DNA of 64,000 nt from Rhizobiaceae bacterium (GTDB lineage: Bacteria; Pseudomonadota; Alphaproteobacteria; Rhizobiales; Rhizobiaceae), in the NCBI GenBank assembly GCA_019635795.1, contig JAHBYV010000010.1, positions 62,001-126,000 on the forward strand. Reading direction: 5' to 3'. A program made the position numbers and the translations under genes. The notes under the pieces are model-generated. The model worked only from the letters and a program-made list of their open reading frames with translations. It was not told the DNA's origin and did not search any database. Positions within the stretch are counted from its first letter, which is position 1, and every line of letters starts with the position of its first letter. This document shows positions 1 through 64,000 of this stretch, one piece after another.

Positions 1-1
1 G

Positions 2-157
2 CTTGTGCTGGAGGTGGCGTTCGAAGGGCTTAACCGTTCGCCTCGCCACAAATCCGGTGTTGCGATGCGTTTCCCGAGAATCTCGCGTCTTCGCTGGGAC
101 AAGCCTGCCGCTGAGGCGGACAGGCTGTCCACACTGACCGCTATGCTGGACAAATAG
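2..157 (+). CDS. ATP-dependent DNA ligase, C-terminal fragment
   Basis: Only the last 51 codons lie in the window. The reading frame enters from the left edge at base 2 and stops at TAG 155-157. The tail contains the pattern RSPRHKSGVAMRFPRI followed by RLRWDKPAAEADRL. From family knowledge this is typical of the C-terminal OB-fold end of bacterial ATP-dependent DNA ligases of the type often called cisplatin damage response ligase. Such enzymes seal nicks during DNA repair and are usually encoded with a ligase-associated helicase and exonuclease; that context would lie outside the window. The gene converges with the next gene, and the two stop codons abut (157/158). The assignment rests on a short stretch, so the exact ligase subfamily is not certain. 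Confidence 0.72.
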   Translation, partial: LVLEVAFEGLNRSPRHKSGVAMRFPRISRLRWDKPAAEADRLSTLTAMLDK

Positions 158-1414
158 CTATTCTGCGACAGATACCTTTATCTCATAGATATCTACCGAT
201 TTTCCTTCATTGTCGAAGTCAGAATTTATGGCAATTGTTCCAGCCGCGCCGGGTTTCTTGTCAGGAATGTTGATTTCAAACAGATAATCCGCACGCCCGA
301 TGCCAACGGCATAGCGCTTTCGCCCGCAATCACCGAGTTCACCGAAATTGCAGGTTACAGACATTTGCGTGTCCTGACCCTCTTGTGCTTTCGCGACAAT
401 GTCGAAGGTCGCGCGCTTGCCGGCGATCTGTTCCAGTACGCCGGGGTTAACGTCGATCAAGACAGCCGCGCCAGAACCGCCGGAGCGCACGCGAACGAAG
501 CTGACGCCTTCGTCTTGCAGCACTTCGGCAGTTGCGTCTGATGGTGCGCTGATTGCGCCGGAGTCGCTGGCATTGAAAACAGGAATCCAGTTTCGATTGG
601 CGTCGGCCTGGCCCGGTGTCACGGGTGCTTCATCTGCACCGGGCTCGTAGTCGTCGTCCTGAACCGGTATCGACGTGATGGTTTCAGATTGCGTTGTGTT
701 TCCCAGAAGGCCGGTCTGCATCGCCCACCAGATTCCGATGGCAAGGATGGAGAACAAGGTTACTGCCACAAACATGGCCGCCATAGGCCGGCGCCTGCGC
801 TCTTTGACATGCACGACCCGCTCAGCCGTCAAACCATCTGCGGCGGATGGAGCGGCGGTCCGTTGCCCGGAGACGGGCATCACAGGATCGATCGAGGGAG
901 CGCTGCGTTCAGTTTCGTAGGTCTGTGGGGAAATTTCCGGAGCAGTGTGTTCGACTTGGTGTGTATGCGGGGTAGCCACGGGCTCGACATACACATTTAC
1001 CGGAACGTTTTCCGGTTCGGGTTCGGGCTCGACATAGGTGGCAACAGGTTCATGCTGAACGATAGGGGGCTCTTCGGCAACCGGCGCGGCCACAACAACG
1101 GGTTCGGGTTGATGCACGACAGTTTGTGATTCGCCTGTGGGAAGCGGCGGCACTTGCGCAAGCAGCGGATCTTCAGCCGGTTTCGGCCTGGGATTGACGA
1201 ATTCCTGCTCTATCTCCACGATCTTGGCCTGCAAAGACTTGCGGCGCTTGATCGCGGCCTCCACCGTAACACCGGGATTGGCTTGCAGAACGCGATCCAG
1301 CGCAGAGAATGCTTGCCTGTACACACGTTCCCGGAAAGCCTGATCGGACGAATCGCCCTTCTCGAACGCGTTACGGATCGCCTTTTCTATGACGTCCAAG
1401 AGCTGATTCCTCAC
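158..1414 (-). CDS. Membrane-anchored protein of unknown function
   Basis: Protein of 418 residues that I cannot assign to a named family. The N-terminal 75 residues are charged and helical. Residues about 75-205 are a low-complexity, Pro/Glu/Val-rich linker of the kind that spans a cell compartment. A basic cluster (KERRRR) precedes one transmembrane helix at about residues 211-235. The C-terminal 140 residues look like a compact beta-rich domain with two cysteines (TCNFGELGDCG) that could form a disulfide. The layout suggests a single-pass inner membrane protein with a cytoplasmic head and a periplasmic C-terminal domain. Proteins of this look are known to me only as conserved hypotheticals of Rhizobiales. 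It converges with the DNA ligase gene with no gap. Confidence 0.75.
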   Translation of the reverse strand: MRNQLLDVIEKAIRNAFEKGDSSDQAFRERVYRQAFSALDRVLQANPGVTVEAAIKRRKSLQAKIVEIEQEFVNPRPKPAEDPLLAQVPPLPTGESQTVVHQPEPVVVAAPVAEEPPIVQHEPVATYVEPEPEPENVPVNVYVEPVATPHTHQVEHTAPEISPQTYETERSAPSIDPVMPVSGQRTAAPSAADGLTAERVVHVKERRRRPMAAMFVAVTLFSILAIGIWWAMQTGLLGNTTQSETITSIPVQDDDYEPGADEAPVTPGQADANRNWIPVFNASDSGAISAPSDATAEVLQDEGVSFVRVRSGGSGAAVLIDVNPGVLEQIAGKRATFDIVAKAQEGQDTQMSVTCNFGELGDCGRKRYAVGIGRADYLFEINIPDKKPGAAGTIAINSDFDNEGKSVDIYEIKVSVAE

Positions 1415-1626
1415 CTTGTGCGTGACTATTCACGTCTGTTTATACGATTCCTACTATACGAAAAATCCGCGAAGGGAAGTCGCAGGCTGGCCAAGCGGCA
1501 TCTTATCAAGGCCGAATAGTATTGGAACAGGGCTGGACAATGTGCATCAACAGCAAATGCGCGTCTTGATATTGATCTAAAATATGTCTATCAGGCTCGC
1601 ATTCCGCAGCCAATTCGCTGGCACGG

Positions 1627-1702
1627 GCCGCTTTAGCTCAGTTGGTAGAGCACATCATTCGTAATGATGGGGTCAGGTGTTCGAGTCACCTAAGCGGCAC
1701 CA
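1627..1702 (+). tRNA. tRNA-Thr (anticodon CGT)
   Basis: A 76-base cloverleaf. The acceptor stem GCCGCTT pairs perfectly with AAGCGGC and is followed by an encoded ACCA end. The D arm is GCTC/GAGC, and the anticodon stem CATCA/TGATG encloses loop TTCGTAA, giving anticodon CGT. The T arm contains TTCGAGT. It stands alone, with about 210 non-coding bases on each side. The genes just downstream (Mrr nuclease and RhuM protein) look accessory, and tRNA 3' ends are common integration sites, but I found no second copy of the tRNA 3' end in the following few kilobases. Confidence 0.96.
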
Positions 1703-1913
1703 GACTTAACATTCCACACGGTTCCTGGTTGTGCGATTGAGCTCTAGCGTCCGCAGGCACTCTGGAAATTCCGCAATTACTGCTACCGGCGGTCATCTAC
1801 AGAATCACTCGGAAGTTAAGATATCAGGCACAGATCGGCCATCGCGGCTTTCCGAATGGGACAACCGTAAGCTACTTTGACTGAATGGAATCATATGGCT
1901 TCAGGCGGGATCA

Positions 1914-3218
1914 ATGAGCGTCACCAAAATCATCGGGTCTGACGAGATTGGGGGAATTAAAGAGGCAGTTTATCGAAGCGGTATTGGCACAAAGATCGTC
2001 CAGGCACCGCTTTATCCGCTCTACTCGGACGTTGCCCATGCGATACGGCTCATGGATGGCGAACCCGTCCAACGTGTTCGCGACTTGATCAGCAACATTG
2101 CCAATCAAATGGGGACGCCGCAAAATCCAGTCGATTGGTCGGATCCGGACACTTGGATTGGGGAACGCCTCTCCGGGGAGTCTGAAACGCTCGCTCGGAA
2201 AATATGGGATGGCAGCGGCAAGACGCTGAATCCGCGTTATCTCAATGGCTGCTATCTTTTCATCAACCCCCTGCACCTCTTGGAAAAGGATGCAGGCGTC
2301 TACCGGATAGGTGAGCGCGGTCGACGCTTCCTCGATAATGACGAAGTACTCTTTCGGGAGCTGGATGTCATCGAAGGGATTCCGAAGCTCCTTTCGTTGG
2401 TTGCCGAACGTTCGCCTTGCAAACGTGGTGACATCCTGCCGGCATGGTCGGATTATCTAAAAGCGGTTTCGCTGTTTTCAACGCCGAAGACCTTTACTGA
2501 CACGCTGCGGAGACGGTTGGTTAGCGTCGCCGAACGTGGGCTGATCACCCGCGAGGGAAATTTCTACGCCATCACCGATGCTGGGCTGCAATGGCTAAAG
2601 GGTTTCAGTGGGAAAGCCGAGTCAACCACTGTCGCAGCGCCTTCCTCAAAACGGACAACCGTCGCCGAAGCAGCTCATGCCCACAACGAGGAGCAGTTGA
2701 CGGCGTTTCGCGAACGCCTCATGCAACTTGATCCAGCGCAATTTGAGCATTTTATCAAAGAACTCCTCGACGCGATGGACTATGAAGACGTTCGCGTCAC
2801 AAAGGTCAGTGGCGACAAGGGTGTCGATGTTGTTGCCCGCGTACAGTTCGGTATTACGGAAATCACAGAAGTTGTTCAGGTTAAGCGGACGGAAAACACC
2901 ATCACTCGACCAAAGGTCGACGAGCTTCGGGGTGCGCTCCCGTATTTCAAAGCCATCCGGGGCACCATCATCAGTCTCGGCAGTTTTGCGAAAGGTGCAC
3001 AAGAAGGTGCGCTGTTTGTCGGCGCGGCTCCGATCACGTTGATCGATGGAAAGCGTCTATTGGACCTTTGCATCAAACATCAGGTGGGTGTGAAACGCCG
3101 CCCCGTGGAAATCTACGAGATAGACGAAGCGTTCTTTGCCGAGAAATTTACCCGGGACGAAGTTGAAGGTGCTGCGCCGGTCACCGGCGATCTCGCGGAG
3201 GAAGGTGCCGATGTCTGA
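1914..3218 (+). CDS. Mrr-type restriction endonuclease (type IV-like)
   Basis: Protein of 434 residues. The N-terminal 230 residues resemble winged-helix DNA-binding segments (for example a helix-rich region ending in RRRLVSVAERGLITREG). A linker follows, then a C-terminal nuclease domain at about 270-390. That domain shows the Mrr_cat pattern of the PD-(D/E)XK fold: Glu278 in FEHF, Asp305 in GDKGVD, and Gln322-Val-Lys324 in VVQVKR. Known Mrr-family proteins cut foreign or modified DNA, so a defence role is inferred. The start ATG fits the frame, but the ribosome site is weak. The gene overlaps the following rhuM-like gene by 8 bases, so the two are almost certainly co-translated. No methyltransferase is nearby, which fits a methylation-dependent or stand-alone nuclease. 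Confidence 0.8.
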   Translation: MSVTKIIGSDEIGGIKEAVYRSGIGTKIVQAPLYPLYSDVAHAIRLMDGEPVQRVRDLISNIANQMGTPQNPVDWSDPDTWIGERLSGESETLARKIWDGSGKTLNPRYLNGCYLFINPLHLLEKDAGVYRIGERGRRFLDNDEVLFRELDVIEGIPKLLSLVAERSPCKRGDILPAWSDYLKAVSLFSTPKTFTDTLRRRLVSVAERGLITREGNFYAITDAGLQWLKGFSGKAESTTVAAPSSKRTTVAEAAHAHNEEQLTAFRERLMQLDPAQFEHFIKELLDAMDYEDVRVTKVSGDKGVDVVARVQFGITEITEVVQVKRTENTITRPKVDELRGALPYFKAIRGTIISLGSFAKGAQEGALFVGAAPITLIDGKRLLDLCIKHQVGVKRRPVEIYEIDEAFFAEKFTRDEVEGAAPVTGDLAEEGADV

Positions 3219-4230
3219 CGATAACCTCATCCTCTACACCACGGAAGACGGCCGCAGCCGGATCGAGTTACGCGCGATTGACGGAACGGCATGGATGACA
3301 CAGGCCCAAATGGCCGAGTTGTTTCAGACGTCTCCACAGGCAATGACCCAACAAATCGGAAGCATTTACGACGAGCAGGAGTTAAGCGAAGAGGCAACTT
3401 GTAAGGAACTCTTACAGGTTCGAACCGAGGGGAATCGCACGGTTTCCCGTTCATTGAAGCATTACAATCTCGATATGATCCTTGCCGTAGGATACCGCGT
3501 TCGGTCGGCGCGCGGAGTCCAGTTCCGCAGATGGGCCACAACGACGCTGACCGAGTACCTGGTCAAAGGCTTCGTGATGGACGACGCCCGGCTAAAGCAG
3601 CCGGGTTATGATCATTTCGACGAGCTGCTTGAACGCATCCGCGACATCAGGGCATCGGAAGCGCGCTTCTATCAAAAGGTACGGGATATCCTGGCGCTGA
3701 GCGAGGACTATGATCCCAACTCAAAATCCGTGAACACGTTCTATGCGACCATCCAGAACAAGATGCTGCACGCGGTCACCGGCCATACTGCTGCCGAGCT
3801 TATCGTCGCCCGCGCCGACGCTACAGCACCGAACATGGGACTAACCTCATGGAAGGGGTCGCGGGTGCGCAAGTGCGATGTCGTGACCGCAAAAAACTAT
3901 CTGGCACAGCCCGAGATTTCGGAACTCAACCTCATCGTCACGATGTTTCTGGACACGGCCGATTTGCGCGCCAGGCGTCGCCAGACCATGCGGTTGGCGG
4001 ACTGGGAAGGTGTCCTCGACAACTTCTTGCGCTCCAACGAGCTGAATGTCTTGAAGAATGCCGGCTCTGTATCGCACAAAAAGGCTGCGGCGGTTGCCGA
4101 GGCCCAATACGAAAGTTTTGACGAGGCTCGCAAAGAAGCCGAGCGCTTGGCAGATGCGAAGATCGACGAGCTGGATGAATTGAAACGTATCGCCGAGGAC
4201 ATGAAGAAAGGTGGACAGGGCAAGGGTTGA
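3211..4230 (+). CDS. RhuM family protein
   Basis: Protein of 339 residues matching the RhuM (virulence RhuM) family. Near the N-terminus is the hallmark WMTQAQMAELFQ followed by an EATCKELLQV segment, then a conserved middle (SLKHYNLDMILAVGYRV) and FRRWATTTLTEYLVKGF. The C-terminal third is helical and charged, rich in Ala/Glu/Lys. The start at 3211 is chosen because GGAGGAAGG lies just upstream and because the upstream 25 codons of the open frame lie inside the mrr-like gene. RhuM was first noted on a Salmonella pathogenicity island. Homologues often sit inside type I restriction operons, but their biochemical role is unknown to me. The 8-base overlap with the Mrr-type nuclease suggests the two act together. 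Confidence 0.82.
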   Translation: MSDDNLILYTTEDGRSRIELRAIDGTAWMTQAQMAELFQTSPQAMTQQIGSIYDEQELSEEATCKELLQVRTEGNRTVSRSLKHYNLDMILAVGYRVRSARGVQFRRWATTTLTEYLVKGFVMDDARLKQPGYDHFDELLERIRDIRASEARFYQKVRDILALSEDYDPNSKSVNTFYATIQNKMLHAVTGHTAAELIVARADATAPNMGLTSWKGSRVRKCDVVTAKNYLAQPEISELNLIVTMFLDTADLRARRRQTMRLADWEGVLDNFLRSNELNVLKNAGSVSHKKAAAVAEAQYESFDEARKEAERLADAKIDELDELKRIAEDMKKGGQGKG

Positions 4231-4378
4231 TCCTGGTTCTATGCCGTGCGTGATTTAGCAGGCAGGGCGGCGCTTGCTTCCGAGCTTTCAGTGTTCATGT
4301 TTAGTTGCCGCGCGCCAGTTGAATGATCTTTGCAATGGCGGGGATGTTTTCACCGAGCGAGGCCGCTGCTTTCCACAT

Positions 4379-4837
4379 TCATTGCGCAGGGACTGAAAAA
4401 AGTTGGCGCGCGCCGCCAGAATATGCGCGCGCCAACCCTTGTTGCACCAGCCAATCATTGATCAGCTCATCATCAATGTAAATTTTGGCGAGATAGCGCC
4501 CGTATTTCTCGCGTTGTTCAGCGCTCGAGTTGTCGTCCCTGATCGTGCAAATGATCACACCCTTACCTAGGATGCGGGATCGAAGCGCGTCGCGTGCGGC
4601 TAATCCCAATTCCCGATCTGGACCTTTCAGTTCCGGCGTATCGATCCCGAAAAGCCGAAGCCGTTCACCGCGGCGCCAAGTGTTAAAACCCAGATCGATG
4701 TCGGCAGTAACAGTGTCGCCGTCATAAACGTCAGTGATTTCGGCGTGGTATTGATAGAGACCGCATGCAGGCGCGGCGTTCGAAACGGACGGTAAAGCCA
4801 GAAATGCGATGAAGGAAACGGCTTGCAGCGTTCGCAT
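4379..4837 (-). CDS. Secreted thermonuclease-like protein (SNase domain)
   Basis: Protein of 152 residues with an N-terminal signal peptide (MRTLQAVSFIAFLALPSVSNA) and a staphylococcal-nuclease domain. The domain is visible from DGDTV and GIDTPE, the metal/phosphate-binding region, and EKYGRYLA near the end of the fold. The family hydrolyses DNA and RNA with calcium; an extracytoplasmic location is inferred from the signal. The ATG at 4837 is preferred over a TTG three bases upstream. The TTG immediately follows the stop codon of the upstream small secreted protein, so the pair is an operon with essentially no gap. A role in nucleotide scavenging or turnover of extracellular DNA is possible but not shown. 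Confidence 0.85.
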   Translation of the reverse strand: MRTLQAVSFIAFLALPSVSNAAPACGLYQYHAEITDVYDGDTVTADIDLGFNTWRRGERLRLFGIDTPELKGPDRELGLAARDALRSRILGKGVIICTIRDDNSSAEQREKYGRYLAKIYIDDELINDWLVQQGLARAYSGGARQLFSVPAQ

Positions 4838-4840
4838 CAA

Positions 4841-5254
4841 TTACCGAGCGACCTCCACATGCACAGAGCGCCCGAATCCGTTGCTGCCCCAGATTTCCAC
4901 GCGAACAAGCACGCCGCCGGAGACGATGTCGCGCGCGGCGGAGCTTGAAATGTATCCACTTGCGAGCATGGCTTCCATCTTTGCGCGGTTCGATCTTGAC
5001 TGGAAGAATGTGTCGCCAGTATCCATGCGGTCAGCGCGTCCGAACTGATGGTAATTGGCGCGGTCCTGACGGATGATCTGCCACGGAGCAGTTAGTCGTA
5101 CGCCGTTCGAATTGACCAGATCCTGCGGGCCAATATAGGCCACATACTCGTCGATAAGGTGATCACGCGGCGGAGCGTTCGTTATGGTGGATTGTGAAGC
5201 AGCGCTGGTTATTGGCCCAACGACCGCAATTAAGGCAATCGCAAACTTCTTCAT
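4841..5254 (-). CDS. Small secreted protein of unknown function
   Basis: Protein of 137 residues with a clear signal peptide (MKKFAIALIAVVGPITSAASQ). I do not recognise a family. The mature part is mixed alpha/beta, without cysteines or an obvious catalytic motif, and ends in a beta-rich stretch (VLVRVEIWGSNGFGRSVHVEVAR). The start at 5254 is chosen over the longer open frame because GGAGGA lies 3 bases upstream and the signal peptide begins there. It is directly followed by the SNase gene, suggesting shared expression and export. Confidence 0.65.
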   Translation of the reverse strand: MKKFAIALIAVVGPITSAASQSTITNAPPRDHLIDEYVAYIGPQDLVNSNGVRLTAPWQIIRQDRANYHQFGRADRMDTGDTFFQSRSNRAKMEAMLASGYISSSAARDIVSGGVLVRVEIWGSNGFGRSVHVEVAR

Positions 5255-5465
5255 GGCTCCTCCGGCAATCTCTAGTTGCAAATCACATAGATGGGTCTGA
5301 CGCAAGTAGAGCCGCAACTATAGGTTCACCGGTAGTTAAAGAGCTGACGAATATAATTGTCTCCGCCTATCCGCGAGGTATGGGTTGAGCTTTCTCGACA
5401 TACTGATATAAGGCGCTGCCTGTTTCCTGCTGAGCAGGTATCATCCACTGGTTGGAGAGGACGCC

Positions 5466-5654
5466 ATGACGAGCGACGCCCTCTTCCAATTGGGGACTGG
5501 TCCAACCGGAGTGGTCAACACCCAAGCGGAAGAACCCTTAAAGTTGCGACCCATCCATTCGCGCATGGGAAATCTCATTGTTGATGCGCGGTTGGCGCGC
5601 ACGCCCGAGCATTTCAGAGGCAATTGCGCCAAAGCGCTTATTTATCTGCGATAG
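5466..5654 (+). CDS. Possible small ORF, SpeD-like remnant
   Basis: A 62-codon frame in the 512-base stretch (5255-5766) between the secreted protein and the decarboxylase. It begins at an ATG preceded by GGAGAGGA at a good distance, so translation is plausible. The N-terminus (DALFQLG) and the later LIVDA segment recall, from memory, the start of alphaproteobacterial S-adenosylmethionine decarboxylases. The frame stops where such a protein would continue for about another 60-100 residues. It could be a truncated remnant, a short leader peptide, or chance. The rest of the stretch shows nothing else I can name. Confidence 0.25.
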   Translation: MTSDALFQLGTGPTGVVNTQAEEPLKLRPIHSRMGNLIVDARLARTPEHFRGNCAKALIYLR

Positions 5655-5766
5655 CCACGCAGCTCACTTTGTGATGGCGCACTGATTGCACCGGCGAGCT
5701 CCTGTCAGGAGGCTCAGGCCGGGCATATCTTCCGCAGTTTATCTCTCTCCAGTTTCAGAGAATCCC

Positions 5767-6879
5767 ATGTCCACACAGTCTGAACCACGAACTCCATTTT
5801 ATCTCATCGACAAGCGTAAGCTGCTCGCCAACATGGCTATAATCGATCGCGTGCGAGAGCTTTCCGGCGCAAAGGCGCTGCTGGCTCTGAAATGCTTCGC
5901 AACATGGTCGGTATTCGATCTGATGCGTGAGCATATGGATGGGACAACTTCTTCCTCGCTCAACGAGGTCAGGTTGGGCCGCCAGCGTTTCGGCGGGGAA
6001 ACACATGCTTACAGCGTGGCGTGGGCCGATCATGAAGTTGATGAAGCGGTGAGCTATGCCGACAAGATCATCTTCAATTCGATCCAGCAGTTGGAACGCT
6101 TCGCAGGCAACGCGTCCGGCATAACGCGCGGATTGCGACTGAACCCGGGCATATCGTCATCTACCTTCGACCTTGCCGATCCGGCACGTCCTTTCAGTCG
6201 GCTGGGCGAATGGGATGCGGACAAAGTGCTGAATGTCATCAATAAGATCACCGGTTTCATGATCCACAATAACTGCGAGAACTCGGATTTTTCGCTGTTC
6301 GACCACATGCTTCACCAGATTGAAGAGCGGTTCGGCGAGTTGTTGACCCGCGTGGAATGGGTCAGCCTTGGTGGCGGTATCCATTTTACCGGCGACAATT
6401 ATCCGCTTGAAGAATTCTGCGCGCGACTGAAGTCGTTCTCCGAAAAATTCGGCGTTCAGGTCTATCTGGAGCCGGGTGAGGCTTCGATCACCCGGTCAAC
6501 GACACTGGAGGTGACGGTGCTTGACACGCTGCATAACGGCAAGGATCTGGCCATCGTCGACTCATCGATCGAAGCGCATATGCTCGACCTTCTAATTTAT
6601 CGCGAGAGTGCGAAGATTGCACCCAATACGGGCGATAACGAGATCATGGTCTGCGGAAAGTCCTGCCTTGCCGGTGATGTATTCGGGACATTCCGTTTTC
6701 CCGAGCCGCTGAAAGTCGGCGACCGAATCTCGATCAATGACGCTGGCGGCTACACCATGGTCAAGAAGAACTGGTTCAATGGCGTTGCGATGCCAGCCAT
6801 CGCCATACGCGAACTGGACGGCTCAATCCGCACTGTTCGCGAGTTTGGCTATTCCGATTACGAGAGCAGCCTTTCCTGA
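5767..6879 (+). CDS. nspC: Carboxynorspermidine decarboxylase
   Basis: Protein of 370 residues, the usual length for this PLP enzyme of the alanine-racemase / group IV decarboxylase fold. Visible features are the PLP-lysine region near the N-terminus (ALLALKCFATWSVF), the GGGIHFTGDNYP loop, EPGEA for phosphate binding, and the C-terminal CGKSCLAGDVFG with the catalytic cysteine and DAGGYTMVKKNWFNG. The enzyme converts carboxyspermidine or carboxynorspermidine into spermidine or norspermidine in the cytoplasm. The ATG at 5767 starts the conserved protein; the longer open frame upstream has no family similarity. It is followed after 37 bases by the matching dehydrogenase, so the pair forms the alternative polyamine operon. 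Confidence 0.93.
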   Translation: MSTQSEPRTPFYLIDKRKLLANMAIIDRVRELSGAKALLALKCFATWSVFDLMREHMDGTTSSSLNEVRLGRQRFGGETHAYSVAWADHEVDEAVSYADKIIFNSIQQLERFAGNASGITRGLRLNPGISSSTFDLADPARPFSRLGEWDADKVLNVINKITGFMIHNNCENSDFSLFDHMLHQIEERFGELLTRVEWVSLGGGIHFTGDNYPLEEFCARLKSFSEKFGVQVYLEPGEASITRSTTLEVTVLDTLHNGKDLAIVDSSIEAHMLDLLIYRESAKIAPNTGDNEIMVCGKSCLAGDVFGTFRFPEPLKVGDRISINDAGGYTMVKKNWFNGVAMPAIAIRELDGSIRTVREFGYSDYESSLS

Positions 6880-6916
6880 AATAAACCTCAACATCACACG
6901 GAGAATTCCTGCTGAA

Positions 6917-8155
6917 ATGAAAAAGAACGTTCTCATCATTGGTGGCGGCGGCGTGGCGCAAGTCGTCGCGCACAAATGCGCACAAAACAACGATCTGCTG
7001 GGTGATATTCATATCGCGTCACGCACAGTTTCGAAGTGCGAGAACATTATTGCGTCCATTCAGGAGAAGAGTGCTCTTAAAGTCGAAGGTAAGCTCGAAG
7101 CTCATGCGCTGGACGCGTTGGAGGTTGATGCCACAGCGAGCCTCATTCGAAAAACTGGTGCGCAAATTGTCATCAACGTTGGCTCGGCCTTCCTGAACAT
7201 GCCAGTCCTTTCGGCATGCATCCAGACAGGGGCCGCCTATATCGACACCGCGATTCATGAAGATCCTTTGAAAATTTGTGAAACACCACCGTGGTATGCC
7301 AATTACGAATGGAAGCGTCGCGAGGAGTGCGAAAAAGCCGGCGTGACTGCAATTCTAGGCGCGGGCTTCGATCCCGGCGTCGTCAATTCATATGCCAAGC
7401 TTGCCATCGATGAGTACTTTGACGAAATAGACTCGATCGACATTATCGATATCAACGCCGGTAAGCATGACCGCTGGTTTGCGACAAACTTCGATCCGGA
7501 GATCAATTTCCGCGAGTTCACCGGCCGCGTTTGGTCCTGGCAGAATGGGGAATGGACCTCAAATGCCATGTTCGAGATCGGCAAGGAATGGGACTTGCCT
7601 ATCGTTGGAAAGCAAAAGGCATATTTGACCGGCCATGATGAAGTGCATTCACTGTCACAGATTCTCGGTGTCAAGAATGTGCGCTTCTGGATGGGGTTCG
7701 GCGACCACTACATCAACGTTTTCACGGTGCTTAAAAATCTCGGCCTGCTTTCCGAGCAGCCTGTGCGCACGGCTGAGGGGCAAGAGGTCGTCCCTCTCAA
7801 GGTGGTGAAGGCAGTTCTTCCCGACCCGAGTTCACTTGCGCCTGCCTATACGGGCAAGACATGTATCGGTGATCTCATCAAGGGCAAATCGAAAGGCAAG
7901 GAACGAGAGATATTCATCTATAACGTTGCCGACCACAAGGAAGCCTTCGAGGAAGTCGGCTCGCAAGGCATCTCTTACACAGCCGGAGTGCCGGCAGTGG
8001 CTGCAGCCTTGCTGATCGCCAACGGCGAGTGGGATGTCAAAAAGATGGCCAACGTTGAACAACTTCCGCCGCGACCATTCCTTGGCTTGCTCAATCGCAT
8101 CGGGCTCCCGACCCGGATTCGCGACGAGCAAGGGGATCGCCCGCTCGATTTCTGA
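6917..8155 (+). CDS. Carboxynorspermidine synthase (saccharopine dehydrogenase-like)
   Basis: Protein of 412 residues starting with a Rossmann nucleotide-binding loop (NVLIIGGGGVAQVVAHKCAQ). It continues with the saccharopine-dehydrogenase-type core, including GAGFDPGVVN and INAGKHDRW. The enzyme joins aspartate semialdehyde and putrescine (or diaminopropane) with NADPH to give carboxyspermidine (carboxynorspermidine), the substrate of the decarboxylase encoded just upstream. The start at 6917 is supported by ACGGAGAA about 10 bases before it and by the Rossmann motif beginning there. The gene ends before a strong hairpin terminator, closing a two-gene operon. In alphaproteobacteria this pathway usually makes spermidine in place of SpeD/SpeE. 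Confidence 0.92.
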   Translation: MKKNVLIIGGGGVAQVVAHKCAQNNDLLGDIHIASRTVSKCENIIASIQEKSALKVEGKLEAHALDALEVDATASLIRKTGAQIVINVGSAFLNMPVLSACIQTGAAYIDTAIHEDPLKICETPPWYANYEWKRREECEKAGVTAILGAGFDPGVVNSYAKLAIDEYFDEIDSIDIIDINAGKHDRWFATNFDPEINFREFTGRVWSWQNGEWTSNAMFEIGKEWDLPIVGKQKAYLTGHDEVHSLSQILGVKNVRFWMGFGDHYINVFTVLKNLGLLSEQPVRTAEGQEVVPLKVVKAVLPDPSSLAPAYTGKTCIGDLIKGKSKGKEREIFIYNVADHKEAFEEVGSQGISYTAGVPAVAAALLIANGEWDVKKMANVEQLPPRPFLGLLNRIGLPTRIRDEQGDRPLDF

Positions 8156-8164
8156 TAGGCAGTG

Positions 8165-8194
8165 CGGCCCCGATTTCGGGGCCGACTTCATTTT
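8165..8194 (+). terminator. Rho-independent terminator of the polyamine operon
   Basis: Perfect 8-base-pair stem CGGCCCCG/CGGGGCCG with loop ATTT, followed by ACTTCATTTT. It lies 9 bases after the dehydrogenase stop codon, between convergent genes. The T-tract is only on the plus-strand side and is slightly interrupted. Confidence 0.75.
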
Positions 8195-8219
8195 GCACGG
8201 TGAGATCGAGAGGTGTGCT

Positions 8220-9110
8220 CTATTGGACGCCGCGCTTGCGGATCAACTTGGCGAATTCCGTTTCAACTGTCGTTGCATAGCGGCTTTCGTGGCGCAGCAT
8301 CATGAAATGGCGCTTCTCTAGCGGATAGTTAAGGGCGACAAGTTTTCCGGCTTCAATACTGCTTTCCACGACACGTCTGGAAAGTACGGCAGCGCCTGCA
8401 CCGGATTCGACAGCCGCGCGCACGGCTTCGTTGGATGGAAGCGTCAGTGCGCCATTCAGCTTGTCCAGATTGATATCCTGCTGGTCGAGCATTGTAGCGA
8501 GCATGGCCCTCGTTCCTGAACCGGGTTCGCGTGTGACCCACTGCGTTGACGAAAAATCAGGGATAGTTCGTTTTCGAAGTTTGGCCCAGGCGTGGTCCGG
8601 TGCAACGACCAGAACCATGTCGTCCTCTGCGACCAGATCAATCTTGAGCGCGGGCTGATCGACCTTGCCCTCCACAAACCCGATATTCGCCTCTCCTTTC
8701 AGAACCAGGGAGGCCACAGCTGCCGTGTTGTCTATGACAAGGCTGACAGAGATTCCGGGATAAAGCGTGTGGAACTGCTTTATTATCTCCGGGAGCCAAT
8801 AGTTCCCTGCGGTTTGGCTGGCAGCCAGGCTAAGGGAACCAACCCTCAGCCCGGCGAGATCTGCCAGCACGAGTTCTGCAGCCTTCGCGCGGGCCATCAC
8901 TGCACGCGCTTCGGGCAGGAACATTCGGCCCGCAGGCGTCAGGGCGATATTTCTGCCCACCCTGTCAAAAAGCTTGGTTGCGTAGCGCGATTCGAGAGCC
9001 GCGATAGCAGCGCTCGCAGCTGATTGGGTGAGATTAAGCTGCCGTGCCGCCCGGGTCATATGCTCGAGTTCGGCAACGGCTATGAAAACGCGCAACTGCT
9101 CAAGCGTCAT
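8220..9110 (-). CDS. LysR family transcriptional regulator
   Basis: Protein of 296 residues, normal for LysR regulators. The N-terminal helix-turn-helix covers residues about 1-60 (MTLEQLRVFIAVAELEHMTR, then LTQSAASAAIAALE). The rest is a periplasmic-binding-like effector domain (about 90-290). It lies 9 bases downstream of the YeiH-family exporter gene on the same strand and is therefore probably co-transcribed with it and regulates it. In enterobacteria the related YeiE regulator is encoded next to yeiH. The effector is not visible from sequence; sulfite or sulfur oxyanions are a guess based on that pairing. Confidence 0.88.
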   Translation of the reverse strand: MTLEQLRVFIAVAELEHMTRAARQLNLTQSAASAAIAALESRYATKLFDRVGRNIALTPAGRMFLPEARAVMARAKAAELVLADLAGLRVGSLSLAASQTAGNYWLPEIIKQFHTLYPGISVSLVIDNTAAVASLVLKGEANIGFVEGKVDQPALKIDLVAEDDMVLVVAPDHAWAKLRKRTIPDFSSTQWVTREPGSGTRAMLATMLDQQDINLDKLNGALTLPSNEAVRAAVESGAGAAVLSRRVVESSIEAGKLVALNYPLEKRHFMMLRHESRYATTVETEFAKLIRKRGVQ

Positions 9111-9119
9111 GCAGCTTCC

Positions 9120-10139
9120 TTACGCGAAGAGTTTGATCAGCGTGAGTGAAGAGGAAGCGATAAACAGAAACGAAAAAAGAGCAAGCAACAAAGGACGCAT
9201 GCCCTCTTTGCGCAGGGCCGCAATATTGGTCTGTAGTCCCAGTGCCGCAAGTCCGGTGCTGAGCAGGGCGGTTGTTGTGAGCGCGAGCGCCTGCCGCACT
9301 TCTGCAGGTATCGTAATGAGGCTGTTCAACACGACGACAGCCAGAAACCAGAGGGCGAACCACGGAATGGTTGCCTTGGCGCCGGATTGCGCACCGGCCT
9401 GCCTGCTGATGAAGAAGCCTAGGGCGAGAACCACAGGCGCGAGCATAACCACGCGGGTGAGCTTGGACACTGTGCCAATCTCACCAGAAACTTGGCCGTT
9501 CTGGAACGCAGCGCCGACAACCTGTGCGACTTCGTGAATGGATGCCCCCGCCCATATACCGAAATCATGATCCGAGAGGCCGAACACAGGTGCCAGAAAC
9601 GGCAGGCCGAGCATGGCAATCGTACCGAAAAGGGTGATGCTTGCGACGGAGTACGCCACGTGTTCTTCACGTGCGCGCACAACGGCATTTGTGGCAACGA
9701 TTGCCGAGGCCCCGCATATTGAAGTTCCGGCAGCGATAAGACAGGCAAGATTTTTCTCTACCCCCAGCGCACGTCCCAGGAGCATGGTCAGCACGAAGGT
9801 GAGAATGAGAACTGTAGCGATTATTGCGATTCCCGACGCCCCGATCGTTGAGACCTGGGTCAATGTCAGCTGGAAACCCAAAAGCACGATTGCAAATCGC
9901 AGCAAGCTCTTTTGGCAGAAAGTAATGCCGGGCTTTGCGTGGTCGGGCATACCCACGATATTGGCATAGAGTATTCCGATTGCCACCGCGATTATCATGG
10001 GGCTGAGGACTGCCAGTCCGGGCAATTGACGCAGCTGATAGGCTGCAACAGCAGTCAGCCCGGCAATCATTATGCCGGGCAGCAGGGAACTGCCGAAAGG
10101 CTTGTGAAGAATTTGAGTTTGGGAGGATGCAATCGACAT
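9120..10139 (-). CDS. YeiH family putative sulfate/sulfite exporter
   Basis: Integral membrane protein of 339 residues with about ten hydrophobic helices, matching the UPF0324/YeiH family in length and in its features: [20 protein letters not shown] near the middle of the N-half, the [13 protein letters not shown] loop and the [13 protein letters not shown] loop. Some members have been described as sulfate or sulfite exporters in taurine or cysteate degradation; the substrate here is inferred. The start is the first ATG, although its ribosome site is poor. It is followed after 9 bases by the LysR gene. The promoter is probably in the 140-base gap after the RND operon. Confidence 0.85.
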
Positions 10140-10240
10140 TTTTTCGTTCTGGGAATGATTTTCCCGCGCTCATGCCACTGCGGAGAATTCAATTCCAACA
10201 GAACTTTTTTGTGTGATTGATCGATTTCGGCGATGAAAGC

Positions 10241-10268
10241 ACGTGCGGCGATCCCAGCCGCCGCACGT
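10241..10268 (-). terminator. Hairpin after the RND efflux operon
   Basis: Perfect 10-base-pair stem ACGTGCGGCG/CGCCGCACGT around an 8-base loop, 12 bases past the RND pump stop codon. Only a short TTT follows on the minus strand, so it may be a weak or factor-dependent terminator. Confidence 0.55.
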
Positions 10269-10279
10269 CGCCCAACTCG

Positions 10280-13200
10280 CTAGACTCTGCTTTCGCCCTT
10301 CAACACCACATAAATTGCGGGAATTACCAGCACAGTCAGCAGCGTTGAAGAAGCAAGTCCGAACAGCAGCGAGATCGCCAGCCCTTGAAAGATCGGGTCG
10401 GCAAGGATGACCGCGGCGCCGATCATCGCGGCAACTGCGGTCAGCAAAATAGGTTTGAAGCGGATAGCCCCAGCGTCCAGCAGGACCTCCCTCAATGATC
10501 TATCGGAACCCTTGGCATGGCGGATAAAGTCTGCGAGCAGGATGGAGTTGCGCACGATAATGCCAGCCAATGCTATGAATCCGATCATTGATGTAGCTGA
10601 AAAAGGCGCGCCAAACATCCAGTGGCCCAACATGATGCCGATAAAGGTCAGCGGTATGGGTGTCAGGATCACCAGCGGCAGCTTGAACGAGCCGAACTGC
10701 GCAACAACCAGAATGTAAATTCCCAGCAGTGCAACCATGAATGCTGCACCCATGTCGCGGAACGTCACCCATGTGACTTCCCATTCGCCATCCCATAGAA
10801 GCGTCGGATGGGATTCATCGTCGGGCTGGCCGTGAAGGGAAATCACAGGTTTTGGCAGGCTGCCCCAATCCGTGTTGTCGATTGCATCCCTGACAGCAAG
10901 CATGCCGTAGATTGGCGCTTCATACTCGCCCGCAAGTTCTGCGAGAACCATTTCGGCATCGCGCCCATTGTGCCGGAAAACCGGATATGAGGTGGGTTCG
11001 CGGTTGACCGAAACGACATCACCAAGCTCAACCACATCGCGTCCGCCGGGCAGGGCATTTGCTGGCACGGGCGTGGCCAATGCCTGTTCGCCAATCGTCG
11101 TCCGACCTTTGGAAAGTGCCAGAGTAATGGGAATGGGTTGTCGGCCATCACCACGATGCGAATATCCGACCGTGGTTCCGCCATACAAATAACCGAGCGT
11201 GTCATAAACGTCCGATTGCTCGACGCGATAGTATTCCAGATTGTCCTGGTTGATTGACACGCGCACCCGTTCAGTCTGCGTGTGGAAGCTGTCATCCACA
11301 TCGACAATGTAAGGAACGCTCTGGAATATCTCGCGCAACTTGCTGGCAACCGCCCGCCGCGTCTCGGCGTCGGGGCCGTAAATCTCTGCAAGCAGGGTTC
11401 CCACTACAGGTGGGCCGGGCGGCGGCTCTACCACTTTGAGTACAGTGCCTTTCGGCAGGTCGAGCCCATTTATCAGGTTCCGCAGTTCAAGAGCGATCGT
11501 GTGACTGGCGCGTGAACGCTCGCTCTTGGGTACGAGATTGACGACAACCTGACCCTGTTCGGGATTTGCGCGCAGATAATAGTGGCGAACAAGGCCGTTA
11601 AAATCGAACGGCGCGCCTGTTCCGGCATAGGTCTGGAACGATTCAATTTCCGGTACGGCTGCCAGTTTGTTAGCAATTGACTGCAAGGTGCGATCGGTGT
11701 CTTCGACGCTTGAGCCGGTCGGCAGATCAACCACGACCTGCAGGTCTGATTTGTTGTCGAAGGGCAGAAGTTTCACGGTCACGTGCCCGCTGTAGATCAG
11801 CCCGAGCGAAGCAATTGTAGCAATCCCGACGGCTATCAGGAACGACCATGCTCGTTTGCGGCTGGCCAGAATTGGTTTTGCGACCGACACGTAAAGACGG
11901 CCCAGTCTGCCACCCCCTGCGTCGTCGTGACCGCCGTCATGTCCGGCCGTGGAATTCCTGCTCATCTTGAGCATCAGCCAGGGGGTCAACATGACCGCCA
12001 CAAAGAACGAAAACACCATCGCCGCTGAAGCATTGACCGGGATGGGGCTCATATACGGACCCATCATTCCCGAAACGAAAAGCATTGGCAGCAGTGCTGC
12101 AACAACAGTAAGCGTTGCCACGATGGTCGGGTTTCCGACTTCGGCCACCGCATCGATTGCGGCCGTGGCCCGGCTTCGCCCATCGCGCATTGCCCAGTGT
12201 CGCGCAATGTTCTCGATAACGACGATCGCATCATCCACGAGGATACCAATTGAGAATATCAACGCAAACAGCGAAACGCGGTTGAGCGTGTAACCCATCA
12301 TCCATGAGGCAAACAGGGTCAGCAGGATCGTGGTCGGAATAACAACCGCCACAACCACCGCCTCGCGCCAGCCGATGGCGAGAGCTACGAGGATAACGAT
12401 CGACACCGTCGCAATGCCCAGATGCAGCAGGAGTTCGTTTGCCTTTTCGTTGGCGGTCTCTCCATAGTTGCGGGTCACGGTCATTTCGACATCATCGGGG
12501 AAGGTCTGACCGCGTATCTGCTCCAGGCGCTGTGTGATTTCCTCGGCAATTGTGACGGCGTTTGTGCCAGCGCGCTTCGCAATCGCGAGAGAAACGGCAG
12601 GTGCGCGGTCAAGGCTCTCACCGTCCCGGCGAATGTCGGTCACCCGGCTTTCCCGAGGAGAGGTTTCCAGCACAATATTCGCTACGTCGCGCACGTAAAC
12701 CGACCTGCCATCTCGCGCGGTCAGCAAGAGATTGCCAATTTCCGACAGTGTTTGCAGGGTTTGACCCGCAACGATAGGGCGCTGGCCACCTTCGTCGCGG
12801 ATCGTCCCAACGCGAAACGAGCGGTTTGCTCCGCCAAGTTTGGCGGCAAGCTGCTGAAGTGTTATCCCATAAAGCGATAGCTTCTCCGAATCCGGCTCGA
12901 CGCGGAACTGTTCAGGCTGCTCGCCGACAATGTAGGTCAGGCCGATATCCGGCAGCTTTGAAACCTCGACCTGAAGCTCGCGGGCAAGGCGCGTGAGGTC
13001 GTTGGCCCTCCAGCGCGCGGACGCCTCGGGGGTAGGGCGCAGCGTGACGACGACGATTGCCACATCATCAATGCCGCGACCGACGATAAGGGGTTCGTTG
13101 ATGCCAACGGGTATGCGGTCCATATTGGCGCGCACTTTTTCGTGCACACGAAGAATGGCAGCGTCAGAGCTTGTGCCTACTTCGAACCTTGCAGTTACCA

Positions 13201-13483
13201 ACGCGCCATCATCGTCAGTCCGTGAATAGACGTGCTCCACCCCATCGATGCTTTTTACGATGGTTTCGAGTGGCTCGGTGACAAGCTTGACGGCATCCTG
13301 AGCCCGCAATCCGTTTGCGCTCAGATGAATATCCACCATCGGGACGGATATTTGCGGCTCTTCCTCGCGCGGCAGGGTAATCAGCGCAATGGTGCCAAGT
13401 GCCAGCGCCACGACAAGCAGAAGCGGCGCCAGTGGCGACGTTATGAACATGCGGGTCAACCCGCCTGCAATACCCGGCTTCAT
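10280..13483 (-). CDS. RND efflux transporter, inner-membrane pump
   Basis: Protein of 1067 residues, full length for an AcrB/HAE1-type resistance-nodulation-division pump. It has the first transmembrane helix at about 13-31, a large periplasmic domain, the helix block around 340-520 with the motif GILVDDAIVVIEN, a second periplasmic domain, and a C-terminal block of helices ending LLTVLVIPAIYVVL. It exports small molecules with proton counterflow through a tripartite envelope complex. The start ATG overlaps the last 4 bases of the adaptor gene (ATGA), so the two are translationally coupled. No outer membrane factor is encoded nearby, so a shared TolC is likely. The pump is closest in feel to the less-studied AcrB-like subgroup that pairs with short adaptors. 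The substrate is unknown. Confidence 0.93.
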   Translation of the reverse strand: MKPGIAGGLTRMFITSPLAPLLLVVALALGTIALITLPREEEPQISVPMVDIHLSANGLRAQDAVKLVTEPLETIVKSIDGVEHVYSRTDDDGALVTARFEVGTSSDAAILRVHEKVRANMDRIPVGINEPLIVGRGIDDVAIVVVTLRPTPEASARWRANDLTRLARELQVEVSKLPDIGLTYIVGEQPEQFRVEPDSEKLSLYGITLQQLAAKLGGANRSFRVGTIRDEGGQRPIVAGQTLQTLSEIGNLLLTARDGRSVYVRDVANIVLETSPRESRVTDIRRDGESLDRAPAVSLAIAKRAGTNAVTIAEEITQRLEQIRGQTFPDDVEMTVTRNYGETANEKANELLLHLGIATVSIVILVALAIGWREAVVVAVVIPTTILLTLFASWMMGYTLNRVSLFALIFSIGILVDDAIVVIENIARHWAMRDGRSRATAAIDAVAEVGNPTIVATLTVVAALLPMLFVSGMMGPYMSPIPVNASAAMVFSFFVAVMLTPWLMLKMSRNSTAGHDGGHDDAGGGRLGRLYVSVAKPILASRKRAWSFLIAVGIATIASLGLIYSGHVTVKLLPFDNKSDLQVVVDLPTGSSVEDTDRTLQSIANKLAAVPEIESFQTYAGTGAPFDFNGLVRHYYLRANPEQGQVVVNLVPKSERSRASHTIALELRNLINGLDLPKGTVLKVVEPPPGPPVVGTLLAEIYGPDAETRRAVASKLREIFQSVPYIVDVDDSFHTQTERVRVSINQDNLEYYRVEQSDVYDTLGYLYGGTTVGYSHRGDGRQPIPITLALSKGRTTIGEQALATPVPANALPGGRDVVELGDVVSVNREPTSYPVFRHNGRDAEMVLAELAGEYEAPIYGMLAVRDAIDNTDWGSLPKPVISLHGQPDDESHPTLLWDGEWEVTWVTFRDMGAAFMVALLGIYILVVAQFGSFKLPLVILTPIPLTFIGIMLGHWMFGAPFSATSMIGFIALAGIIVRNSILLADFIRHAKGSDRSLREVLLDAGAIRFKPILLTAVAAMIGAAVILADPIFQGLAISLLFGLASSTLLTVLVIPAIYVVLKGESRV

Positions 13484-14493
13484 GGCAGCATAGCCCTGTC
13501 GCCCGCTTGCAATCCTGAAAGGATTTCCACGCGGTCCTTGCCCTCATGACGGAACTTTTCTCCAGGAATGACGGCTACGTCGATTTCTCCGCCCGCGGTT
13601 GTCACGCGCACATAATCGACGCCATTGAGAGTGCGAACGGCTTCAACCGGAACAGCAAGGACGGTCCGTTTACCCACCGGAATAGATACAAGGGTACGTT
13701 CGTTCACAAAATAATCGCCGACACCCTCTATCTGGACGTCGGCTATGATGCGTCCATCCGAAATTTCCGGGTAGACGTGTACGATGCGACCTTGCTGTGC
13801 ATCCGCATTGCCGTCGCCGGGCTGTGTGATACCGCGTGCGCCGACAGATACCTGTGCGCCCTGCACGATTTGCCCCGCATGGCGCTCCGGCAAGGACAGG
13901 CGAAGATAATAAGGGCCGGGCGCAATCCGCACGACCTCTTCACCTGCCATTATGACGGAGCCGAGCGTAACCGGCACTGTGAGCACACGGCCTGTCGCGG
14001 GGGCCAGAACGCTCCCTTCCTTTTCGCTTTGCTCAATGACAGCCCTGTCTGCAACTGCTGCCGCCACCTGATTGGAGATTACCTCAAACTGCGTGCGGGC
14101 CTGATCGAGTGTGGCTTGCGAGCCTGCTCCCGTACTGCGCAATTGCTGCGCGCGTTCAAGTTGGACGCGCGCATTCTGGAGCTGTGAATTGAGAGCCTCA
14201 ATGCTTGCGTTGGCGGCATTCAGGCGAAGGGCCAGCTTTTCGTCAACAATTGTTGCAACGACCTGTCCCTCCTGCACCTCGTCGCCTTCGCGAGCGAGAA
14301 CTTCTTGCACAGTGCCGCCGATACGCGCGCGCCCTGGTACCACAATTCGGCTTTTCACCTGCCCAAACACGGCTTTCATTTCCGTCATGGTGGTGGGTTC
14401 AACCACGTATTCGCCTGCAAGAGCAGATGTCGTCTGCAAAGTCAGGCCGGCTACGAACAGCCCGGCGACTATATAGCCAATTGGTCTAGGCAT
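13480..14493 (-). CDS. RND efflux periplasmic adaptor (HlyD family)
   Basis: Protein of 337 residues with an N-terminal signal (about 1-25, ending SALA). The barrel-sandwich (lipoyl) half GRARIGGTVQEVLAREGDEVQEGQVVATI is followed by a coiled-coil hairpin (about 90-160) and the second lipoyl half SVLAPATGRVLTVPVTLGSV, then beta-barrel and membrane-proximal domains. It bridges the inner-membrane pump to an outer membrane channel. The ATG at 14493 is preferred over the open frame's first ATG because the signal peptide begins there; there is no lipobox. It overlaps the pump gene by 4 bases and follows the DUF2892 gene by about 55 bases, so all three may form one transcript from the promoter shared with the ArsR gene. 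Confidence 0.9.
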   Translation of the reverse strand: MPRPIGYIVAGLFVAGLTLQTTSALAGEYVVEPTTMTEMKAVFGQVKSRIVVPGRARIGGTVQEVLAREGDEVQEGQVVATIVDEKLALRLNAANASIEALNSQLQNARVQLERAQQLRSTGAGSQATLDQARTQFEVISNQVAAAVADRAVIEQSEKEGSVLAPATGRVLTVPVTLGSVIMAGEEVVRIAPGPYYLRLSLPERHAGQIVQGAQVSVGARGITQPGDGNADAQQGRIVHVYPEISDGRIIADVQIEGVGDYFVNERTLVSIPVGKRTVLAVPVEAVRTLNGVDYVRVTTAGGEIDVAVIPGEKFRHEGKDRVEILSGLQAGDRAMLP

Positions 14494-14548
14494 GAGTGCA
14501 CACTCTTGGAGAAAGCCGCCCCTCATCAGCCAGAGGCGGCTGAATGGT

Positions 14549-14752
14549 TCAGTTAAACGCGCAACCGGTCTTTATGCCAAGTTTCCTGAAGAATATCGCG
14601 GCCGGACAAAATCCGGTAATCGAAGCCTGAATTAGGTTCAGGCCCACAAAAGCAGTGAGCAAAAGCCACCAAGACGAGACGTACAGCGCCAAGCCGAGTG
14701 ATAACAAGATCATAAAGCCTGCAAACATCATTACTGCGCGATCAAGTGTCAT
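14549..14752 (-). CDS. DUF2892 (YgaP-like) small membrane protein
   Basis: Protein of 67 residues with two hydrophobic helices (about 8-27 and 28-48) and the family signature GFCPAAIFFRKLG near the C-terminus, followed by a second cysteine (TGCAF). DUF2892 occurs either alone or fused to rhodanese domains (as in YgaP). It is often encoded with sulfide, persulfide or arsenic-related genes under ArsR-type repressors. Here it is the first gene of the RND operon and is divergent from a small ArsR regulator. A role in handling sulfane sulfur at the membrane is inferred from context. Confidence 0.85.
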   Translation of the reverse strand: MTLDRAVMMFAGFMILLSLGLALYVSSWWLLLTAFVGLNLIQASITGFCPAAIFFRKLGIKTGCAFN

Positions 14753-14862
14753 TTCCCGTTCCTCCGTGTTTGGTGGGGCAAAGCATCAATGAAATTCGGC
14801 GGTTGTGCTTCGGATCGAACTGCAAGTATGTTCCAAAGTATCTAACCTTGCCCTTGCATATA

Positions 14863-14877
14863 ACATTCAGAGAATGT
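14863..14877. promoter_or_regulatory. Palindrome in the ArsR/DUF2892 divergent promoter
   Basis: ACATTCAGAGAATGT, perfect 6-base arms around AGA, 13 bases upstream of the ArsR start codon and 111 bases upstream of the DUF2892 start. An imperfect second repeat (ATTCA/TGAAT) overlaps the ArsR start. Size and position fit an operator for the divergently encoded repressor. The match to any published operator was not checked. Confidence 0.5.
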
Positions 14878-14889
14878 AAATTCAAGAAC

Positions 14890-15195
14890 ATGAATGTTTT
14901 GGATATGGTCCCCGCCGCTGAAGCGGCCGCCGAGTTGATGCGCAGCCTGTCTCATCCCCAGCGATTGCTGGTGTTGTGTACCTTGGTTGACGGCGAAAAA
15001 TCAGTTGCGGAATTGCGCCAGCTACTCGGCATAGATCAGGTCCCTATGTCGCAGCAGCTGATGCGTCTGCGGGCGGATGGGCTTGTCGAAGCGCGGCGGG
15101 AGGGGACAACCGTCTATTACCACATCGTGCGGCCGGAAGTGCTTACCATTGTCACGTCACTGCATCGGGCGTTTTGCGCTGGCCTGACAAAATAG
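14890..15195 (+). CDS. ArsR family repressor, persulfide-sensor (BigR/SqrR) type
   Basis: Protein of 101 residues with a winged-helix fold (SHPQRLLVLCTLVDGEKSVA, then the recognition region DQVPMSQQLMRLRADGLVEARR and the wing EGTTVYYHI). It has exactly two cysteines, Cys30 and Cys96, 66 residues apart. This is the spacing of the sensing pair in the persulfide-responsive repressors SqrR and BigR (established knowledge, recalled rather than aligned). In that family a polysulfide bridge between the two cysteines releases the repressor from DNA. The ATG at 14890 is chosen because the conserved fold starts there; the longer frame runs back into the promoter. Likely target: the divergent DUF2892-adaptor-pump operon and itself. 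Confidence 0.82.
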   Translation: MNVLDMVPAAEAAAELMRSLSHPQRLLVLCTLVDGEKSVAELRQLLGIDQVPMSQQLMRLRADGLVEARREGTTVYYHIVRPEVLTIVTSLHRAFCAGLTK

Positions 15196-15247
15196 TTTGC
15201 GCAAAGCCGGCACCATTCAACGTGAACATTGCCGGCCTGCTTGAAGG

Positions 15248-15373
15248 CTATTTTCCCTTAGCGCCTGCCGCTCTTTTCTTCGCGGCATCATCCATGAGTT
15301 CGTACCACATCGCGTTCAGCACCGCGAAGGCGGCGGCGAGTGGCAAACCGAGTAGCCAGGCAAAATACCACAT
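15248..15373 (-). CDS. cydX: Cytochrome bd oxidase small subunit CydX
   Basis: Protein of 41 residues beginning MWYFAWLLGLPLA, with one transmembrane helix containing LNAMWYE and a basic C-terminal tail. This pattern is typical of the CydX/YbgT subunit, which stabilises the haems of cytochrome bd. It starts 18 bases after the cydB stop codon, with GGAG-like sequence (AAGGAGACAG) just before the ATG at 15373. It is easily missed because a longer unrelated frame covers it. Confidence 0.9.
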   Translation of the reverse strand: MWYFAWLLGLPLAAAFAVLNAMWYELMDDAAKKRAAGAKGK

Positions 15374-15390
15374 GTCTGTCTCCTTCAGGC

Positions 15391-16548
15391 TCAATAAGCG
15401 TGGCCGGATTCGCGTTCGATTTCTTTCTCTTTCACCTTGCCCCATAGCACGCGGTAGACCCAGCTTGTGTACGCCACGATAATCGGGATGAAGATCAAGG
15501 TGACGATCAGCATGATGAACAGGGTGAGGTGACTGGAAGAAGCATCCCAAACCGTCAGGCTGGCATCGGGGGCGATGCTGGACGGCAAAATAAAGGGAAA
15601 CATGGAAAGCCCGACGGTCGAAATAATACCCAGAATCGAGAGCGATGAGGATAGCATCGTCGCCACTTCCCAACGCGCTCTCAAAAAGAGCAGGGCTCCT
15701 GCCGCGCCGATGAAGCCGAGGGCTGGCGCAATCATGGTCCAGGGATGCGCGCCGTAATTGGCAAACCACGCCCCGGGGGCCATCTCGACAGTCTTGCTCA
15801 AGGGATTGGAATGTCCTCCTGATGCGATCTCGCTGGTAATCCGGTAGCCGTCGATTCCCGCCCAGAGCCAGAGTCCACCGATTGCGAACAGGACTATTGT
15901 TACGATGGCTGCCACGCTTCCGTAAGAGCGCGCCCGTGCCGCTACTGGACCTTCCGCCTTGAGCACCAGCCATGCCGCGCCGTGCATGACCGTCATGGCA
16001 ACGGACAACAGACCGGCAAGCAGTCCGAACGGATTGAGCAGTTCAAACAGCGTCGTGCCTTCGTAGAAAATTCGCAGGTCCGAGCTGAAGCGGAACGGCA
16101 CGCCTTGCAAGACATTGCCGACAGCCACGCCCATGACCAGAACCGGAACGAACCCGCCGATAAAGAGCGCCCAGTCCCAGCGGTTGCGCCACGCGACGCT
16201 GTCGCGCTTGGACCTGTATTTGAAGCCGACGGGCCTTAGAATGAGCGCAAAAAGGATTGCGAACATTGCGAGGTAGAAGCCGGAAAACGAAACGGCGTAT
16301 AGTGGCGGCCATGCGGCAAATATGGCACCTCCGCCGAGGATAAGCCAAACCTGGTTGCCTTCCCAGACGGGACCGACAGCGTTGATGACAACCCGGCGCT
16401 CCAGATCATTCTTCCCGACAAAAGGAAGCAGAACTGCCGATCCAAGATCAAATCCATCCATAACGGCAAAGGCAATCAGCAGGATACCGAGCAGCAGCCA
16501 CCAGATGACGCGCAATGTATCGTAGTCGATAAGGTCGTGAAGAATCAT
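15391..16548 (-). CDS. cydB: Cytochrome bd ubiquinol oxidase subunit II
   Basis: Protein of 385 residues with eight to nine transmembrane segments, the usual length for CydB. Typical segments are the N-terminal WWLLLGILLIAFAVMDGFDLGSAVLLPF, the AVGPVWEGNQVWLI loop, and SLSMFPFILPSS-like sequence near 300 (GLSMFPFILPSS). It is the structural partner of CydA in the inner-membrane oxidase that reduces oxygen at very low concentration. It starts 4 bases after the cydA stop, with the ribosome site inside the end of cydA, and is followed by cydX. Confidence 0.96.
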   Translation of the reverse strand: MILHDLIDYDTLRVIWWLLLGILLIAFAVMDGFDLGSAVLLPFVGKNDLERRVVINAVGPVWEGNQVWLILGGGAIFAAWPPLYAVSFSGFYLAMFAILFALILRPVGFKYRSKRDSVAWRNRWDWALFIGGFVPVLVMGVAVGNVLQGVPFRFSSDLRIFYEGTTLFELLNPFGLLAGLLSVAMTVMHGAAWLVLKAEGPVAARARSYGSVAAIVTIVLFAIGGLWLWAGIDGYRITSEIASGGHSNPLSKTVEMAPGAWFANYGAHPWTMIAPALGFIGAAGALLFLRARWEVATMLSSSLSILGIISTVGLSMFPFILPSSIAPDASLTVWDASSSHLTLFIMLIVTLIFIPIIVAYTSWVYRVLWGKVKEKEIERESGHAY

Positions 16549-16552
16549 TGTC

Positions 16553-18130
16553 TTACTCCGCCGCTACGAGTGATGAAGGAATGAGTTCGGCTTCCGGTCG
16601 GTCGTCCGGTTCCGGTCCCGTACGGATCGCCTTCAACATCAGCGACATCTCAATGATGAACAGCACTGTATAGATGAGAACAAACCCGCACAATGTGAAC
16701 AGGACCGTCGTTGCGCCGAGGTTCGACACAGCGGCGGCTGTAGGCAACACGCCCTCGATAATCCACGGCTGACGGCCGAATTCGGCAACGATCCAGCCGA
16801 GTTCGGCTGCAATCCATGGCAAGGGTATGGAGAATACCGCAATGCGCAGCAGGAACGGATATCGGTCGAACCTGCGTCGCGCCGAAAGGTAGAAGAACGT
16901 CGCCATCAATGCGATGAAGTAGAAGCCAAGGCCAACCATAATACGGAATGACCAGAAAAGGCCGGGCACATATGGGACAGTGCTCCACGCGGCCGCGCTT
17001 ATCTGCTCATCGCTGGCTTGCCGCGGGTCATCTACAAAGCGCTTGAGCAAGAGGGCGTAGCCAAGGTCAGCGCCATTGTTTTCGAATGCGTCGCGCGCGC
17101 TGGAATCGACATTGTTTGCTCCTCCCGCCTCACGGATTTTCTGGAGCGCATCAAACGCGACGATACCATCGCGAATACGCACCTCGGCGTGTTGCACCAG
17201 CTCATCGATTCCAGGAATGACTGTGGTCAGCGACCGCGTTCCGATGAGACCCATCACCCACGGAACCCGCACAGCATAGTGCGTTTCGCGCGCTTCCTGA
17301 TCTGGAATGCCGAACAGGGTGAATGCAGCGGGAGCCGGTTCGGTTTCCCACATGCCCTCAATCGCGGCCAGTTTCATTTTCTGATGTTCGGTTGAAAGGT
17401 ATCCGCTTTCGTCGCCCAGCACGACGACTGAAAGCGCCGCAGCAAGGCCAAATGATGCGGCAACTGTCATTGAGCGCTTTGCAAGATCAACAAAACGCCC
17501 ATTGAGCAGGTACCAGGCCGATACACCCAGGACGAATATGGAAGCGGTCACATAGCCTGCGGAGACGGTATGAACGAACTTTGCCTGCGCAACAGGATTG
17601 AACAGGACCGCAAAGAAATCATCGACTTCCATTCGCATGGTTTCGGGATTGAAGGACGAACCAACCGGGTTCTGCATCCATCCGTTGGCGATAAGGATCC
17701 AGAGTGCTGAAAGGTTCGAACCGAGCGCTACAGCCCATGTCGCCATGAGGTGCCCGACCTTCGACAACTTATCCCATCCGAAAAAGAACAGGCCGACGAA
17801 GGTTGCCTCAAGGAAGAAGGCCATCATACCTTCAATCGCCAGCGGCGCGCCAAAGATGTCGCCTACATAGTGGCTGTAGTAGCTCCAGTTCATGCCAAAC
17901 TGGAATTCCATGACGATGCCCGTGGCAACGCCGAGCACGAAATTGATGCCGAACAACGTGCCCCAGAATTTTGTCATCTGGCGCCAGATCAGTCGCCCGG
18001 TCATCACATAGACCGTCTCCATGATGGCAAGAAGCATGGACAGGCCCAGCGTCAAGGGCACAAACAGAAAATGGTAGAGCGCAGTTGTCGCAAACTGCAA
18101 CCGCGAGAGATCTACAATGTCTAGTTCCAT
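16553..18130 (-). CDS. cydA: Cytochrome bd ubiquinol oxidase subunit I
   Basis: Protein of 525 residues. The start ELDIVDLSRLQFA and His20 (a haem ligand position in the family) in ALYHFLF are clear, as is the GRQPW motif in the quinol-binding region (AEFGRQPWIIEGVLPT). The long Q-loop part that distinguishes the true bd type is present (YALLLKRFVDDPRQASDEQI, similar to the E. coli sequence), so this is not the short-loop cyanide-insensitive type. It oxidises quinol and reduces oxygen to water in the inner membrane. The ATG at 18130 is chosen because the protein family begins there; the open frame extends 60 codons upstream without similarity. It lies between cydC and cydB in the operon. Confidence 0.97.
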   Translation of the reverse strand: MELDIVDLSRLQFATTALYHFLFVPLTLGLSMLLAIMETVYVMTGRLIWRQMTKFWGTLFGINFVLGVATGIVMEFQFGMNWSYYSHYVGDIFGAPLAIEGMMAFFLEATFVGLFFFGWDKLSKVGHLMATWAVALGSNLSALWILIANGWMQNPVGSSFNPETMRMEVDDFFAVLFNPVAQAKFVHTVSAGYVTASIFVLGVSAWYLLNGRFVDLAKRSMTVAASFGLAAALSVVVLGDESGYLSTEHQKMKLAAIEGMWETEPAPAAFTLFGIPDQEARETHYAVRVPWVMGLIGTRSLTTVIPGIDELVQHAEVRIRDGIVAFDALQKIREAGGANNVDSSARDAFENNGADLGYALLLKRFVDDPRQASDEQISAAAWSTVPYVPGLFWSFRIMVGLGFYFIALMATFFYLSARRRFDRYPFLLRIAVFSIPLPWIAAELGWIVAEFGRQPWIIEGVLPTAAAVSNLGATTVLFTLCGFVLIYTVLFIIEMSLMLKAIRTGPEPDDRPEAELIPSSLVAAE

Positions 18131-18206
18131 CTGATTTGGTCCGGTTTTGCCCGGCCTCCTTTGGATGATCCGTCTCCGGAGTGGCGAGTTAGTTGCCTGT
18201 GCACGT

Positions 18207-19886
18207 TCAATCCGCCCGCAGCCTGTTAAGTGCTTCGTCGAAACCTGGCGCTCCTCGCCTGAGGTCGGCGGCAATTGCGCCTTGCTCAAGAACCACGAGG
18301 CGATCAGCAATTTCAGCCTCGCGCCGAATATGGGTGGCGATTACAATCGCTCGGTTGCCCGCCTGAGACAGGAGCCGGCGCAGCACATCGCGCGCTGTAG
18401 CGGAATCAAGTGCTTCAGTCGGCTCATCAAGCAGCCAAAGCGGAGTTCCTCGCAAAAAGACCCGCGCCAGAGCAAGCCGCCTTGCTTGCCCGCCAGAAAG
18501 CCCATGCCCGCCTTCGCCAAGTTGTGTTGCAAGGCCTTCAGGTAAGGCTTTTACGTCATCATGCAGGCCCGCTGCCGCCAGTGCTTCCAGCAGATCGGCG
18601 TCAGTCGCATCCGGGTCGGCAAGCAGGAGATTGTCCCGCAATGTGTCGAGAAACAGCTCCGTGCGCTGCGTTAGCAGGGTTGCGGACGGGCTGATAACGA
18701 TACCGCTTTGCGCGACGTTCTCACCTGCGAGAAGCCCGAGGAAAGTGGATTTTCCAGCGCCACTTGGTCCAATAAACGCCACGCGCTCGCCCGGAGCAAT
18801 TTGCATCGAAACGGAGTGCAGCGCAGGTGCGGCGGCCCCAGGATGGCGAACAGATACGTTCTCCAGTCGAACCGGCTGGGCGTGGGATGCAGTCACCTGC
18901 ACAGGCTCAACATTGTTGGCCTCAAGGCGTGGCGCTATGCGGCGAGCTGCAAGAAGCGTCTTGCCCAGCTCGATTGCGCCTCTGCTGAGGGCCGAGAAAG
19001 GCTCAATCGCAGCAAAAGCAAGAAGCAGACAGAGCGCAGCGACTGGCGCGCCGATAAAGCCGGATTGGGCGAGCAGTGCGACTGCGACAAGTGTACCTGA
19101 AAGCAGCGCCGCGCTGGCGATGCCGAATCCCATGTTGGCGCGCGTTTCAATCCGGTTCAGCGCATCGTCGGCCTGAGAAAGATATGACTCCGCGCTGAGG
19201 ATACGGCGCTGCTGATCACCGAGCTGTCCGGCCATGATCCATTCAGTTTTGCCTGACACCAGCTCAATGACGCGCGAGCGCAATATTTCGAGGCCATGTG
19301 CCCGCCGCCGGGAGGGCTTTAGAGCTGCCCGAGCTGCAAACAGTGGAATTGCCAAACCGGCAACAATCAGAAATGTCGTGACAGCCAGTCCGAACAGGGG
19401 TGTGACCAAGCCAAACGCAATGCCAGTTGCCATGGCCATTGCGAGTGCGGCGAAAATCGGAACCAGCACGCGCAAATAGACCGAGTCGAGTGCATCAATA
19501 TCGAGCGTGAGGCGAAACAGCAGCCGCGCCGGACGCTTCGCGAGATCAGCGGCACCACCTGCCACGGCCCAGCCACGAAACAGCCGCTCACGCAATTCTG
19601 CCAATATGCGAAGCGTCGCGTCATGTGTTGTAATCCGCTCACCGTAACGCGAAAAAGTGCGTGCAAGCGCAAGGAAGCGAATTCCGGCAGAGGGTGCAAA
19701 CACATCGAAGGCAAGAGCGGTCGCGGTAGATGCACCGGCAATTGCAGTGGCTGTGATGAACCAGCCAGACAATCCCAACAGGGCGGCTCCGGCGAGCGCC
19801 GTCGCGATTGCCAGCGCAACGCCACCCCACATCATTCTCTGATTGGTTGACAGGAACAGTTTCAGAATTGTGTGCAAACTGTTCAT
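18207..19886 (-). CDS. cydC: Thiol reductant ABC exporter subunit CydC
   Basis: Protein of 559 residues. An N-terminal six-helix transmembrane domain (about 1-310) is followed by an ATPase domain with Walker A GPSGAGKST, signature LSGGQARRLALARVFL and Walker B LWLLDEPTEALD. With CydD it forms the heterodimeric exporter of glutathione and cysteine to the periplasm, needed for assembly of cytochrome bd. Its ATG overlaps the cydD stop by 4 bases. It is followed after 76 bases by cydA, so assembly factor and oxidase are in one operon. Confidence 0.93.
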   Translation of the reverse strand: MNSLHTILKLFLSTNQRMMWGGVALAIATALAGAALLGLSGWFITATAIAGASTATALAFDVFAPSAGIRFLALARTFSRYGERITTHDATLRILAELRERLFRGWAVAGGAADLAKRPARLLFRLTLDIDALDSVYLRVLVPIFAALAMAMATGIAFGLVTPLFGLAVTTFLIVAGLAIPLFAARAALKPSRRRAHGLEILRSRVIELVSGKTEWIMAGQLGDQQRRILSAESYLSQADDALNRIETRANMGFGIASAALLSGTLVAVALLAQSGFIGAPVAALCLLLAFAAIEPFSALSRGAIELGKTLLAARRIAPRLEANNVEPVQVTASHAQPVRLENVSVRHPGAAAPALHSVSMQIAPGERVAFIGPSGAGKSTFLGLLAGENVAQSGIVISPSATLLTQRTELFLDTLRDNLLLADPDATDADLLEALAAAGLHDDVKALPEGLATQLGEGGHGLSGGQARRLALARVFLRGTPLWLLDEPTEALDSATARDVLRRLLSQAGNRAIVIATHIRREAEIADRLVVLEQGAIAADLRRGAPGFDEALNRLRAD

Positions 19887-21631
19887 GCCGCACCCGTCAG
19901 TCGCACGATGCGGTCCATGCGCGCCGCCAATGCGGGATCATGCGTTGCAACAATCAGCGTACGCCCATCAGCGAGCGCCAGCAGACTATCGGTAATGTTG
20001 CTGGCCGTCTGGCTATCGAGATGTGCGGTTGGTTCGTCCGCGAGTATAAGGCCTGTGTTATTCCGAGCCGCAATTCGGGCAAGCGCAAGTCTGGAAGCTT
20101 CGCCGCCGGAAAGGCCAAGGCCATTCTCGCCGATTGGTGCGCTGTCGCGCTTTGCGGCTGCGTCGGCCAGTCCTGCGAGCCGCAAAGCCTCGGTGATTTC
20201 CAGCTGGGCAATGTTGGGCCTGCCCAAGCGTACATTGGATTGCATTGTGCCTGCAAGGATATGCGGATGCTGCCCGATCCAGCCCATGTGACGACGTAAC
20301 CGGCTGGCGCTACTGGTGGTCAATCGCTCACCGTCAATGCAAATTTCGCCTGCGTCGGGCAAGGCCAGACCGGCAATCAAGGCTATCAGCGTGGATTTTC
20401 CTGCGCCGCTTGGCGCTACCACGGCCACGTGTTCGCCGGGAGCGACGTCGAGATCAAACCCGTCCAGCACGGTTGCCTCCTGCCCGGCATGCCGAAAGGA
20501 CAACCCCTTAATGCGAACCGAAACTGCTGCGCGCACGCTCTTGTCGTCAGACGTGTCAGCGCCGGGAAGCGATTTGCCCTTCTTCGAAAGATTATCCAGC
20601 GCTGCCACCGCGGCTTCGCCTGATGCCCTGTCGTGCCAGACGGTGGACAATTCACGCAGTGGCTCGAAAAACGCCGGGGCAAGCAGCAGAATGAATAACC
20701 CCTCGCTCAATGAAAGCTTTTGACCCCACGCGCCGAAAGGAAGCTGGCCGAGCAGGTGAAAGCCGACATAAACCGCGACCATCGCAACGCCTAGGGCGGC
20801 GAAAAGCTCAAGGACAGCCGATGAAAGAAACGCGATGCGCAGCACAGCCATTGTCCGCTTGCGCAAACTTTCCGCGTCCTGCCTGAGGCGCTTTGCGGTC
20901 AGGTCCACAGCGCCAAGAGTGCGTATTGTTGCAAGGCCCCGAAGCCTGTCCAGCAGGAAGGCATTCATGCTGCCCAATTCAACCAGATGGGCTTCGCTCG
21001 CTGCCTTTGCCCGCCAGCCTATCAAGGCCATGAACACAGGTATCAGAGGCGCAGCAATGAATAGGACCAGCGCGGCAACCCACGACCAGACAAACACGAC
21101 ACAGAGGATTACAAGCGGGACAATAGTCACGCGGAGCCTGACCGACCGGAACCGCGAAAGATAAGGGACAAGCGCTTCTGACTGTTCGGCAAGCGTGCTT
21201 GCAGCAACACCGGACGATGCTCGACTGGTATCAAGCGGAGAGGTGCCGGCAAGTGCTGCCAGCGCCAACTGCCTGCTAGAAGTGAGAACCGATCTTGCGC
21301 ACCGGAAGGTCATACGCGCCCCGCTGGCATCCAGAATGCTGCGTAGAATTCCGAGCACAAGCACACCGACCGCGCACCAGATGATCGGCTGGACGGCCCC
21401 GCCTGCGGCAATCACTCCGACCGAATAGCTCAACAGTGCCGCCTGACCGATCCAGATCAGCGAAGCCAGCACTTGTGATATCGCGCCGAATTGCCCCAAA
21501 CGGTCAGTGTTTTGCGTCTGGGGAAGGGCGCTGTGTCGATCCGCAGTCCCTGCAATTGTCGTTGGCTGCAACTTCGCCGCCGACGCATCATTCGCGGTTC
21601 GAGCAAGCGGAATTGAGGCAGTCCCCGCCAC
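19883..21631 (-). CDS. cydD: Thiol reductant ABC exporter subunit CydD
   Basis: Protein of 582 residues with an unusually polar N-terminal extension of about 45 residues. The transmembrane domain follows (about 50-350), then the ATPase domain with Walker A APSGAGKST, signature LSGGEASRLALARI and Walker B LILADEPTAHLD. It is the partner of CydC in export of reduced thiols. The start codon is GTG and shares one base with the stop of the upstream GbsR/MarR gene (TAGTG), an arrangement that favours translational coupling. Confidence 0.93.
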   Translation of the reverse strand: MAGTASIPLARTANDASAAKLQPTTIAGTADRHSALPQTQNTDRLGQFGAISQVLASLIWIGQAALLSYSVGVIAAGGAVQPIIWCAVGVLVLGILRSILDASGARMTFRCARSVLTSSRQLALAALAGTSPLDTSRASSGVAASTLAEQSEALVPYLSRFRSVRLRVTIVPLVILCVVFVWSWVAALVLFIAAPLIPVFMALIGWRAKAASEAHLVELGSMNAFLLDRLRGLATIRTLGAVDLTAKRLRQDAESLRKRTMAVLRIAFLSSAVLELFAALGVAMVAVYVGFHLLGQLPFGAWGQKLSLSEGLFILLLAPAFFEPLRELSTVWHDRASGEAAVAALDNLSKKGKSLPGADTSDDKSVRAAVSVRIKGLSFRHAGQEATVLDGFDLDVAPGEHVAVVAPSGAGKSTLIALIAGLALPDAGEICIDGERLTTSSASRLRRHMGWIGQHPHILAGTMQSNVRLGRPNIAQLEITEALRLAGLADAAAKRDSAPIGENGLGLSGGEASRLALARIAARNNTGLILADEPTAHLDSQTASNITDSLLALADGRTLIVATHDPALAARMDRIVRLTGAA

Positions 21632-22206
21632 TACTTCCCCTCCTCGCGCTCAGGCTTTCTGCGCGCCATGGAAACGATCTTGTCCTTGGCTTCAAGCAGT
21701 CTGGTCACTTTTGCGCCAAGGCTCAGAAGGGCGGAAAGGCGCTCGGTCTCCAGCTTCTTGACGTCATCATACCAGTTTGTCAGTTGCTCGATCAGGCCGT
21801 GCATTTCGGCCATACGGGTTTGGGCGAAGCGCTCGGTCTCACCTTGCGGCTTCTGCATCAACAATTCACGCAGAACTGAAAGCGTAGGGTCAATTTCTCG
21901 CTTTTTGCGCTCTTCCGCCAGAGTGCGTAAAATTTGCCACACATCGTCAGGCGCCGTAAAAAAATCGCGACGGTCGTCGGGCTTGTGCTTGAGTAGCACA
22001 AGGTTCCAAGCCTGAAGCTCACGCAAGCTCATCGATACATTTGAACGGGAAATTCCAAGTGCGTCAACGATCTCATCCGCGCAAAGCGGCTGCGGTGAGA
22101 CCGACAGCAGCGCGTAAATCTGCCCGACGGTGCGGTTTATGCCCCAGCGACTTCCCATTTCGCCGAAATGAAGAACAAACGCCTGAATGAGAGGAGGTAG
22201 ATTCAT
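21631..22206 (-). CDS. GbsR/MarR family transcriptional regulator
   Basis: Protein of 191 residues with an N-terminal winged helix (RTVGQIYALLSVSPQPLCADEIV then LGISRSNVSMSLRELQAWNLV) and a long charged helical C-terminus suited to dimerisation. This matches the GbsR subgroup of MarR regulators. It is the first gene of the cyd operon and overlaps cydD by one base, so it probably controls the operon. A nearly perfect 18-base palindrome lies 16 bases upstream of the ATG. The ATG at 22206 is preferred over an in-frame TTG 21 bases upstream. The signal it responds to is not visible. Confidence 0.85.
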   Translation of the reverse strand: MNLPPLIQAFVLHFGEMGSRWGINRTVGQIYALLSVSPQPLCADEIVDALGISRSNVSMSLRELQAWNLVLLKHKPDDRRDFFTAPDDVWQILRTLAEERKKREIDPTLSVLRELLMQKPQGETERFAQTRMAEMHGLIEQLTNWYDDVKKLETERLSALLSLGAKVTRLLEAKDKIVSMARRKPEREEGK

Positions 22207-22221
22207 CTGTAATGACAGAAC

Positions 22222-22239
22222 TTTCAAAAATTTCTGAAA
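22222..22239. promoter_or_regulatory. Palindrome upstream of the GbsR-cyd operon
   Basis: TTTCAAAAATTTCTGAAA is an 18-base palindrome with one mismatched pair, 16 bases before the regulator's start codon. Its position fits an operator for autoregulation by the MarR-type protein. I saw no FNR/FixK-type TTGAT-N4-ATCAA box in this intergenic region. Confidence 0.4.
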
Positions 22240-22305
22240 TTAATATAGCCACCTCTGTGCCTGCTGGCAAGCATCGCATCAACAGGCTTAGGATAGCGCA
22301 TGTTG

Positions 22306-22325
22306 ACATAAAGATGTCTTTATGT
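22306..22325. promoter_or_regulatory. SahR-like operator upstream of metH
   Basis: ACATAAAGATGTCTTTATGT, perfect 9-base arms around TG, 40 bases upstream of the metH start codon. A TTGACA hexamer (22303-22308) overlaps its left edge, so a bound protein would block RNA polymerase. The ATAAAGA/TCTTTAT core resembles what I recall of the operator of SahR, the ArsR-type repressor of methionine-cycle genes that responds to S-adenosylhomocysteine. No SahR gene is in the window. Confidence 0.6.
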
Positions 22326-22364
22326 GATTTGGCTCCGATCCAGCTACCGGAATGAAGACCGCCT

Positions 22365-25300
22365 ATGCCTGCCTTGAATGATCTCTTCGGCCCTTTATCT
22401 GCAAAGCCTCACGGTGCGGAAGTGCTGGCTGCCCTGCAATCTGCCGCGCGTGAACGCATTCTTGTGCTGGACGGGGCTATGGGAACCCAAATCCAGAGAC
22501 TTGGCTTTGGAGAGGACCATTTTCGAGGAGACAGGTTTGGCGGCTGCGCATGTCACCAGCAGGGTAACAACGATCTTCTGATCCTCACCCAGCCTAAAGC
22601 TATTGAGGATATTCACTACGCCTATGCCAAGGCTGGCGCGGACATTATCGAGACGAACACCTTCTCTTCAACTCGCATCGCGCAAGCCGATTACGGTATG
22701 GAAGAGCTGGTCTATGAGCTGAATCGTGATGGTGCGCGGCTCGTGCGCCGTGCCGTGCTTCGTGCGCAACAGGAAGACGGAAGGCGGCGCTTCGTAGCAG
22801 GTGCGCTTGGACCGACAAACCGCACCGCATCCATTTCGCCGGATGTGAACAATCCGGGCTATCGCGCTGTGTCATTCGATGATCTGCGCATCGCCTATGG
22901 CGAACAATTGCGCGGCCTGATTGACGGCGGTTCAGACATAATACTGATCGAAACCATCTTTGATACGCTGAACGCAAAGGCAGCAATTTTCGCCTGCGAG
23001 GAAATATTTGCGGAAAAGGGCGTGCGGCTTCCGGTTATGATTTCCGGTACCATCACCGATCTCTCCGGCCGCACCCTCTCAGGGCAAACGCCAACTGCAT
23101 TCTGGCATTCGGTGCGGCACGCAAGGCCGTTTACAATCGGACTGAACTGCGCGCTTGGCGCTTCTGCAATGCGCCCGCATCTTGCCGAGCTTTCCAGTGC
23201 TGCAGATACATTCATTTGCGCCTATCCAAATGCTGGCCTGCCAAACGCTTTCGGGCAATATGATGAAAGCCCTGACTTCATGGCCGCGCAGGTGGGCGAA
23301 TTTGCCCGCGAAGGTCTGGTCAATGTCGTGGGCGGTTGCTGCGGTTCAACGCCCGAACATATTGCCGCGATTGCGGAAGCCGTGTCGGGCCATGCGCCGC
23401 GCAGCGTTCCGTCGCACAAGCCAATGATGAAGCTGTCCGGGCTAGAGCCATTCACGCTGACAAAGGATATTCCGTTCGTGAATGTCGGCGAGCGTACCAA
23501 TGTCACCGGCTCGGCCAGGTTCAGAAAGCTGATTACCGCGGGCGATTATACGGCCGCGCTCAACGTTGCGCGCGATCAGGTTGAGAACGGCGCGCAGATC
23601 ATTGACGTGAACATGGATGAGGGCTTGATCGATTCTCGCGGCGCGATGGTCGAATATTTGAACCTCATTGCTTCCGAGCCGGACATTGCCCGCGTGCCAG
23701 TCATGATCGACTCGTCGAAATGGGACGTTATCGAAGCCGGTCTGAAGTGCGTTCAGGGCAAGCCGGTCGTCAACTCGATTTCCATGAAGGAAGGCGAAGA
23801 GGCTTTTCTTCATCAGGCAAGGCTGTGCCGCATGTATGGCGCGGCGGTCGTCGTCATGGCTTTCGACGAACAGGGTCAGGCAGATACAGAAGCGCGCAAG
23901 GTGGAAATCTGCACCCGCGCCTACAAGCTTTTGACCGAGAAGGTTGGCTTCCCGCCTGAGGATATCATCTTTGATCCGAACATCTTCGCCGTCGCTACCG
24001 GCATTGCCGAGCATGACAATTACGGCGTGGATTTCATCGAGGCCGCGCGTAAGATCACCGCAACCTTGCCCCACGTGCACGTGTCCGGCGGCGTTTCAAA
24101 TTTGTCGTTCTCTTTCAGGGGCAATGAACCGGTGCGCGAGGCCATGCACGCGGTGTTCCTTTATCACGCAATTCAGGCGGGCATGGACATGGGTATCGTC
24201 AATGCCGGCCAGTTGGCCGTGTATGAATCGATCGATTCCGAGTTGCGGGAAGCCTGTGAGGACGTGGTTCTCAATCGCCGGGCGGACTCCACGGAGCGAT
24301 TGCTGGAAATTGCGGAGCGCTTCAAGGGTTCAGGTGGCAGGGAAGCGAAGGAAAGAGATCTTGCTTGGCGCGAATGGCCCGTGGAAAAGCGGCTCGAACA
24401 CGCGCTGGTCAACGGCATAACGGAATTCATTGAAGCCGACACGGAAGAGGCACGCCTGAAAGCGGAGCGGCCGCTGCACGTTATTGAAGGCCCGTTGATG
24501 GCTGGAATGAACGTCGTCGGCGACCTGTTTGGCGCAGGCAAGATGTTCCTGCCGCAAGTCGTGAAGTCAGCGCGTGTCATGAAGCAGGCGGTTGCGGTTT
24601 TGCTGCCATTCATGGAAGCCGAAAAGGCCGCGACGGGCGGTTCAGGGCGCGAAAGCGCGGGCAAAATCCTGATGGCAACGGTCAAGGGTGACGTGCACGA
24701 CATCGGCAAGAACATTGTTGGCGTCGTTTTGGCCTGCAACAACTACGAGATCATCGACCTCGGGGTCATGGTGCCCGCCAGCAAGATCCTTGAAACCGCC
24801 AAGGCGGAAAAGGTGGATATAATCGGCCTTTCCGGCCTCATTACACCTTCGCTTGACGAAATGGCGCATGTTGCGTCGGAGATGGAACGCGAAGGCTTTG
24901 ACATTCCGCTTCTCATTGGCGGTGCGACGACCAGCCGTGTTCATACAGCCGTAAAAATCCACCCGCGCTATGAAAAAGGGCAGGCGGTGTATGTGACGGA
25001 TGCCAGCCGTGCAGTGGGCGTGGTTGGCAGCCTTTTGTCTCAGGACATGAAGCCAGCTTACGTAGAAAATCTGCGCGCCGAGTATCGGAAAGTGACGGAA
25101 GCGCACGAGCGGGGCGAACGGGAGAAGCAAAGACTTCCGATTGTCAGGGCAAGGGGTAACAATTTCAGGATTGACTGGAAGGCCTATGAGCCGCCGCGGC
25201 CCAAATTTATCGGAACGAAAACATTCGAGACGTGGGACCTTGCAGAACTCGCGCGCTACATCGACTGGACGCCATTCTTCCAGACCTGGGAGTTGAAAGG

Positions 25301-26135
25301 TCGCTATCCCGCTATCCTGCAGGACGAAAAGCAGGGTGCGGCTGCGCGGCAGCTTTTCGATGATGCCCGGTCAATGCTTGAAAAAATCGTGAAGGAAAAA
25401 TGGTTCGCGCCGCGCGCTGTCGTCGGCCTGTGGCCAGCGAATTCCGTCGGCGATGACATCCGGCTTTTCACGGACGAACTTCGGTCCGAGACCCTTGCGA
25501 CGTTCTACACTTTGCGCCAGCAATTGCCCAAGCGCGACGGCAAGGCCAATGTTGCGCTGTCGGATTTCATTGCGCCGGTGGAAAGCGGGAAGGCCGATTA
25601 TATCGGCGGTTTTGTTGTTACTGCCGGTATTGAGGAAATAGCCATTGCGGAGCGATTTGAGCGCGCAAATGATGACTACAATTCCATTCTGGTGAAGGCG
25701 CTGGCGGATCGGTTTGCCGAGGCATTCGCGGAACGACTGCACGAGAGGGTGCGCAAGGAATTCTGGGGCTATGCTCCCGATGAGGCGTACCAGCCCGAGG
25801 AACTGATTGGTGAACCGTATCAGGGAATTCGCCCGGCTCCGGGTTATCCGGCGCAGCCCGACCATACCGAGAAGGTGACGCTCTTTAGGCTTCTCGAAGC
25901 TGAGAAGAAGGCGGGCGTACGCTTGACCGAGAGCATGGCGATGTGGCCGGGTTCATCGGTATCCGGCCTTTATCTGTCGCATCCCGATGCGCACTATTTC
26001 GGCGTTGCCAAAGTGGAGCGCGATCAGGTTGAAGATTACGCGGTCCGAAAAGGCATGGATGTCGCGCAGGTCGAGCGTTGGCTGGGTCCGATTCTCAACT
26101 ACTCGCCGGAGCGTCTGTCGCAAGCTGCGGAATAA
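22365..26135 (+). CDS. metH: Cobalamin-dependent methionine synthase
   Basis: Protein of 1256 residues with the full four-module layout. The homocysteine-binding domain (about 30-345) has the zinc cysteines in GLNCALG and [10 protein letters not shown]. The methyltetrahydrofolate-binding domain starts at [11 protein letters not shown] (about 370-650). The cobalamin-binding domain has the [13 protein letters not shown] motif (about 775), whose histidine ligates cobalt. The C-terminal S-adenosylmethionine-binding reactivation domain (about 920-1256) has [20 protein letters not shown] near its end. It moves the methyl group from methyltetrahydrofolate to homocysteine in the cytoplasm. It is slightly longer than the E. 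coli enzyme (1227). It stands alone, divergent from the cyd operon. Confidence 0.98.
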
Positions 26136-26233
26136 GTTGAAAGCTGGCGCTCGCGGGGTGGTCAGCCATGTGGGCACCGGGTATCCTGATGGCCGACTAA
26201 CATTTGGGTGAGTATGTCAGGATACGGTGCAGG

Positions 26234-27805
26234 ATGATGCGCTTCCTCCCGGTGCGGGCCGGTGCCTTATTGGTCGAGCTGGACGGTCTTGACGAAGTGC
26301 TCGCCCTGATGGCGTCCCTCGAAAATGACCCGCTTGAAGGTATTGTCGAACTCGTCCCTGCCGCGCGCACAGTGATGGTGAAGTTCGACCCGCATCGCTT
26401 TCACTCTGATGAATTGATCGCCGATCTCTCACTGCGCAATCTTTCGGGTTTGGTTTGGCGACACGCAGGTCCATTGGTCGAGATACCTGTTCGGTATGAT
26501 GGTGAGGACCTTCAGGAAGTCGCTGACCTCGTCGGCGTTACGCCGCAAGAAGTCGTGCGCCGCCACACTGCTTGCGAATATGTCGTGGCCTTTACCGGCT
26601 TTGCTCCGGGGTTCGCCTATATGGTCAGCCCCGACGCCAATCTGGTCGTTCCCCGGCGAAAAACGCCACGCACCCGCGTTCCTGCGGGTGCCGTCGCGCT
26701 GGCAGACACATTCAGTGGCGTATATCCGAAGGATAGCCCCGGCGGCTGGCAGTTGATAGGTACGACAGACTTGCCAATGTTCGATCTGGATCGCGAACCT
26801 GCTGCGTTGCTGCAACCGGGATCGCGGGTGCGGTTCATAGACATTTCGACAACACGTAGCGTTTTCAAGCCAACTGCAAAGCCGGCACGAATTGCAAAAG
26901 GGCCGACCAAGCGAGCCGCGACGATTGAAGTGATTTCCACCCTCTTCCCGCTGACCTTTCAGGACGAAGGACGGCCCGGATTGTCCGCTCAGGGGGTAAG
27001 CGTTTCGGGCGCGGCCGACAAGGCAAGCTATAGGATTGCCAATCGCCTTGTTGGAAATCCTCCGGGAACACCAGCAATAGAAATTACCCTTGGCGAAGTT
27101 CGTTTCAAGGTAAAAGGTCATGTCGTCGCTGCTTTGACAGGCGCGCCTCTGCTGGCCAGCATTGAACACTCCGACGGCTCAAAGTCATCTGTTGGCCGAT
27201 ATGAGGTGATGGTTCTCGCTGACGGTGACGTAGTTTCGCTCGGCCCGCCCAAGCGTGGCCTTCGATCATATCTCGCTATCCGCGGCGGGTTTGATGTCAT
27301 GCCTGTCATGGGAAGCGCGTCGCGCGATGTTCTTGCCCAGATAGGTCCCTTGCCATTGGTGGCTGGTGCGGAGATACGCATATTGCCTGCGCCGCGAAGC
27401 GCGACGGTTTCAGCAGGAGAAGGCGAACCTTTCTTGATGCCTGCGGTTGGTGAGACAGCAAGGCTGGATGTAAGCCTGGGCCCGAGGGATGGCTGGTTTG
27501 CCAAGGATTCGATTGGGCGATTTCTGGAACAGGAGTGGACAGTCTCGCCAAGATCCAGCCGTATTGGCCTGCGCTTGCAGGGCGAGCCATTAGCTTATCG
27601 CGAGGAGCGGGAATTACCCAGCGAGGCCACATTGCCGGGCGCAATACAGATACCCCGCGATGGTCTGCCTGTTGTCTTTCTGACGGACCATCCTGTAACC
27701 GGGGGATATCCTGTTATTGCAAATATTGCCTCTCACCATCTCGATCTCGCTGGCCAATTGCCTCCCGGATCAAGGGTAAAGTTTTCCGTCTTCCCGCAGA
27801 AGTGA
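26234..27805 (+). CDS. PxpB-PxpC fusion (5-oxoprolinase / KipI-KipA type)
   Basis: Protein of 523 residues joining two modules. Residues about 1-220 match subunit B (KipI, allophanate hydrolase subunit 1 type), with TGFAPGFAYM and GGWQLIGTTDLPMFD. Residues about 235-523 match subunit C (KipA type), beginning TFQDEGRPGLSAQGVSVSGAADK and ending HPVTGGYPVIANI. In bacteria PxpABC hydrolyses 5-oxoproline to glutamate with ATP. The partner PxpA (LamB/YcsF) is not encoded nearby. The ATG at 26234 (an ATGATG pair) is preferred over a TTG 30 bases upstream, since the conserved part begins directly after it. It follows metH by 98 bases on the same strand; read-through is possible. Confidence 0.85.
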   Translation: MMRFLPVRAGALLVELDGLDEVLALMASLENDPLEGIVELVPAARTVMVKFDPHRFHSDELIADLSLRNLSGLVWRHAGPLVEIPVRYDGEDLQEVADLVGVTPQEVVRRHTACEYVVAFTGFAPGFAYMVSPDANLVVPRRKTPRTRVPAGAVALADTFSGVYPKDSPGGWQLIGTTDLPMFDLDREPAALLQPGSRVRFIDISTTRSVFKPTAKPARIAKGPTKRAATIEVISTLFPLTFQDEGRPGLSAQGVSVSGAADKASYRIANRLVGNPPGTPAIEITLGEVRFKVKGHVVAALTGAPLLASIEHSDGSKSSVGRYEVMVLADGDVVSLGPPKRGLRSYLAIRGGFDVMPVMGSASRDVLAQIGPLPLVAGAEIRILPAPRSATVSAGEGEPFLMPAVGETARLDVSLGPRDGWFAKDSIGRFLEQEWTVSPRSSRIGLRLQGEPLAYREERELPSEATLPGAIQIPRDGLPVVFLTDHPVTGGYPVIANIASHHLDLAGQLPPGSRVKFSVFPQK

Positions 27806-27857
27806 GTTTGTGGCGAGCAAATTCGGTCTACGATAGCCGAAACAGCGGAGGAAATGA

Positions 27858-28745
27858 ATGAAACGACTTACGGCAAAGGATTTCCCGCAGGAACTGCTCG
27901 AACTTTATGACTTTTACGCGCATGGCAAGATCTCCAAGCGGGAATTTCTGGAAAAGGCTGGCAAATACGCTGTAGGAGGCATGACGGCCGCAGCGCTGCT
28001 TTCGACACTCAGCCCAAACTATGCGCTTGCCCAGCAAGTGCAGCCCTCTGACCCTGACATCGTTGCAGAATATATTTCCTATCCGTCGCCGAACGGTCAT
28101 GGAGAGGTCCGTGCCTATCTCGTACTTCCTGCGAATGCTGGTCCAAAGTCCCCCGGTGTGGTCGTAGTGCATGAGAATCGCGGTTTGAACCCATATATCG
28201 AAGATGTTGCGCGCCGTGTGGCCAAGGCCGGCTTCATAGCGCTTGCGCCCGACGGCCTAAGCTCGGTGGGTGGCTATCCGGGCGACGATGACAAGGGACG
28301 CGAGCTGCAACAGACCGTCGATCCGCAAAAGCTGATGAATGATTTCTTCGCCGCGGTCGAATTTCTGATGAATGACGAACGGACAACCGGCAAGGTCGGG
28401 ATCACCGGCTTTTGCTATGGCGGCGGTGTAGCCAACGCAGCGGCGGTTGCCTATCCCGAACTTGCGGCGGCGGTTCCATTCTACGGACGGCAGCCGAACC
28501 CGGCTGATGTTCCACGTATTAAGGCCCCAGTTTTGCTGCATTATGCCGGGTTGGATGAAAGGATAAATGAAGGCTGGCCCGCATATGAAGAGGCTTTGAA
28601 GGCTGCGGGTAAAACCTATGAAGCGCACATATATCCTGGTGTGAATCACGGTTTCCACAATGACACGACACCGCGCTATGACGAGGCGGCGGCAAAGCTT
28701 GCCTGGGAACGCACAGTGGACTGGTTCAAGAAATATCTGGCGTGA
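27858..28745 (+). CDS. Dienelactone hydrolase family protein (YghX-like)
   Basis: Protein of 295 residues with a 50-residue N-terminal extension containing a hydrophobic signal-like helix ([23 protein letters not shown]) preceded by [11 protein letters not shown]. This looks like a Tat-type leader, but the twin arginine is replaced by KR. The alpha/beta-hydrolase domain carries the dienelactone-hydrolase triad: Cys in GFCYGGG, Asp in GLDERIN and His in GVNHGF. The YghX group has this architecture. The physiological substrate is unknown. It is preceded by a GGAGG ribosome site and converges with a secreted unknown protein 3 bases away. Confidence 0.88.
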
Positions 28746-28748
28746 GCT

Positions 28749-29264
28749 TTACATTCGAGAGGCAACGTGGCGGGCAATCGCCACGGTGCCCTCAAGGCCG
28801 ATGTTGGTGGTGGTGATCGCCGCATTTCTTTCGCCTGAAAAGACATAAACCGCATAGAATTGCGTGGGGTTTTCAGACAGATCAAGCGCCCACGCGTCCT
28901 CGGCAAGCTCAGGGACGGCAACGAACTCGCCTGGCTCGTGCAGCTCCTTCTCTTTTTCGATCATTTGATCGAAGATCGCCCGTTCCTTATCTCTTCCACC
29001 GTCAGATGGCTTGAAAAGCATTACCTTGATTGATATATCGTGGTTCAGGCCTTTCCATGAGCAGGTATCTGCATAGTCAGGCTGTGACTGGTTATCCTCA
29101 ACAAACACCGGCTCACCCGCGTAGGCCTCGATCTCGCGTGCAATCACAAGTTTACATGCAGCGGGTTCCAGATTGGCAGCTGGAGATGGCGGCACGGGGC
29201 TCGAGCCGGACGCTAACGTCGGGAAACAAAAACAAGCGGAAATAGTAAGGAGCGCCGTCCACAT
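28749..29264 (-). CDS. Secreted or periplasmic protein of unknown function
   Basis: Protein of 171 residues with a signal peptide (MWTALLTISACFCFPTLASG) and a mature domain holding one cysteine pair (Cys in PAACKL and in DTCSWKG). The general look, with LEPAACKLVIAREIEAYAGEPV followed by CSW, recalls DUF3558-like lipoprotein domains, but I would not assign it firmly. The start at 29264 is chosen over a longer frame because of the signal peptide and an AGAGG ribosome site. It converges with the dienelactone-hydrolase gene. Confidence 0.6.
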   Translation of the reverse strand: MWTALLTISACFCFPTLASGSSPVPPSPAANLEPAACKLVIAREIEAYAGEPVFVEDNQSQPDYADTCSWKGLNHDISIKVMLFKPSDGGRDKERAIFDQMIEKEKELHEPGEFVAVPELAEDAWALDLSENPTQFYAVYVFSGERNAAITTTNIGLEGTVAIARHVASRM

Positions 29265-29462
29265 AACCTCTGGTTGCGACCATTTTGCGCGGATTGCAAG
29301 TACGATTGATTGGCACAGTGGCACTAAAACCACCTCATTCTCGCCGATATTGAGCTATAAGCGACCTTTTGAGGGTAATTGCCTGTCACTATGGAACAAA
29401 TAAGAGCTGAAACGATTTAATACAATACAATCATGAAATGAGGGTTGTTACAGAGGGGGTCA

Positions 29463-29801
29463 ATGCTGAGGGAAATGGAGAGAGGCAACCACCACCACTT
29501 GCCAAGTCTGGATGGGTTGCATGGCCAGTCAATTGAGGTTGCGTCATTGCTTAAGGCTTTGGCTCACCCGGTAAGGTTGCAATTGGCAACCAAACTTGCT
29601 GAGGGTGAATACTCGGTTGGCGCACTTGAGAACATGATAGGCGTTCACCAGCCTTCGCTGTCGCAACAACTTGGTGTGTTGCGCACGGCAGGGATAGTCG
29701 ATACGCGCCGTGAGTCAAAGCAGATATTCTATCGGCTTTCGGACGAACGCGCTGCATCGCTGATTCAGTCGCTGGCTAACATCTTCGTTGTTCTGGAGTA
29801 G
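29463..29801 (+). CDS. ArsR family transcriptional regulator
   Basis: Protein of 112 residues with a histidine-containing N-terminus (NHHHLPSLDGLHG) and a winged-helix domain (LLKALAHPVRLQLATKLAEGEYSVGALE, then VHQPSLSQQLGVLRTAGIVDTRRESKQIFYRL). It contains no cysteine, so it differs from the persulfide-sensor type regulator at 14890. The sensing mechanism is unknown; the N-terminal histidines could bind metal, but this is speculation. The ATG at 29463 has AGAGGGGG just upstream and is preferred over a TTG 18 bases before. It is a single-gene transcript closed by a strong terminator, so its targets are probably elsewhere. Confidence 0.86.
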   Translation: MLREMERGNHHHLPSLDGLHGQSIEVASLLKALAHPVRLQLATKLAEGEYSVGALENMIGVHQPSLSQQLGVLRTAGIVDTRRESKQIFYRLSDERAASLIQSLANIFVVLE

Positions 29802-29806
29802 GTGGT

Positions 29807-29833
29807 CGCTTCTGCAAAATGCAGAAGCGTTTT
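29807..29833 (+). terminator. Rho-independent terminator of the ArsR gene
   Basis: Stem CGCTTCTGC/GCAGAAGCG (9 pairs, extendable by two around an AAA loop) followed directly by TTTT, starting 6 bases after the ArsR stop codon. A second small hairpin with a TTCG loop (29855-29870) lies downstream without a T-tract. Confidence 0.85.
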
Positions 29834-29945
29834 GTGCAGCTTTAAGCCGGCATTCCGACCTTCGGGTCGGTTCGATGGCGCTATAGACACAAGTCGAAGA
29901 GCTGATGCTTCCAGGATCGGCAGCAGGCGGTGCGGTCTGAAATAT

Positions 29946-30854
29946 TCAAGCGCCAGGTTGCACTGCGTTCAGGTGCCTGTTGAATTCTGGCGTTTCCATC
30001 AGAGCCTTGCACCGGGCAAAGCGCCCATCGGCATAAGCGCGAAAGTCATCCGCAGGATTGTTGTTTGCTAACTGGATCAGCCCCCAGAGCGTCCAGAGCA
30101 AATCGCACATGGCTTTGTAGATTATCACCCGCCCGCGCTCTTGCGGGCGGGGTTCTCCGCCGAAATAGGCGGTAAGCATCTCATCTTCCTGGCGCTGATC
30201 GAAACTGCCTTCGACGGAAAGGTCGCCAAGGTCCCACATTGGATCGTTCATGCCGGAATATTCCCAGTCCACGATCCACATGCGTTCGCCATTGTCGATC
30301 AGGTTCTCGCAAAGCGGGTCACAATGGCAGGCGACGATGTCGATGGTATTGGCGGAAAGTGCGGTGCGGACCCGCTCAGCTTCCCGCACGACATCGTGAT
30401 AGCCGTTTGGCAACGCGACATCCTTGGTCGACAAAATCCTGAGGTAGTCGTCAATCATCGCAAAGAGTTCAAAGCGGAAGGGAAACTTTGCTCCGGATTT
30501 ATGCAGTTTGCGAAACGCTCTTCCTGCCCGCGCAGGCGCGCCTTCAACGGTCTTGAAGCGATCGGCAGTCATTGTTGCCGCACCATGGATGAAGCGCGTT
30601 ACCATCACTCCGGTTGACAGGTCGAAATATTCAAGCGCTGGCGAAACTCCGGCCTTTGCCGCTTCGCGCGCGGCGACTTCCTCATTGGCGCGATTGATGT
30701 ATTCCTCGGTTCCTTTGCCAGGAATGCGCAAGCAATAATCCCCGACGCGAAACACGAGATTTGTCAGGCCACCCAGACGCTCGGGCTCACCCAACCCATT
30801 CAGGAAAGGGATGGAACGCATCGCATCCTTTGCCAGAAGAATGTCGTCCGTCAT
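29946..30854 (-). CDS. Choline kinase / aminoglycoside phosphotransferase-like protein
   Basis: Protein of 302 residues with the APH/choline-kinase fold. It shows an N-lobe (GGLTNLVFRVGDYCLRIPGKG), the Brenner-type catalytic motif as CHCDPLCENLI (HxDxxxxN), and IVDWEYSGMNDPMWDLGD with the metal-binding Asp. The WEYSG...DLGD signature is closer to choline/ethanolamine kinases than to antibiotic kinases. It probably phosphorylates a small amino alcohol in the cytoplasm. The start overlaps the upstream dehydrogenase gene by 4 bases, so it is the last gene of the betaine-type operon. The link to quaternary amine breakdown is inferred from context. Confidence 0.82.
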   Translation of the reverse strand: MTDDILLAKDAMRSIPFLNGLGEPERLGGLTNLVFRVGDYCLRIPGKGTEEYINRANEEVAAREAAKAGVSPALEYFDLSTGVMVTRFIHGAATMTADRFKTVEGAPARAGRAFRKLHKSGAKFPFRFELFAMIDDYLRILSTKDVALPNGYHDVVREAERVRTALSANTIDIVACHCDPLCENLIDNGERMWIVDWEYSGMNDPMWDLGDLSVEGSFDQRQEDEMLTAYFGGEPRPQERGRVIIYKAMCDLLWTLWGLIQLANNNPADDFRAYADGRFARCKALMETPEFNRHLNAVQPGA

Positions 30855-33268
30855 GCCTTCAGCCTTTCCATTGCTGGATCGTACAGAACACGCGGGCCGC
30901 GCGTTGCGCGGTATGCCTTGCCGAATGCCTCAATTTCGAAGCTTGTTTCATTGGCAAGGGAAACCGGCAGATAGCCGAAGGCGATAGTCTTGCCGAGCGT
31001 ATAGCCATAGCCAGTGGAAGTGGTGGACCCGACCACTTCGCCGCCTGAGAGTATGGCTTCGCCGCCGTGGAATGGCGCGAAACCATCAACAGTAAACGAG
31101 GAGAGTTTGCGCTGAACACCTTGGGCTCTTATGGTTTGCAGGGCTTGGCGACCTGAAAAATCTCCCTTGTTCAGAGCCACCGCAAACCCAAGACCTGCCT
31201 CGTAGGGATTATAGTCCGGGGAAATATCACCCGACCAATAGAGATAGCCTTTCTCAAGCCGACACGCTTCTATCGCCCGATACCCTGCATCAGCAATGCC
31301 ATGCGGCTGCCCGGCTTCCTTCAATGTGTCATAAACGTGAGCCGCGAATTCCTGCGGGATATAAAGTTCCCATCCAAGCTCGCCAACATAACCGACCCGC
31401 ACGGCCAGCGCCGTTGCATCGCCAACATCAATGCGGCGTGCGGTCAGGAACGAGAAGGTCGCGTTGGAAATGTCGTCGTCGCTGACTGACTGAAGTATCT
31501 CGCGCGATTTGGGACCGCAGATGTTGATAACCGCATATTGGTTGGTGATGTCTCGCAGCGCCACAGTACCGGGCAATTGCCGCTCTACCCAGTTGCGGTC
31601 GCGCACGCCGAACCCGGACCCCGTGATCAACCACAACAGATCATGCCCCAGATTCAGGATCGTAACATCCGCCTCAATACCACCGTTCTCGTTGCAAAGC
31701 TGCGTATAGACAGCGCGGTCTGGCGTGTCGCCGAGATCATTGGCGGCAATTTTCTGCATGGCTTCCAGCGCACCCGCCCCGGAGATCTCGAATTTGGAGA
31801 AGGAAGTCTGGTCAATCAGCACCGCGCGTTCGCGGATCGCCTTCACTTCCTCCCCAACGGCGTTAAACCATCCTGGCTTGCCTTCGAAACTGCCAAGTTC
31901 GACTGCGTCGCTATCTGGCAACGCGAACCAGTTGGGCCGCTCCCATCCGAATTTTGAGCCGAACACCGCACCGTTGCGACGCAATTGTTCATGCAGTGGT
32001 GAGCGGCGCAATCCACGCCCTGCGTGGGCTTCCTCTGACGGCCAATGGATCTTGTAGTATGAGCCGTAAGCCTCGATTGCACGTTCTTCGAGATAGCGGC
32101 CCTGCGCATGAAGCGGACCAAAGCGCCGCGTGTCGAAGGCCCACAAATCCATTCCCGCATCGCCGTGCAGGATCATGTTTGAAAGCGCAAGTCCCGCGCC
32201 GCCGGAAGCAGCGATGCCTGCGGTGAAGCCACAACCCGTGTAGTAGTTGTCGAGTTCTGGAACGAGGCCGATTATCGGTTCTCCGTCAAAGGAAACCGGG
32301 ATAGGTCCGTTGATGACGGTTTGAATGCCGATCTCGTTCAGAACCGGCAAACGTTCGGCGGCGTGCAGGGCAAAAAGCTCCAGCCGGTCCATGTTCGGCT
32401 CGAACAATTCACGCCCGAAATCGAGCGGCGGCTTGCCGCGCCAACACCCTTTCGTGCCATCCTCCCAACCGCCAATGGCAAAACTGCCTGTATCAGGCTT
32501 GAGGTAGAAATTATTGTCCGGGTCGCGCAATGTGGTGAGGTCGGGCGCGAGCTGAAGCTTCTTTTCAGTCAGAAAATACTGGTGTTCCACAACAGTTGCG
32601 GCAAGGGAAACACCGGCCATTTCGCCAACGCGCTTTGCCCATAGACCGGCGCAGTTTACCAGAATGTCACAGGCAATATTGCCAACATTGGTTACGACGC
32701 CAATTGCGCGCCGTCCTTCAACCGCAATCTCTTCAACACACACGCCTTCTTCGATCTTTGCGCCGTATTGGCGCGCGCCCTTGGCATAGGCCATTGTCAG
32801 AGAATACGGGTCGATATAGCCATCGCCGGGGATGAAGGCCGCGCCTTCGATCCCGCTTTCCACGATGAACGGAAACCGCTGTTTTGCTTCCGACGCTGAC
32901 AGCGCATGACATTCCACGCCAAAGCTCTTGGCCTGCCCCATAGAGCGGCGAATTTCGCTCCAGCGTTCCGGGCTGCCGGCCAAACGAAGCGAGCCGACTT
33001 TCTTCCAGGAAATGGCCTGGCCGGTTTCCTCCTCCAGCCGGTCAAACACAGCAACGGAGTTCTGCATCAGTCGGGTGAGATTGCGCTTGGATCGCAACTG
33101 TCCAACAAGCCCGGCCGCGTGCCATGTGCAGCCGTGGGTTAGTTGCGATTTTTCGACAAGCAGGACATCGCTCGCGCCGTCGCGTGCAAGATGATAGGCA
33201 ACGGAAGTTCCTACGACCCCGCCGCCGATAATGAGAATGTGTACGTGCCGGTCTGCGTGGAATGTCAC
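30851..33268 (-). CDS. Dimethylglycine/sarcosine dehydrogenase-like FAD-GcvT protein (copy 2)
   Basis: Protein of 805 residues. The N-terminal half is a DAO-type FAD domain with dinucleotide motif IIGGGVVGTSVAYHLA and the CTWHAAGLVGQLR segment, whose His is the site of covalent FAD attachment in dimethylglycine dehydrogenase. The C-terminal half (about 430-805) is a GcvT-like tetrahydrofolate-binding aminomethyltransferase domain, including ACRLEKGYLYWSGDISPDYNP. The family removes N-methyl groups from dimethylglycine or sarcosine and passes the one-carbon unit to folate. It is a paralogue of the gene just upstream, with which it overlaps by 4 bases. The preferred substrate of each copy cannot be told from sequence alone. 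Confidence 0.9.
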   Translation of the reverse strand: MTFHADRHVHILIIGGGVVGTSVAYHLARDGASDVLLVEKSQLTHGCTWHAAGLVGQLRSKRNLTRLMQNSVAVFDRLEEETGQAISWKKVGSLRLAGSPERWSEIRRSMGQAKSFGVECHALSASEAKQRFPFIVESGIEGAAFIPGDGYIDPYSLTMAYAKGARQYGAKIEEGVCVEEIAVEGRRAIGVVTNVGNIACDILVNCAGLWAKRVGEMAGVSLAATVVEHQYFLTEKKLQLAPDLTTLRDPDNNFYLKPDTGSFAIGGWEDGTKGCWRGKPPLDFGRELFEPNMDRLELFALHAAERLPVLNEIGIQTVINGPIPVSFDGEPIIGLVPELDNYYTGCGFTAGIAASGGAGLALSNMILHGDAGMDLWAFDTRRFGPLHAQGRYLEERAIEAYGSYYKIHWPSEEAHAGRGLRRSPLHEQLRRNGAVFGSKFGWERPNWFALPDSDAVELGSFEGKPGWFNAVGEEVKAIRERAVLIDQTSFSKFEISGAGALEAMQKIAANDLGDTPDRAVYTQLCNENGGIEADVTILNLGHDLLWLITGSGFGVRDRNWVERQLPGTVALRDITNQYAVINICGPKSREILQSVSDDDISNATFSFLTARRIDVGDATALAVRVGYVGELGWELYIPQEFAAHVYDTLKEAGQPHGIADAGYRAIEACRLEKGYLYWSGDISPDYNPYEAGLGFAVALNKGDFSGRQALQTIRAQGVQRKLSSFTVDGFAPFHGGEAILSGGEVVGSTTSTGYGYTLGKTIAFGYLPVSLANETSFEIEAFGKAYRATRGPRVLYDPAMERLKA

Positions 33269-35718
33269 GATTTCACCCTCGACGCTGTGGGATCGTAAAG
33301 CGGTTCAAGATGGATGGTCGCAGGCACGTTCCGCATGGCGACAACCAGTTCATAGGAACCGGATTTCAGGAACTCATCCGAAACGCCTTGGGCATTGCGC
33401 ACATAGCCAAGGCCGATGCTCTTGCCGATTGAATAACCATAGCCGCCGCTGGTGAGATAGCCGACCGGCTCGCCGTTGCGCAGGATCGTCTCGCGGCCAA
33501 GCAAAACCACATCAGGATCATCCACCGTGAATGTCGCAAGCTGCTTTTGCAACGGTTTGCCGCTGGCTGTTTCCAGCGCGCGCCGACCGAGGAAATCAAC
33601 ATTCTTGCGCAGCTTCACCGCCCAGCCGAGACCTGCTTCGATCGGGTTGTCATTGGCGGTAATGTCAGAGCTCCAGGCGCGGTAGCCCTTTTCCAATCGC
33701 AGCGATTCAATCGCGCGATAGCCCGCAAGCTTGATGCCGACAGGCTCACCGGCGCGCATCAGCGCATCGAAAACCTCGCCGGTTGCTTCGATTGGAACGT
33801 GCAATTCCCAGCCAAGTTCACCGACATAGGTCACGCGCAGCGCGCGCACCACAGCGCCCGCGATTTCGATTTCGCGCACATGGCCGAACGGAAAGACTGC
33901 GTTCGAAACATCTGCCTTTGTCACCGCAGCCAGAACATCGCGCGCCTTCGGGCCCATCAGCGACAGTGTGCCGAACCGCTCTGTCACATCCGTAAGCCTC
34001 GCATCCAGATCCGGTTCGATATGGTCGGCGATCCATGCCAGATCGTGCGTGCGGAAGCCGGTTCCCGTAACGATGTAGAAATGATCCTCAGCGAGCCGCG
34101 CAACGGTCAAATCCGCCTCAATGCCGCCGCGTGTATTCAAAAGCTGCGTATAGGTCAGCCTTCCGGCCGGTTTGGAAACATCATTGGCGCAAATCCAGTC
34201 CAGCGCTCTTTGCGCATCCTTGCCGCGCAACTCGTACTTGGCGAAAGAAGATTGATCGAACAGCCCGGCGGCCTCGCGCACCTGGCGGTGTTCCTCGCCA
34301 ACCGCGTCGAACCAGTTCTGCCGCCCCATCGAATAAATGTCTGTGGCCTGCTCGCCCGCTCGCGCAAACCAGTTTGGCCGCTCCCAGCCAAGCTTTGAAC
34401 CGAACACAGCGTTCCGTGATTTCAGCCGCTCATAAAGCGGCGAAACAATCGCGGGACGTCCGGATTCATATTCTTCATGCGGAAAGCCGATTGTGTAGTG
34501 CTTGCCATAGGCCTCCAGCGTGCGGTCCTTCACCCATTGGCGGTCGCGGTGCAGGCCCGAGAAGCGGCGAATATCGACGACCCATAGATCAAGCGGTGCT
34601 TCCCCATCCATTGCCCATTGTGCAAGCACCCAGCCAGCACCCCCGCCAGAGGCGATGCCGAACGCGTTGAACCCCGCGCCGACGAACATATTGGTGCATT
34701 CGGGTGCGGAGCCCAAAATGAAGTTGCCATCGGGCGTAAAGCTTTCCGGCCCGTTGATCATCTGCTTCACGCCCACATTTTCCAGCGCCGGAACACGGGC
34801 TATAGCCTGCGTCATGTGCTGCTCGAAATGATCGTAGTCGTCGTCAAAGAGACGGAACTCCCAATCGTTCGGCACATCGCCGCCCGCAAGTCCCGTTTCC
34901 CAAGCCTGAGGGTCAGGCTCATAGCCGCCCATCACCAGCCCGCCGACTTCTTCCTTGAAGTATGTGCGGCGGTCAGGGTCACGGATGGTCGGCGCATCGC
35001 TCGATAGCCCGTCTATCTTTTCGGTAATGATGTATTGGTGTTTCACCGGTTGCAGCGGCACGTTAATGCCTGCCATAGCGCCCACTTGCCGCGCCCATTG
35101 ACCAGCGCAATTGATCACGATCTCACAGGCAATATCCCCTTGCGCGGTTTTCACTTTGGTAATGCGCCCGCCATCCATCTCGAAGCCTATCACGCGCACG
35201 TCTTCAATGATCTTTGCGCCGTGCATCCGCGCGCCCTTGGCGAGCGATTGCGTAATATCGGAAGGGCTTGCCTGTCCGTCGGTTGGCAACCACGATGCGC
35301 CGACGAGATCGGATGTATCCATCAGCGGCCACATGCGCTTCACCTCGTCAGGTGAAATCAGATGCATGTCCATGCCAAAGCTCTTGGCTGTGGTGGCGAG
35401 GCGCCTGAATTCGGTCCAGCGATCCTGATTGGTGGCAAGGCGCAGGCAGCCGGTCATCTTCCAGCCCGTTGCCAGCCCTGTTTCTTCATCCAGTCGCTTG
35501 TAGAGATCGACGGAGTATTTCAGGACGCGCGTAATCGATGCGGATGATCGCAATTGCCCCACCAGACCAGCCGCGTGCCATGTCGAGCCGGATGTCAATT
35601 TCCCCTGCTCAAGCAACACCACTTCGGCCTTATGGTCGCGTGCGAGGTGATAGGCAGTCGAGCAGCCGATTATGCCGCCGCCGATAACGACCACGCGGGC
35701 GTGTGATGGCAGGCTCAT
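33265..35718 (-). CDS. Dimethylglycine/sarcosine dehydrogenase-like FAD-GcvT protein (copy 1)
   Basis: Protein of 817 residues with the same two-domain build as the next gene. It has an FAD motif VIGGGIIGCSTAYHLA, the flavinylation segment STWHAAGLVGQLR, and a C-terminal folate-binding GcvT domain with ESLRLEKGYRAWSSDITANDNP. It would oxidatively demethylate an N-methylated glycine. The ATG at 35718 is chosen because GGGGAG lies 8 bases upstream and the FAD motif starts soon after. It sits 34 bases after the ABC permease and overlaps copy 2 by 4 bases. Tandem copies suggest two sequential demethylations or two substrates. Confidence 0.9.
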   Translation of the reverse strand: MSLPSHARVVVIGGGIIGCSTAYHLARDHKAEVVLLEQGKLTSGSTWHAAGLVGQLRSSASITRVLKYSVDLYKRLDEETGLATGWKMTGCLRLATNQDRWTEFRRLATTAKSFGMDMHLISPDEVKRMWPLMDTSDLVGASWLPTDGQASPSDITQSLAKGARMHGAKIIEDVRVIGFEMDGGRITKVKTAQGDIACEIVINCAGQWARQVGAMAGINVPLQPVKHQYIITEKIDGLSSDAPTIRDPDRRTYFKEEVGGLVMGGYEPDPQAWETGLAGGDVPNDWEFRLFDDDYDHFEQHMTQAIARVPALENVGVKQMINGPESFTPDGNFILGSAPECTNMFVGAGFNAFGIASGGGAGWVLAQWAMDGEAPLDLWVVDIRRFSGLHRDRQWVKDRTLEAYGKHYTIGFPHEEYESGRPAIVSPLYERLKSRNAVFGSKLGWERPNWFARAGEQATDIYSMGRQNWFDAVGEEHRQVREAAGLFDQSSFAKYELRGKDAQRALDWICANDVSKPAGRLTYTQLLNTRGGIEADLTVARLAEDHFYIVTGTGFRTHDLAWIADHIEPDLDARLTDVTERFGTLSLMGPKARDVLAAVTKADVSNAVFPFGHVREIEIAGAVVRALRVTYVGELGWELHVPIEATGEVFDALMRAGEPVGIKLAGYRAIESLRLEKGYRAWSSDITANDNPIEAGLGWAVKLRKNVDFLGRRALETASGKPLQKQLATFTVDDPDVVLLGRETILRNGEPVGYLTSGGYGYSIGKSIGLGYVRNAQGVSDEFLKSGSYELVVAMRNVPATIHLEPLYDPTASRVKS

Positions 35719-35752
35719 TGAGAATACTCCCCGATTAAGGCTGGTTTTTTTG

Positions 35753-37726
35753 TCATTGCAGGCCAAGCCTGGTTCTGGTGCGTTGCGCACCTGCTGCTAT
35801 GAGCCGGTCAGCGATGATGGCTATGAATGCGACGGCGAGGCCCGCGACAAGACCACGACCCGTGTCGGCCTTCGTCAGTGCGATATAGACTTCCTGCCCA
35901 AGGTCGCGCGTGCCGACGAGCGCGGTAATCACCAGCATGGAAAGCGCGAACATAATGGTCTGGTTCAGGCCGAGCATTATGTCAGGCAGCGCGAGCTTCA
36001 GCTTGATCTTGGTGAGCAATTGCCAGTTGGTGCAGCCCATGGCGCGGCCAGCTTCGATGAGGCGCGGGTCCACTTTCTGCAAGCCAAGCGCGGTGTAGCG
36101 GATTGCTGGCGCGATCGAATAGGCGACAACTGCCAGCATGGCGGTGAAATCGCCGACGCGAAACAGCATCACTGCTGGCATCAGGTAGACGAAGGATGGC
36201 AGGGTTTGCAGCGTGTCGATAATGGCCTGCACCACGCGCCAAAGCTGCTTGCGCTCGGCTGAAACAATCCCCACCGGTATGCCAATCAAGGTCGCCAGCA
36301 GCACGGACACGCCGCACAGATAAACCGTTATCATTGCCTTTTCCCATTGGCCCGTTGCGGCAATGAGGAAAGCCAGAACAGAGACGAGAATGGCCAGGCT
36401 GAGGCCGCCAAGCCGCCAACCCGAATAAGCAAGAAGGCCGACGACCCCGAGCCAGGGCAGGCCACCCAGAAACCGCTTGAACGGTACAAGTATATTCAGG
36501 AGGAAGAAGTTCTTGATGGCTTCCAGCGTGTCGAAATAGTTCACATTGATCCATTCCACCGCCTGTCCAAACGCCGTTCCGCTGGAGACTGTCCAGCTCT
36601 TTGGATAGGTCTGGAAGGCAGGGATCAGCAGACCGATAGCCGTGGTCACGGCGACCAGAACGAGGGCTGCTGTCAGATAAGGATAGCGCCCCACGAAACC
36701 CGTCTTGCCTGCGTGCCCATGAAACTCACCCATCTTCAGCGCCATAGCCTGACTGAGACGGTCCAGCGCGACCGCGAGTGCCACAATGGCAAGCCCCGCC
36801 ACCACACCCGCGCCAATGTCGAGCCGTCGCAAGGCTGCGAGCACGTCAAATCCAAGGCCGCCTGCACCGATCATTGATGCAATAATGACCATGTTCAGGG
36901 AAAGCATTATGACCTGATTGACACCAACCATCAGGCTGTCCCGCGCCGAGGGCACCATGACGCGCCACGTCATTTGCCGACGTGTGCAGCCAATCATGCG
37001 GCCAAGGTCTCGAACCTCGGAAGGCACAGCGCGCAGCGCCAGAACGGTTATACGCGTCATGGGAGGCATGGCGTAAATCACTGTTGCCACAATTGCGGCA
37101 GTTGGACCGAACCCGAACAGAAATAAGATGGGAACGAGATAGGCGAACACAGGGATCGTTTGCATCAGATCAAGCAGTGGGCGCAAAGCGGCGTCAAAAC
37201 GCGGCCAGCGATATGCAGCAAGACCGAGAAGCAGGCCGCCGACCACACCTATCGGCGCGGCCACCAGTATGGAAGCCAGCGTCACCATGGCGCTGTTCCA
37301 TTGGCCGAAAATGGCGAGGAAAACGAAGCAGCCAGCGGCGAAAATCGCAAGCCGGGCGCCGCCCGCATAATGGCCGATCATGCCTACAATTGCGATGACC
37401 GCAATCCATGAAAGGGGCGGAGCGAGTTGAATTGCCGACGATCCGCGACCGGAAAGGAAACCGGTAGACAACAGACTCAGGGCTGCCTGGTATGGCACTT
37501 CAACGACCGCCGCAATGAACCGCGTCAATTGGGTGAATGTGAACAGGCCGAATGTCGCGTCATTCAACAGCCACTTCAGTAAATTGCTGATCCACTTTGC
37601 AGCCGGGATTGTCCACGTTTTCGGGTAATCAAGCGCCCATTTTGCGACCGGCTCGCCATACCGCCAAAGCAGCACAAACGCAGCCAGGATCAACAACCAT
37701 CCGATGATTGACCGGCCCTGCGTCAT
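35753..37726 (-). CDS. Betaine-type ABC permease, two permease domains in one chain
   Basis: Protein of 657 residues containing two ProW-type permease domains. The first (about 90-310) has the inner-membrane loop signature RDLGRMIGCTRRQMTWRVMVPSA. The second (about 410-640) has the matching EAGRAMGCTNWQLLTKIKLKLA. Most ProW proteins carry one such domain and form a homodimer; here both halves are fused. It forms the channel for uptake of a quaternary amine (glycine betaine, proline betaine or choline) through the inner membrane. It lies 25 bases after the ATPase gene in the operon. Confidence 0.93.
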   Translation of the reverse strand: MTQGRSIIGWLLILAAFVLLWRYGEPVAKWALDYPKTWTIPAAKWISNLLKWLLNDATFGLFTFTQLTRFIAAVVEVPYQAALSLLSTGFLSGRGSSAIQLAPPLSWIAVIAIVGMIGHYAGGARLAIFAAGCFVFLAIFGQWNSAMVTLASILVAAPIGVVGGLLLGLAAYRWPRFDAALRPLLDLMQTIPVFAYLVPILFLFGFGPTAAIVATVIYAMPPMTRITVLALRAVPSEVRDLGRMIGCTRRQMTWRVMVPSARDSLMVGVNQVIMLSLNMVIIASMIGAGGLGFDVLAALRRLDIGAGVVAGLAIVALAVALDRLSQAMALKMGEFHGHAGKTGFVGRYPYLTAALVLVAVTTAIGLLIPAFQTYPKSWTVSSGTAFGQAVEWINVNYFDTLEAIKNFFLLNILVPFKRFLGGLPWLGVVGLLAYSGWRLGGLSLAILVSVLAFLIAATGQWEKAMITVYLCGVSVLLATLIGIPVGIVSAERKQLWRVVQAIIDTLQTLPSFVYLMPAVMLFRVGDFTAMLAVVAYSIAPAIRYTALGLQKVDPRLIEAGRAMGCTNWQLLTKIKLKLALPDIMLGLNQTIMFALSMLVITALVGTRDLGQEVYIALTKADTGRGLVAGLAVAFIAIIADRLIAAGAQRTRTRLGLQ

Positions 37727-37751
37727 GGCATAGCGCCTACCATCATCATGG

Positions 37752-38759
37752 TCATCCCCGCATCAACACGTCAACGACGTCGGCACGGTGCAGGGTACCA
37801 ACTGTTTTGCCGCTTTCGTCCTGAACGGTCAGCGCATCAATGCCCGCTTCGAATAAAGGCGCTGCATCCGCAATGGTGGTACGCATGGAGATCGGCGGAC
37901 CGTTAGATGCACCGGGCTTCATGATCGAATGCGCGCGCAAGACTTTCGCTTTCGCCACATTGCGGGTGAAGGCCGCCACATATGCATCTGACGGATTCAA
38001 CACGAGGTCTTCCGGGGTTCCGGCCTGAACGATTTCCCCGTCCTTCATGATTGCAATGCGATCTGCGAGCCGGATGGCCTCGTCGAAGTCGTGCGTGATG
38101 AAAACGATCGTCTTTTTCAGCACGGACTGCAAACGGATGAACTCGTCCTGCATTTCACGCCGTATCAGTGGATCCAGCGCGGAGAAGGGTTCATCCAGAA
38201 ACCATAGCTCCGGTTCCACAGCCAGCGAACGGGCAATGCCGACGCGTTGTTGCTGTCCGCCAGATAGCTCACGTGGGAAAAACCGTTCGCGTCCTGAAAG
38301 TCCGACAAGTTCAATCATCTTCATGGCGCGGGATTCACGGGTTGCACGGTCCACCCCCTGCACTTCCAGTGGAAAAGCCACGTTGGCCAGAACGCTTAAA
38401 TGCGGAAGTAGCGCGAAGTTCTGGAACACCATCCCCATTTGGTGCCGGCGAATTTCGATCATTCGCGCATCAGAAGCGGCGAGCAGATTCTCGCCGTTGA
38501 AGATTATTTCGCCTGAGGTCGGTTCGATCAACCGCGAGAGACACCGGACCAGCGTTGATTTGCCGGAACCGGACAGCCCCATGATAACAAAAATCTCGCC
38601 GGTGCGGACCCCAAGGTTAACACCCCGAACCGCACCGACGAGTCCTGACTCCCCAAGCTGTTCAGGCCTGGGGCTGCCCCCCGTGGCAGCCAGAAATTCA
38701 CGTGCCCCAGAACCAAAGATTTTCCAGACATCGCGGCAAACAATCTTTTCTTCCGCCAT
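37752..38759 (-). CDS. Betaine-type ABC transporter ATP-binding protein
   Basis: Protein of 335 residues similar to ProV/OpuAA. It has Walker A GLSGSGKST, Q-loop FQNFALLPHL, signature LSGGQQQRVGIARSLA, Walker B LWFLDEPFSALD and H-loop FITHDFDEA. After the ATPase domain a shorter C-terminal region (about 275-335) resembles a single CBS-like half (IADAAPLFEAGIDALTVQDESGK), which in ProV homologues senses ionic strength. Unusually, residues about 15-45 before Walker A hold an insertion (TGGSPRPEQLGESG). It is the second gene of the operon and energises the fused permease. Confidence 0.94.
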   Translation of the reverse strand: MAEEKIVCRDVWKIFGSGAREFLAATGGSPRPEQLGESGLVGAVRGVNLGVRTGEIFVIMGLSGSGKSTLVRCLSRLIEPTSGEIIFNGENLLAASDARMIEIRRHQMGMVFQNFALLPHLSVLANVAFPLEVQGVDRATRESRAMKMIELVGLSGRERFFPRELSGGQQQRVGIARSLAVEPELWFLDEPFSALDPLIRREMQDEFIRLQSVLKKTIVFITHDFDEAIRLADRIAIMKDGEIVQAGTPEDLVLNPSDAYVAAFTRNVAKAKVLRAHSIMKPGASNGPPISMRTTIADAAPLFEAGIDALTVQDESGKTVGTLHRADVVDVLMRG

Positions 38760-38847
38760 TGCCCCGGTCAGCCAATTCTCGTCTGAGGTTCAAATGAATT
38801 GAAAAGTGCCCGCCGCAGCCCCGGCGGCGGGCTTCCCCCCAAATCTC

Positions 38848-39813
38848 CTACTTCTTGATCCACTCAGACCAGCGCGGCTCGTTCTGGGTCATCCATTCCG
38901 CCACAACGTCGTCCACCGATTTGCCCTCAAGATCGACCTTGGTAATCATCTGGCCCATCTCATCATTGTCCACGGTGAATGCCTTGATTGCGGCATAGGC
39001 CCCCGGCCATTTGTCCTTGACGCCGACCCAGCCCACTTTCCAGATTTCGCCGAACGGCTTGCCGCAGTCATACAGCGCATCGGGGTTCGAGCCCCAAGCC
39101 GGATCGGTGTAACATTCCTTGGTATATTCCGGGAATTCCACCCATTCGCCCTTGTATTTTGCGGGCGCCCAGTGCGGTGCGTAAATCCACAGCATGATTG
39201 GCGCTTTGCGTTGGTAGGCCGATTCAAGTTCGGCAAACAGTGCCGCGTCGGTTCCCGCGTGCACCACCTCGAAAGGCAGCTCCAGCGCCTCGACGCGTTC
39301 GTCGTCGAAGCCACCCCATGTTACCGGACCGCCAAGATAGCGTCCCTTGGGTGCGGTTTCGGCGGTAGAGAATGCCTCGGCGCATTTTTCATCCTTCAGC
39401 GCTTCCCAGTTGGGAAGGCCGGGGCACTTTTCTTTCATATACTCGGGATACCACCACTCTTCTTTGGCCTTCATGCCGGTTGGGCCGATATTCTCGACCT
39501 TGCCTGTCGCGGTGGCAGCATCCATCGCGTCGCGTCCCGTGGTTTCCCACATTTCCATTGCAACACTCAGGTCGCCGGTTTCGAGGCCGGCAAATTGTGC
39601 GAGATAATCCGCCTGAACGTACTCGATGTTGTAACCCGCCTTTTTCAGGACTTCGCCCATGATGTGGGTGGTGATGAGCTGCCCGGTCCAGTCATGCAGG
39701 GTAAGCTTTATAGGATCAGATGATTCTTGTGCCTGAGCTGCTCCGCTAAGAGCCAGTGCCATCAGCGCCGCAGCGCCAGTGCAGCCCAGCAAAAAACGCC
39801 GTGCCCGATTCAT
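38848..39813 (-). CDS. Betaine-type substrate-binding protein (ProX/OpuAC family)
   Basis: Protein of 321 residues with a signal peptide (ending SGAAQAQE). The mature domain is rich in tryptophan (LTLHDWTG, EMWETTG, EEWWYPEY, LWIYAPHW), as expected for the aromatic cage that binds quaternary ammonium groups. It delivers the ligand to the fused ABC permease. Start choice: of two nearby ATGs, the one at 39813 has AGAGGAG at 7 bases and is preferred over the ATG at 39819, which nearly abuts that site. It is the first gene of the operon, divergent from the DeoR gene. Confidence 0.92.
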   Translation of the reverse strand: MNRARRFLLGCTGAAALMALALSGAAQAQESSDPIKLTLHDWTGQLITTHIMGEVLKKAGYNIEYVQADYLAQFAGLETGDLSVAMEMWETTGRDAMDAATATGKVENIGPTGMKAKEEWWYPEYMKEKCPGLPNWEALKDEKCAEAFSTAETAPKGRYLGGPVTWGGFDDERVEALELPFEVVHAGTDAALFAELESAYQRKAPIMLWIYAPHWAPAKYKGEWVEFPEYTKECYTDPAWGSNPDALYDCGKPFGEIWKVGWVGVKDKWPGAYAAIKAFTVDNDEMGQMITKVDLEGKSVDDVVAEWMTQNEPRWSEWIKK

Positions 39814-39848
39814 GCGCATTCTCCTCTGGCAGGTATTTTTATTTTTGT

Positions 39849-39875
39849 TTAACGCAGATTGTTGCGCTGCATTAA
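39849..39875. promoter_or_regulatory. Inverted repeat between the betaine operon and the DeoR gene
   Basis: TTAACGCAG - 9 bases - CTGCATTAA, arms of 9 with one mismatch, 36 bases upstream of the binding-protein gene and 71 bases upstream of the DeoR start used here. It is a plausible operator in a 132-base divergent promoter region. Which protein binds it is unknown; DeoR is the nearest candidate. Confidence 0.35.
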
Positions 39876-39945
39876 TCCTCTCGTCAACAGGAATGTGTGG
39901 CATTTCATGGCTTTTTGACTGTTACGAGTTCACATTTTGGCGACA

Positions 39946-40749
39946 ATGCCGCAAAATACCTCACGCGATCGTGGCAGGGCCGGTTCCATGCACTCCAAAC
40001 GACATGGCGAAATCATGCGGCTGCTCCAGGCGGAAGGGACGATCACGGTCTCTGATCTGGCTGAAAGACTTGGCGTTTCGCTTGAGACCGTGCGCCGCGA
40101 TGTTAAGCCGCTCGCCGACGAGGGCGCGGTTATCAAGATGCACGGCGCAATCGGGCTTCCAAACCTTACGGGCGAAGCGCCCTTTGAGCGGCGTATGCGG
40201 GAGAATGCAGAAGCCAAGCGCGCCATTGGCCGCCATGCCGCTGGAACCATTCGCGACGGCGATTCAATCATGCTGGATACCGGCACGACCACCAGCTATC
40301 TCGCGCGAGAGCTTTTGGGGCACAGGCGACTGACGGTCGTTACCAATTCTTCGGATGTTGCCCGCACGCTGGCGACCGTAAATGAGAACCGGGTCTATAT
40401 GGCAGGCGGCGAATTGCGCACGGACAATGGTGCTGCTTTCGGCGTTTCTGCAATCGAGTTTGTTTCCCGCTTCAACGTTACGCACGCCTTTGTTACTGCA
40501 GGCGCGATCGACACCGCATTAGGCCTGATGGATTACAATCTGGAAGAAGCCGAATTTGCCCGCATGGTGTTGGCACGCGGCGCACGAACGGTGGTGGTTA
40601 CCGACCACAGCAAGTTTGGCCGCCATGGTCTGGTTCAGGTGTGCGGATTTGAAGGGTTTGGAGAACTTATCACAGAACGCCAGCCGCCGCGTGAAATTGC
40701 CACGGCAATCCGCGACGCAGGGGGAACGCTGATCGTAACAGGCACTTGA
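39946..40749 (+). CDS. DeoR family transcriptional regulator
   Basis: Protein of 267 residues from the ATG at 39946, or 253 if the ATG at 39988 (before HSKRHGEIMRLLQ) is used. The second gives a more usual length for the family. The N-terminal DeoR helix-turn-helix (ITVSDLAERLGVSLETVRRDVKPL) is followed by the sugar-isomerase-like effector domain with DTGTTTSYLA and VVTDHSKFGRHGL. These regulators normally respond to a phosphorylated sugar. It heads a plus-strand cluster with SDR, deoxyribose-phosphate aldolase and aldehyde dehydrogenase genes, so deoxyribose-5-phosphate or a related compound is a reasonable effector. Confidence 0.9.
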   Translation: MPQNTSRDRGRAGSMHSKRHGEIMRLLQAEGTITVSDLAERLGVSLETVRRDVKPLADEGAVIKMHGAIGLPNLTGEAPFERRMRENAEAKRAIGRHAAGTIRDGDSIMLDTGTTTSYLARELLGHRRLTVVTNSSDVARTLATVNENRVYMAGGELRTDNGAAFGVSAIEFVSRFNVTHAFVTAGAIDTALGLMDYNLEEAEFARMVLARGARTVVVTDHSKFGRHGLVQVCGFEGFGELITERQPPREIATAIRDAGGTLIVTGT

Positions 40750-40828
40750 TTCAGCTTGCCCTACGCCGCTGTTGTTTTGTTTTGCCATTGCTATAAACCA
40801 ATCTCTCTTGTTCAGCAGGGAGAGCGTG

Positions 40829-41578
40829 ATGACGGCATCTGATCCACGAAAGACGCTGGTTTTGACAGGCGCCAGTCGTGGCATTGGCCATGCGACGGTC
40901 AAGCGGTTTTCGCGCGAAGGATGGCGGGTCATCACCTGTTCGCGGCAGGCGTTTGCGGAAAACTGTCCATGGCCTGCCGGTCCTGAAGACCACATCAAGG
41001 TTGATCTTGCCGACCCTGAAGATGTGGGGGGTGCTGTAGCCGAAATCCGGCACCGTCTTGAGGCTCACGGCGGACAATTGACCGCTCTGGTTAACAATGC
41101 GGGCATTTCGCCAAAGCTCAAGGATGGCGGGCGAATGAACTCGCTCGATACCCCCATGCACGTCTGGCGTGATGTGTTTCAGGTGAACTTTTTTGCACCG
41201 ATCATGCTTGCGCGCGGCCTGTTCAAAGAGCTTGAGGCTGGCAGTGGCTCCATCGTCAATGTCACGTCCATTGCCGGAACGCGCGTCCATCCCTTTGCGG
41301 GAACCGCCTATGCGACATCAAAGGCGGCACTCGGCTCGCTGACACGGGAAATGGCTGCAGACTTCGGGCCATATGGAATCCGCGTCAATGCAATCGCGCC
41401 CGGCGAAATCGACACCGCCATCCTGTCTCCCGGTACGGATAAAATCGTGGAGACAATACCGCTACGTCGCCTGGGTTCTACTGCGGAAGTGGCCGACATT
41501 ATTTATTTCCTGTGCTCGGGCCAATCCTCTTATGTGACCGGTGCCGAAATCCACATCAATGGCGGACAACACGTCTGA
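40829..41578 (+). CDS. Short-chain dehydrogenase/reductase
   Basis: Protein of 249 residues. The classical SDR features are LTGASRGIGHATV for cofactor binding, NNAGISP, the catalytic serine in NVTSIAG, and YATSK with the catalytic Tyr and Lys. The end SSYVTGAEIHINGGQHV is typical. The start at 40829 has GGGAGAG upstream; the longer frame has none. It lies between the DeoR regulator and deoC and is probably co-transcribed with them. It may oxidise or reduce a deoxyribose-related sugar or its keto acid; this is inferred from position only. Confidence 0.88.
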   Translation: MTASDPRKTLVLTGASRGIGHATVKRFSREGWRVITCSRQAFAENCPWPAGPEDHIKVDLADPEDVGGAVAEIRHRLEAHGGQLTALVNNAGISPKLKDGGRMNSLDTPMHVWRDVFQVNFFAPIMLARGLFKELEAGSGSIVNVTSIAGTRVHPFAGTAYATSKAALGSLTREMAADFGPYGIRVNAIAPGEIDTAILSPGTDKIVETIPLRRLGSTAEVADIIYFLCSGQSSYVTGAEIHINGGQHV

Positions 41579-41648
41579 TCGGCTGGTTCCTCTTGCCTTG
41601 GAACCGTCTTTCTGTCCCAATAGCTAAAATACCCCTGAGGATGGTGCC

Positions 41649-42740
41649 ATGAAGGGCAAGACACAGTCCGCCGATGTGGAGGTGACGGACCTCCCGCAAA
41701 TACCGATTCGCAAGACGACTGCGCAGAAGTCCCGAAAGGCGGAAGCCTCTCCGCCCCCAGCAAACACGCCTGAACACACTGGGCACGGCATTGCTCGCAA
41801 TCCGGGAATGCCTCTCGATCTCGGCTTCATCGAATCCATGCGGGCCGTGAATCGCTCTGCCTTGGAGCGGCGCGTGCAGACAATGACCAAACGCCGCTCG
41901 ATCAAGGGTGACAATCAGGCGGCATGGCTGTTGCGCGCCTTGGCGGTCATGGACCTGACCTCGCTCAATTCCAACGACACGGATGAACGCATCTTGCGGC
42001 TTTGTGCCAAGGCGTTGCAACCCCTGCGGCGAGACATCGCTGATGGCCTCGGCCTTGGAAGCACGGTTATTCGTCCGGCTGCCGTTTGCGTGTATCACCC
42101 GTTCGTCGCGACAGCCGCTGGTGCGCTCAAGGGTTCCGGCATTCACGTCGCCGCAGTTTCCACCGCCTTCCCGCATGGATTGGCGCCACTCGATACACGG
42201 CTGAAGGAAATTGAAGCTTCCGTGAAAGACGGGGCGGATGAGATTGACGTCGTTATTCGGCGTGGTCTGGTTTACGGTGCCAAATGGCAGGAGCTGTACG
42301 ATGAAATTGCGGCTATGCGTGCTGCCTGCGGCGATGCGCATTTGAAGGTCATTCTCGGCACGGGCGACCTTGCGACTTTGCGAAATGTCACTGTTGCTTC
42401 GATGGTGGCGATGATGGCGGGTGCCGACTTCATTAAAACGTCTACCGGCAAGGAAAGCACAAACGCTACGCTACCAGTCGGCCTGGCGATGGTGCGTGCG
42501 ATCCGCGCCTATTTCGAGGAAACCGGCTATATGATTGGCTTCAAGCCTGCTGGCGGAATTTCAACTGCAAAGGCGGCGCTGGATTGGCTGGTTCTGATGA
42601 AGGAAGAGCTTGGCCGGCCCTGGCTGGAGCCGGAACTTTTCCGGTTCGGGGCATCGAGCCTCTTGACGGACATTGAGCGTCAACTTGAACATCACGTTAC
42701 AGGCCGTTATTCGGCTAACTATCGTCATTCTCTGGCTTGA
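41649..42740 (+). CDS. deoC: Deoxyribose-phosphate aldolase
   Basis: Protein of 363 residues, much longer than E. coli DeoC (259). About 55 N-terminal residues are polar and probably disordered (KGKTQSADVEVTDLPQIPIRK region), and the core begins around LDLTSLNSNDT. The Schiff-base lysine is in ADFIKTSTGK, and the second active-site Lys is in LKVILGTGDL. It splits 2-deoxyribose-5-phosphate into acetaldehyde and glyceraldehyde-3-phosphate. It is followed after 12 bases by an aldehyde dehydrogenase gene, which would take the acetaldehyde to acetate. DeoB (phosphopentomutase), which feeds this pathway, is encoded at 60122. Confidence 0.94.
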   Translation: MKGKTQSADVEVTDLPQIPIRKTTAQKSRKAEASPPPANTPEHTGHGIARNPGMPLDLGFIESMRAVNRSALERRVQTMTKRRSIKGDNQAAWLLRALAVMDLTSLNSNDTDERILRLCAKALQPLRRDIADGLGLGSTVIRPAAVCVYHPFVATAAGALKGSGIHVAAVSTAFPHGLAPLDTRLKEIEASVKDGADEIDVVIRRGLVYGAKWQELYDEIAAMRAACGDAHLKVILGTGDLATLRNVTVASMVAMMAGADFIKTSTGKESTNATLPVGLAMVRAIRAYFEETGYMIGFKPAGGISTAKAALDWLVLMKEELGRPWLEPELFRFGASSLLTDIERQLEHHVTGRYSANYRHSLA

Positions 42741-42752
42741 GGATTTTGGACG

Positions 42753-45125
42753 ATGAACATTCTCGAACGTTTTCATGCAATGGAATATGGTCCTGCCCCG
42801 GAGAGCCGCGAAGAGGCGGATTTGTGGCTTTCGTCACGTGATTTAGACAAGTCGATTTTCATTGGGGGTGAATGGCGCGCAGCTTCAGACGGCAAGGCGT
42901 TTGATACGCGCGATCCGTCTACCGGCAAGGTGCTGGCCAGATTGTCCGAGGCAAGCAAATCCGATGTTGATCTGGCAGTAGCGGCTGCTCAGAAGGCGCT
43001 GCCGAAATGGTCAGCCTCTACCGGCTTTGAGCGCGCGAAAGTGCTCTATGCAATCGGGCGAGGCATGCAACGCCATCAGCGCTTGCTGGCAGTTCTGGAA
43101 TCGATGGACAATGGCAAGCCTATCCGCGAAAGCCGGGACGTTGATGTTCCGCTCGCTGTTCGCCATTTCCTGCATCATGCCGGATGGGCGCAATCCCTCG
43201 AAAAGGAATTTCCCGACCAGAAGGCGGTTGGCGTCGTCGGGCAAATAATCCCCTGGAATTTCCCCTTGCTGATGCTGGCATGGAAAATTGCTCCCGCGCT
43301 CGCGGCAGGCTGTACCGTGGTGCTGAAACCCGCTGAATTTACCCCGCTGACGGCTATTTTGTTCGCAGAAATTTGCGAAAGGGCAGGTGTTCCCAAGGGA
43401 GTGATCAATATTGTTCCCGGTGGACCGGAAACGGGTGAGGCAATCGTCAACCATCCGGCCATCGACAAGATTGCGTTCACAGGTTCCTCTGAAGTCGGCA
43501 AGATCATCCGCAAGGCCACTGCCGGGTCGGGCAAGAAATTGTCGCTCGAACTTGGTGGAAAATCTGCCTTTATCGTTTTCGAAGATGCGGATCTGGACAG
43601 CGCCGTCGAGGGGCTGGTCGATGGCATATGGTTCAATCAGGGGCAGGTGTGTTGCGCTGGTTCGCGGCTTCTGGTTCAGGAGAGTGTGGCCGAGGCGTTG
43701 CTTGCCAAGGTCAAGCAGCGCATGTCGCGTTTGCGGGTTGGCTCACCGCTGGACAAGAATACAGACATCGGGCCGCTTGTTGATAAGAGCCAACTGGACC
43801 GCGTGAAGGGACTTGTGGCTCAGGGGGGAGCGCAGGGCGCGCAATGCTGGCAACCCGACTTCGATCTGCCAGCCACCGGCTTCTACTATCCGCCAACGCT
43901 CGCAACAAGTGTTTCGCCGGCTAATATTCTTGCCCAGGAAGAGGTGTTTGGCCCGGTTCTGGCGGCAATGAGTTTCCGCAATCAGGAAGAAGCGATCGAG
44001 CTCGCGAACAACACTCGCTACGGCCTGGCCGCTTCGGTCTGGAGTGAGAATCTGAATGTGGCGTTGGATGTTGCACCCCAGTTGAAGGCAGGTGTCGTCT
44101 GGATCAACGGCACGAATATGTTTGACGCGGCTTGCGGCTTCGGCGGCTATCGCGAAAGCGGCTTTGGCCGCGAGGGTGGCCGCGAAGGCATGTATGAATA
44201 TCTCACGCCAAAGGCGGCTCCCGGCGCGGAAATCAAGCCGGCAGGGAAAGCCCGTTATGAGAGACAGGCTGATTATGACCTTCTTTCAATCGACCGCACG
44301 GCCAAGTTGTTTATCGGCGGGAAGCAGGTGCGCCCGGATGGGGCCTATTCATTCCCTGTTCTGGACAAGAAAGGCCGCCTGGCAGGCGAATCCGGTTTGG
44401 GCAACCGAAAGGACATCCGTGATGCAGTCGCCGCAGCCCGCGCCTGCAAGGGTTGGGGTGCCACGACTGCCTGGAACCGGGCGCAAGTGCTGTATTACTT
44501 TGCCGAGAATTTGTCCGGACGCGCCGGTGAATTCGCCGCCCGCATCTCGCAATTGACAGGTACGCCGTTAGCTGCAGCGCGAAACGAGGTCGATCTGTCT
44601 ATCGAGCGCCTGTTCTACCATGCGGGAATGGCTGACAAATTCGAGGGCAGGGTGCATCAGCCGCCAGCTCGCGCTGTTACACTTGCGCTCAACGAACCGG
44701 TTGGTGTGCTCGCGGTCGTTCCGGGCGATGACGCGCCGTTGCTGGGCCTCATATCGATGGTCGCGCCAGCGCTTGCGATGGGAAACACAGTCGTTGCCGT
44801 GCCCTCGGCGCGTTCGCCGCTGGTAGCTACGGGTCTTTACGAGGTCATTGAATATTCAGACATTCCGGCTGGCGCTATCAACATCGTTACTGGTCAGGCC
44901 GCCGAGCTGGTTTCTGTTCTTGCGCGGCATGACGATGTGGACGGCCTATGGGTTGTTGCGGATGCTGACACATGCATGGATGCTGAAGCGCAATCAGCGG
45001 GGAATCTCAAGCGCGTGTGGACCAGCAATGGTCGTGCGGTTGATTGGAGTTCCGATGCGCTGAATGAGGCTTTCCTGCGCCGGTCGGTCGAGATCAAGAA
45101 TGTTTGGGTGCCCTACGGGGATTAA
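42753..45125 (+). CDS. ALDH16-type aldehyde dehydrogenase with two ALDH domains
   Basis: Protein of 790 residues. The N-terminal domain (about 30-490) is a complete aldehyde dehydrogenase with GQIIPWNFPLLM, the general-base Glu in LELGGKSAF, and the catalytic Cys in NQGQVCCAG. The C-terminal part (about 510-790) repeats the coenzyme-binding half only. There PWNFPLL is replaced by PGDDAPLL and VLKPA by AVPSA, and no catalytic cysteine region follows. This two-domain design is known as ALDH16; bacterial members have an active first domain and a non-catalytic second domain. It follows deoC by 12 bases, so acetaldehyde from the aldolase is the likely substrate. Confidence 0.9.
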   Translation: MNILERFHAMEYGPAPESREEADLWLSSRDLDKSIFIGGEWRAASDGKAFDTRDPSTGKVLARLSEASKSDVDLAVAAAQKALPKWSASTGFERAKVLYAIGRGMQRHQRLLAVLESMDNGKPIRESRDVDVPLAVRHFLHHAGWAQSLEKEFPDQKAVGVVGQIIPWNFPLLMLAWKIAPALAAGCTVVLKPAEFTPLTAILFAEICERAGVPKGVINIVPGGPETGEAIVNHPAIDKIAFTGSSEVGKIIRKATAGSGKKLSLELGGKSAFIVFEDADLDSAVEGLVDGIWFNQGQVCCAGSRLLVQESVAEALLAKVKQRMSRLRVGSPLDKNTDIGPLVDKSQLDRVKGLVAQGGAQGAQCWQPDFDLPATGFYYPPTLATSVSPANILAQEEVFGPVLAAMSFRNQEEAIELANNTRYGLAASVWSENLNVALDVAPQLKAGVVWINGTNMFDAACGFGGYRESGFGREGGREGMYEYLTPKAAPGAEIKPAGKARYERQADYDLLSIDRTAKLFIGGKQVRPDGAYSFPVLDKKGRLAGESGLGNRKDIRDAVAAARACKGWGATTAWNRAQVLYYFAENLSGRAGEFAARISQLTGTPLAAARNEVDLSIERLFYHAGMADKFEGRVHQPPARAVTLALNEPVGVLAVVPGDDAPLLGLISMVAPALAMGNTVVAVPSARSPLVATGLYEVIEYSDIPAGAINIVTGQAAELVSVLARHDDVDGLWVVADADTCMDAEAQSAGNLKRVWTSNGRAVDWSSDALNEAFLRRSVEIKNVWVPYGD

Positions 45126-45365
45126 CAGCACCTTGCGAGGTGATCTTGGCCAGCGCCTCAGCGGGGTCGAAGTCAAGAATTTCTGCAAGCTGCAGAAATT
45201 CAATTACGTCGATTCTTCGTTGCCCGATTCGAGGCGGGCAACGAAGGACTGATATTCTCCTGGTGCTTTCGCAAGGTCCGTCTGCGTCATTCCAGCGGCC
45301 TCCTGTTGCTCGATCAGCAACGATATGAGCGCGCTATGCAGTTCCGACCCAAGTGTTTTGACCAA
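45094..45365 (-). pseudogene. XRE family helix-turn-helix regulator, broken by a one-base frameshift
   Basis: Reading the minus strand from a TTG at 45365 gives a typical XRE helix-turn-helix (LHSALISLLIEQQEAAGMTQ, then TDLAKAPGEYQSFVARLESG) and then runs out of frame to a TAA. From the GGG at 45225, one frame over, the protein continues as GQRRIDVIEFLQLAEILDF and DPAEALAKITSQ, ending at TGA 45094-45096. Together they form one normal short XRE regulator of about 90 residues. The break is explained by loss of one G from a run encoding Ser-Gly (TCG GGG read as TCGGG) near 45223-45227. The gene lies 20 bases after the NlpC/P60 gene in the same operon and its end overlaps the ALDH gene. A sequencing error is the main alternative. 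Confidence 0.72.
45177..45201. repeat. 25-base perfect inverted repeat inside the XRE remnant
   Basis: Arms GAATTTCTGCA and TGCAGAAATTC (11 bases each) around AGC. It lies 52 bases after the ALDH stop codon and inside the broken XRE gene, where it encodes part of EFLQLAEI. No T-tract follows on either strand, so it is not a classical terminator. It may be an operator, an RNA hairpin, or coincidence of coding. Confidence 0.6.
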
Positions 45366-45384
45366 AATTGCCCCATGAGCGGAA

Positions 45385-46245
45385 CTACTGTGTGAAAGGA
45401 CGCCGGAAACATGTCGGCTGCCCGTAGAGGTAACCGATCCGGTCTATCGCTTCGAGCAACGGTTCATGTGAGACAAGCATCGTGTGGCCGTTGGCATGGA
45501 TAATCGTGTCCGGGTCGGTCAGGATCGCCACATGGCCTTTCCAGAAAACAAGGTCACCGCGTTGAAGCCCGCTGGCGGGATCGATCAGGTCGCCAACGGT
45601 TGCTTCCTGCAGGTCGGTATCCCGCAGCACATATTCACCTGCCATCGCCATGGCGGTTTGTACCAGCCCTGAACAGTCAATACCGAAACCGCTCGTGCCG
45701 CCCCACAAATAGGGGGTGTTGAGAAAGAGTTCAGCCACCGAAACATAGTCGTTTGCGACTGTTCCGATGGGTTGCAGGTGCCGGTCAACCAGCGCCTCGC
45801 CGTCGGCTGTTATGGCATACAAGGTGCCACGCGCTTCAACCCGTTCCACAATCGCCACGGTCGAACCGATAGACAAAACGGAGTGCCGAGGCAGTTTGAG
45901 ATCAGGGCCGGGATATGCAAATGTTCTTGGGACTGAAACGCGGTGCGTCGGGCGTTCCTGCGCCTCGGCAAGGACATCGGCAGCCATATAGCCAACATAG
46001 CTATCCTGCTCTGATTGGACCCACGCCCAGCCATCCTCTTCACAGAAAAGCAGTACGGGCGCACCGTAGATGAGTTGGGTATCAATCCCGGCGGTCTCAG
46101 ACGGCTTTCGTTTAAGATCGGCTACGGGTGCGCGCACAAAGGCCCTGCGTCCTTCAACGTAACGCGGAACTTCGATAATGCCTTCAAGTCGTGCATCCGC
46201 GACATCGGGACGAATGGCGTTAAGTCGCGGGTCGAGTGTGTTCAA
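45385..46245 (-). CDS. NlpC/P60 (C40) cell-wall peptidase with SH3-like domains
   Basis: Protein of 286 residues. Two bacterial SH3-like regions occupy about 30-165 (for example APVLLFCEEDGWAWVQSEQDSYVGY). The C-terminal NlpC/P60 domain (about 165-286) has the catalytic Cys in GIDCSGLVQ and the His in GHVAIL. Such enzymes cut the peptide part of peptidoglycan, usually at the gamma-D-Glu to diaminopimelate bond. No signal peptide is visible, which suggests a role in recycling or export by another route. Its ATG overlaps the MarR gene by 4 bases. It is part of the operon with the M17 aminopeptidase. Confidence 0.9.
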   Translation of the reverse strand: MNTLDPRLNAIRPDVADARLEGIIEVPRYVEGRRAFVRAPVADLKRKPSETAGIDTQLIYGAPVLLFCEEDGWAWVQSEQDSYVGYMAADVLAEAQERPTHRVSVPRTFAYPGPDLKLPRHSVLSIGSTVAIVERVEARGTLYAITADGEALVDRHLQPIGTVANDYVSVAELFLNTPYLWGGTSGFGIDCSGLVQTAMAMAGEYVLRDTDLQEATVGDLIDPASGLQRGDLVFWKGHVAILTDPDTIIHANGHTMLVSHEPLLEAIDRIGYLYGQPTCFRRPFTQ

Positions 46246-46592
46246 AGCGGAAGTTCCCTTGCCTTGGCAATGATCGTATCGCCAAAACGCTCGACAAATA
46301 AAGCACCCTCAACGGTTCTGCCTATCAACACGTTGCGCTTGTCGCGCTCGTCCCTGTGGCGTGTGACAAGCTTCAGCGCGCCCATCGTGTCCAATGCCCG
46401 TGAAATCACCGGCTTTGTCACGCCGAGCCTTTGAGCAAGACCGCGAACAGTATGGGGTGGCTGGTCCAGATAGATGCAGAGCAAAATGGCGATCTGACGC
46501 GTGGAAAGATCTGGCCCGTCCGAAAGGACTTCGGACAGAGCCACCTGCTGCCACAGCCGCAGAGCTTGTGTGGGGCGCAAAACGATTGCCAT
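46242..46592 (-). CDS. MarR family transcriptional regulator
   Basis: Protein of 116 residues, short for the family (usually about 140-150). It keeps the winged helix (STRQIAILLCIYLDQPPHTVRGLA, then RLGVTKPVISRALDTMGALKLVTRHRDERDKRNVLIGRT) but has little of the dimerisation helices. It sits between the M17 aminopeptidase (43 bases upstream) and the NlpC/P60 gene (4-base overlap), so it likely regulates this operon. Its ligand is unknown. Confidence 0.85.
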   Translation of the reverse strand: MAIVLRPTQALRLWQQVALSEVLSDGPDLSTRQIAILLCIYLDQPPHTVRGLAQRLGVTKPVISRALDTMGALKLVTRHRDERDKRNVLIGRTVEGALFVERFGDTIIAKARELPL

Positions 46593-46634
46593 ACTCCAAG
46601 CGTACCCTGCAATCGTTTCGTATCCGTTACAGTA

Positions 46635-48002
46635 TCATCCCCTGTACCTTTGGGACAGAACCTGCTCCAGCGCGTGAATGCATTGGGCTTCGCCGCCAAC
46701 GGGCGACCACGGCTTGGCGGTTGGATTCCATCCGTAAACGTCGAAATGCGCCCAGCTTGCCGCCTTCTCAACAAAGCGTTGCAGAAACAGGGCTGCCGTT
46801 ATCGAACCCGCGAAACCGTCCGTCGTAACGTTGTTTGTATCGGCGATACGGGACTCGAGTTTCGATTTGTAAGGCTGCCACAGCGGCATTCGCCAAAGCG
46901 GATCGAACACGCGGGCTGCGGCGTCTTCCAGTTCGGCGGCAAATTGCTCGTCATCCGTATAGAAGGGCGGCAAATCCGGCCCCAAAGCAACGCGAGCCGC
47001 ACCGGTCAAGGTTGCCATGTCGATCAGCAACGCTGGTTCTTCTTCGTCTGCAAGCGCGAGTGCGTCTGCAAGGATCAAACGGCCTTCCGCATCGGTATTC
47101 CCGATTTCCACGCTTATGCCTTTGCGGCTTTGCAGCACATCACCCGGCCGGAATGCATTGCCGGAAATGGAATTTTCGACTGCAGGAATCAGCACCCGCA
47201 GGCGGACATTCAACTTGGCACCCATAATCATAGAGGCAAGCCCAAGAACATTTGCTGCCCCGCCCATGTCCTTCTTCATCAGCAGCATCCCGCTTGCGGG
47301 TTTGATGTCCAGCCCGCCAGTGTCAAAGCAAACGCCCTTGCCAACCAGCGTTACCTTAGGAGCACTGAGCGGCCCCCAACGAATGTCGATGAGCCGGGGT
47401 GCGTGCGCCGACGCGCGTCCAACCGCATGAATCATAAAGAGTTTTTCAGAAAGCAGAGCCTCACCGGCAGTCACGGAGACATCGGCACCGTGAGCAGTTG
47501 CGAGTGTGCGGGCAGCAGCTTCGAGCTGTTCCGGACCCATATCATTGGTCGGTGTATTGATAAGATCACGCGCCAGACAAATGCCGTCTGCAATGCGATT
47601 TGCGCGGACAATATCGGCATTTTCCGGCGCCACGAACCGGATCGACCGACCGCTTTCCTTGCGGTAGCGAGAGAATTCATATGCGCCCAGACGCAGCGCA
47701 ATGGCAGCCAATGTCGGGTCGCACAACTCACCCTCGATGCGCCAGTCACCGTCGGGAAGGCCTTTGGAGAGCGCCGCAAGGTTAAGCATGGCATCTGGCT
47801 TGTCGGAATGGCCGAACAGCGCGCTTTCTATTGCACCGTCTTTGCCGGGCACTATGAGCAGTTTGCCCTCAGCCGCCTTGAATGCGTTGGATTTTGCCCA
47901 TGAAAGAGCGGGCTCTCGCACATTCCCAAGAGAGTCTCCATCGACCAGGTCAAGAGGATGCGCGTCAGCTTCGGCGCTCAAAAATTCAAACTGCATAGCC
48001 AT
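46635..48002 (-). CDS. Leucyl aminopeptidase family protein (M17)
   Basis: Protein of 455 residues. The C-terminal catalytic domain carries the M17 hallmarks LVGKGVCFDTGGLDIKPASGM and NTDAEGRLILADAL, whose Asp and Glu bind the two metal ions. The N-terminal domain is divergent. It removes N-terminal residues from cytoplasmic peptides. As first gene of an operon with a MarR regulator and an NlpC/P60 peptidase, it may take part in turnover of cell-wall peptides. It is divergent from tadD with about 95 bases between them. Confidence 0.92.
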   Translation of the reverse strand: MAMQFEFLSAEADAHPLDLVDGDSLGNVREPALSWAKSNAFKAAEGKLLIVPGKDGAIESALFGHSDKPDAMLNLAALSKGLPDGDWRIEGELCDPTLAAIALRLGAYEFSRYRKESGRSIRFVAPENADIVRANRIADGICLARDLINTPTNDMGPEQLEAAARTLATAHGADVSVTAGEALLSEKLFMIHAVGRASAHAPRLIDIRWGPLSAPKVTLVGKGVCFDTGGLDIKPASGMLLMKKDMGGAANVLGLASMIMGAKLNVRLRVLIPAVENSISGNAFRPGDVLQSRKGISVEIGNTDAEGRLILADALALADEEEPALLIDMATLTGAARVALGPDLPPFYTDDEQFAAELEDAAARVFDPLWRMPLWQPYKSKLESRIADTNNVTTDGFAGSITAALFLQRFVEKAASWAHFDVYGWNPTAKPWSPVGGEAQCIHALEQVLSQRYRG

Positions 48003-48025
48003 TCCTTAATGAGACGGGGCAGCAA

Positions 48026-48047
48026 TTAACCAACCGTTAGGGTTAAC
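48026..48047. promoter_or_regulatory. CtrA-like site upstream of tadD
   Basis: TTAA-CCAACCG-TTAG at 48026-48040 matches the CtrA pattern TTAA-N7-TTAA with one mismatch, and is followed at once by GGTTAAC. It lies 52-73 bases upstream of the tadD start used here and in the shared promoter with the M17 aminopeptidase gene. CtrA control of Tad pili is known in Caulobacter; here it is inferred. Confidence 0.4.
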
Positions 48048-48098
48048 AGAATATTTCTTCCCTACATCGCGGTTTTGGGCCGCAGCGGAGTGAGGGAA

Positions 48099-48911
48099 AT
48101 GCTGGCGATTTGGACCAACAACACCGGGAACGCAACGGGCAAATCCATGATTCGGGTCGCAATGGTAATAGCACTTACTGCAAGCGTCTCTGCTTGCGCG
48201 AACAGCAAGATGACAACGGGCTCAATAAATAAGACCGGTTCCGCCGGCCAGCAGATGGCAATCGCAATCGGGGACACCCGTTCGCTTGGTGAGGCTTATG
48301 CTGCAAGGCCAAGCGATAAATCGATCGCATTGGGATACGCAAATGCGCTGCAAAACGATGGCAACGCCACTCAGGCGCTGGCGGTCGTTCGCAAGCTTGC
48401 GATCGAGTATCCCAAGGATCGTGAAGTCCTTGCGGCATATGGCAAAGCACTGGCTTCGTCAGGTCAACTCGAACCGGCGCTTGACGCGGTTCGCAGGGCG
48501 CAAACGCCTGAATATCCTGACTGGAGGCTGATGTCGGCTGAAGCATCTATTGTGGATCAGCTTGGCAATCGTGAGCAGGCAAGGGACCTTTACCGGAGGG
48601 CGCTGGACATCCAGCCCAACGAACCAAGTGTCCTGTCTAACCTCGCAATGTCCTATGTCATGGAAGGCAATCTGAAGGTTGCAGAAGGCTATCTGGAAAC
48701 CGCAGTCAGGCAACCGGGAGCCGATAGCCGTGTTCGGCAAAATCTGGCGCTGGTCGTTGGTCTGCAGGGTCGATTCAACGAGGCTGAACAGATAGCATCG
48801 CAGGATATTTCGCCCGAACAGGCGAAGGCAAACGTTACTTACCTGCGCCGCATGTTGTCCCAGCAGAATGCCTGGGGGCAGCTTAAGGACAAGGAAAAGA
48901 ACACAAACTGA
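48099..48911 (+). CDS. tadD: Tad pilus assembly lipoprotein TadD (TPR protein)
   Basis: Protein of 270 residues. A hydrophobic segment (MIRVAMVIALTASVSACA) ends in a lipobox, so the mature protein is a lipoprotein with Cys as first residue. The rest consists of tetratricopeptide repeats (ALGYANALQNDGNATQALAVV; YRRALDIQPNEPSVLSNLAM). TadD is needed for assembly of the Flp pilus, probably as a pilotin-like scaffold for the secretin. The ATG at 48099 is chosen for its GGAGTGAGGGAA ribosome site; the ATG at 48147 directly before the signal sequence is the alternative. It is transcribed toward tadC on the opposite strand, with a bidirectional terminator between. Confidence 0.85.
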   Translation: MLAIWTNNTGNATGKSMIRVAMVIALTASVSACANSKMTTGSINKTGSAGQQMAIAIGDTRSLGEAYAARPSDKSIALGYANALQNDGNATQALAVVRKLAIEYPKDREVLAAYGKALASSGQLEPALDAVRRAQTPEYPDWRLMSAEASIVDQLGNREQARDLYRRALDIQPNEPSVLSNLAMSYVMEGNLKVAEGYLETAVRQPGADSRVRQNLALVVGLQGRFNEAEQIASQDISPEQAKANVTYLRRMLSQQNAWGQLKDKEKNTN

Positions 48912-48981
48912 CCGGGTTTTATGGCTCCAAAACACCCATTCCCGACGCAAAACAGTCTGTTTAGACAATAATACGACCGTA

Positions 48982-49009
48982 AAAGCCCGCTTTTTGAGCG
49001 GGCTTTTTG
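48982..49009. terminator. Bidirectional terminator between tadD and tadC
   Basis: Stem AAAGCCCGCT/AGCGGGCTTT around TTTTG with T-tracts on both strands, in the 120-base gap between the convergent genes. It can stop transcripts from tadD and from the long minus-strand cpa/tad operon. Confidence 0.9.
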
Positions 49010-49031
49010 GTATTTACGGTGCAAGACGGTC

Positions 49032-50045
49032 CTAGCGGGCGTTGCTGTTCATCATCCCAGCAAAGCCGCCCTGGGCGCTGATCTGCATCCCCGCCGGGCC
49101 GAGAATGATAAGGAACAGAACCGGCAGAAAGAACAGGATCATCGGCACAGTAAGTTTGGGCGGAAGGGCAGCAGCTTTCTTCTCCGCAGCAGTCATACGC
49201 GCTTCCCGGCTTTCGGCGGCAAGTACACGCAATGCGTGTGCAACGGGTGTACCGTAGCGCTCTGCCTGGATCAGCGCCTGAGTGACGGACTTGACCGACT
49301 CCACACCGGTTCGGGCCGCGAAGTTTTCGTAGGCCTGACGGCGCTCCTGAAGGAAGGAAAGTTCGGCAGTGGTCAGTACAAGCTCTTCGGCAAGGTCTAC
49401 CGATTGCGCCCCGATTTCCTCAGCCACCTTCTTGAGGGCGGCCTCGACCGACATGCCGGATTCCACGCAAATGAGCATCAGATCGAGCGCGTCGGGAAAA
49501 GCCTTCTGAATCGACTGCTTGCGCTTGTTAGCGCGGTTGTTGACGTAAAGGATCGGAGCATAAAACCCGGCATAGGCGCACAGGATGCAAATGAAGAAGC
49601 GGATTGGCGCGGCCTGCTCGGCGAACTCGCCAAGGCCATAAACGTAGAACAGTGCAGCGCCAAAGAACACAAAAGGCAGAATGAGGCGGAAGAACAGGAA
49701 CCGGGTCAGCGGGTCATTGCCTCGAAACCCGGCCACTTTGAGTTTGGCGATGGTGTTTTCGTCCGCAAGGGCGCGCCGCAGGTCCAGCCTGTCAACGATA
49801 GACCGCATCCCCTTTGATTCTTCAACGCGCAATCCGCGCCGACGGTTCTCCGCTTCCGCCAGTCTGGAGCGCTGCTTGCTGCGAAGCTCTTCGCGCTCAA
49901 GCGCGACGGTTTTCATGCGCGATTCAAGGCTATTGCCGCTGAAGGACGGGATAAGGGTCAACAGCGAGGCGAAAACGGCGATGGCGACGAACAGGGATAC
50001 CAGAAACGATCCGTCCGTGAGCGTGGAGTAAACGAAGCTCGTCAT
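49032..50045 (-). CDS. tadC: Tad pilus inner-membrane platform protein TadC
   Basis: Protein of 337 residues with a GspF/TadC domain (about 180-310: AFPDALDLMLICVESGMSVEAAL, then SFLQERRQAYENFAARTG) and transmembrane helices near 15-33, 120-160 and at the C-terminus (PMILFFLPVLFLIILGPA). TadB and TadC form the inner-membrane platform on which the CpaF ATPase drives pilin insertion. It is the last gene of the minus-strand operon, 3 bases after tadB. Confidence 0.93.
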   Translation of the reverse strand: MTSFVYSTLTDGSFLVSLFVAIAVFASLLTLIPSFSGNSLESRMKTVALEREELRSKQRSRLAEAENRRRGLRVEESKGMRSIVDRLDLRRALADENTIAKLKVAGFRGNDPLTRFLFFRLILPFVFFGAALFYVYGLGEFAEQAAPIRFFICILCAYAGFYAPILYVNNRANKRKQSIQKAFPDALDLMLICVESGMSVEAALKKVAEEIGAQSVDLAEELVLTTAELSFLQERRQAYENFAARTGVESVKSVTQALIQAERYGTPVAHALRVLAAESREARMTAAEKKAAALPPKLTVPMILFFLPVLFLIILGPAGMQISAQGGFAGMMNSNAR

Positions 50046-50048
50046 TGC

Positions 50049-51080
50049 TCAAACCTCGAAATTCATCATCTGGCGCATGATGAAAATACCAATACCCATC
50101 CAGAATGCGCCAATTCCCAGCATGAGATTACCCGTAGGCTCGGTGAAGAGCGGCATGATGTAGGTGGGGCTTGTCAGATAGACGAGAAAAGCCACGACCA
50201 CCGGCAGCGCGCCGATAATGACCGCCGAGGCTTTTGCTTCCATGGACAGGGCCGAGACCTTCGCCTTCATCTTCTTGCGGTCACGCAAGACGCGCGAGAG
50301 ATTTCCAAGGGCTTCTGACAGGTTACCACCGGCCTGCGACTGGATCTGGATCACAATCCCGAAGAAGCCTGCTTCGGCGCAGGGCATTGTTTCGGTCATG
50401 CGCATGGCCGCTTCAGGGATAGGCATACCGATCTGCTGGGCTTCAACGATGCGCCTGAATTCCCTGCGCACCGGCTCGCGTGCCTCGGTGGCAATGAGCC
50501 GGATACCATCATTAAGCGGAAGGCCGGACTTGACGGCGCGAACGATAATGTCCAGCGCATTGGGGAACTCTTCAAGGAAGTGCTTTACCCGGCGCTTGCG
50601 CAAGAATGAAACGACGAAACGCGGCAAGCCAACGGCTCCCACAATGATCAGAGCAGGCAGCAGATAAAGCGGCAGGCCGATAAGCAGCCCACCGAAAGTC
50701 AGAACAACCCCGGATACGGCCGAATACATGTAGAACCGCTCCATCGATGTATCGAGACCGGCTTGCTTGATCTGAATTTTGAGGGGAGGTCGCAGCGTGT
50801 TGCGCTCGCGTGTTTTATGGCGGTCCTCAAGGTCCTTCAGTGTTTCCTGCACAGCCTTGCGGCGCTTGGAAATGTCGGCCTGCCGGTCGCGCACCAACTT
50901 TGCGGCGTTGCGCTCGTCTTCAGCCCGCTTCACGCTTTCATAGCGCTTTTGTTGATGCTTTTCTTCCCGCACGCTGTTGTAAAGCAGGGCATAGGCGAGC
51001 GCGCCCGCGGAAATTGCCGAAAGCACCAGCACCCCGATGAAGGTGAGATCAAACCCGAACACTTGCACCACCTTACTCAA
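50049..51080 (-). CDS. tadB: Tad pilus inner-membrane platform protein TadB
   Basis: Protein of 343 residues with an N-terminal helix (about 9-30), a charged coiled region (about 35-90), and the T2SSF domain (about 170-300: EFPNALDIIVRAVKSGLPLNDGIRLIA). The C-terminal helices follow (VIIGALPVVVAFLVYL). It is the second platform protein next to TadC, 44 bases downstream of cpaF. Confidence 0.93.
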   Translation of the reverse strand: MSKVVQVFGFDLTFIGVLVLSAISAGALAYALLYNSVREEKHQQKRYESVKRAEDERNAAKLVRDRQADISKRRKAVQETLKDLEDRHKTRERNTLRPPLKIQIKQAGLDTSMERFYMYSAVSGVVLTFGGLLIGLPLYLLPALIIVGAVGLPRFVVSFLRKRRVKHFLEEFPNALDIIVRAVKSGLPLNDGIRLIATEAREPVRREFRRIVEAQQIGMPIPEAAMRMTETMPCAEAGFFGIVIQIQSQAGGNLSEALGNLSRVLRDRKKMKAKVSALSMEAKASAVIIGALPVVVAFLVYLTSPTYIMPLFTEPTGNLMLGIGAFWMGIGIFIMRQMMNFEV

Positions 51081-51124
51081 ACACCGAACAACTCAAAGGC
51101 ACCGAAACGCGGCACTCTTCAAAC

Positions 51125-52600
51125 TCAATCCCTTTGAACCTCCATCGACTCAAGGGCGTTGGCGAGGCGCTGCTCCTCGCCGAAATAGCGGGCGCGCTCC
51201 CAGAACTGCGGACGCCCAATGCCTGTCGAAACGTGACGGCCGGTCAGTTTACCGTTCGCATCCTCACCCGTGATATTATAGAGGACGATGTCCTGCGTGA
51301 TGATGACATCGCCCTCCATGCCGATCACTTCGGTGATGTGGGTGATGCGGCGTGACCCGTCGCGAAGTCGCGCAGCCTGAATTATAACGTCCACCGAACC
51401 GACGATGATTTCACGCACGGTTTTCTGCGGCAGGGAATAGCCACCCATCGCGATCATGGATTCCATACGGTTGAGACATTCGCGTGGGCTGTTGGAGTGG
51501 ATGGTTCCCATTGAACCGTCGTGACCTGTGTTCATGGCCTGTAACAGGTCAAACACCTCGGGTCCGCGAACCTCGCCGACGATGATGCGCTCAGGGCGCA
51601 TACGCAGGCAGTTCTTGACGAGGTCGCGCATTGTAACCTGGCCTTCACCTTCGAGATTGGGCGGGCGGGTTTCAAGACGCACTACATGCGGCTGCTGAAG
51701 CTGCAATTCCGCGGAGTCTTCGCAGGTGATGACGCGTTCCTCGCGGTCAACATAGTTGGTCAGGCAGTTCAGCAAGGTTGTCTTGCCCGAACCTGTGCCG
51801 CCGGAAATAATGACATTGCAGCGCACGCGACCGATAATCTTCAGGATTTCGGCGCCCTCTGGCGAGATGGCACCAAATCGAACAAGCTGATCAAGCGTCA
51901 GCTTGTCCTTCTTGAATTTTCTGATTGTCAGTGCCGCGCCGTCAATCGCAAGCGGCGGCGCAATAACGTTGACGCGCGAACCGTCCGGAAGGCGGGCGTC
52001 GCAGATCGGCGAGGATTCATCCACGCGGCGGCCAACCTGACTGACGATGCGCTGGCATACGTTCAAAAGCTGCTGGTTGTCACGAAAGCGGATGTTGGTC
52101 TGCTCAACCTTGCCATTAACTTCAATATAAATCTGCTTTGCGCCATTGACCATGATGTCGGCAATGTCGTCGCGGGCAAGAAGCGGTTCCAGCGGTCCGT
52201 AGCCAAGAACGTCATTGCAGATGTCGTCGAGCAGTTCTTCCTGCTCGGCAATCGACATGGCAAAATTCTTGATTGCGATAATGTCGTTGACGATATCGCG
52301 AATTTCTTCTCTGGCGGCTTCAGCCTCAAGCTTGGCAAGCTGCGAAAGATCAATCGTGTCGATCAGCGCCGAGAAAACCTGGCTCTTGGTGTCGTAATAG
52401 GCCTCGCTGCGTTCACGCGTAACAGATTTTGGCGGCTCCGGGGCCCGTGCGGGCTCTGGTGCGGGACGTGCGGCAGGGCGCGGAGCAACCGCAACAGCCG
52501 AAGCCGATGCCGGTTCGTGTTCGCGCGGAGGCGGGGCAGGAGGAACAGCTACCCGCGTCCCATTGCCTCTTGGCTCCTCATTGCTTCTTCTACCGAACAT
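51125..52600 (-). CDS. cpaF: Tad pilus assembly ATPase CpaF/TadA
   Basis: Protein of 491 residues. The first 55 residues are Pro/Ala-rich and probably disordered. The secretion-ATPase core contains Walker [15 protein letters not shown], the Asp box region CEDSAELQL, Walker B-like [13 protein letters not shown] and the His box [13 protein letters not shown]. It powers extension (and in Tad systems also retraction) of the Flp pilus. It follows cpaE by 59 bases. Confidence 0.95.
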
Positions 52601-52659
52601 GGTCTTTACACCGCTTCGCTTGTCTAACGTCTCAAACGGGGTTCACCCTCTCGTTCATC

Positions 52660-53931
52660 TTACTTCTTGCGCTTGATGCGCCCCAGCAAACCGCCAAGCG
52701 AACGCTGTTTCTTTGCTTTGATTTCGCTGCGCCCTGTCAGAACCCGCGCAATTTCTGCAAACTGCGCGGTAATCGGGCTCTTGGCGTCCGTTTCGCCAAT
52801 CATTCTCCCGCTGTTTCCAGCCTGTCCGAAAATTTGCGGATCGAATGGAATGACCGCCACAGGTTCTATCCCCAGCGGATCGGTAAACTCTGCAGGTTTG
52901 ATCTCCGGGCGTTTCGGCATTCCGACCTGATTCAGGATCAGCTTGGGAGGCGCATCATTGGGGCGCAGCTTCTTCAGCATATCGATCATGGTTTTCGCGT
53001 TTCGCAAATTCGCGAGTTCCGGCGTGGCGGTAATCACCACATCGTCGGCGCGTGTCAGCACCTGTTTGGCCCATCCGGTCCAAACGTGTGGCAGATCAAG
53101 AATGAGGATCGGCGCGCTGCGCTGTGCCGTGTCGATGATCTGGCTGAACGCATCAGTGTCGAAATCATATGTGCGGTCGAGCGTGGACGGCGCGGCCAGC
53201 AAGGAAAGATGTTCGGCACATTGGGTCAGCAGCCGGTCAAGATAGACCTCGTCCACACGATCCGGCGCGAACACTGCTTCCGCAATGCCTTGCGGCGGGT
53301 CCTGATCGAAATTGATATTGGCTGTGCCGAACGCAAGGTCGAGGTCTGCAACCACGACTTCAGACTGGAAAAGCGTTGAAATGCTCCAAGCGACATTGTG
53401 CGCGATGGTTGATGAGCCAACGCCGCCCTTGGCGCCGACGAACGCTATCGAATGGCCCATCGGGGCCGCTTCAGGATCAACGAAAATTCCGGCGACGACG
53501 CTAATGATCTCCGGCATGGTCACAGGCGCAACCATATATTCGGAAACGCCCGCCCGCATAAGTTCGCGGTAAAGGCCAACATCGTTGTAATGGCCGATAA
53601 CGATGACTTTTGTTGCGGGGTCGCAATATTCCGAAAGCTGATGGAGCTGGTCCATCAGATCTTTCGGCTCGCTGCGCGATTCCAGAATGATGAGGTTGGG
53701 CGTTGGCGCGGTCTGATAAAAATCAAGGGCGGTGGCGATGCCGCCCATGTGCACCTTCAGGTGGGTTTTCATCATACGCCGGTCTTGCCCGACACGCTCA
53801 ACGGTTCCCGCAACCGCTTCCGTCTCGCAAAAGGCCTGAATGGAAATGCGCGGAATCGGCCTTACACTACGCAGGGCGGTGGCTTCCCCATCATCCTCGT
53901 CTATGTGTGCCTCATATGCCAGATTGCTCAT
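52660..53931 (-). CDS. cpaE: Tad pilus localisation ATPase CpaE/TadZ
   Basis: Protein of 423 residues. An N-terminal receiver-like domain (about 40-150, without an evident phosphoacceptor) is followed by a MinD/ParA-type ATPase with the deviant Walker A motif FVGAKGGVGSSTIAHN and VVVADLDLAFGTANINFD. TadZ/CpaE proteins place the pilus machinery at the cell pole. The ATG at 53931 is preferred (SNLAYEAHIDED follows); the open frame extends 7 codons more. Confidence 0.92.
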   Translation of the reverse strand: MSNLAYEAHIDEDDGEATALRSVRPIPRISIQAFCETEAVAGTVERVGQDRRMMKTHLKVHMGGIATALDFYQTAPTPNLIILESRSEPKDLMDQLHQLSEYCDPATKVIVIGHYNDVGLYRELMRAGVSEYMVAPVTMPEIISVVAGIFVDPEAAPMGHSIAFVGAKGGVGSSTIAHNVAWSISTLFQSEVVVADLDLAFGTANINFDQDPPQGIAEAVFAPDRVDEVYLDRLLTQCAEHLSLLAAPSTLDRTYDFDTDAFSQIIDTAQRSAPILILDLPHVWTGWAKQVLTRADDVVITATPELANLRNAKTMIDMLKKLRPNDAPPKLILNQVGMPKRPEIKPAEFTDPLGIEPVAVIPFDPQIFGQAGNSGRMIGETDAKSPITAQFAEIARVLTGRSEIKAKKQRSLGGLLGRIKRKK

Positions 53932-53985
53932 GTCAGCCTTCCCAGCCCTCAACCTCTGGATGCAGCATAATTTTCTAATTGCTTA

Positions 53986-54651
53986 TTAATAGTTGATAGT
54001 CGGTAAGAACGGTCTCGAATTTACGCGATAATCCTCGATAACGATGCTGCGGTTCTCTGCGTCGATCGTTGTTGACTTGCGTGGGCCAAGCAGATCGTTG
54101 GGATTCGATATCTGCGCGGCAATGTTGTTCTGGTACGCGCAGCCGAAATTGGCATAGTGCCTGTTGTCTTTTGTGTTGGTCAGGTCTTCGGGCCAGGAAC
54201 CACATTGGTTTGTTTGGGCCTTGACCACCGAATAGGCGACCCGAACCGGCGAAGACAGTCCGGCCTCTCCGGCCTGATAGGTCACCACCGAGATGCGCGC
54301 TGCAGGTACGCCGTTTGCCTTTGCGACGCGCACGAAATCATTTGCAGCACGCGAGGCCGCCAGATCATTCCTTGCACCAACGGGGCGCATGATTGTCAGC
54401 ATGGGCGCGGCGCGCTTGTCGTAATTGACAAGGAAGCCTTCGAGCGTCTCGACCTGTGCTCTAGTTGCGCCGCGGTCGCCCGCGCCAACCGCAAGGTCAA
54501 TCGTCACTTCCTGCTCTGCGATGGTAATAGGATGGTTCGTGCGATAGTCGTCAGGAATAGACGCGACCTTCATCCGGTCGGCACATCCGGCCAGCACGAT
54601 CAGGGCCAACGGGGCAGCTATTTGAACAATCCGCTTGGTAGAGCGCAGCAT
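53986..54651 (-). CDS. cpaD: Tad pilus assembly lipoprotein CpaD
   Basis: Protein of 221 residues with a lipoprotein signal (PLALIVLAGC), placing the mature protein in the outer membrane or periplasm. The pilus CpaD domain shows the conserved FGCAYQNNIAAQISNPNDLLGPR near the C-terminus. It is thought to support the CpaC secretin. It lies 15 bases after cpaC. Confidence 0.92.
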   Translation of the reverse strand: MLRSTKRIVQIAAPLALIVLAGCADRMKVASIPDDYRTNHPITIAEQEVTIDLAVGAGDRGATRAQVETLEGFLVNYDKRAAPMLTIMRPVGARNDLAASRAANDFVRVAKANGVPAARISVVTYQAGEAGLSSPVRVAYSVVKAQTNQCGSWPEDLTNTKDNRHYANFGCAYQNNIAAQISNPNDLLGPRKSTTIDAENRSIVIEDYRVNSRPFLPTINY

Positions 54652-54666
54652 GATGGTCCCCTCACA

Positions 54667-56202
54667 TCACTTATAGATATAGCCGACCACGCCATGATAC
54701 TGGCCGGTTGGCATAGCGGTTTTGGTGGTGCCGTAAATACGGTTGACCTTGCCCATGAACATGCCGTCGAGATCGCTTGCCGGATTGAAATTATCCGTCG
54801 GCAGGGCCTGCTCTGAACGAGCGGTCGGCTTGGTCAGATATGGGGTGATCAGGATCACCAACTCCGTTTCATTGCGAACGAAGTCGCGGCTGCGGAACAT
54901 GGTGCCAAGAACCGGGATCTTGGATGCGCCCGGCAAGCCATTTATGACCTGACGCACATCATCACGAACAAGTCCTGCAATCATCATTGTGCCGCCGGAA
55001 GGCAATTCGACAGTGGTGTCGGCAAGGCGCTTGCGCAGGGAAATGATGTTGGTCTTTCCGCCAGTCGCGAGTGAGCCTTCATTGGTTGGCTCCGAGACGC
55101 TCGTGCGAACCTTCAGGCTGATGCGTCCGGCAGACAGCACCACCGGCTTGAACTCAAGCCCGATGCCATATTCGATGCGCTCATGTTCCCAGGTCGGATC
55201 GCCGTCCATATTGTCCTGAGAGCGGTTCTGGGTGAAGCCTGTAACAATGTTGAATTCGCCGCCAACGCGGAAGGTGGCCTGCTCGCCGGATACGGCGGTA
55301 AGCGTTGGTTCAGCCAGCGTCTTCATCACGCCGGCCTGTTCCATGGCGTCCAGCGAAGCATCAAGGGCCGTAACGCCGGTCTTGACCAGCCCGAGCGTTG
55401 ATCCGCCGCTTCCGATCAAGGATTTGCCGAGGCCGAACACATTGTCGGTCAGAGCGCCGAAGGAAATGCCGTCATTGTTGGTGTTGCTCACCATCAGGTT
55501 CACGCCAAGCTGCTTCATGACGTTGCGGCTGACTTCCGCGACCGTGACCTTGAGCATCACCTGATCTTCGCCAATGATCTGAAGAAGATTGACGATCTTG
55601 GAGACCTGACGCTGACTGTCCGGGTTGTCGATCGAAACGCCGCCGCCATCTGTAGGCGCGGAAGCTGTCTGCGAATATTGTCCGGTGGTCGCTTCACCGC
55701 CGGTCACGAAGATCTGGGCGAGTTCGGCTGCGCGCTTGGCGTCCAGCGGCGTATCGACAGTGCCCGTAAGCACGACATTGTCGTTTAAAAGCTCAACCGT
55801 GACATCGGATGTTGGCAGGATCTTCTTGATATAGGCCTCAAGCCCCGCCACATCGCGCTCGATCTGAAGGTCGAGGCTGGCAATCTGTTCGCCATTTGCG
55901 CCGAATACAAAGATATTCGTTTCACCTACAGCCTTGCCGAACAGATAGATGCGGCGCGATGTGCGGGTCACGGCGTCCGCAACCGCAGGATTGGCAACCA
56001 GAATATCGTAGGCGTCGGATGGCAGGTCGATCACGATGGATTTGTTAAGGCCAAGCTTGATACGCTGGCTTGCGGTCGTGGCCGTGACGCGCGTGGATGC
56101 CGCCAGCGCCTGAGAGGGCTGCCAAACAGGCGTGGCAGCGAGCATCGCGACAGTCGATGCCATGAGAATCGCTGCTTTAGCAATATTTAAAGTGCCTCTC
56201 AT
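54667..56202 (-). CDS. cpaC: Tad pilus outer-membrane secretin CpaC/RcpA
   Basis: Protein of 511 residues with a signal peptide (about 1-35). The pilus-secretin N domain (about 45-120: GLNKSIVIDLPSDAYDILVANPAVAD) is followed by a BON-type domain (about 125-190), then the secretin beta-barrel (about 240-460) with VPVLGTMFRS-like KIPVLGTMFRSRDFVRNETELVILITPYL. It forms the outer-membrane gate for the Flp pilus. Its ATG overlaps cpaB by 4 bases. Confidence 0.95.
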   Translation of the reverse strand: MRGTLNIAKAAILMASTVAMLAATPVWQPSQALAASTRVTATTASQRIKLGLNKSIVIDLPSDAYDILVANPAVADAVTRTSRRIYLFGKAVGETNIFVFGANGEQIASLDLQIERDVAGLEAYIKKILPTSDVTVELLNDNVVLTGTVDTPLDAKRAAELAQIFVTGGEATTGQYSQTASAPTDGGGVSIDNPDSQRQVSKIVNLLQIIGEDQVMLKVTVAEVSRNVMKQLGVNLMVSNTNNDGISFGALTDNVFGLGKSLIGSGGSTLGLVKTGVTALDASLDAMEQAGVMKTLAEPTLTAVSGEQATFRVGGEFNIVTGFTQNRSQDNMDGDPTWEHERIEYGIGLEFKPVVLSAGRISLKVRTSVSEPTNEGSLATGGKTNIISLRKRLADTTVELPSGGTMMIAGLVRDDVRQVINGLPGASKIPVLGTMFRSRDFVRNETELVILITPYLTKPTARSEQALPTDNFNPASDLDGMFMGKVNRIYGTTKTAMPTGQYHGVVGYIYK

Positions 56203-57008
56203 TTCCTGCCCCCTACCTCTGTTACTTCGCCGGATTTTATGAGCCGGATTGTGCCCGTCCGCCCTTCGCCGGACACAAGATAATCGGCCTCGCCTCCTGG
56301 CTTTTCCTGCGCATCCGCCACCGATCTCAGCGCGAGGGTGAGCCGGTCTGCCATTTGTTGCGCTACTGTTATGATTTCGGCCTGCTGGGACGTCAGTTCG
56401 AGCGTAGCCGTGTCGCCAACCCGGACTTTCTTGCCGTCCTCGTCTTCCTGAATGGTCTGGTCGATTGCCAGAACCTTTATGTTCTTGAGGATCGTTTCGG
56501 TGGTGAATCCGTTCGCGCCGCCCTGTTGGGCGTCGGCTCTGCGGGTCATGATGACGTCAACAAAATCGTTCGGCAAAATGAAACCGCCAGCGGACGTGTC
56601 CGCCGCGATCTGAACAGCCACCGCGCGTCTTCCTGCCGGAAGAATGGATGAAAGGAAGCTTTGACCGTCGCCGACAAGCTTGTTGCGCCGCAGCGGCTCT
56701 CCTGTGTAGAGCGGAACGCGGGCAAGCGAGGAATTCAGCTTTTCAAGCGCGTCAGGGGTTTCCTTGCGTGTGATGAATCCCTGCGCGACATTACTGGAGG
56801 GCCACCCCTGCCAGGCAATCTTGCCCTGAAGTGTAGCGCCCATCGGCACATCGCCGGTCAACACCAGGACATCTGTCAGGGCTATGCTTGGGGCGCTGGT
56901 TTCCACCACCACGCGCTGGGGGACAAGCATTGTCTTTGCCACATAGCCAGCGCCGATCGCTGCTGCGACCGCCACTCCAAGTATGAGGACTCTCGATGCT
57001 GCCATTCG
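56199..57008 (-). CDS. cpaB: Tad pilus assembly protein CpaB/RcpC
   Basis: Protein of 269 residues with an N-terminal membrane anchor (ASRVLILGVAVAAAIGAGYVA), a SAF/antifreeze-like domain (about 40-110) and the RcpC domain (about 115-230: FILPNDFVDVIMTRR). It supports the CpaC secretin from the periplasmic side. The ATG at 57008 directly precedes the anchor and is preferred over a start 17 codons upstream. A CtrA-like site lies 55 bases upstream. Confidence 0.92.
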   Translation of the reverse strand, partial: RMAASRVLILGVAVAAAIGAGYVAKTMLVPQRVVVETSAPSIALTDVLVLTGDVPMGATLQGKIAWQGWPSSNVAQGFITRKETPDALEKLNSSLARVPLYTGEPLRRNKLVGDGQSFLSSILPAGRRAVAVQIAADTSAGGFILPNDFVDVIMTRRADAQQGGANGFTTETILKNIKVLAIDQTIQEDEDGKKVRVGDTATLELTSQQAEIITVAQQMADRLTLALRSVADAQEKPGGEADYLVSGEGRTGTIRLIKSGEVTEVGGRK

Positions 57009-57062
57009 ACTGGCTCCTGCGTACGGATCACCTGTTGTGACCGGACATTGCAGTGCCAATCG

Positions 57063-57077
57063 TCAAATTATGGTTAA
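57063..57077 (-). promoter_or_regulatory. CtrA-like site upstream of cpaB
   Basis: Minus-strand TTAA-CCATAAT-TTGA matches TTAA-N7-TTAA with one mismatch and contains the TTAACCAT form common in alphaproteobacteria. It lies between cpaA and cpaB, suggesting an internal promoter. Confidence 0.4.
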
Positions 57078-57127
57078 TAAAACACTTACCGGTGTGCTTA
57101 ATTTTGTACTTAAATCTAATATGCCCG

Positions 57128-57646
57128 TCAGCCTGCCAGCCTGTTCAGAGCCCAGACTACCAACGGCGATTCGGAGAATGCGAACATTCCGCCTGCTCCA
57201 AGAGCGATGCCATAAGGAACGCCTTTAACATCGGAAGCGAAATTGCGCAGGAACCTGTTCTGGTAGGCGAGATAGTGCCAGGGCGAGCGACGGAACAGGA
57301 GTATGGCCAGGGTCAGTTGCCCGCCAACAACTGTAATAGCCATTAAATATGTAACCAGCGACGGGCCGAACCCGAGCCAGACGGCGCTGGCTGCGATGAG
57401 CTTGGCGTCGCCACCACCCATGCCACCGATTGCAAAAAGCGTGAAGGTCACGGCCAGTACTGCTGCACCGGCCAGCAGGTGCATCCCTATCGCGCTCGCT
57501 GCCATGCCTGTCATGGGCGCGACAAGCACAAAGGTTGCAAGCAGAACAAGTGGCACGATGTTGTTGATCTTCATCGAAAGCACATCTGAAATGGCCGAAT
57601 AGACCATGCAGAAAGGAAAAACGACGAAGATGATTGCCTCTGGCAT
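57128..57646 (-). CDS. cpaA: Prepilin peptidase CpaA/TadV (A24 family)
   Basis: Protein of 172 residues with about five transmembrane helices. The two catalytic aspartates are visible: Asp in VYSAISDVLSMKI and the GGGDAKL motif (the GxGD signature). It cuts the leader of the Flp pilin at the Gly/Ala junction and may do the same for the TadE-like proteins. It lacks the N-methyltransferase part of classical PilD. The ATG at 57646 is preferred over an upstream in-frame start. It is separated from flp by a terminator hairpin. Confidence 0.92.
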   Translation of the reverse strand: MPEAIIFVVFPFCMVYSAISDVLSMKINNIVPLVLLATFVLVAPMTGMAASAIGMHLLAGAAVLAVTFTLFAIGGMGGGDAKLIAASAVWLGFGPSLVTYLMAITVVGGQLTLAILLFRRSPWHYLAYQNRFLRNFASDVKGVPYGIALGAGGMFAFSESPLVVWALNRLAG

Positions 57647-57683
57647 GGATTGCGTCCCGATTGTCAACGCGCTTCACGAACGG

Positions 57684-57710
57684 AAAAGGCCGCCCCAGGG
57701 GACGGCCTTT
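57684..57710 (-). terminator. Terminator between flp and cpaA
   Basis: Minus-strand stem AAAGGCCGTCCCC/GGGGCGGCCTTTT with a very short loop and a T-tract, 38 bases after the flp stop codon. It allows abundant pilin mRNA and lower expression of the assembly genes by read-through. Confidence 0.85.
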
Positions 57711-57747
57711 ATATGGGCCTTGATAGAGGCCCCAAACCAGCCGTCGG

Positions 57748-57930
57748 TTACTGAACGTTATTAGCGTTGTCGACCGTGGTGGAGATGTTCGAGAAGGTTT
57801 CATTCAGCTGGGAACCCAGCGAACGAGCGCCAACGATGATGGCGACTGCGATAAGGCACGCGATCAGGCCATACTCAATTGCGGTTGCACCGGACTCGTC
57901 ATTTACGAAACGTGCGATCAGTTTGGACAT
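57748..57930 (-). CDS. flp: Flp/Fap family type IVb pilin
   Basis: Protein of 60 residues with a short leader and the type IVb processing site GATAIEYGL (cleavage after Gly, Glu at +5 of the mature form), followed by a hydrophobic helix (IACLIAVAIIVGARSLG). It is the major subunit of the Flp pilus used for surface attachment. GGAGTAAGG sits 4 bases before the ATG, an efficient site as expected for an abundant protein. Confidence 0.96.
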   Translation of the reverse strand: MSKLIARFVNDESGATAIEYGLIACLIAVAIIVGARSLGSQLNETFSNISTTVDNANNVQ

Positions 57931-58256
57931 TGCCTTACTCCATTTGTTTGCAGCTCTCTGTCCGTCTGCTTTGTTTCTGCAGATCGGATGATTGCAACCT
58001 AGACGGGAGGCGTTGCGTTCGACTTAAGAAACAGCCTTACTGAATAGTTTATTTATTCAGGTCCGTTATGTAGTTAATACTGACTTATCAGTATGAAAAA
58101 GTAAAAGATGCAGGATTTAATTAAAAATCGAAATAAAATCCATGTCTATATTATAAGGTAGTTTTCGCGCTGGGGTTGAAGCTGAGATCGGGGTTTAACC
58201 GTTAGTTCACCATTTTGATTCACTTTCCGTTGGAATCACATGGCTGGAGCCTTCGC
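57931..58256. promoter_or_regulatory. Divergent promoter region of flp and the secretin-N protein
   Basis: 326 non-coding, AT-rich bases. Two inverted repeats stand near its centre: CTGAATA-N7-TATTCAG (58040-58060) and ATACTGA-N4-TCAGTAT (58077-58094), both with perfect 7-base arms. Near the right end TTAA-CCGTTAG-TTCA (58195-58209) is a CtrA-like site with one mismatch, 47 bases before the next gene. No small gene is evident. Confidence 0.6.
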
Positions 58257-58682
58257 ATGAACTCGTCATTCGTCAATTGTTGCGCTGCCTTAGCGCTCGT
58301 TTGCACACTGATGCAGTGGGGCATTCCTGCATCGGCGGCGGAAGGCATTCAGGTCGAAACCAATCAGGCCCGGATCGTCAAGCTGCCCCGCGCAGCAGAC
58401 ACCGTTATTGTCGGCAATCCCGAAATCGCCGATGTTGCGGTTCAGGATGACCAGACGATTGTGCTGACAGGCAAAGGTTTTGGTGTGACCAACCTTGTCG
58501 TGCTTGCGAAGGATGGCACGGCCATTGTTGACCAACAGGTAACCGTTTCGCGGCAGACCGTTTCGACATTGCGTGTTTACCGGCGAGCGGATGTGCAGAC
58601 TTTATCCTGCACCCCAATGTGCGAAGCAGCATATCTGAGCAATTCTGAAGCCCGTTCCGACGCCTCAATGGGTGCCCAGTAA
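58257..58682 (+). CDS. Orphan pilus-secretin N-domain protein
   Basis: Protein of 141 residues with a signal peptide (about 1-27). It has a single domain that parallels the N domain of CpaC in this window (RIVKLPRAADTVIVGNPEIAD against SIVIDLPSDAYDILVANPAVAD), with TIVLTGKGFGVTNLVVL. No BON or secretin barrel follows. The C-terminal tail has two cysteines four residues apart (LSCTPMCEAAY). Such short proteins are often encoded with tad genes and may be extra periplasmic parts of the secretin complex. The start at 58257 has TGGAG upstream. Confidence 0.82.
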   Translation: MNSSFVNCCAALALVCTLMQWGIPASAAEGIQVETNQARIVKLPRAADTVIVGNPEIADVAVQDDQTIVLTGKGFGVTNLVVLAKDGTAIVDQQVTVSRQTVSTLRVYRRADVQTLSCTPMCEAAYLSNSEARSDASMGAQ

Positions 58683-58706
58683 ATACTGGCGCAGGATATT
58701 GTTAGT

Positions 58707-58721
58707 TAATCGACGGTAAAT
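58707..58721 (+). promoter_or_regulatory. CtrA-like site upstream of the TadE-like genes
   Basis: TTAA-TCGACGG-TAAA matches TTAA-N7-TTAA with one mismatch, 86 bases upstream of the first TadE-like gene and after the stop of the secretin-N gene. Confidence 0.3.
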
Positions 58722-58806
58722 TTCCTCGCTGCATTTCACGTTAGCCATCAAACGCTAATTCAACGTCTTTCATTCATATTCCGACCCGGTGGGAAGTATC
58801 AGGGTT

Positions 58807-59397
58807 ATGGGTATGAACAACAAGACGGGCATGGCAGCTCGCCCCCGCGGGACACGGCGGCGCTTTTTGCTGTCTCGGTTCTATCGAAATTCGGACGGTG
58901 CCACAGCGGTAGAGTTCGGACTGCTGGCTATCCCTTTTCTGATGGCGCTTTTCGCCATTCTTGAAACAGGTGTGCAGGTGGCCGCCCAGCAATTGCTGGT
59001 AAATGCAACGGACGACGTGGCGCGGCAGATCCGTACAGGTCAGATCACAAGCACCAATCAGGCACAGCTTCGAACGATGATCTGTGAGCGCATAGAGTTG
59101 CTGGTTACTTCGGGTTGTCCGGGACTGCGGGTGGATTTGCGCACCTATCCAAGCTTTCAGGCTGTAGCGAACCAGAACATCGACGTTGTGGGGAATAATA
59201 TCGTGCTTGAGTACGGCTCCGGCGGAGTTCCAAAGGCTCTCAAGGCCGAAGTTGGGGCGGGTGGTGCCAAGCAATCCATGCGCACATTTTACTTTTGGCC
59301 CGTCATGGTTGGCCTGCTGAATGAATCGTTTGGAACTGCGGGAAATGGAACCACACTCCTTTCCGCAACCCAAACCTGGCAAAACGAAGCCTTTTGA
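58807..59397 (+). CDS. TadE-like pseudopilin
   Basis: Protein of 196 residues. A basic N-terminus (RPRGTRRRFLLSRFYRN) leads to the TadE signature DGATAVEFGLLAIPFLMALFAILE, a type IVb-like processing site followed by a membrane helix. The periplasmic part has two cysteines (MICERIELLVTSGCPG). These minor pilins are processed by CpaA and take part in pilus assembly. The exact start is uncertain (ATG 58807 or 58813, or a GTG at 58789). It lies 9 bases before the next TadE-like gene. Confidence 0.88.
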   Translation: MGMNNKTGMAARPRGTRRRFLLSRFYRNSDGATAVEFGLLAIPFLMALFAILETGVQVAAQQLLVNATDDVARQIRTGQITSTNQAQLRTMICERIELLVTSGCPGLRVDLRTYPSFQAVANQNIDVVGNNIVLEYGSGGVPKALKAEVGAGGAKQSMRTFYFWPVMVGLLNESFGTAGNGTTLLSATQTWQNEAF

Positions 59398-59406
59398 GCG
59401 CCCGTC

Positions 59407-60042
59407 ATGAACCAGCTCACCAAAAACAAGATCAATATCGCAGCCGGGAAAATCTCGCAGATGAAGCTGCTGGCCCGGTTTGGCGCAGATCGCCGCGGCA
59501 TTGCCGCTGTTGAGTTTGCAATCCTGATGCCGCTGCTGCTGTGCATCTATTTCGGGTCTGTCGAGCTAATCCAGGCAATCGAAACAAACAGAAAGCTTTC
59601 CCGCGCGTCGGCCCAGATTGCCGACCTCATTTCGCAAAACATCAACACAAACAAAGCCGATATTGATGCGATCATGCAGATCGGTACGGCTTCCCTTGGC
59701 TCATACAATCGCTCGACGCCAGATTTCCGCATAACCGCCATCAAGATGACCGACGACGCGATCCCGCAAGCGACCACCTTGTGGACGCGCAATCGCGTTG
59801 CAGGATCTTTCAGCAGTGGCGGAAAAGCCGGTGATCCCGGAGCTGTACCCGCAACATTCAAGGCCAAAAATCAGGTTGTCATCAAGGTTGAAACTTCTCT
59901 TGCCTATAATCTGATGCTGGCCTGGGACGGAAAGAGTGCGTCAAAATACGGGGTCGCCGGATTTTTCAGCGGCATTCCAATGACATCGACCTATTATTTC
60001 CGGCCACGTGTTGGCGATACGGTGAATTGCAGCGACTGCTGA
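59407..60042 (+). CDS. TadE/TadF-like pseudopilin
   Basis: Protein of 211 residues with the processing region RRGIAAVEFAILMPLLLCIYFGSVELI at about 35-60 and a longer periplasmic domain ending in TVNCSDC. It is likely the second minor pilin of the Tad system (TadF position). It follows the TadE-like gene by 9 bases. No vWA-type TadG is present in the window. Confidence 0.88.
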   Translation: MNQLTKNKINIAAGKISQMKLLARFGADRRGIAAVEFAILMPLLLCIYFGSVELIQAIETNRKLSRASAQIADLISQNINTNKADIDAIMQIGTASLGSYNRSTPDFRITAIKMTDDAIPQATTLWTRNRVAGSFSSGGKAGDPGAVPATFKAKNQVVIKVETSLAYNLMLAWDGKSASKYGVAGFFSGIPMTSTYYFRPRVGDTVNCSDC

Positions 60043-60121
60043 ACGGGCGCGCAATACGGCCCTGATTTGCCAAAGCGCTCGACCAACATTATTTCTCACC
60101 TGTCAAACAGATGGGTGAACC

Positions 60122-61360
60122 TTGGCAAGGGCGTTTCTTTTTGTACTGGATTCGTTTGGCGTAGGCGGTGCCCCCGACGCTGAAGCCTATGGCGATGCAG
60201 GCGCAAACACTTACGGACATATAGTTGACGCTTGCCGGGAAGGGCGCGGAAACAGGCAGGGCCTGCGCGAAGGTCTGCTTGACCTTCCCAACATGCGCGC
60301 ATTGGGTCTGGACAACGCCGCTGCTCTTGCGGGCGATGCCATGCAAGGAGCGGGAACGGCGCTTTTGCCCGGTTCATTCCACGCTGCTGCGAGCGAAGTT
60401 TCAAAGGGCAAGGACACGCCTTCGGGACATTGGGAAATTGCCGCAGTGCCCGTGACCTTCGATTGGGGGTATTTTCCGCATACGCAACCGGCGTTCCCTT
60501 CTGAGTTAACCGCTGCGATAATCAGTCAGGCTGGCCTGCCCGGCATATTGGGTGACCGCCACGCATCCGGGACTGAGATAATCGAAGAATTTGGAGAAGA
60601 GCACATCCGGACCGGCAAGCCGATCTGTTACACGTCTGCCGATTCTGTATTCCAGATAGCTGCCCACGAAACGCATTTCGGACTGGAGCGACTTTACGAA
60701 CTGTGCGCCATCGTGCGCAAGCTCGTCGATCCACTGAACATTGGACGCGTTATTGCGCGGCCCTTCATCGGCGAGCGCAAAGGCGAATTTGAACGCACGG
60801 CCAACCGGCGCGACTATGCCGTGCCGCCCCCGGAACCAACCTTGCTGGACAGGCTGGTTTCTCGTGGCTCCAGGGTAATCGCGATTGGTAAGATAGGCGA
60901 CATTTTCGCCCATCAGGGCATTTCAGAAGTCCGCAAGGCCCCAAACAATGATGCTTTGTTCGATAAGGCGCTTGTCGCCATGGATGAGGCACAAGACGGA
61001 GATCTCGTTTTCGCCAACTTCGTGGATTTCGACACATTGTTCGGGCACCGGCGGGATATACCCGGCTACGCAGCCGCGCTGGAAGCTTTTGACCTGCGAT
61101 TGCCCGAAGCTCTCGCGCGGCTCAAGGTGGGGGATATTCTAATCCTGACGGCTGATCACGGATGTGATCCCTCCTGGAAAGGCACAGATCACACACGCGA
61201 GCGCGTGCCGATACTCGGTCTTGCGCCGGGACTGACTGGCGGATCGGCACGCTTGCGTTCCAGCTATGCCGACATTGGCGAGACTATAGCCAGCCATCTT
61301 GGCCTGCCGCCGGGAAGACATGGAACTTCGTTCCTGAGCGAGATTGCTGGCCGTGCCTGA
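60122..61360 (+). CDS. deoB: Phosphopentomutase
   Basis: Protein of 412 residues of the alkaline-phosphatase-like superfamily. Metal-binding motifs are [19 protein letters not shown] near the start, then [10 protein letters not shown], and [22 protein letters not shown] near residue 345. It interconverts (deoxy)ribose-1-phosphate and (deoxy)ribose-5-phosphate, linking nucleoside breakdown to deoC, encoded 18 kb away in this window. The start codon is TTG: no in-frame ATG fits, the family begins MARAF, and GGTGAA lies just upstream. It overlaps mutM by 8 bases. Confidence 0.95.
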
Positions 61361-62240
61361 GCTTCCAGAGGTTGAAACGGTGCGGCGCGGTCTTGCGCCA
61401 GCGATGGAAGGCGCGCGCATATCCGCGGTGACGACGCGCCGGGCCGATTTACGGTTTCCGTTGCCCCTGGATTTGGCTCGCAGCCTGACGGGGCGAACCA
61501 TCACATCAATTGGCAGGCGCGCAAAATATCTTTTGATTGAAACGGAAGGTGCACCGCTCCTGATTTCGCATTTGGGAATGTCTGGCTCTTTTCGCATCGA
61601 GCAAATGGAGGGAGCAATCACGCCCGGCCAGTTTCACCATGCACGCGGCAAGGATGAAAAGCATGATCATGTTGTGTTCGACCTGAAACATGCGGATGGA
61701 CGGGGCTATCGCGTAGTTTACAACGATCCGCGACGCTTCGGGTTCATGTTGTTTGCGGACGAAGAACGAATGCACCCGATGTTGTCGGCGCTCGGCGTTG
61801 AGCCAACCGGCAACGCTTTTGACGGAGCAATGTTGGCGGATTTGCTGCGTGGTAAAAACACACCGTTGAAATCTGCGTTGCTCGATCAAAGGCTCATTGC
61901 AGGATTGGGGAACATCTATGTTTCCGAAGCTCTGTGGCGGGCCGGAATTTCTCCCTTGAGAACAGCAGGTAGCATTGTGCCGAAACGCGTTGCTGCCGGA
62001 TCAAGGCCGGACAGGTTGGCTCAGGCAATTCGCGCAGTAATCGCAGAAGCGATTGAGGCGGGCGGCTCGTCACTGCGCGACCATAGGCAGGCGGATGGCT
62101 CGCTTGGCTATTTCCAGCACAGTTTTGCAGTCTATGATCGCGAGGGACAGCCATGCCAGCATCCTGAATGCAAGGGTACAGTGCAGCGCATTGTGCAGGC
62201 GGGGCGCTCGACTTTTTATTGCTCTCAATGTCAGCGTTAG
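61353..62240 (+). CDS. mutM: Formamidopyrimidine-DNA glycosylase
   Basis: Protein of 295 residues. The mature N-terminus must be Pro2 of [13 protein letters not shown], since that proline is the catalytic nucleophile, which fixes the GTG at 61353 as start codon. The C-terminus carries the zinc finger CQHPEC...FYCSQC. It removes oxidised purines such as 8-oxoguanine. It overlaps deoB by 8 bases, an unusual partner: in many rhizobia the neighbour here is ubiE, from what I recall. Confidence 0.97.
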
Positions 62241-62281
62241 CTAAAGGACGCTGAAACCGAACACGTGTTGGAGGACCTACC

Positions 62282-63055
62282 GTGAGCTACGAAACAATTC
62301 TCGTTGAAACCCGCGACAAGGTCGGCCTGATCACGCTGAACCGCCCGCAGGCGCTGAACGCGCTCAACAGCCAGCTTATGACCGAGGTAGTGGCTGCTGC
62401 GCAGGCTTTCGATGAAGATGCGAACGTTGGCTGCATTGTCATTACCGGTTCTGAAAAGGCATTTGCTGCCGGTGCGGACATCAAGGAAATGCAGTCCAAA
62501 TCCTATGTCGACATGTACCTTGCCGACTTCTTTTCGCATTGGGATGGGCTTCTGCGTGTTCGCAAGCCAGTTATAGCGGCCGTTGCCGGCTATGCGCTGG
62601 GTGGTGGGTGCGAACTCGCCATGATGTGTGATTTTATCATTGCCGCTGACAACGCAAAATTCGGCCAACCCGAAATCACGCTCGGCGTTATGCCCGGAAT
62701 GGGAGGCTCTCAGCGCTTGACGAGGTTTGTTGGAAAGTCGAAAGCAATGGATATGTGCCTGACCGGCCGCATGATGGACGCCGCCGAGGCTGAGCGTTCC
62801 GGCCTGGTGTCGCGCGTCGTTCCTCTCGACCAGTTGCTTGAGGAAACGATGAAGGCCGCCGGGAAAATTGCATCCTTCTCCTTGCAGTCTGTGCTGATGA
62901 ACAAGGAATCGGTCAATCGCTCCTATGAGACGACGCTGACGGAAGGCCTGCGTTTTGAGCGGCGCGTGTTCCATTCAATGTTCGCTTTCGAAGACCAGAA
63001 AGAGGGGATGAACGCTTTTGTGGAGAAGCGGCCTGCAAATTTCCGCAATCGTTGA
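62282..63055 (+). CDS. Enoyl-CoA hydratase
   Basis: Protein of 257 residues of the crotonase family. It has [11 protein letters not shown] near the N-terminus, the oxyanion-hole motif [11 protein letters not shown], and the second motif region [20 protein letters not shown]. Catalytic Glu residues are expected in GGCELAMM and in [14 protein letters not shown], both present. It hydrates trans-2-enoyl-CoA in fatty acid oxidation. The start codon is GTG with TGGAGGA upstream. The order mutM - enoyl-CoA hydratase - rpsT is typical of rhizobia. Confidence 0.95.
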
Positions 63056-63187
63056 GCCTTGGGCGTTGACGAGGGCGGCAAGCTGCACTATAAGCCGCGC
63101 CAACTGAGGCGGCCTTTGGCTGCCACTTTATTTTTGGCACCGGATCGTTTCCGGTAGCCAGCCACCGAAAACGTCTAGAGAGGCATC

Positions 63188-63454
63188 ATGGCCAACACTT
63201 CCTCGGCCAAGAAAGCGACGCGCAAGATCGCCCGCCGCACCGAGATAAACAAGAACCGCCGTTCGCGGGTCCGCACTTTCATCCGTAAGGTGGAAGAGGC
63301 AATCGCAGCAGGCAACAAGGCGGATGCGGAAGCGGCATTCCTTGTTGTGCAGCCGGAATTGATGCGCGCTGCCACAAAGGGCGTACTGCATAAGAACACC
63401 GCGTCCCGTAAGGTTTCGCGTCTGTCCAAGCGGGTTCGTGCTATTCAAGCCTGA
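63188..63454 (+). CDS. rpsT: 30S ribosomal protein S20
   Basis: Protein of 88 residues, basic, starting [22 protein letters not shown]-like ([12 protein letters not shown] then [21 protein letters not shown]) and ending [20 protein letters not shown], diagnostic of S20. It binds 16S rRNA early in 30S assembly. It is a single gene with its own terminator. Confidence 0.98.
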
Positions 63455-63480
63455 TCTCTGACGGATATTCTGAATTTGAG

Positions 63481-63506
63481 AAAAGCGCCCGATGGGCGCT
63501 TTTTTC
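63481..63506 (+). terminator. Terminator of rpsT
   Basis: Stem AAAAGCGCCC/GGGCGCTTTT around GAT with a run of six T, 26 bases after the rpsT stop codon. Confidence 0.92.
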
Positions 63507-64000
63507 GTTTGCCGGTATCAGTTCCGACGAACCGGCAATTTGTGGCATTTTTTCCTAAGTTTCAGCGCGCTGATGCTTTCTTTTGCCCGACCTCGTTTTT
63601 GCGAGCCGCGAGCCTCTGAAAATTTGTCCAGAAAGATCAATCGGCTAATCGGTTGACACAAAATCGACTTCTGGTTGCGCTTAGTATCTCGCGAAGATTA
63701 TAAAGTAAAAACAATATCTTAGAGAACAATCGAGACTCGGCGCGTGTTCCGCGCTCGTGCGAGGGGAACGCTTCCGGTGTCAGCGGAAAAAAACTTTGGC
63801 GACTCGCTTATAGCAGCACAATCTGAAAAAGATTGAATCACAATGCCTTGCCGTGTGAGGTCAACAGACGAGCCGTTCGTCAAGCCCCCAGCCGTTAAAA
63901 AATCGTTAGTTTCGCCCTTGCCCTCGCGGGTTCGAATTCGGTAATGTCTGCCCATCAAACAACGGGCCACGCCCGACAAACCAAGCCAAAGCGGCGGCAT
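63507..64000. other. Intergenic region after rpsT, no convincing gene
   Basis: About 490 bases to the window edge. In many rhizobia this is the gap before dnaA. A TTGACA hexamer stands at 63653-63658 without a good -10 at normal spacing. A plus-strand frame opens at an ATG at 63944 and runs off the edge, with no ribosome site and no recognisable motif; it may or may not be a gene start. A 93-codon minus-strand frame has no coding look. I found no close match to the DnaA box TTATCCACA. Confidence 0.5.

Follow-up and report, generated by a model that had tools for sequence, protein, structure and literature searches.

In the window, by which we mean the whole stretch of 64,000 nucleotides analysed from a Rhizobiaceae genome, a gene for an Mrr-type nuclease and a gene of the RhuM family overlap by a few bases behind a tRNA-Thr(CGT) gene (Table 1). 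This locus is probably an eroded restriction island at the tRNA gene, which has kept a nuclease of the Mrr/MspJI type together with a RhuM derived from a type I operon. The locus serves as a warning that two overlapping genes in a defence island may owe their overlap to a deletion instead of forming a new module.

Table 1. Features of the nuclease-RhuM locus, in positions of the window
Feature	Position	Strand	Basis
tRNA-Thr, anticodon CGT	1627..1702	+	ARAGORN; probably used for attachment by defence islands of related genomes
Mrr-type PD-(D/E)XK nuclease, PADLOC PDC-S02 family	1914..3218	+	PF04471 E 1.2e-26; PDLC04796 E 2.5e-170 over residues 27-414
First winged-helix domain, residues 37-140	2022..2333	+	Predicted structure
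Second winged-helix domain, residues 144-229	2343..2600	+	Predicted structure
Mrr catalytic domain, residues 270-386, with E278, D305, Q322-x-K324	2721..3071	+	PF04471
Possible hsdM 3'-end remnant, including the RhuM ribosome site	3192..3218	+	13 of 22 bases upstream of the ATG agree with the hsdM tail, a weak likeness in the window by itself
8-nt stop/start overlap ATGTCTGA, identical to the hsdM-rhuM overlap	3211..3218	+	Sequence; comparison with type I loci
RhuM gene, PADLOC PDC-S05 family	3211..4230	+	PF13310 E 1.3e-109; PDLC04852 E 1.4e-149
Segment behind RhuM common to the window and Brucella oryzae	4231..4266	+	24/36 identical, best of 42,322 positions in the B. oryzae locus (L002)

The nuclease, RhuM and their families

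The nuclease frame is intact and encodes 434 amino acids. Its catalytic domain scores 93.5 bits against the Mrr_cat profile PF04471 (cut-off 21), and E278, D305, Q322 and K324 are invariant in an alignment of 7 rows. The first-pass annotation had described a complete Mrr-type nuclease with these residues and a winged-helix-like N-terminus, a RhuM gene starting in an 8-base overlap with its own ribosome site, and a tRNA-Thr gene beside the pair; all of this was borne out, with GGAGG at 3197-3201 in front of RhuM and the winged helix being double in the predicted structure. The structural model has a mean pLDDT of 68.8, with values below 50 at both ends. The Mrr_N profile PF14338, typical of E. 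coli-like Mrr, gave only 13.2 bits in the nuclease, below its cut-off of 29.5, although winged helices are predicted nonetheless. These two domains also set the protein apart from the modification-dependent endonucleases MspJI and AspBHI, whose recognition domain is of another kind. The cleavage domain is of the Mrr/MspJI kind and, judging from fold and family, the enzyme most likely cuts foreign, probably modified, DNA alone, in the manner of a type IV-like enzyme.

The PDLC04796 profile of PADLOC PDC-S02, a putative single-gene candidate, is matched over positions 4-385 of 390, that is, over nearly the full length of the nuclease. The difference lies at the two ends, since homology to the nearest relative runs from residue 28 to about residue 425 and the first 27 and last ~10 residues are unshared. 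Residues 1-26 have very low model confidence, and the 5' end of the gene (1914-1994) may also be a junction. The search of NCBIfam returned no match above cut-off. In PHROGs RhuM has no match and the nuclease one, to a family without assigned function (E 1.8e-11); for neither protein was a convincing sequence link to a solved structure found.

The RhuM gene is likewise intact, from the ATG at 3211 to the stop at 4230, and encodes 339 amino acids. PF13310 (Virulence_RhuM) scores 365.8 bits in it (cut-off 33.7), PDLC04852 of PDC-S05 matches nearly its full length, and a single RhuM copy was found in the window's own genome. Both families are already catalogued as single-gene defence candidates, PDC-S02 and PDC-S05. 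According to the accessible portion of PMC10855318, such candidates are putative systems identified by 'guilt by embedding', which entered the database with PADLOC-DB 2.0.0, and an excerpt of PMC12988326 states that experimental validation is pending for most of the core set. The window RhuM differs from this catalogued family in lying outside a type I or type III operon, in a genome that holds no convincing HsdM.

The RhuM model contains a predicted winged-helix-like N-terminal domain, and the best match in a fold search, of modest confidence, was DdrC of Deinococcus radiodurans, a DNA-binding repair protein. No sequence likeness between the two was detected, and RhuM differs from DdrC in being longer and tied to restriction operons. 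Our best guess is that RhuM would bind DNA as an accessory protein and act where DNA is cut or damaged. A more specific version, in which it would be a DdrC-like binder of DNA ends or breaks that protects or traps DNA cut by companion restriction enzymes, is a tentative possibility; the fold lead offers a specific and cheap test for a family of unclear function. A second proposal, found in the accessible part of PMC3710099, makes RhuM a protein-modifying toxin that would act as a second layer behind the nuclease. That text reports RhuM-like domains fused to DOC and located beside PrrC-like proteins in restriction loci, and an excerpt of PMC12629846 places RhuM among toxins. However, no Pfam match to Fic/DOC was found in the window RhuM up to E 1, no other enzyme domain was matched, and both the predicted winged-helix-like domain and the fold match point to a DNA-binding protein, so that the toxin reading appears rather doubtful here. 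The accessible portions of PMC12255303 and PMC11514479 name neither RhuM nor Mrr, and the matches listed in a search of the literature on RhuM with defence or restriction include no test of a RhuM-Mrr pair.

The tRNA-Thr(CGT) locus and the restriction partners

A gap of 211 bases separates the tRNA gene from the nuclease gene, and acquisition of genes at this tRNA, already suspected from the neighbourhood alone, is well supported by related genomes. In Oceaniradius (G173; L005/L036), the tRNA-Thr(CGT) is 98.7% identical to that of the window and is followed by an integrase gene, hsdR-hsdS-hsdM, the nuclease gene and a stretch resembling the 3' part of the tRNA, over a span of about 14 kb. This stretch of 46 bases is 82.6% identical to the window tRNA, with the first 18 bases exact. 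A member of the nuclease family is hence found there between the tRNA gene and a diverged copy of its 3' part, and the tRNA-to-repeat span may represent a single integrated element. In a Beijerinckiaceae MAG (L003), an integrase gene adjoins the tRNA-Thr(CGT) in a 21-kb locus that also contains nuclease, RhuM and type III genes. A search there for a second attachment copy gave no repeat of the tRNA 3' end, the sole tRNA match being 18 bases of its 5' part (3095-3112). Two congeners of the window's genome keep the gene that precedes the tRNA-Thr; the window's downstream genes are missing from the ~8 kb examined behind the tRNA, and parts of them are located elsewhere. The window itself contains no second copy of the tRNA-Thr(CGT) 3' end and no integrase match at E < 0.01. 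A tyrosine-integrase match is present in the B. oryzae locus (L002, 2791-3315); it shares 47% identity with the integrase beside tRNA-Thr in Oceaniradius.

As for the restriction partners, no relative of the reference HsdM, HsdS, HsdR, type III Mod/Res or BREX proteins was detected at E < 0.01 in positions 1-9000 of the window, in agreement with the absence of a methylase and a specificity subunit noted at first reading. Whereas the searches for HsdS and HsdR covered positions 1-9000, that for HsdM covered the whole own genome (30 contigs, 99.28% complete). There, PF02384 gave two partial hits, neither convincing as HsdM: one at E 4.5e-5 with 23.5 bits, just above the cut-off of 20.4 and over 67 of 311 positions, the other at E 6.7e-4 and below the cut-off. 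Scans of positions 1600-4500 gave 4 promoter-like sites (1.6 expected), none of them within 1703-1913, and 2 terminator-like sites (3.3 expected).

Neighbours across genomes and the origin of the overlap

Relatives of the nuclease are rare. With the own genome counted, they occur in 2 of 297 genomes of the family at E 1e-20, and at E 1e-40 in 2 of 397 genomes of the order, 2 of 385 of the class and 4 of 398 of the phylum. A scan of genome contigs gave 10 loci, and at least 80% of the nuclease is covered in three plasmid records and one phage-collection record; in viral contigs, 7 stretches were matched by pattern and none was confirmed. Neighbours were counted at 13 other loci holding most of the protein, including two with interrupted nuclease frames (L115, L008) and one 33% identical on a 5.8-kb contig (L116). 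Left out were partial genes near a contig edge (L007, L128), partial protein matches (L009-L011), the twin of a counted locus (H3, twin of H2) and two entries for the same place as L005 (L013, L036). Type I, type III or BREX genes accompany the nuclease at 9 of the 13 loci (tblastn with a reference set); at a tenth, L040, the annotation lists a DNA methyltransferase and a helicase. In L039, L113 and L114 the gene immediately downstream of the nuclease is of the hsdM type. Two records carry the nuclease family between yjiA and symE and beside hsd-type genes, one from an E. coli plasmid (L039, 13986-21485) and one from Salmonella houtenae (L041, 13986-20969), an arrangement that resembles the known immigration control region.

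RhuM directly adjoins the nuclease at none of these 13 loci and is nearby in two, those of B. oryzae and the Beijerinckiaceae MAG. Reciprocally, no Mrr was found at E 1e-3 in 43 RhuM loci, in which stretches of 2.5 to 19.5 kb were read. These loci comprise 18 viral contigs, with near-twins among them (L089/L095, L097/L098, L101/L103, L105/L106), and every one of the 25 distinct places detected at E 1e-40 in 347 genomes of the order. HsdM is present in 10 of the 43 and type III Mod in 2, and the statement of the first-pass annotation that RhuM is common in restriction operons holds with these 12 loci; a conserved adjacency of Mrr and RhuM across genomes, by which its proposal of a two-gene system could be judged, is not seen.

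The type I operons of order hsdM-rhuM-hsdS-hsdR (e.g. L069, L092) provide the closest parallel, with a RhuM of the same clade and the same 8-nt start overlap; the window differs in having no hsdM, a possible tail aside, and no hsdS or hsdR. In the RhuM tree, the window and B. oryzae sequences group together (100/100) within a clade of 11 rows (100/98) that holds 7 type I RhuMs and 2 viral ones, the type I RhuMs of L071-L073 falling outside. The two viral contigs L089 and L095 have no hsd matches and carry near-identical RhuM genes of the window's clade. RhuM may thus also be carried on phages. Because 9 of the 10 type I loci (L069, L071, L073, L090-L094, L096; the junction differs in L072) have the same ATGTCTGA where RhuM starts on the hsdM stop, the overlap in the window looks inherited from an hsdM-rhuM junction.

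The bases in front of the overlap were compared with the tail of hsdM, whose C-terminus reads Y/H-L-K/R-E-L-G-V-D/N-V in 8 reference loci. Of the 22 bases before RhuM, 19 match the consensus in L070, 16 in B. oryzae and 13 in the window. Among 3,113 ATG sites of the window, L002 and L070, the scores of L002, L070 and the window are reached by 2, 1 and 9 sites, respectively, the sites themselves included. Among 576 ATGnnTGA sites in the loci read, after removal of 22 RhuM starts, the corresponding numbers are 0, 0 and 4, and those four are two rhuM-hsdS junctions, from L069 and L071, each present in duplicate. RhuM loci with no hsdM in front score 3-7 (L003, L076, L089, L095), and the type I locus L072 scores 6. 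The likeness is strong in L070 and B. oryzae but weak in the window, where it is partly due to the GGAG ribosome site; type I operons have this site, too, within the end of hsdM. Homology of the nuclease with B. oryzae stops at about position 3191, at the start of the hsdM-like tail; B. oryzae gave no HsdM match. L070 contains a solitary RhuM (9331-10350) that has kept its hsdM-tail remnant although no reference restriction gene is matched in 19 kb, and is a second case of a RhuM outliving its type I operon.

Comparison with B. oryzae and probable maintenance of the two genes

The segment directly behind RhuM is not hsdS and is shared with B. oryzae; against ten other RhuM ends its best match is only 14-17 of 36 positions. 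It therefore appears that RhuM had probably already lost its hsdS by the time the window and B. oryzae copies diverged. The eroded-island reading can then be laid out in steps. RhuM would descend from an hsdM-rhuM-hsdS-hsdR operon, as supported by its position in the tree, by the overlap conserved in type I loci and by the remnant of an hsdM tail in B. oryzae, its nearest relative. The loss of hsdS, indicated by the shared flank, and probably that of hsdM would precede the split. A deletion in the window may then have placed the last codons of the nuclease against the RhuM start, and the loss of neighbouring restriction genes is probably why nuclease and RhuM lie side by side. What stands against this scheme is that no intact nuclease-hsdM-rhuM-hsdS-hsdR operon exists in the loci read, for which reason the ancestral order is only inferred. 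The weak hsdM-tail likeness in the window, the three type I RhuMs outside its clade and the failure to find an integrase match or a second attachment copy in the window also speak against it.

The two genes are 81.7% (nuclease) and 84.4% (RhuM) identical in DNA to their B. oryzae counterparts, as compared with 76% for metH, and therefore their spread was probably horizontal. Their dN/dS values are 0.083 over 397 codons for the nuclease and 0.080 over 339 codons for RhuM, with dS of 0.94 and 0.81, respectively, although such pairwise values average the whole time since the split and may include time inside a complete operon. Both genes appear to be maintained by selection in the absence of type I partners; the low dN/dS and the shared loss of hsdS together argue that both proteins are still useful without them, and each probably still works alone.

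The alternative put forward in the first-pass annotation, an undescribed two-gene defence module in which the nuclease is the effector and RhuM its dedicated partner or regulator, translationally coupled through the overlap, is unlikely. It accords with two intact frames overlapping by 8 nt, with similar purifying selection and similar dS in two genes that also share one locus in B. oryzae, and with their joint presence in the type III locus of the Beijerinckiaceae MAG. Indeed, the presence of both genes in one locus in the window, B. oryzae and that MAG indicates some association between them. However, direct adjacency was seen at none of the other nuclease loci and Mrr in none of the RhuM loci, about 2 kb with a DUF7380 gene separates the two in B. 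oryzae, and the overlap is accounted for by hsdM ancestry. The module was rejected on its lack of recurrence and on this origin of the overlap, each gene being moreover a PADLOC candidate already. Still less probable is that the two genes are dead leftovers with no function, as the failure to find restriction partners, an integrase or a second attachment copy in the window (or HsdM in the own genome) might suggest, since the frames are intact, the catalytic residues are kept and dN/dS is about 0.08.

To return to the eroded island, it suggests that selection can maintain RhuM in the absence of HsdM, HsdS and HsdR, and that RhuM therefore probably has a function of its own. A wider and speculative proposal, of rather low probability, embraces the whole RhuM family, which occurs not only between hsdM and hsdS but also between mod and res, as a solitary gene and on viral contigs. 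Its members might be DdrC-like break binders acting on the ends made by restriction, either shielding accidental cuts of the host or trapping phage ends; in the window, RhuM would have outlived its type I partners and would now serve the Mrr/MspJI-type nuclease under selection.

Several observations on the flanks of the two loci can be added. In L112 and L002, metH and several B. oryzae island genes are split into short frames, and the assembly may hold many indel errors. A decay of mod, res and the DUF7380 gene in L002, with Mrr and RhuM left whole, was considered and dropped, because metH in the same assembly is also present as short frames only and assembly errors are possible. A supposed serine-recombinase remnant behind RhuM in L002 was likewise discarded, giving no tblastn match at E 1e-3. 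In the window, RhuM is followed at 4379-4840 by a nuclease-like gene which, by eye, is of the staphylococcal-nuclease type. A congener carries a stretch 80% identical to it on a different contig, so this region has undergone rearrangement.
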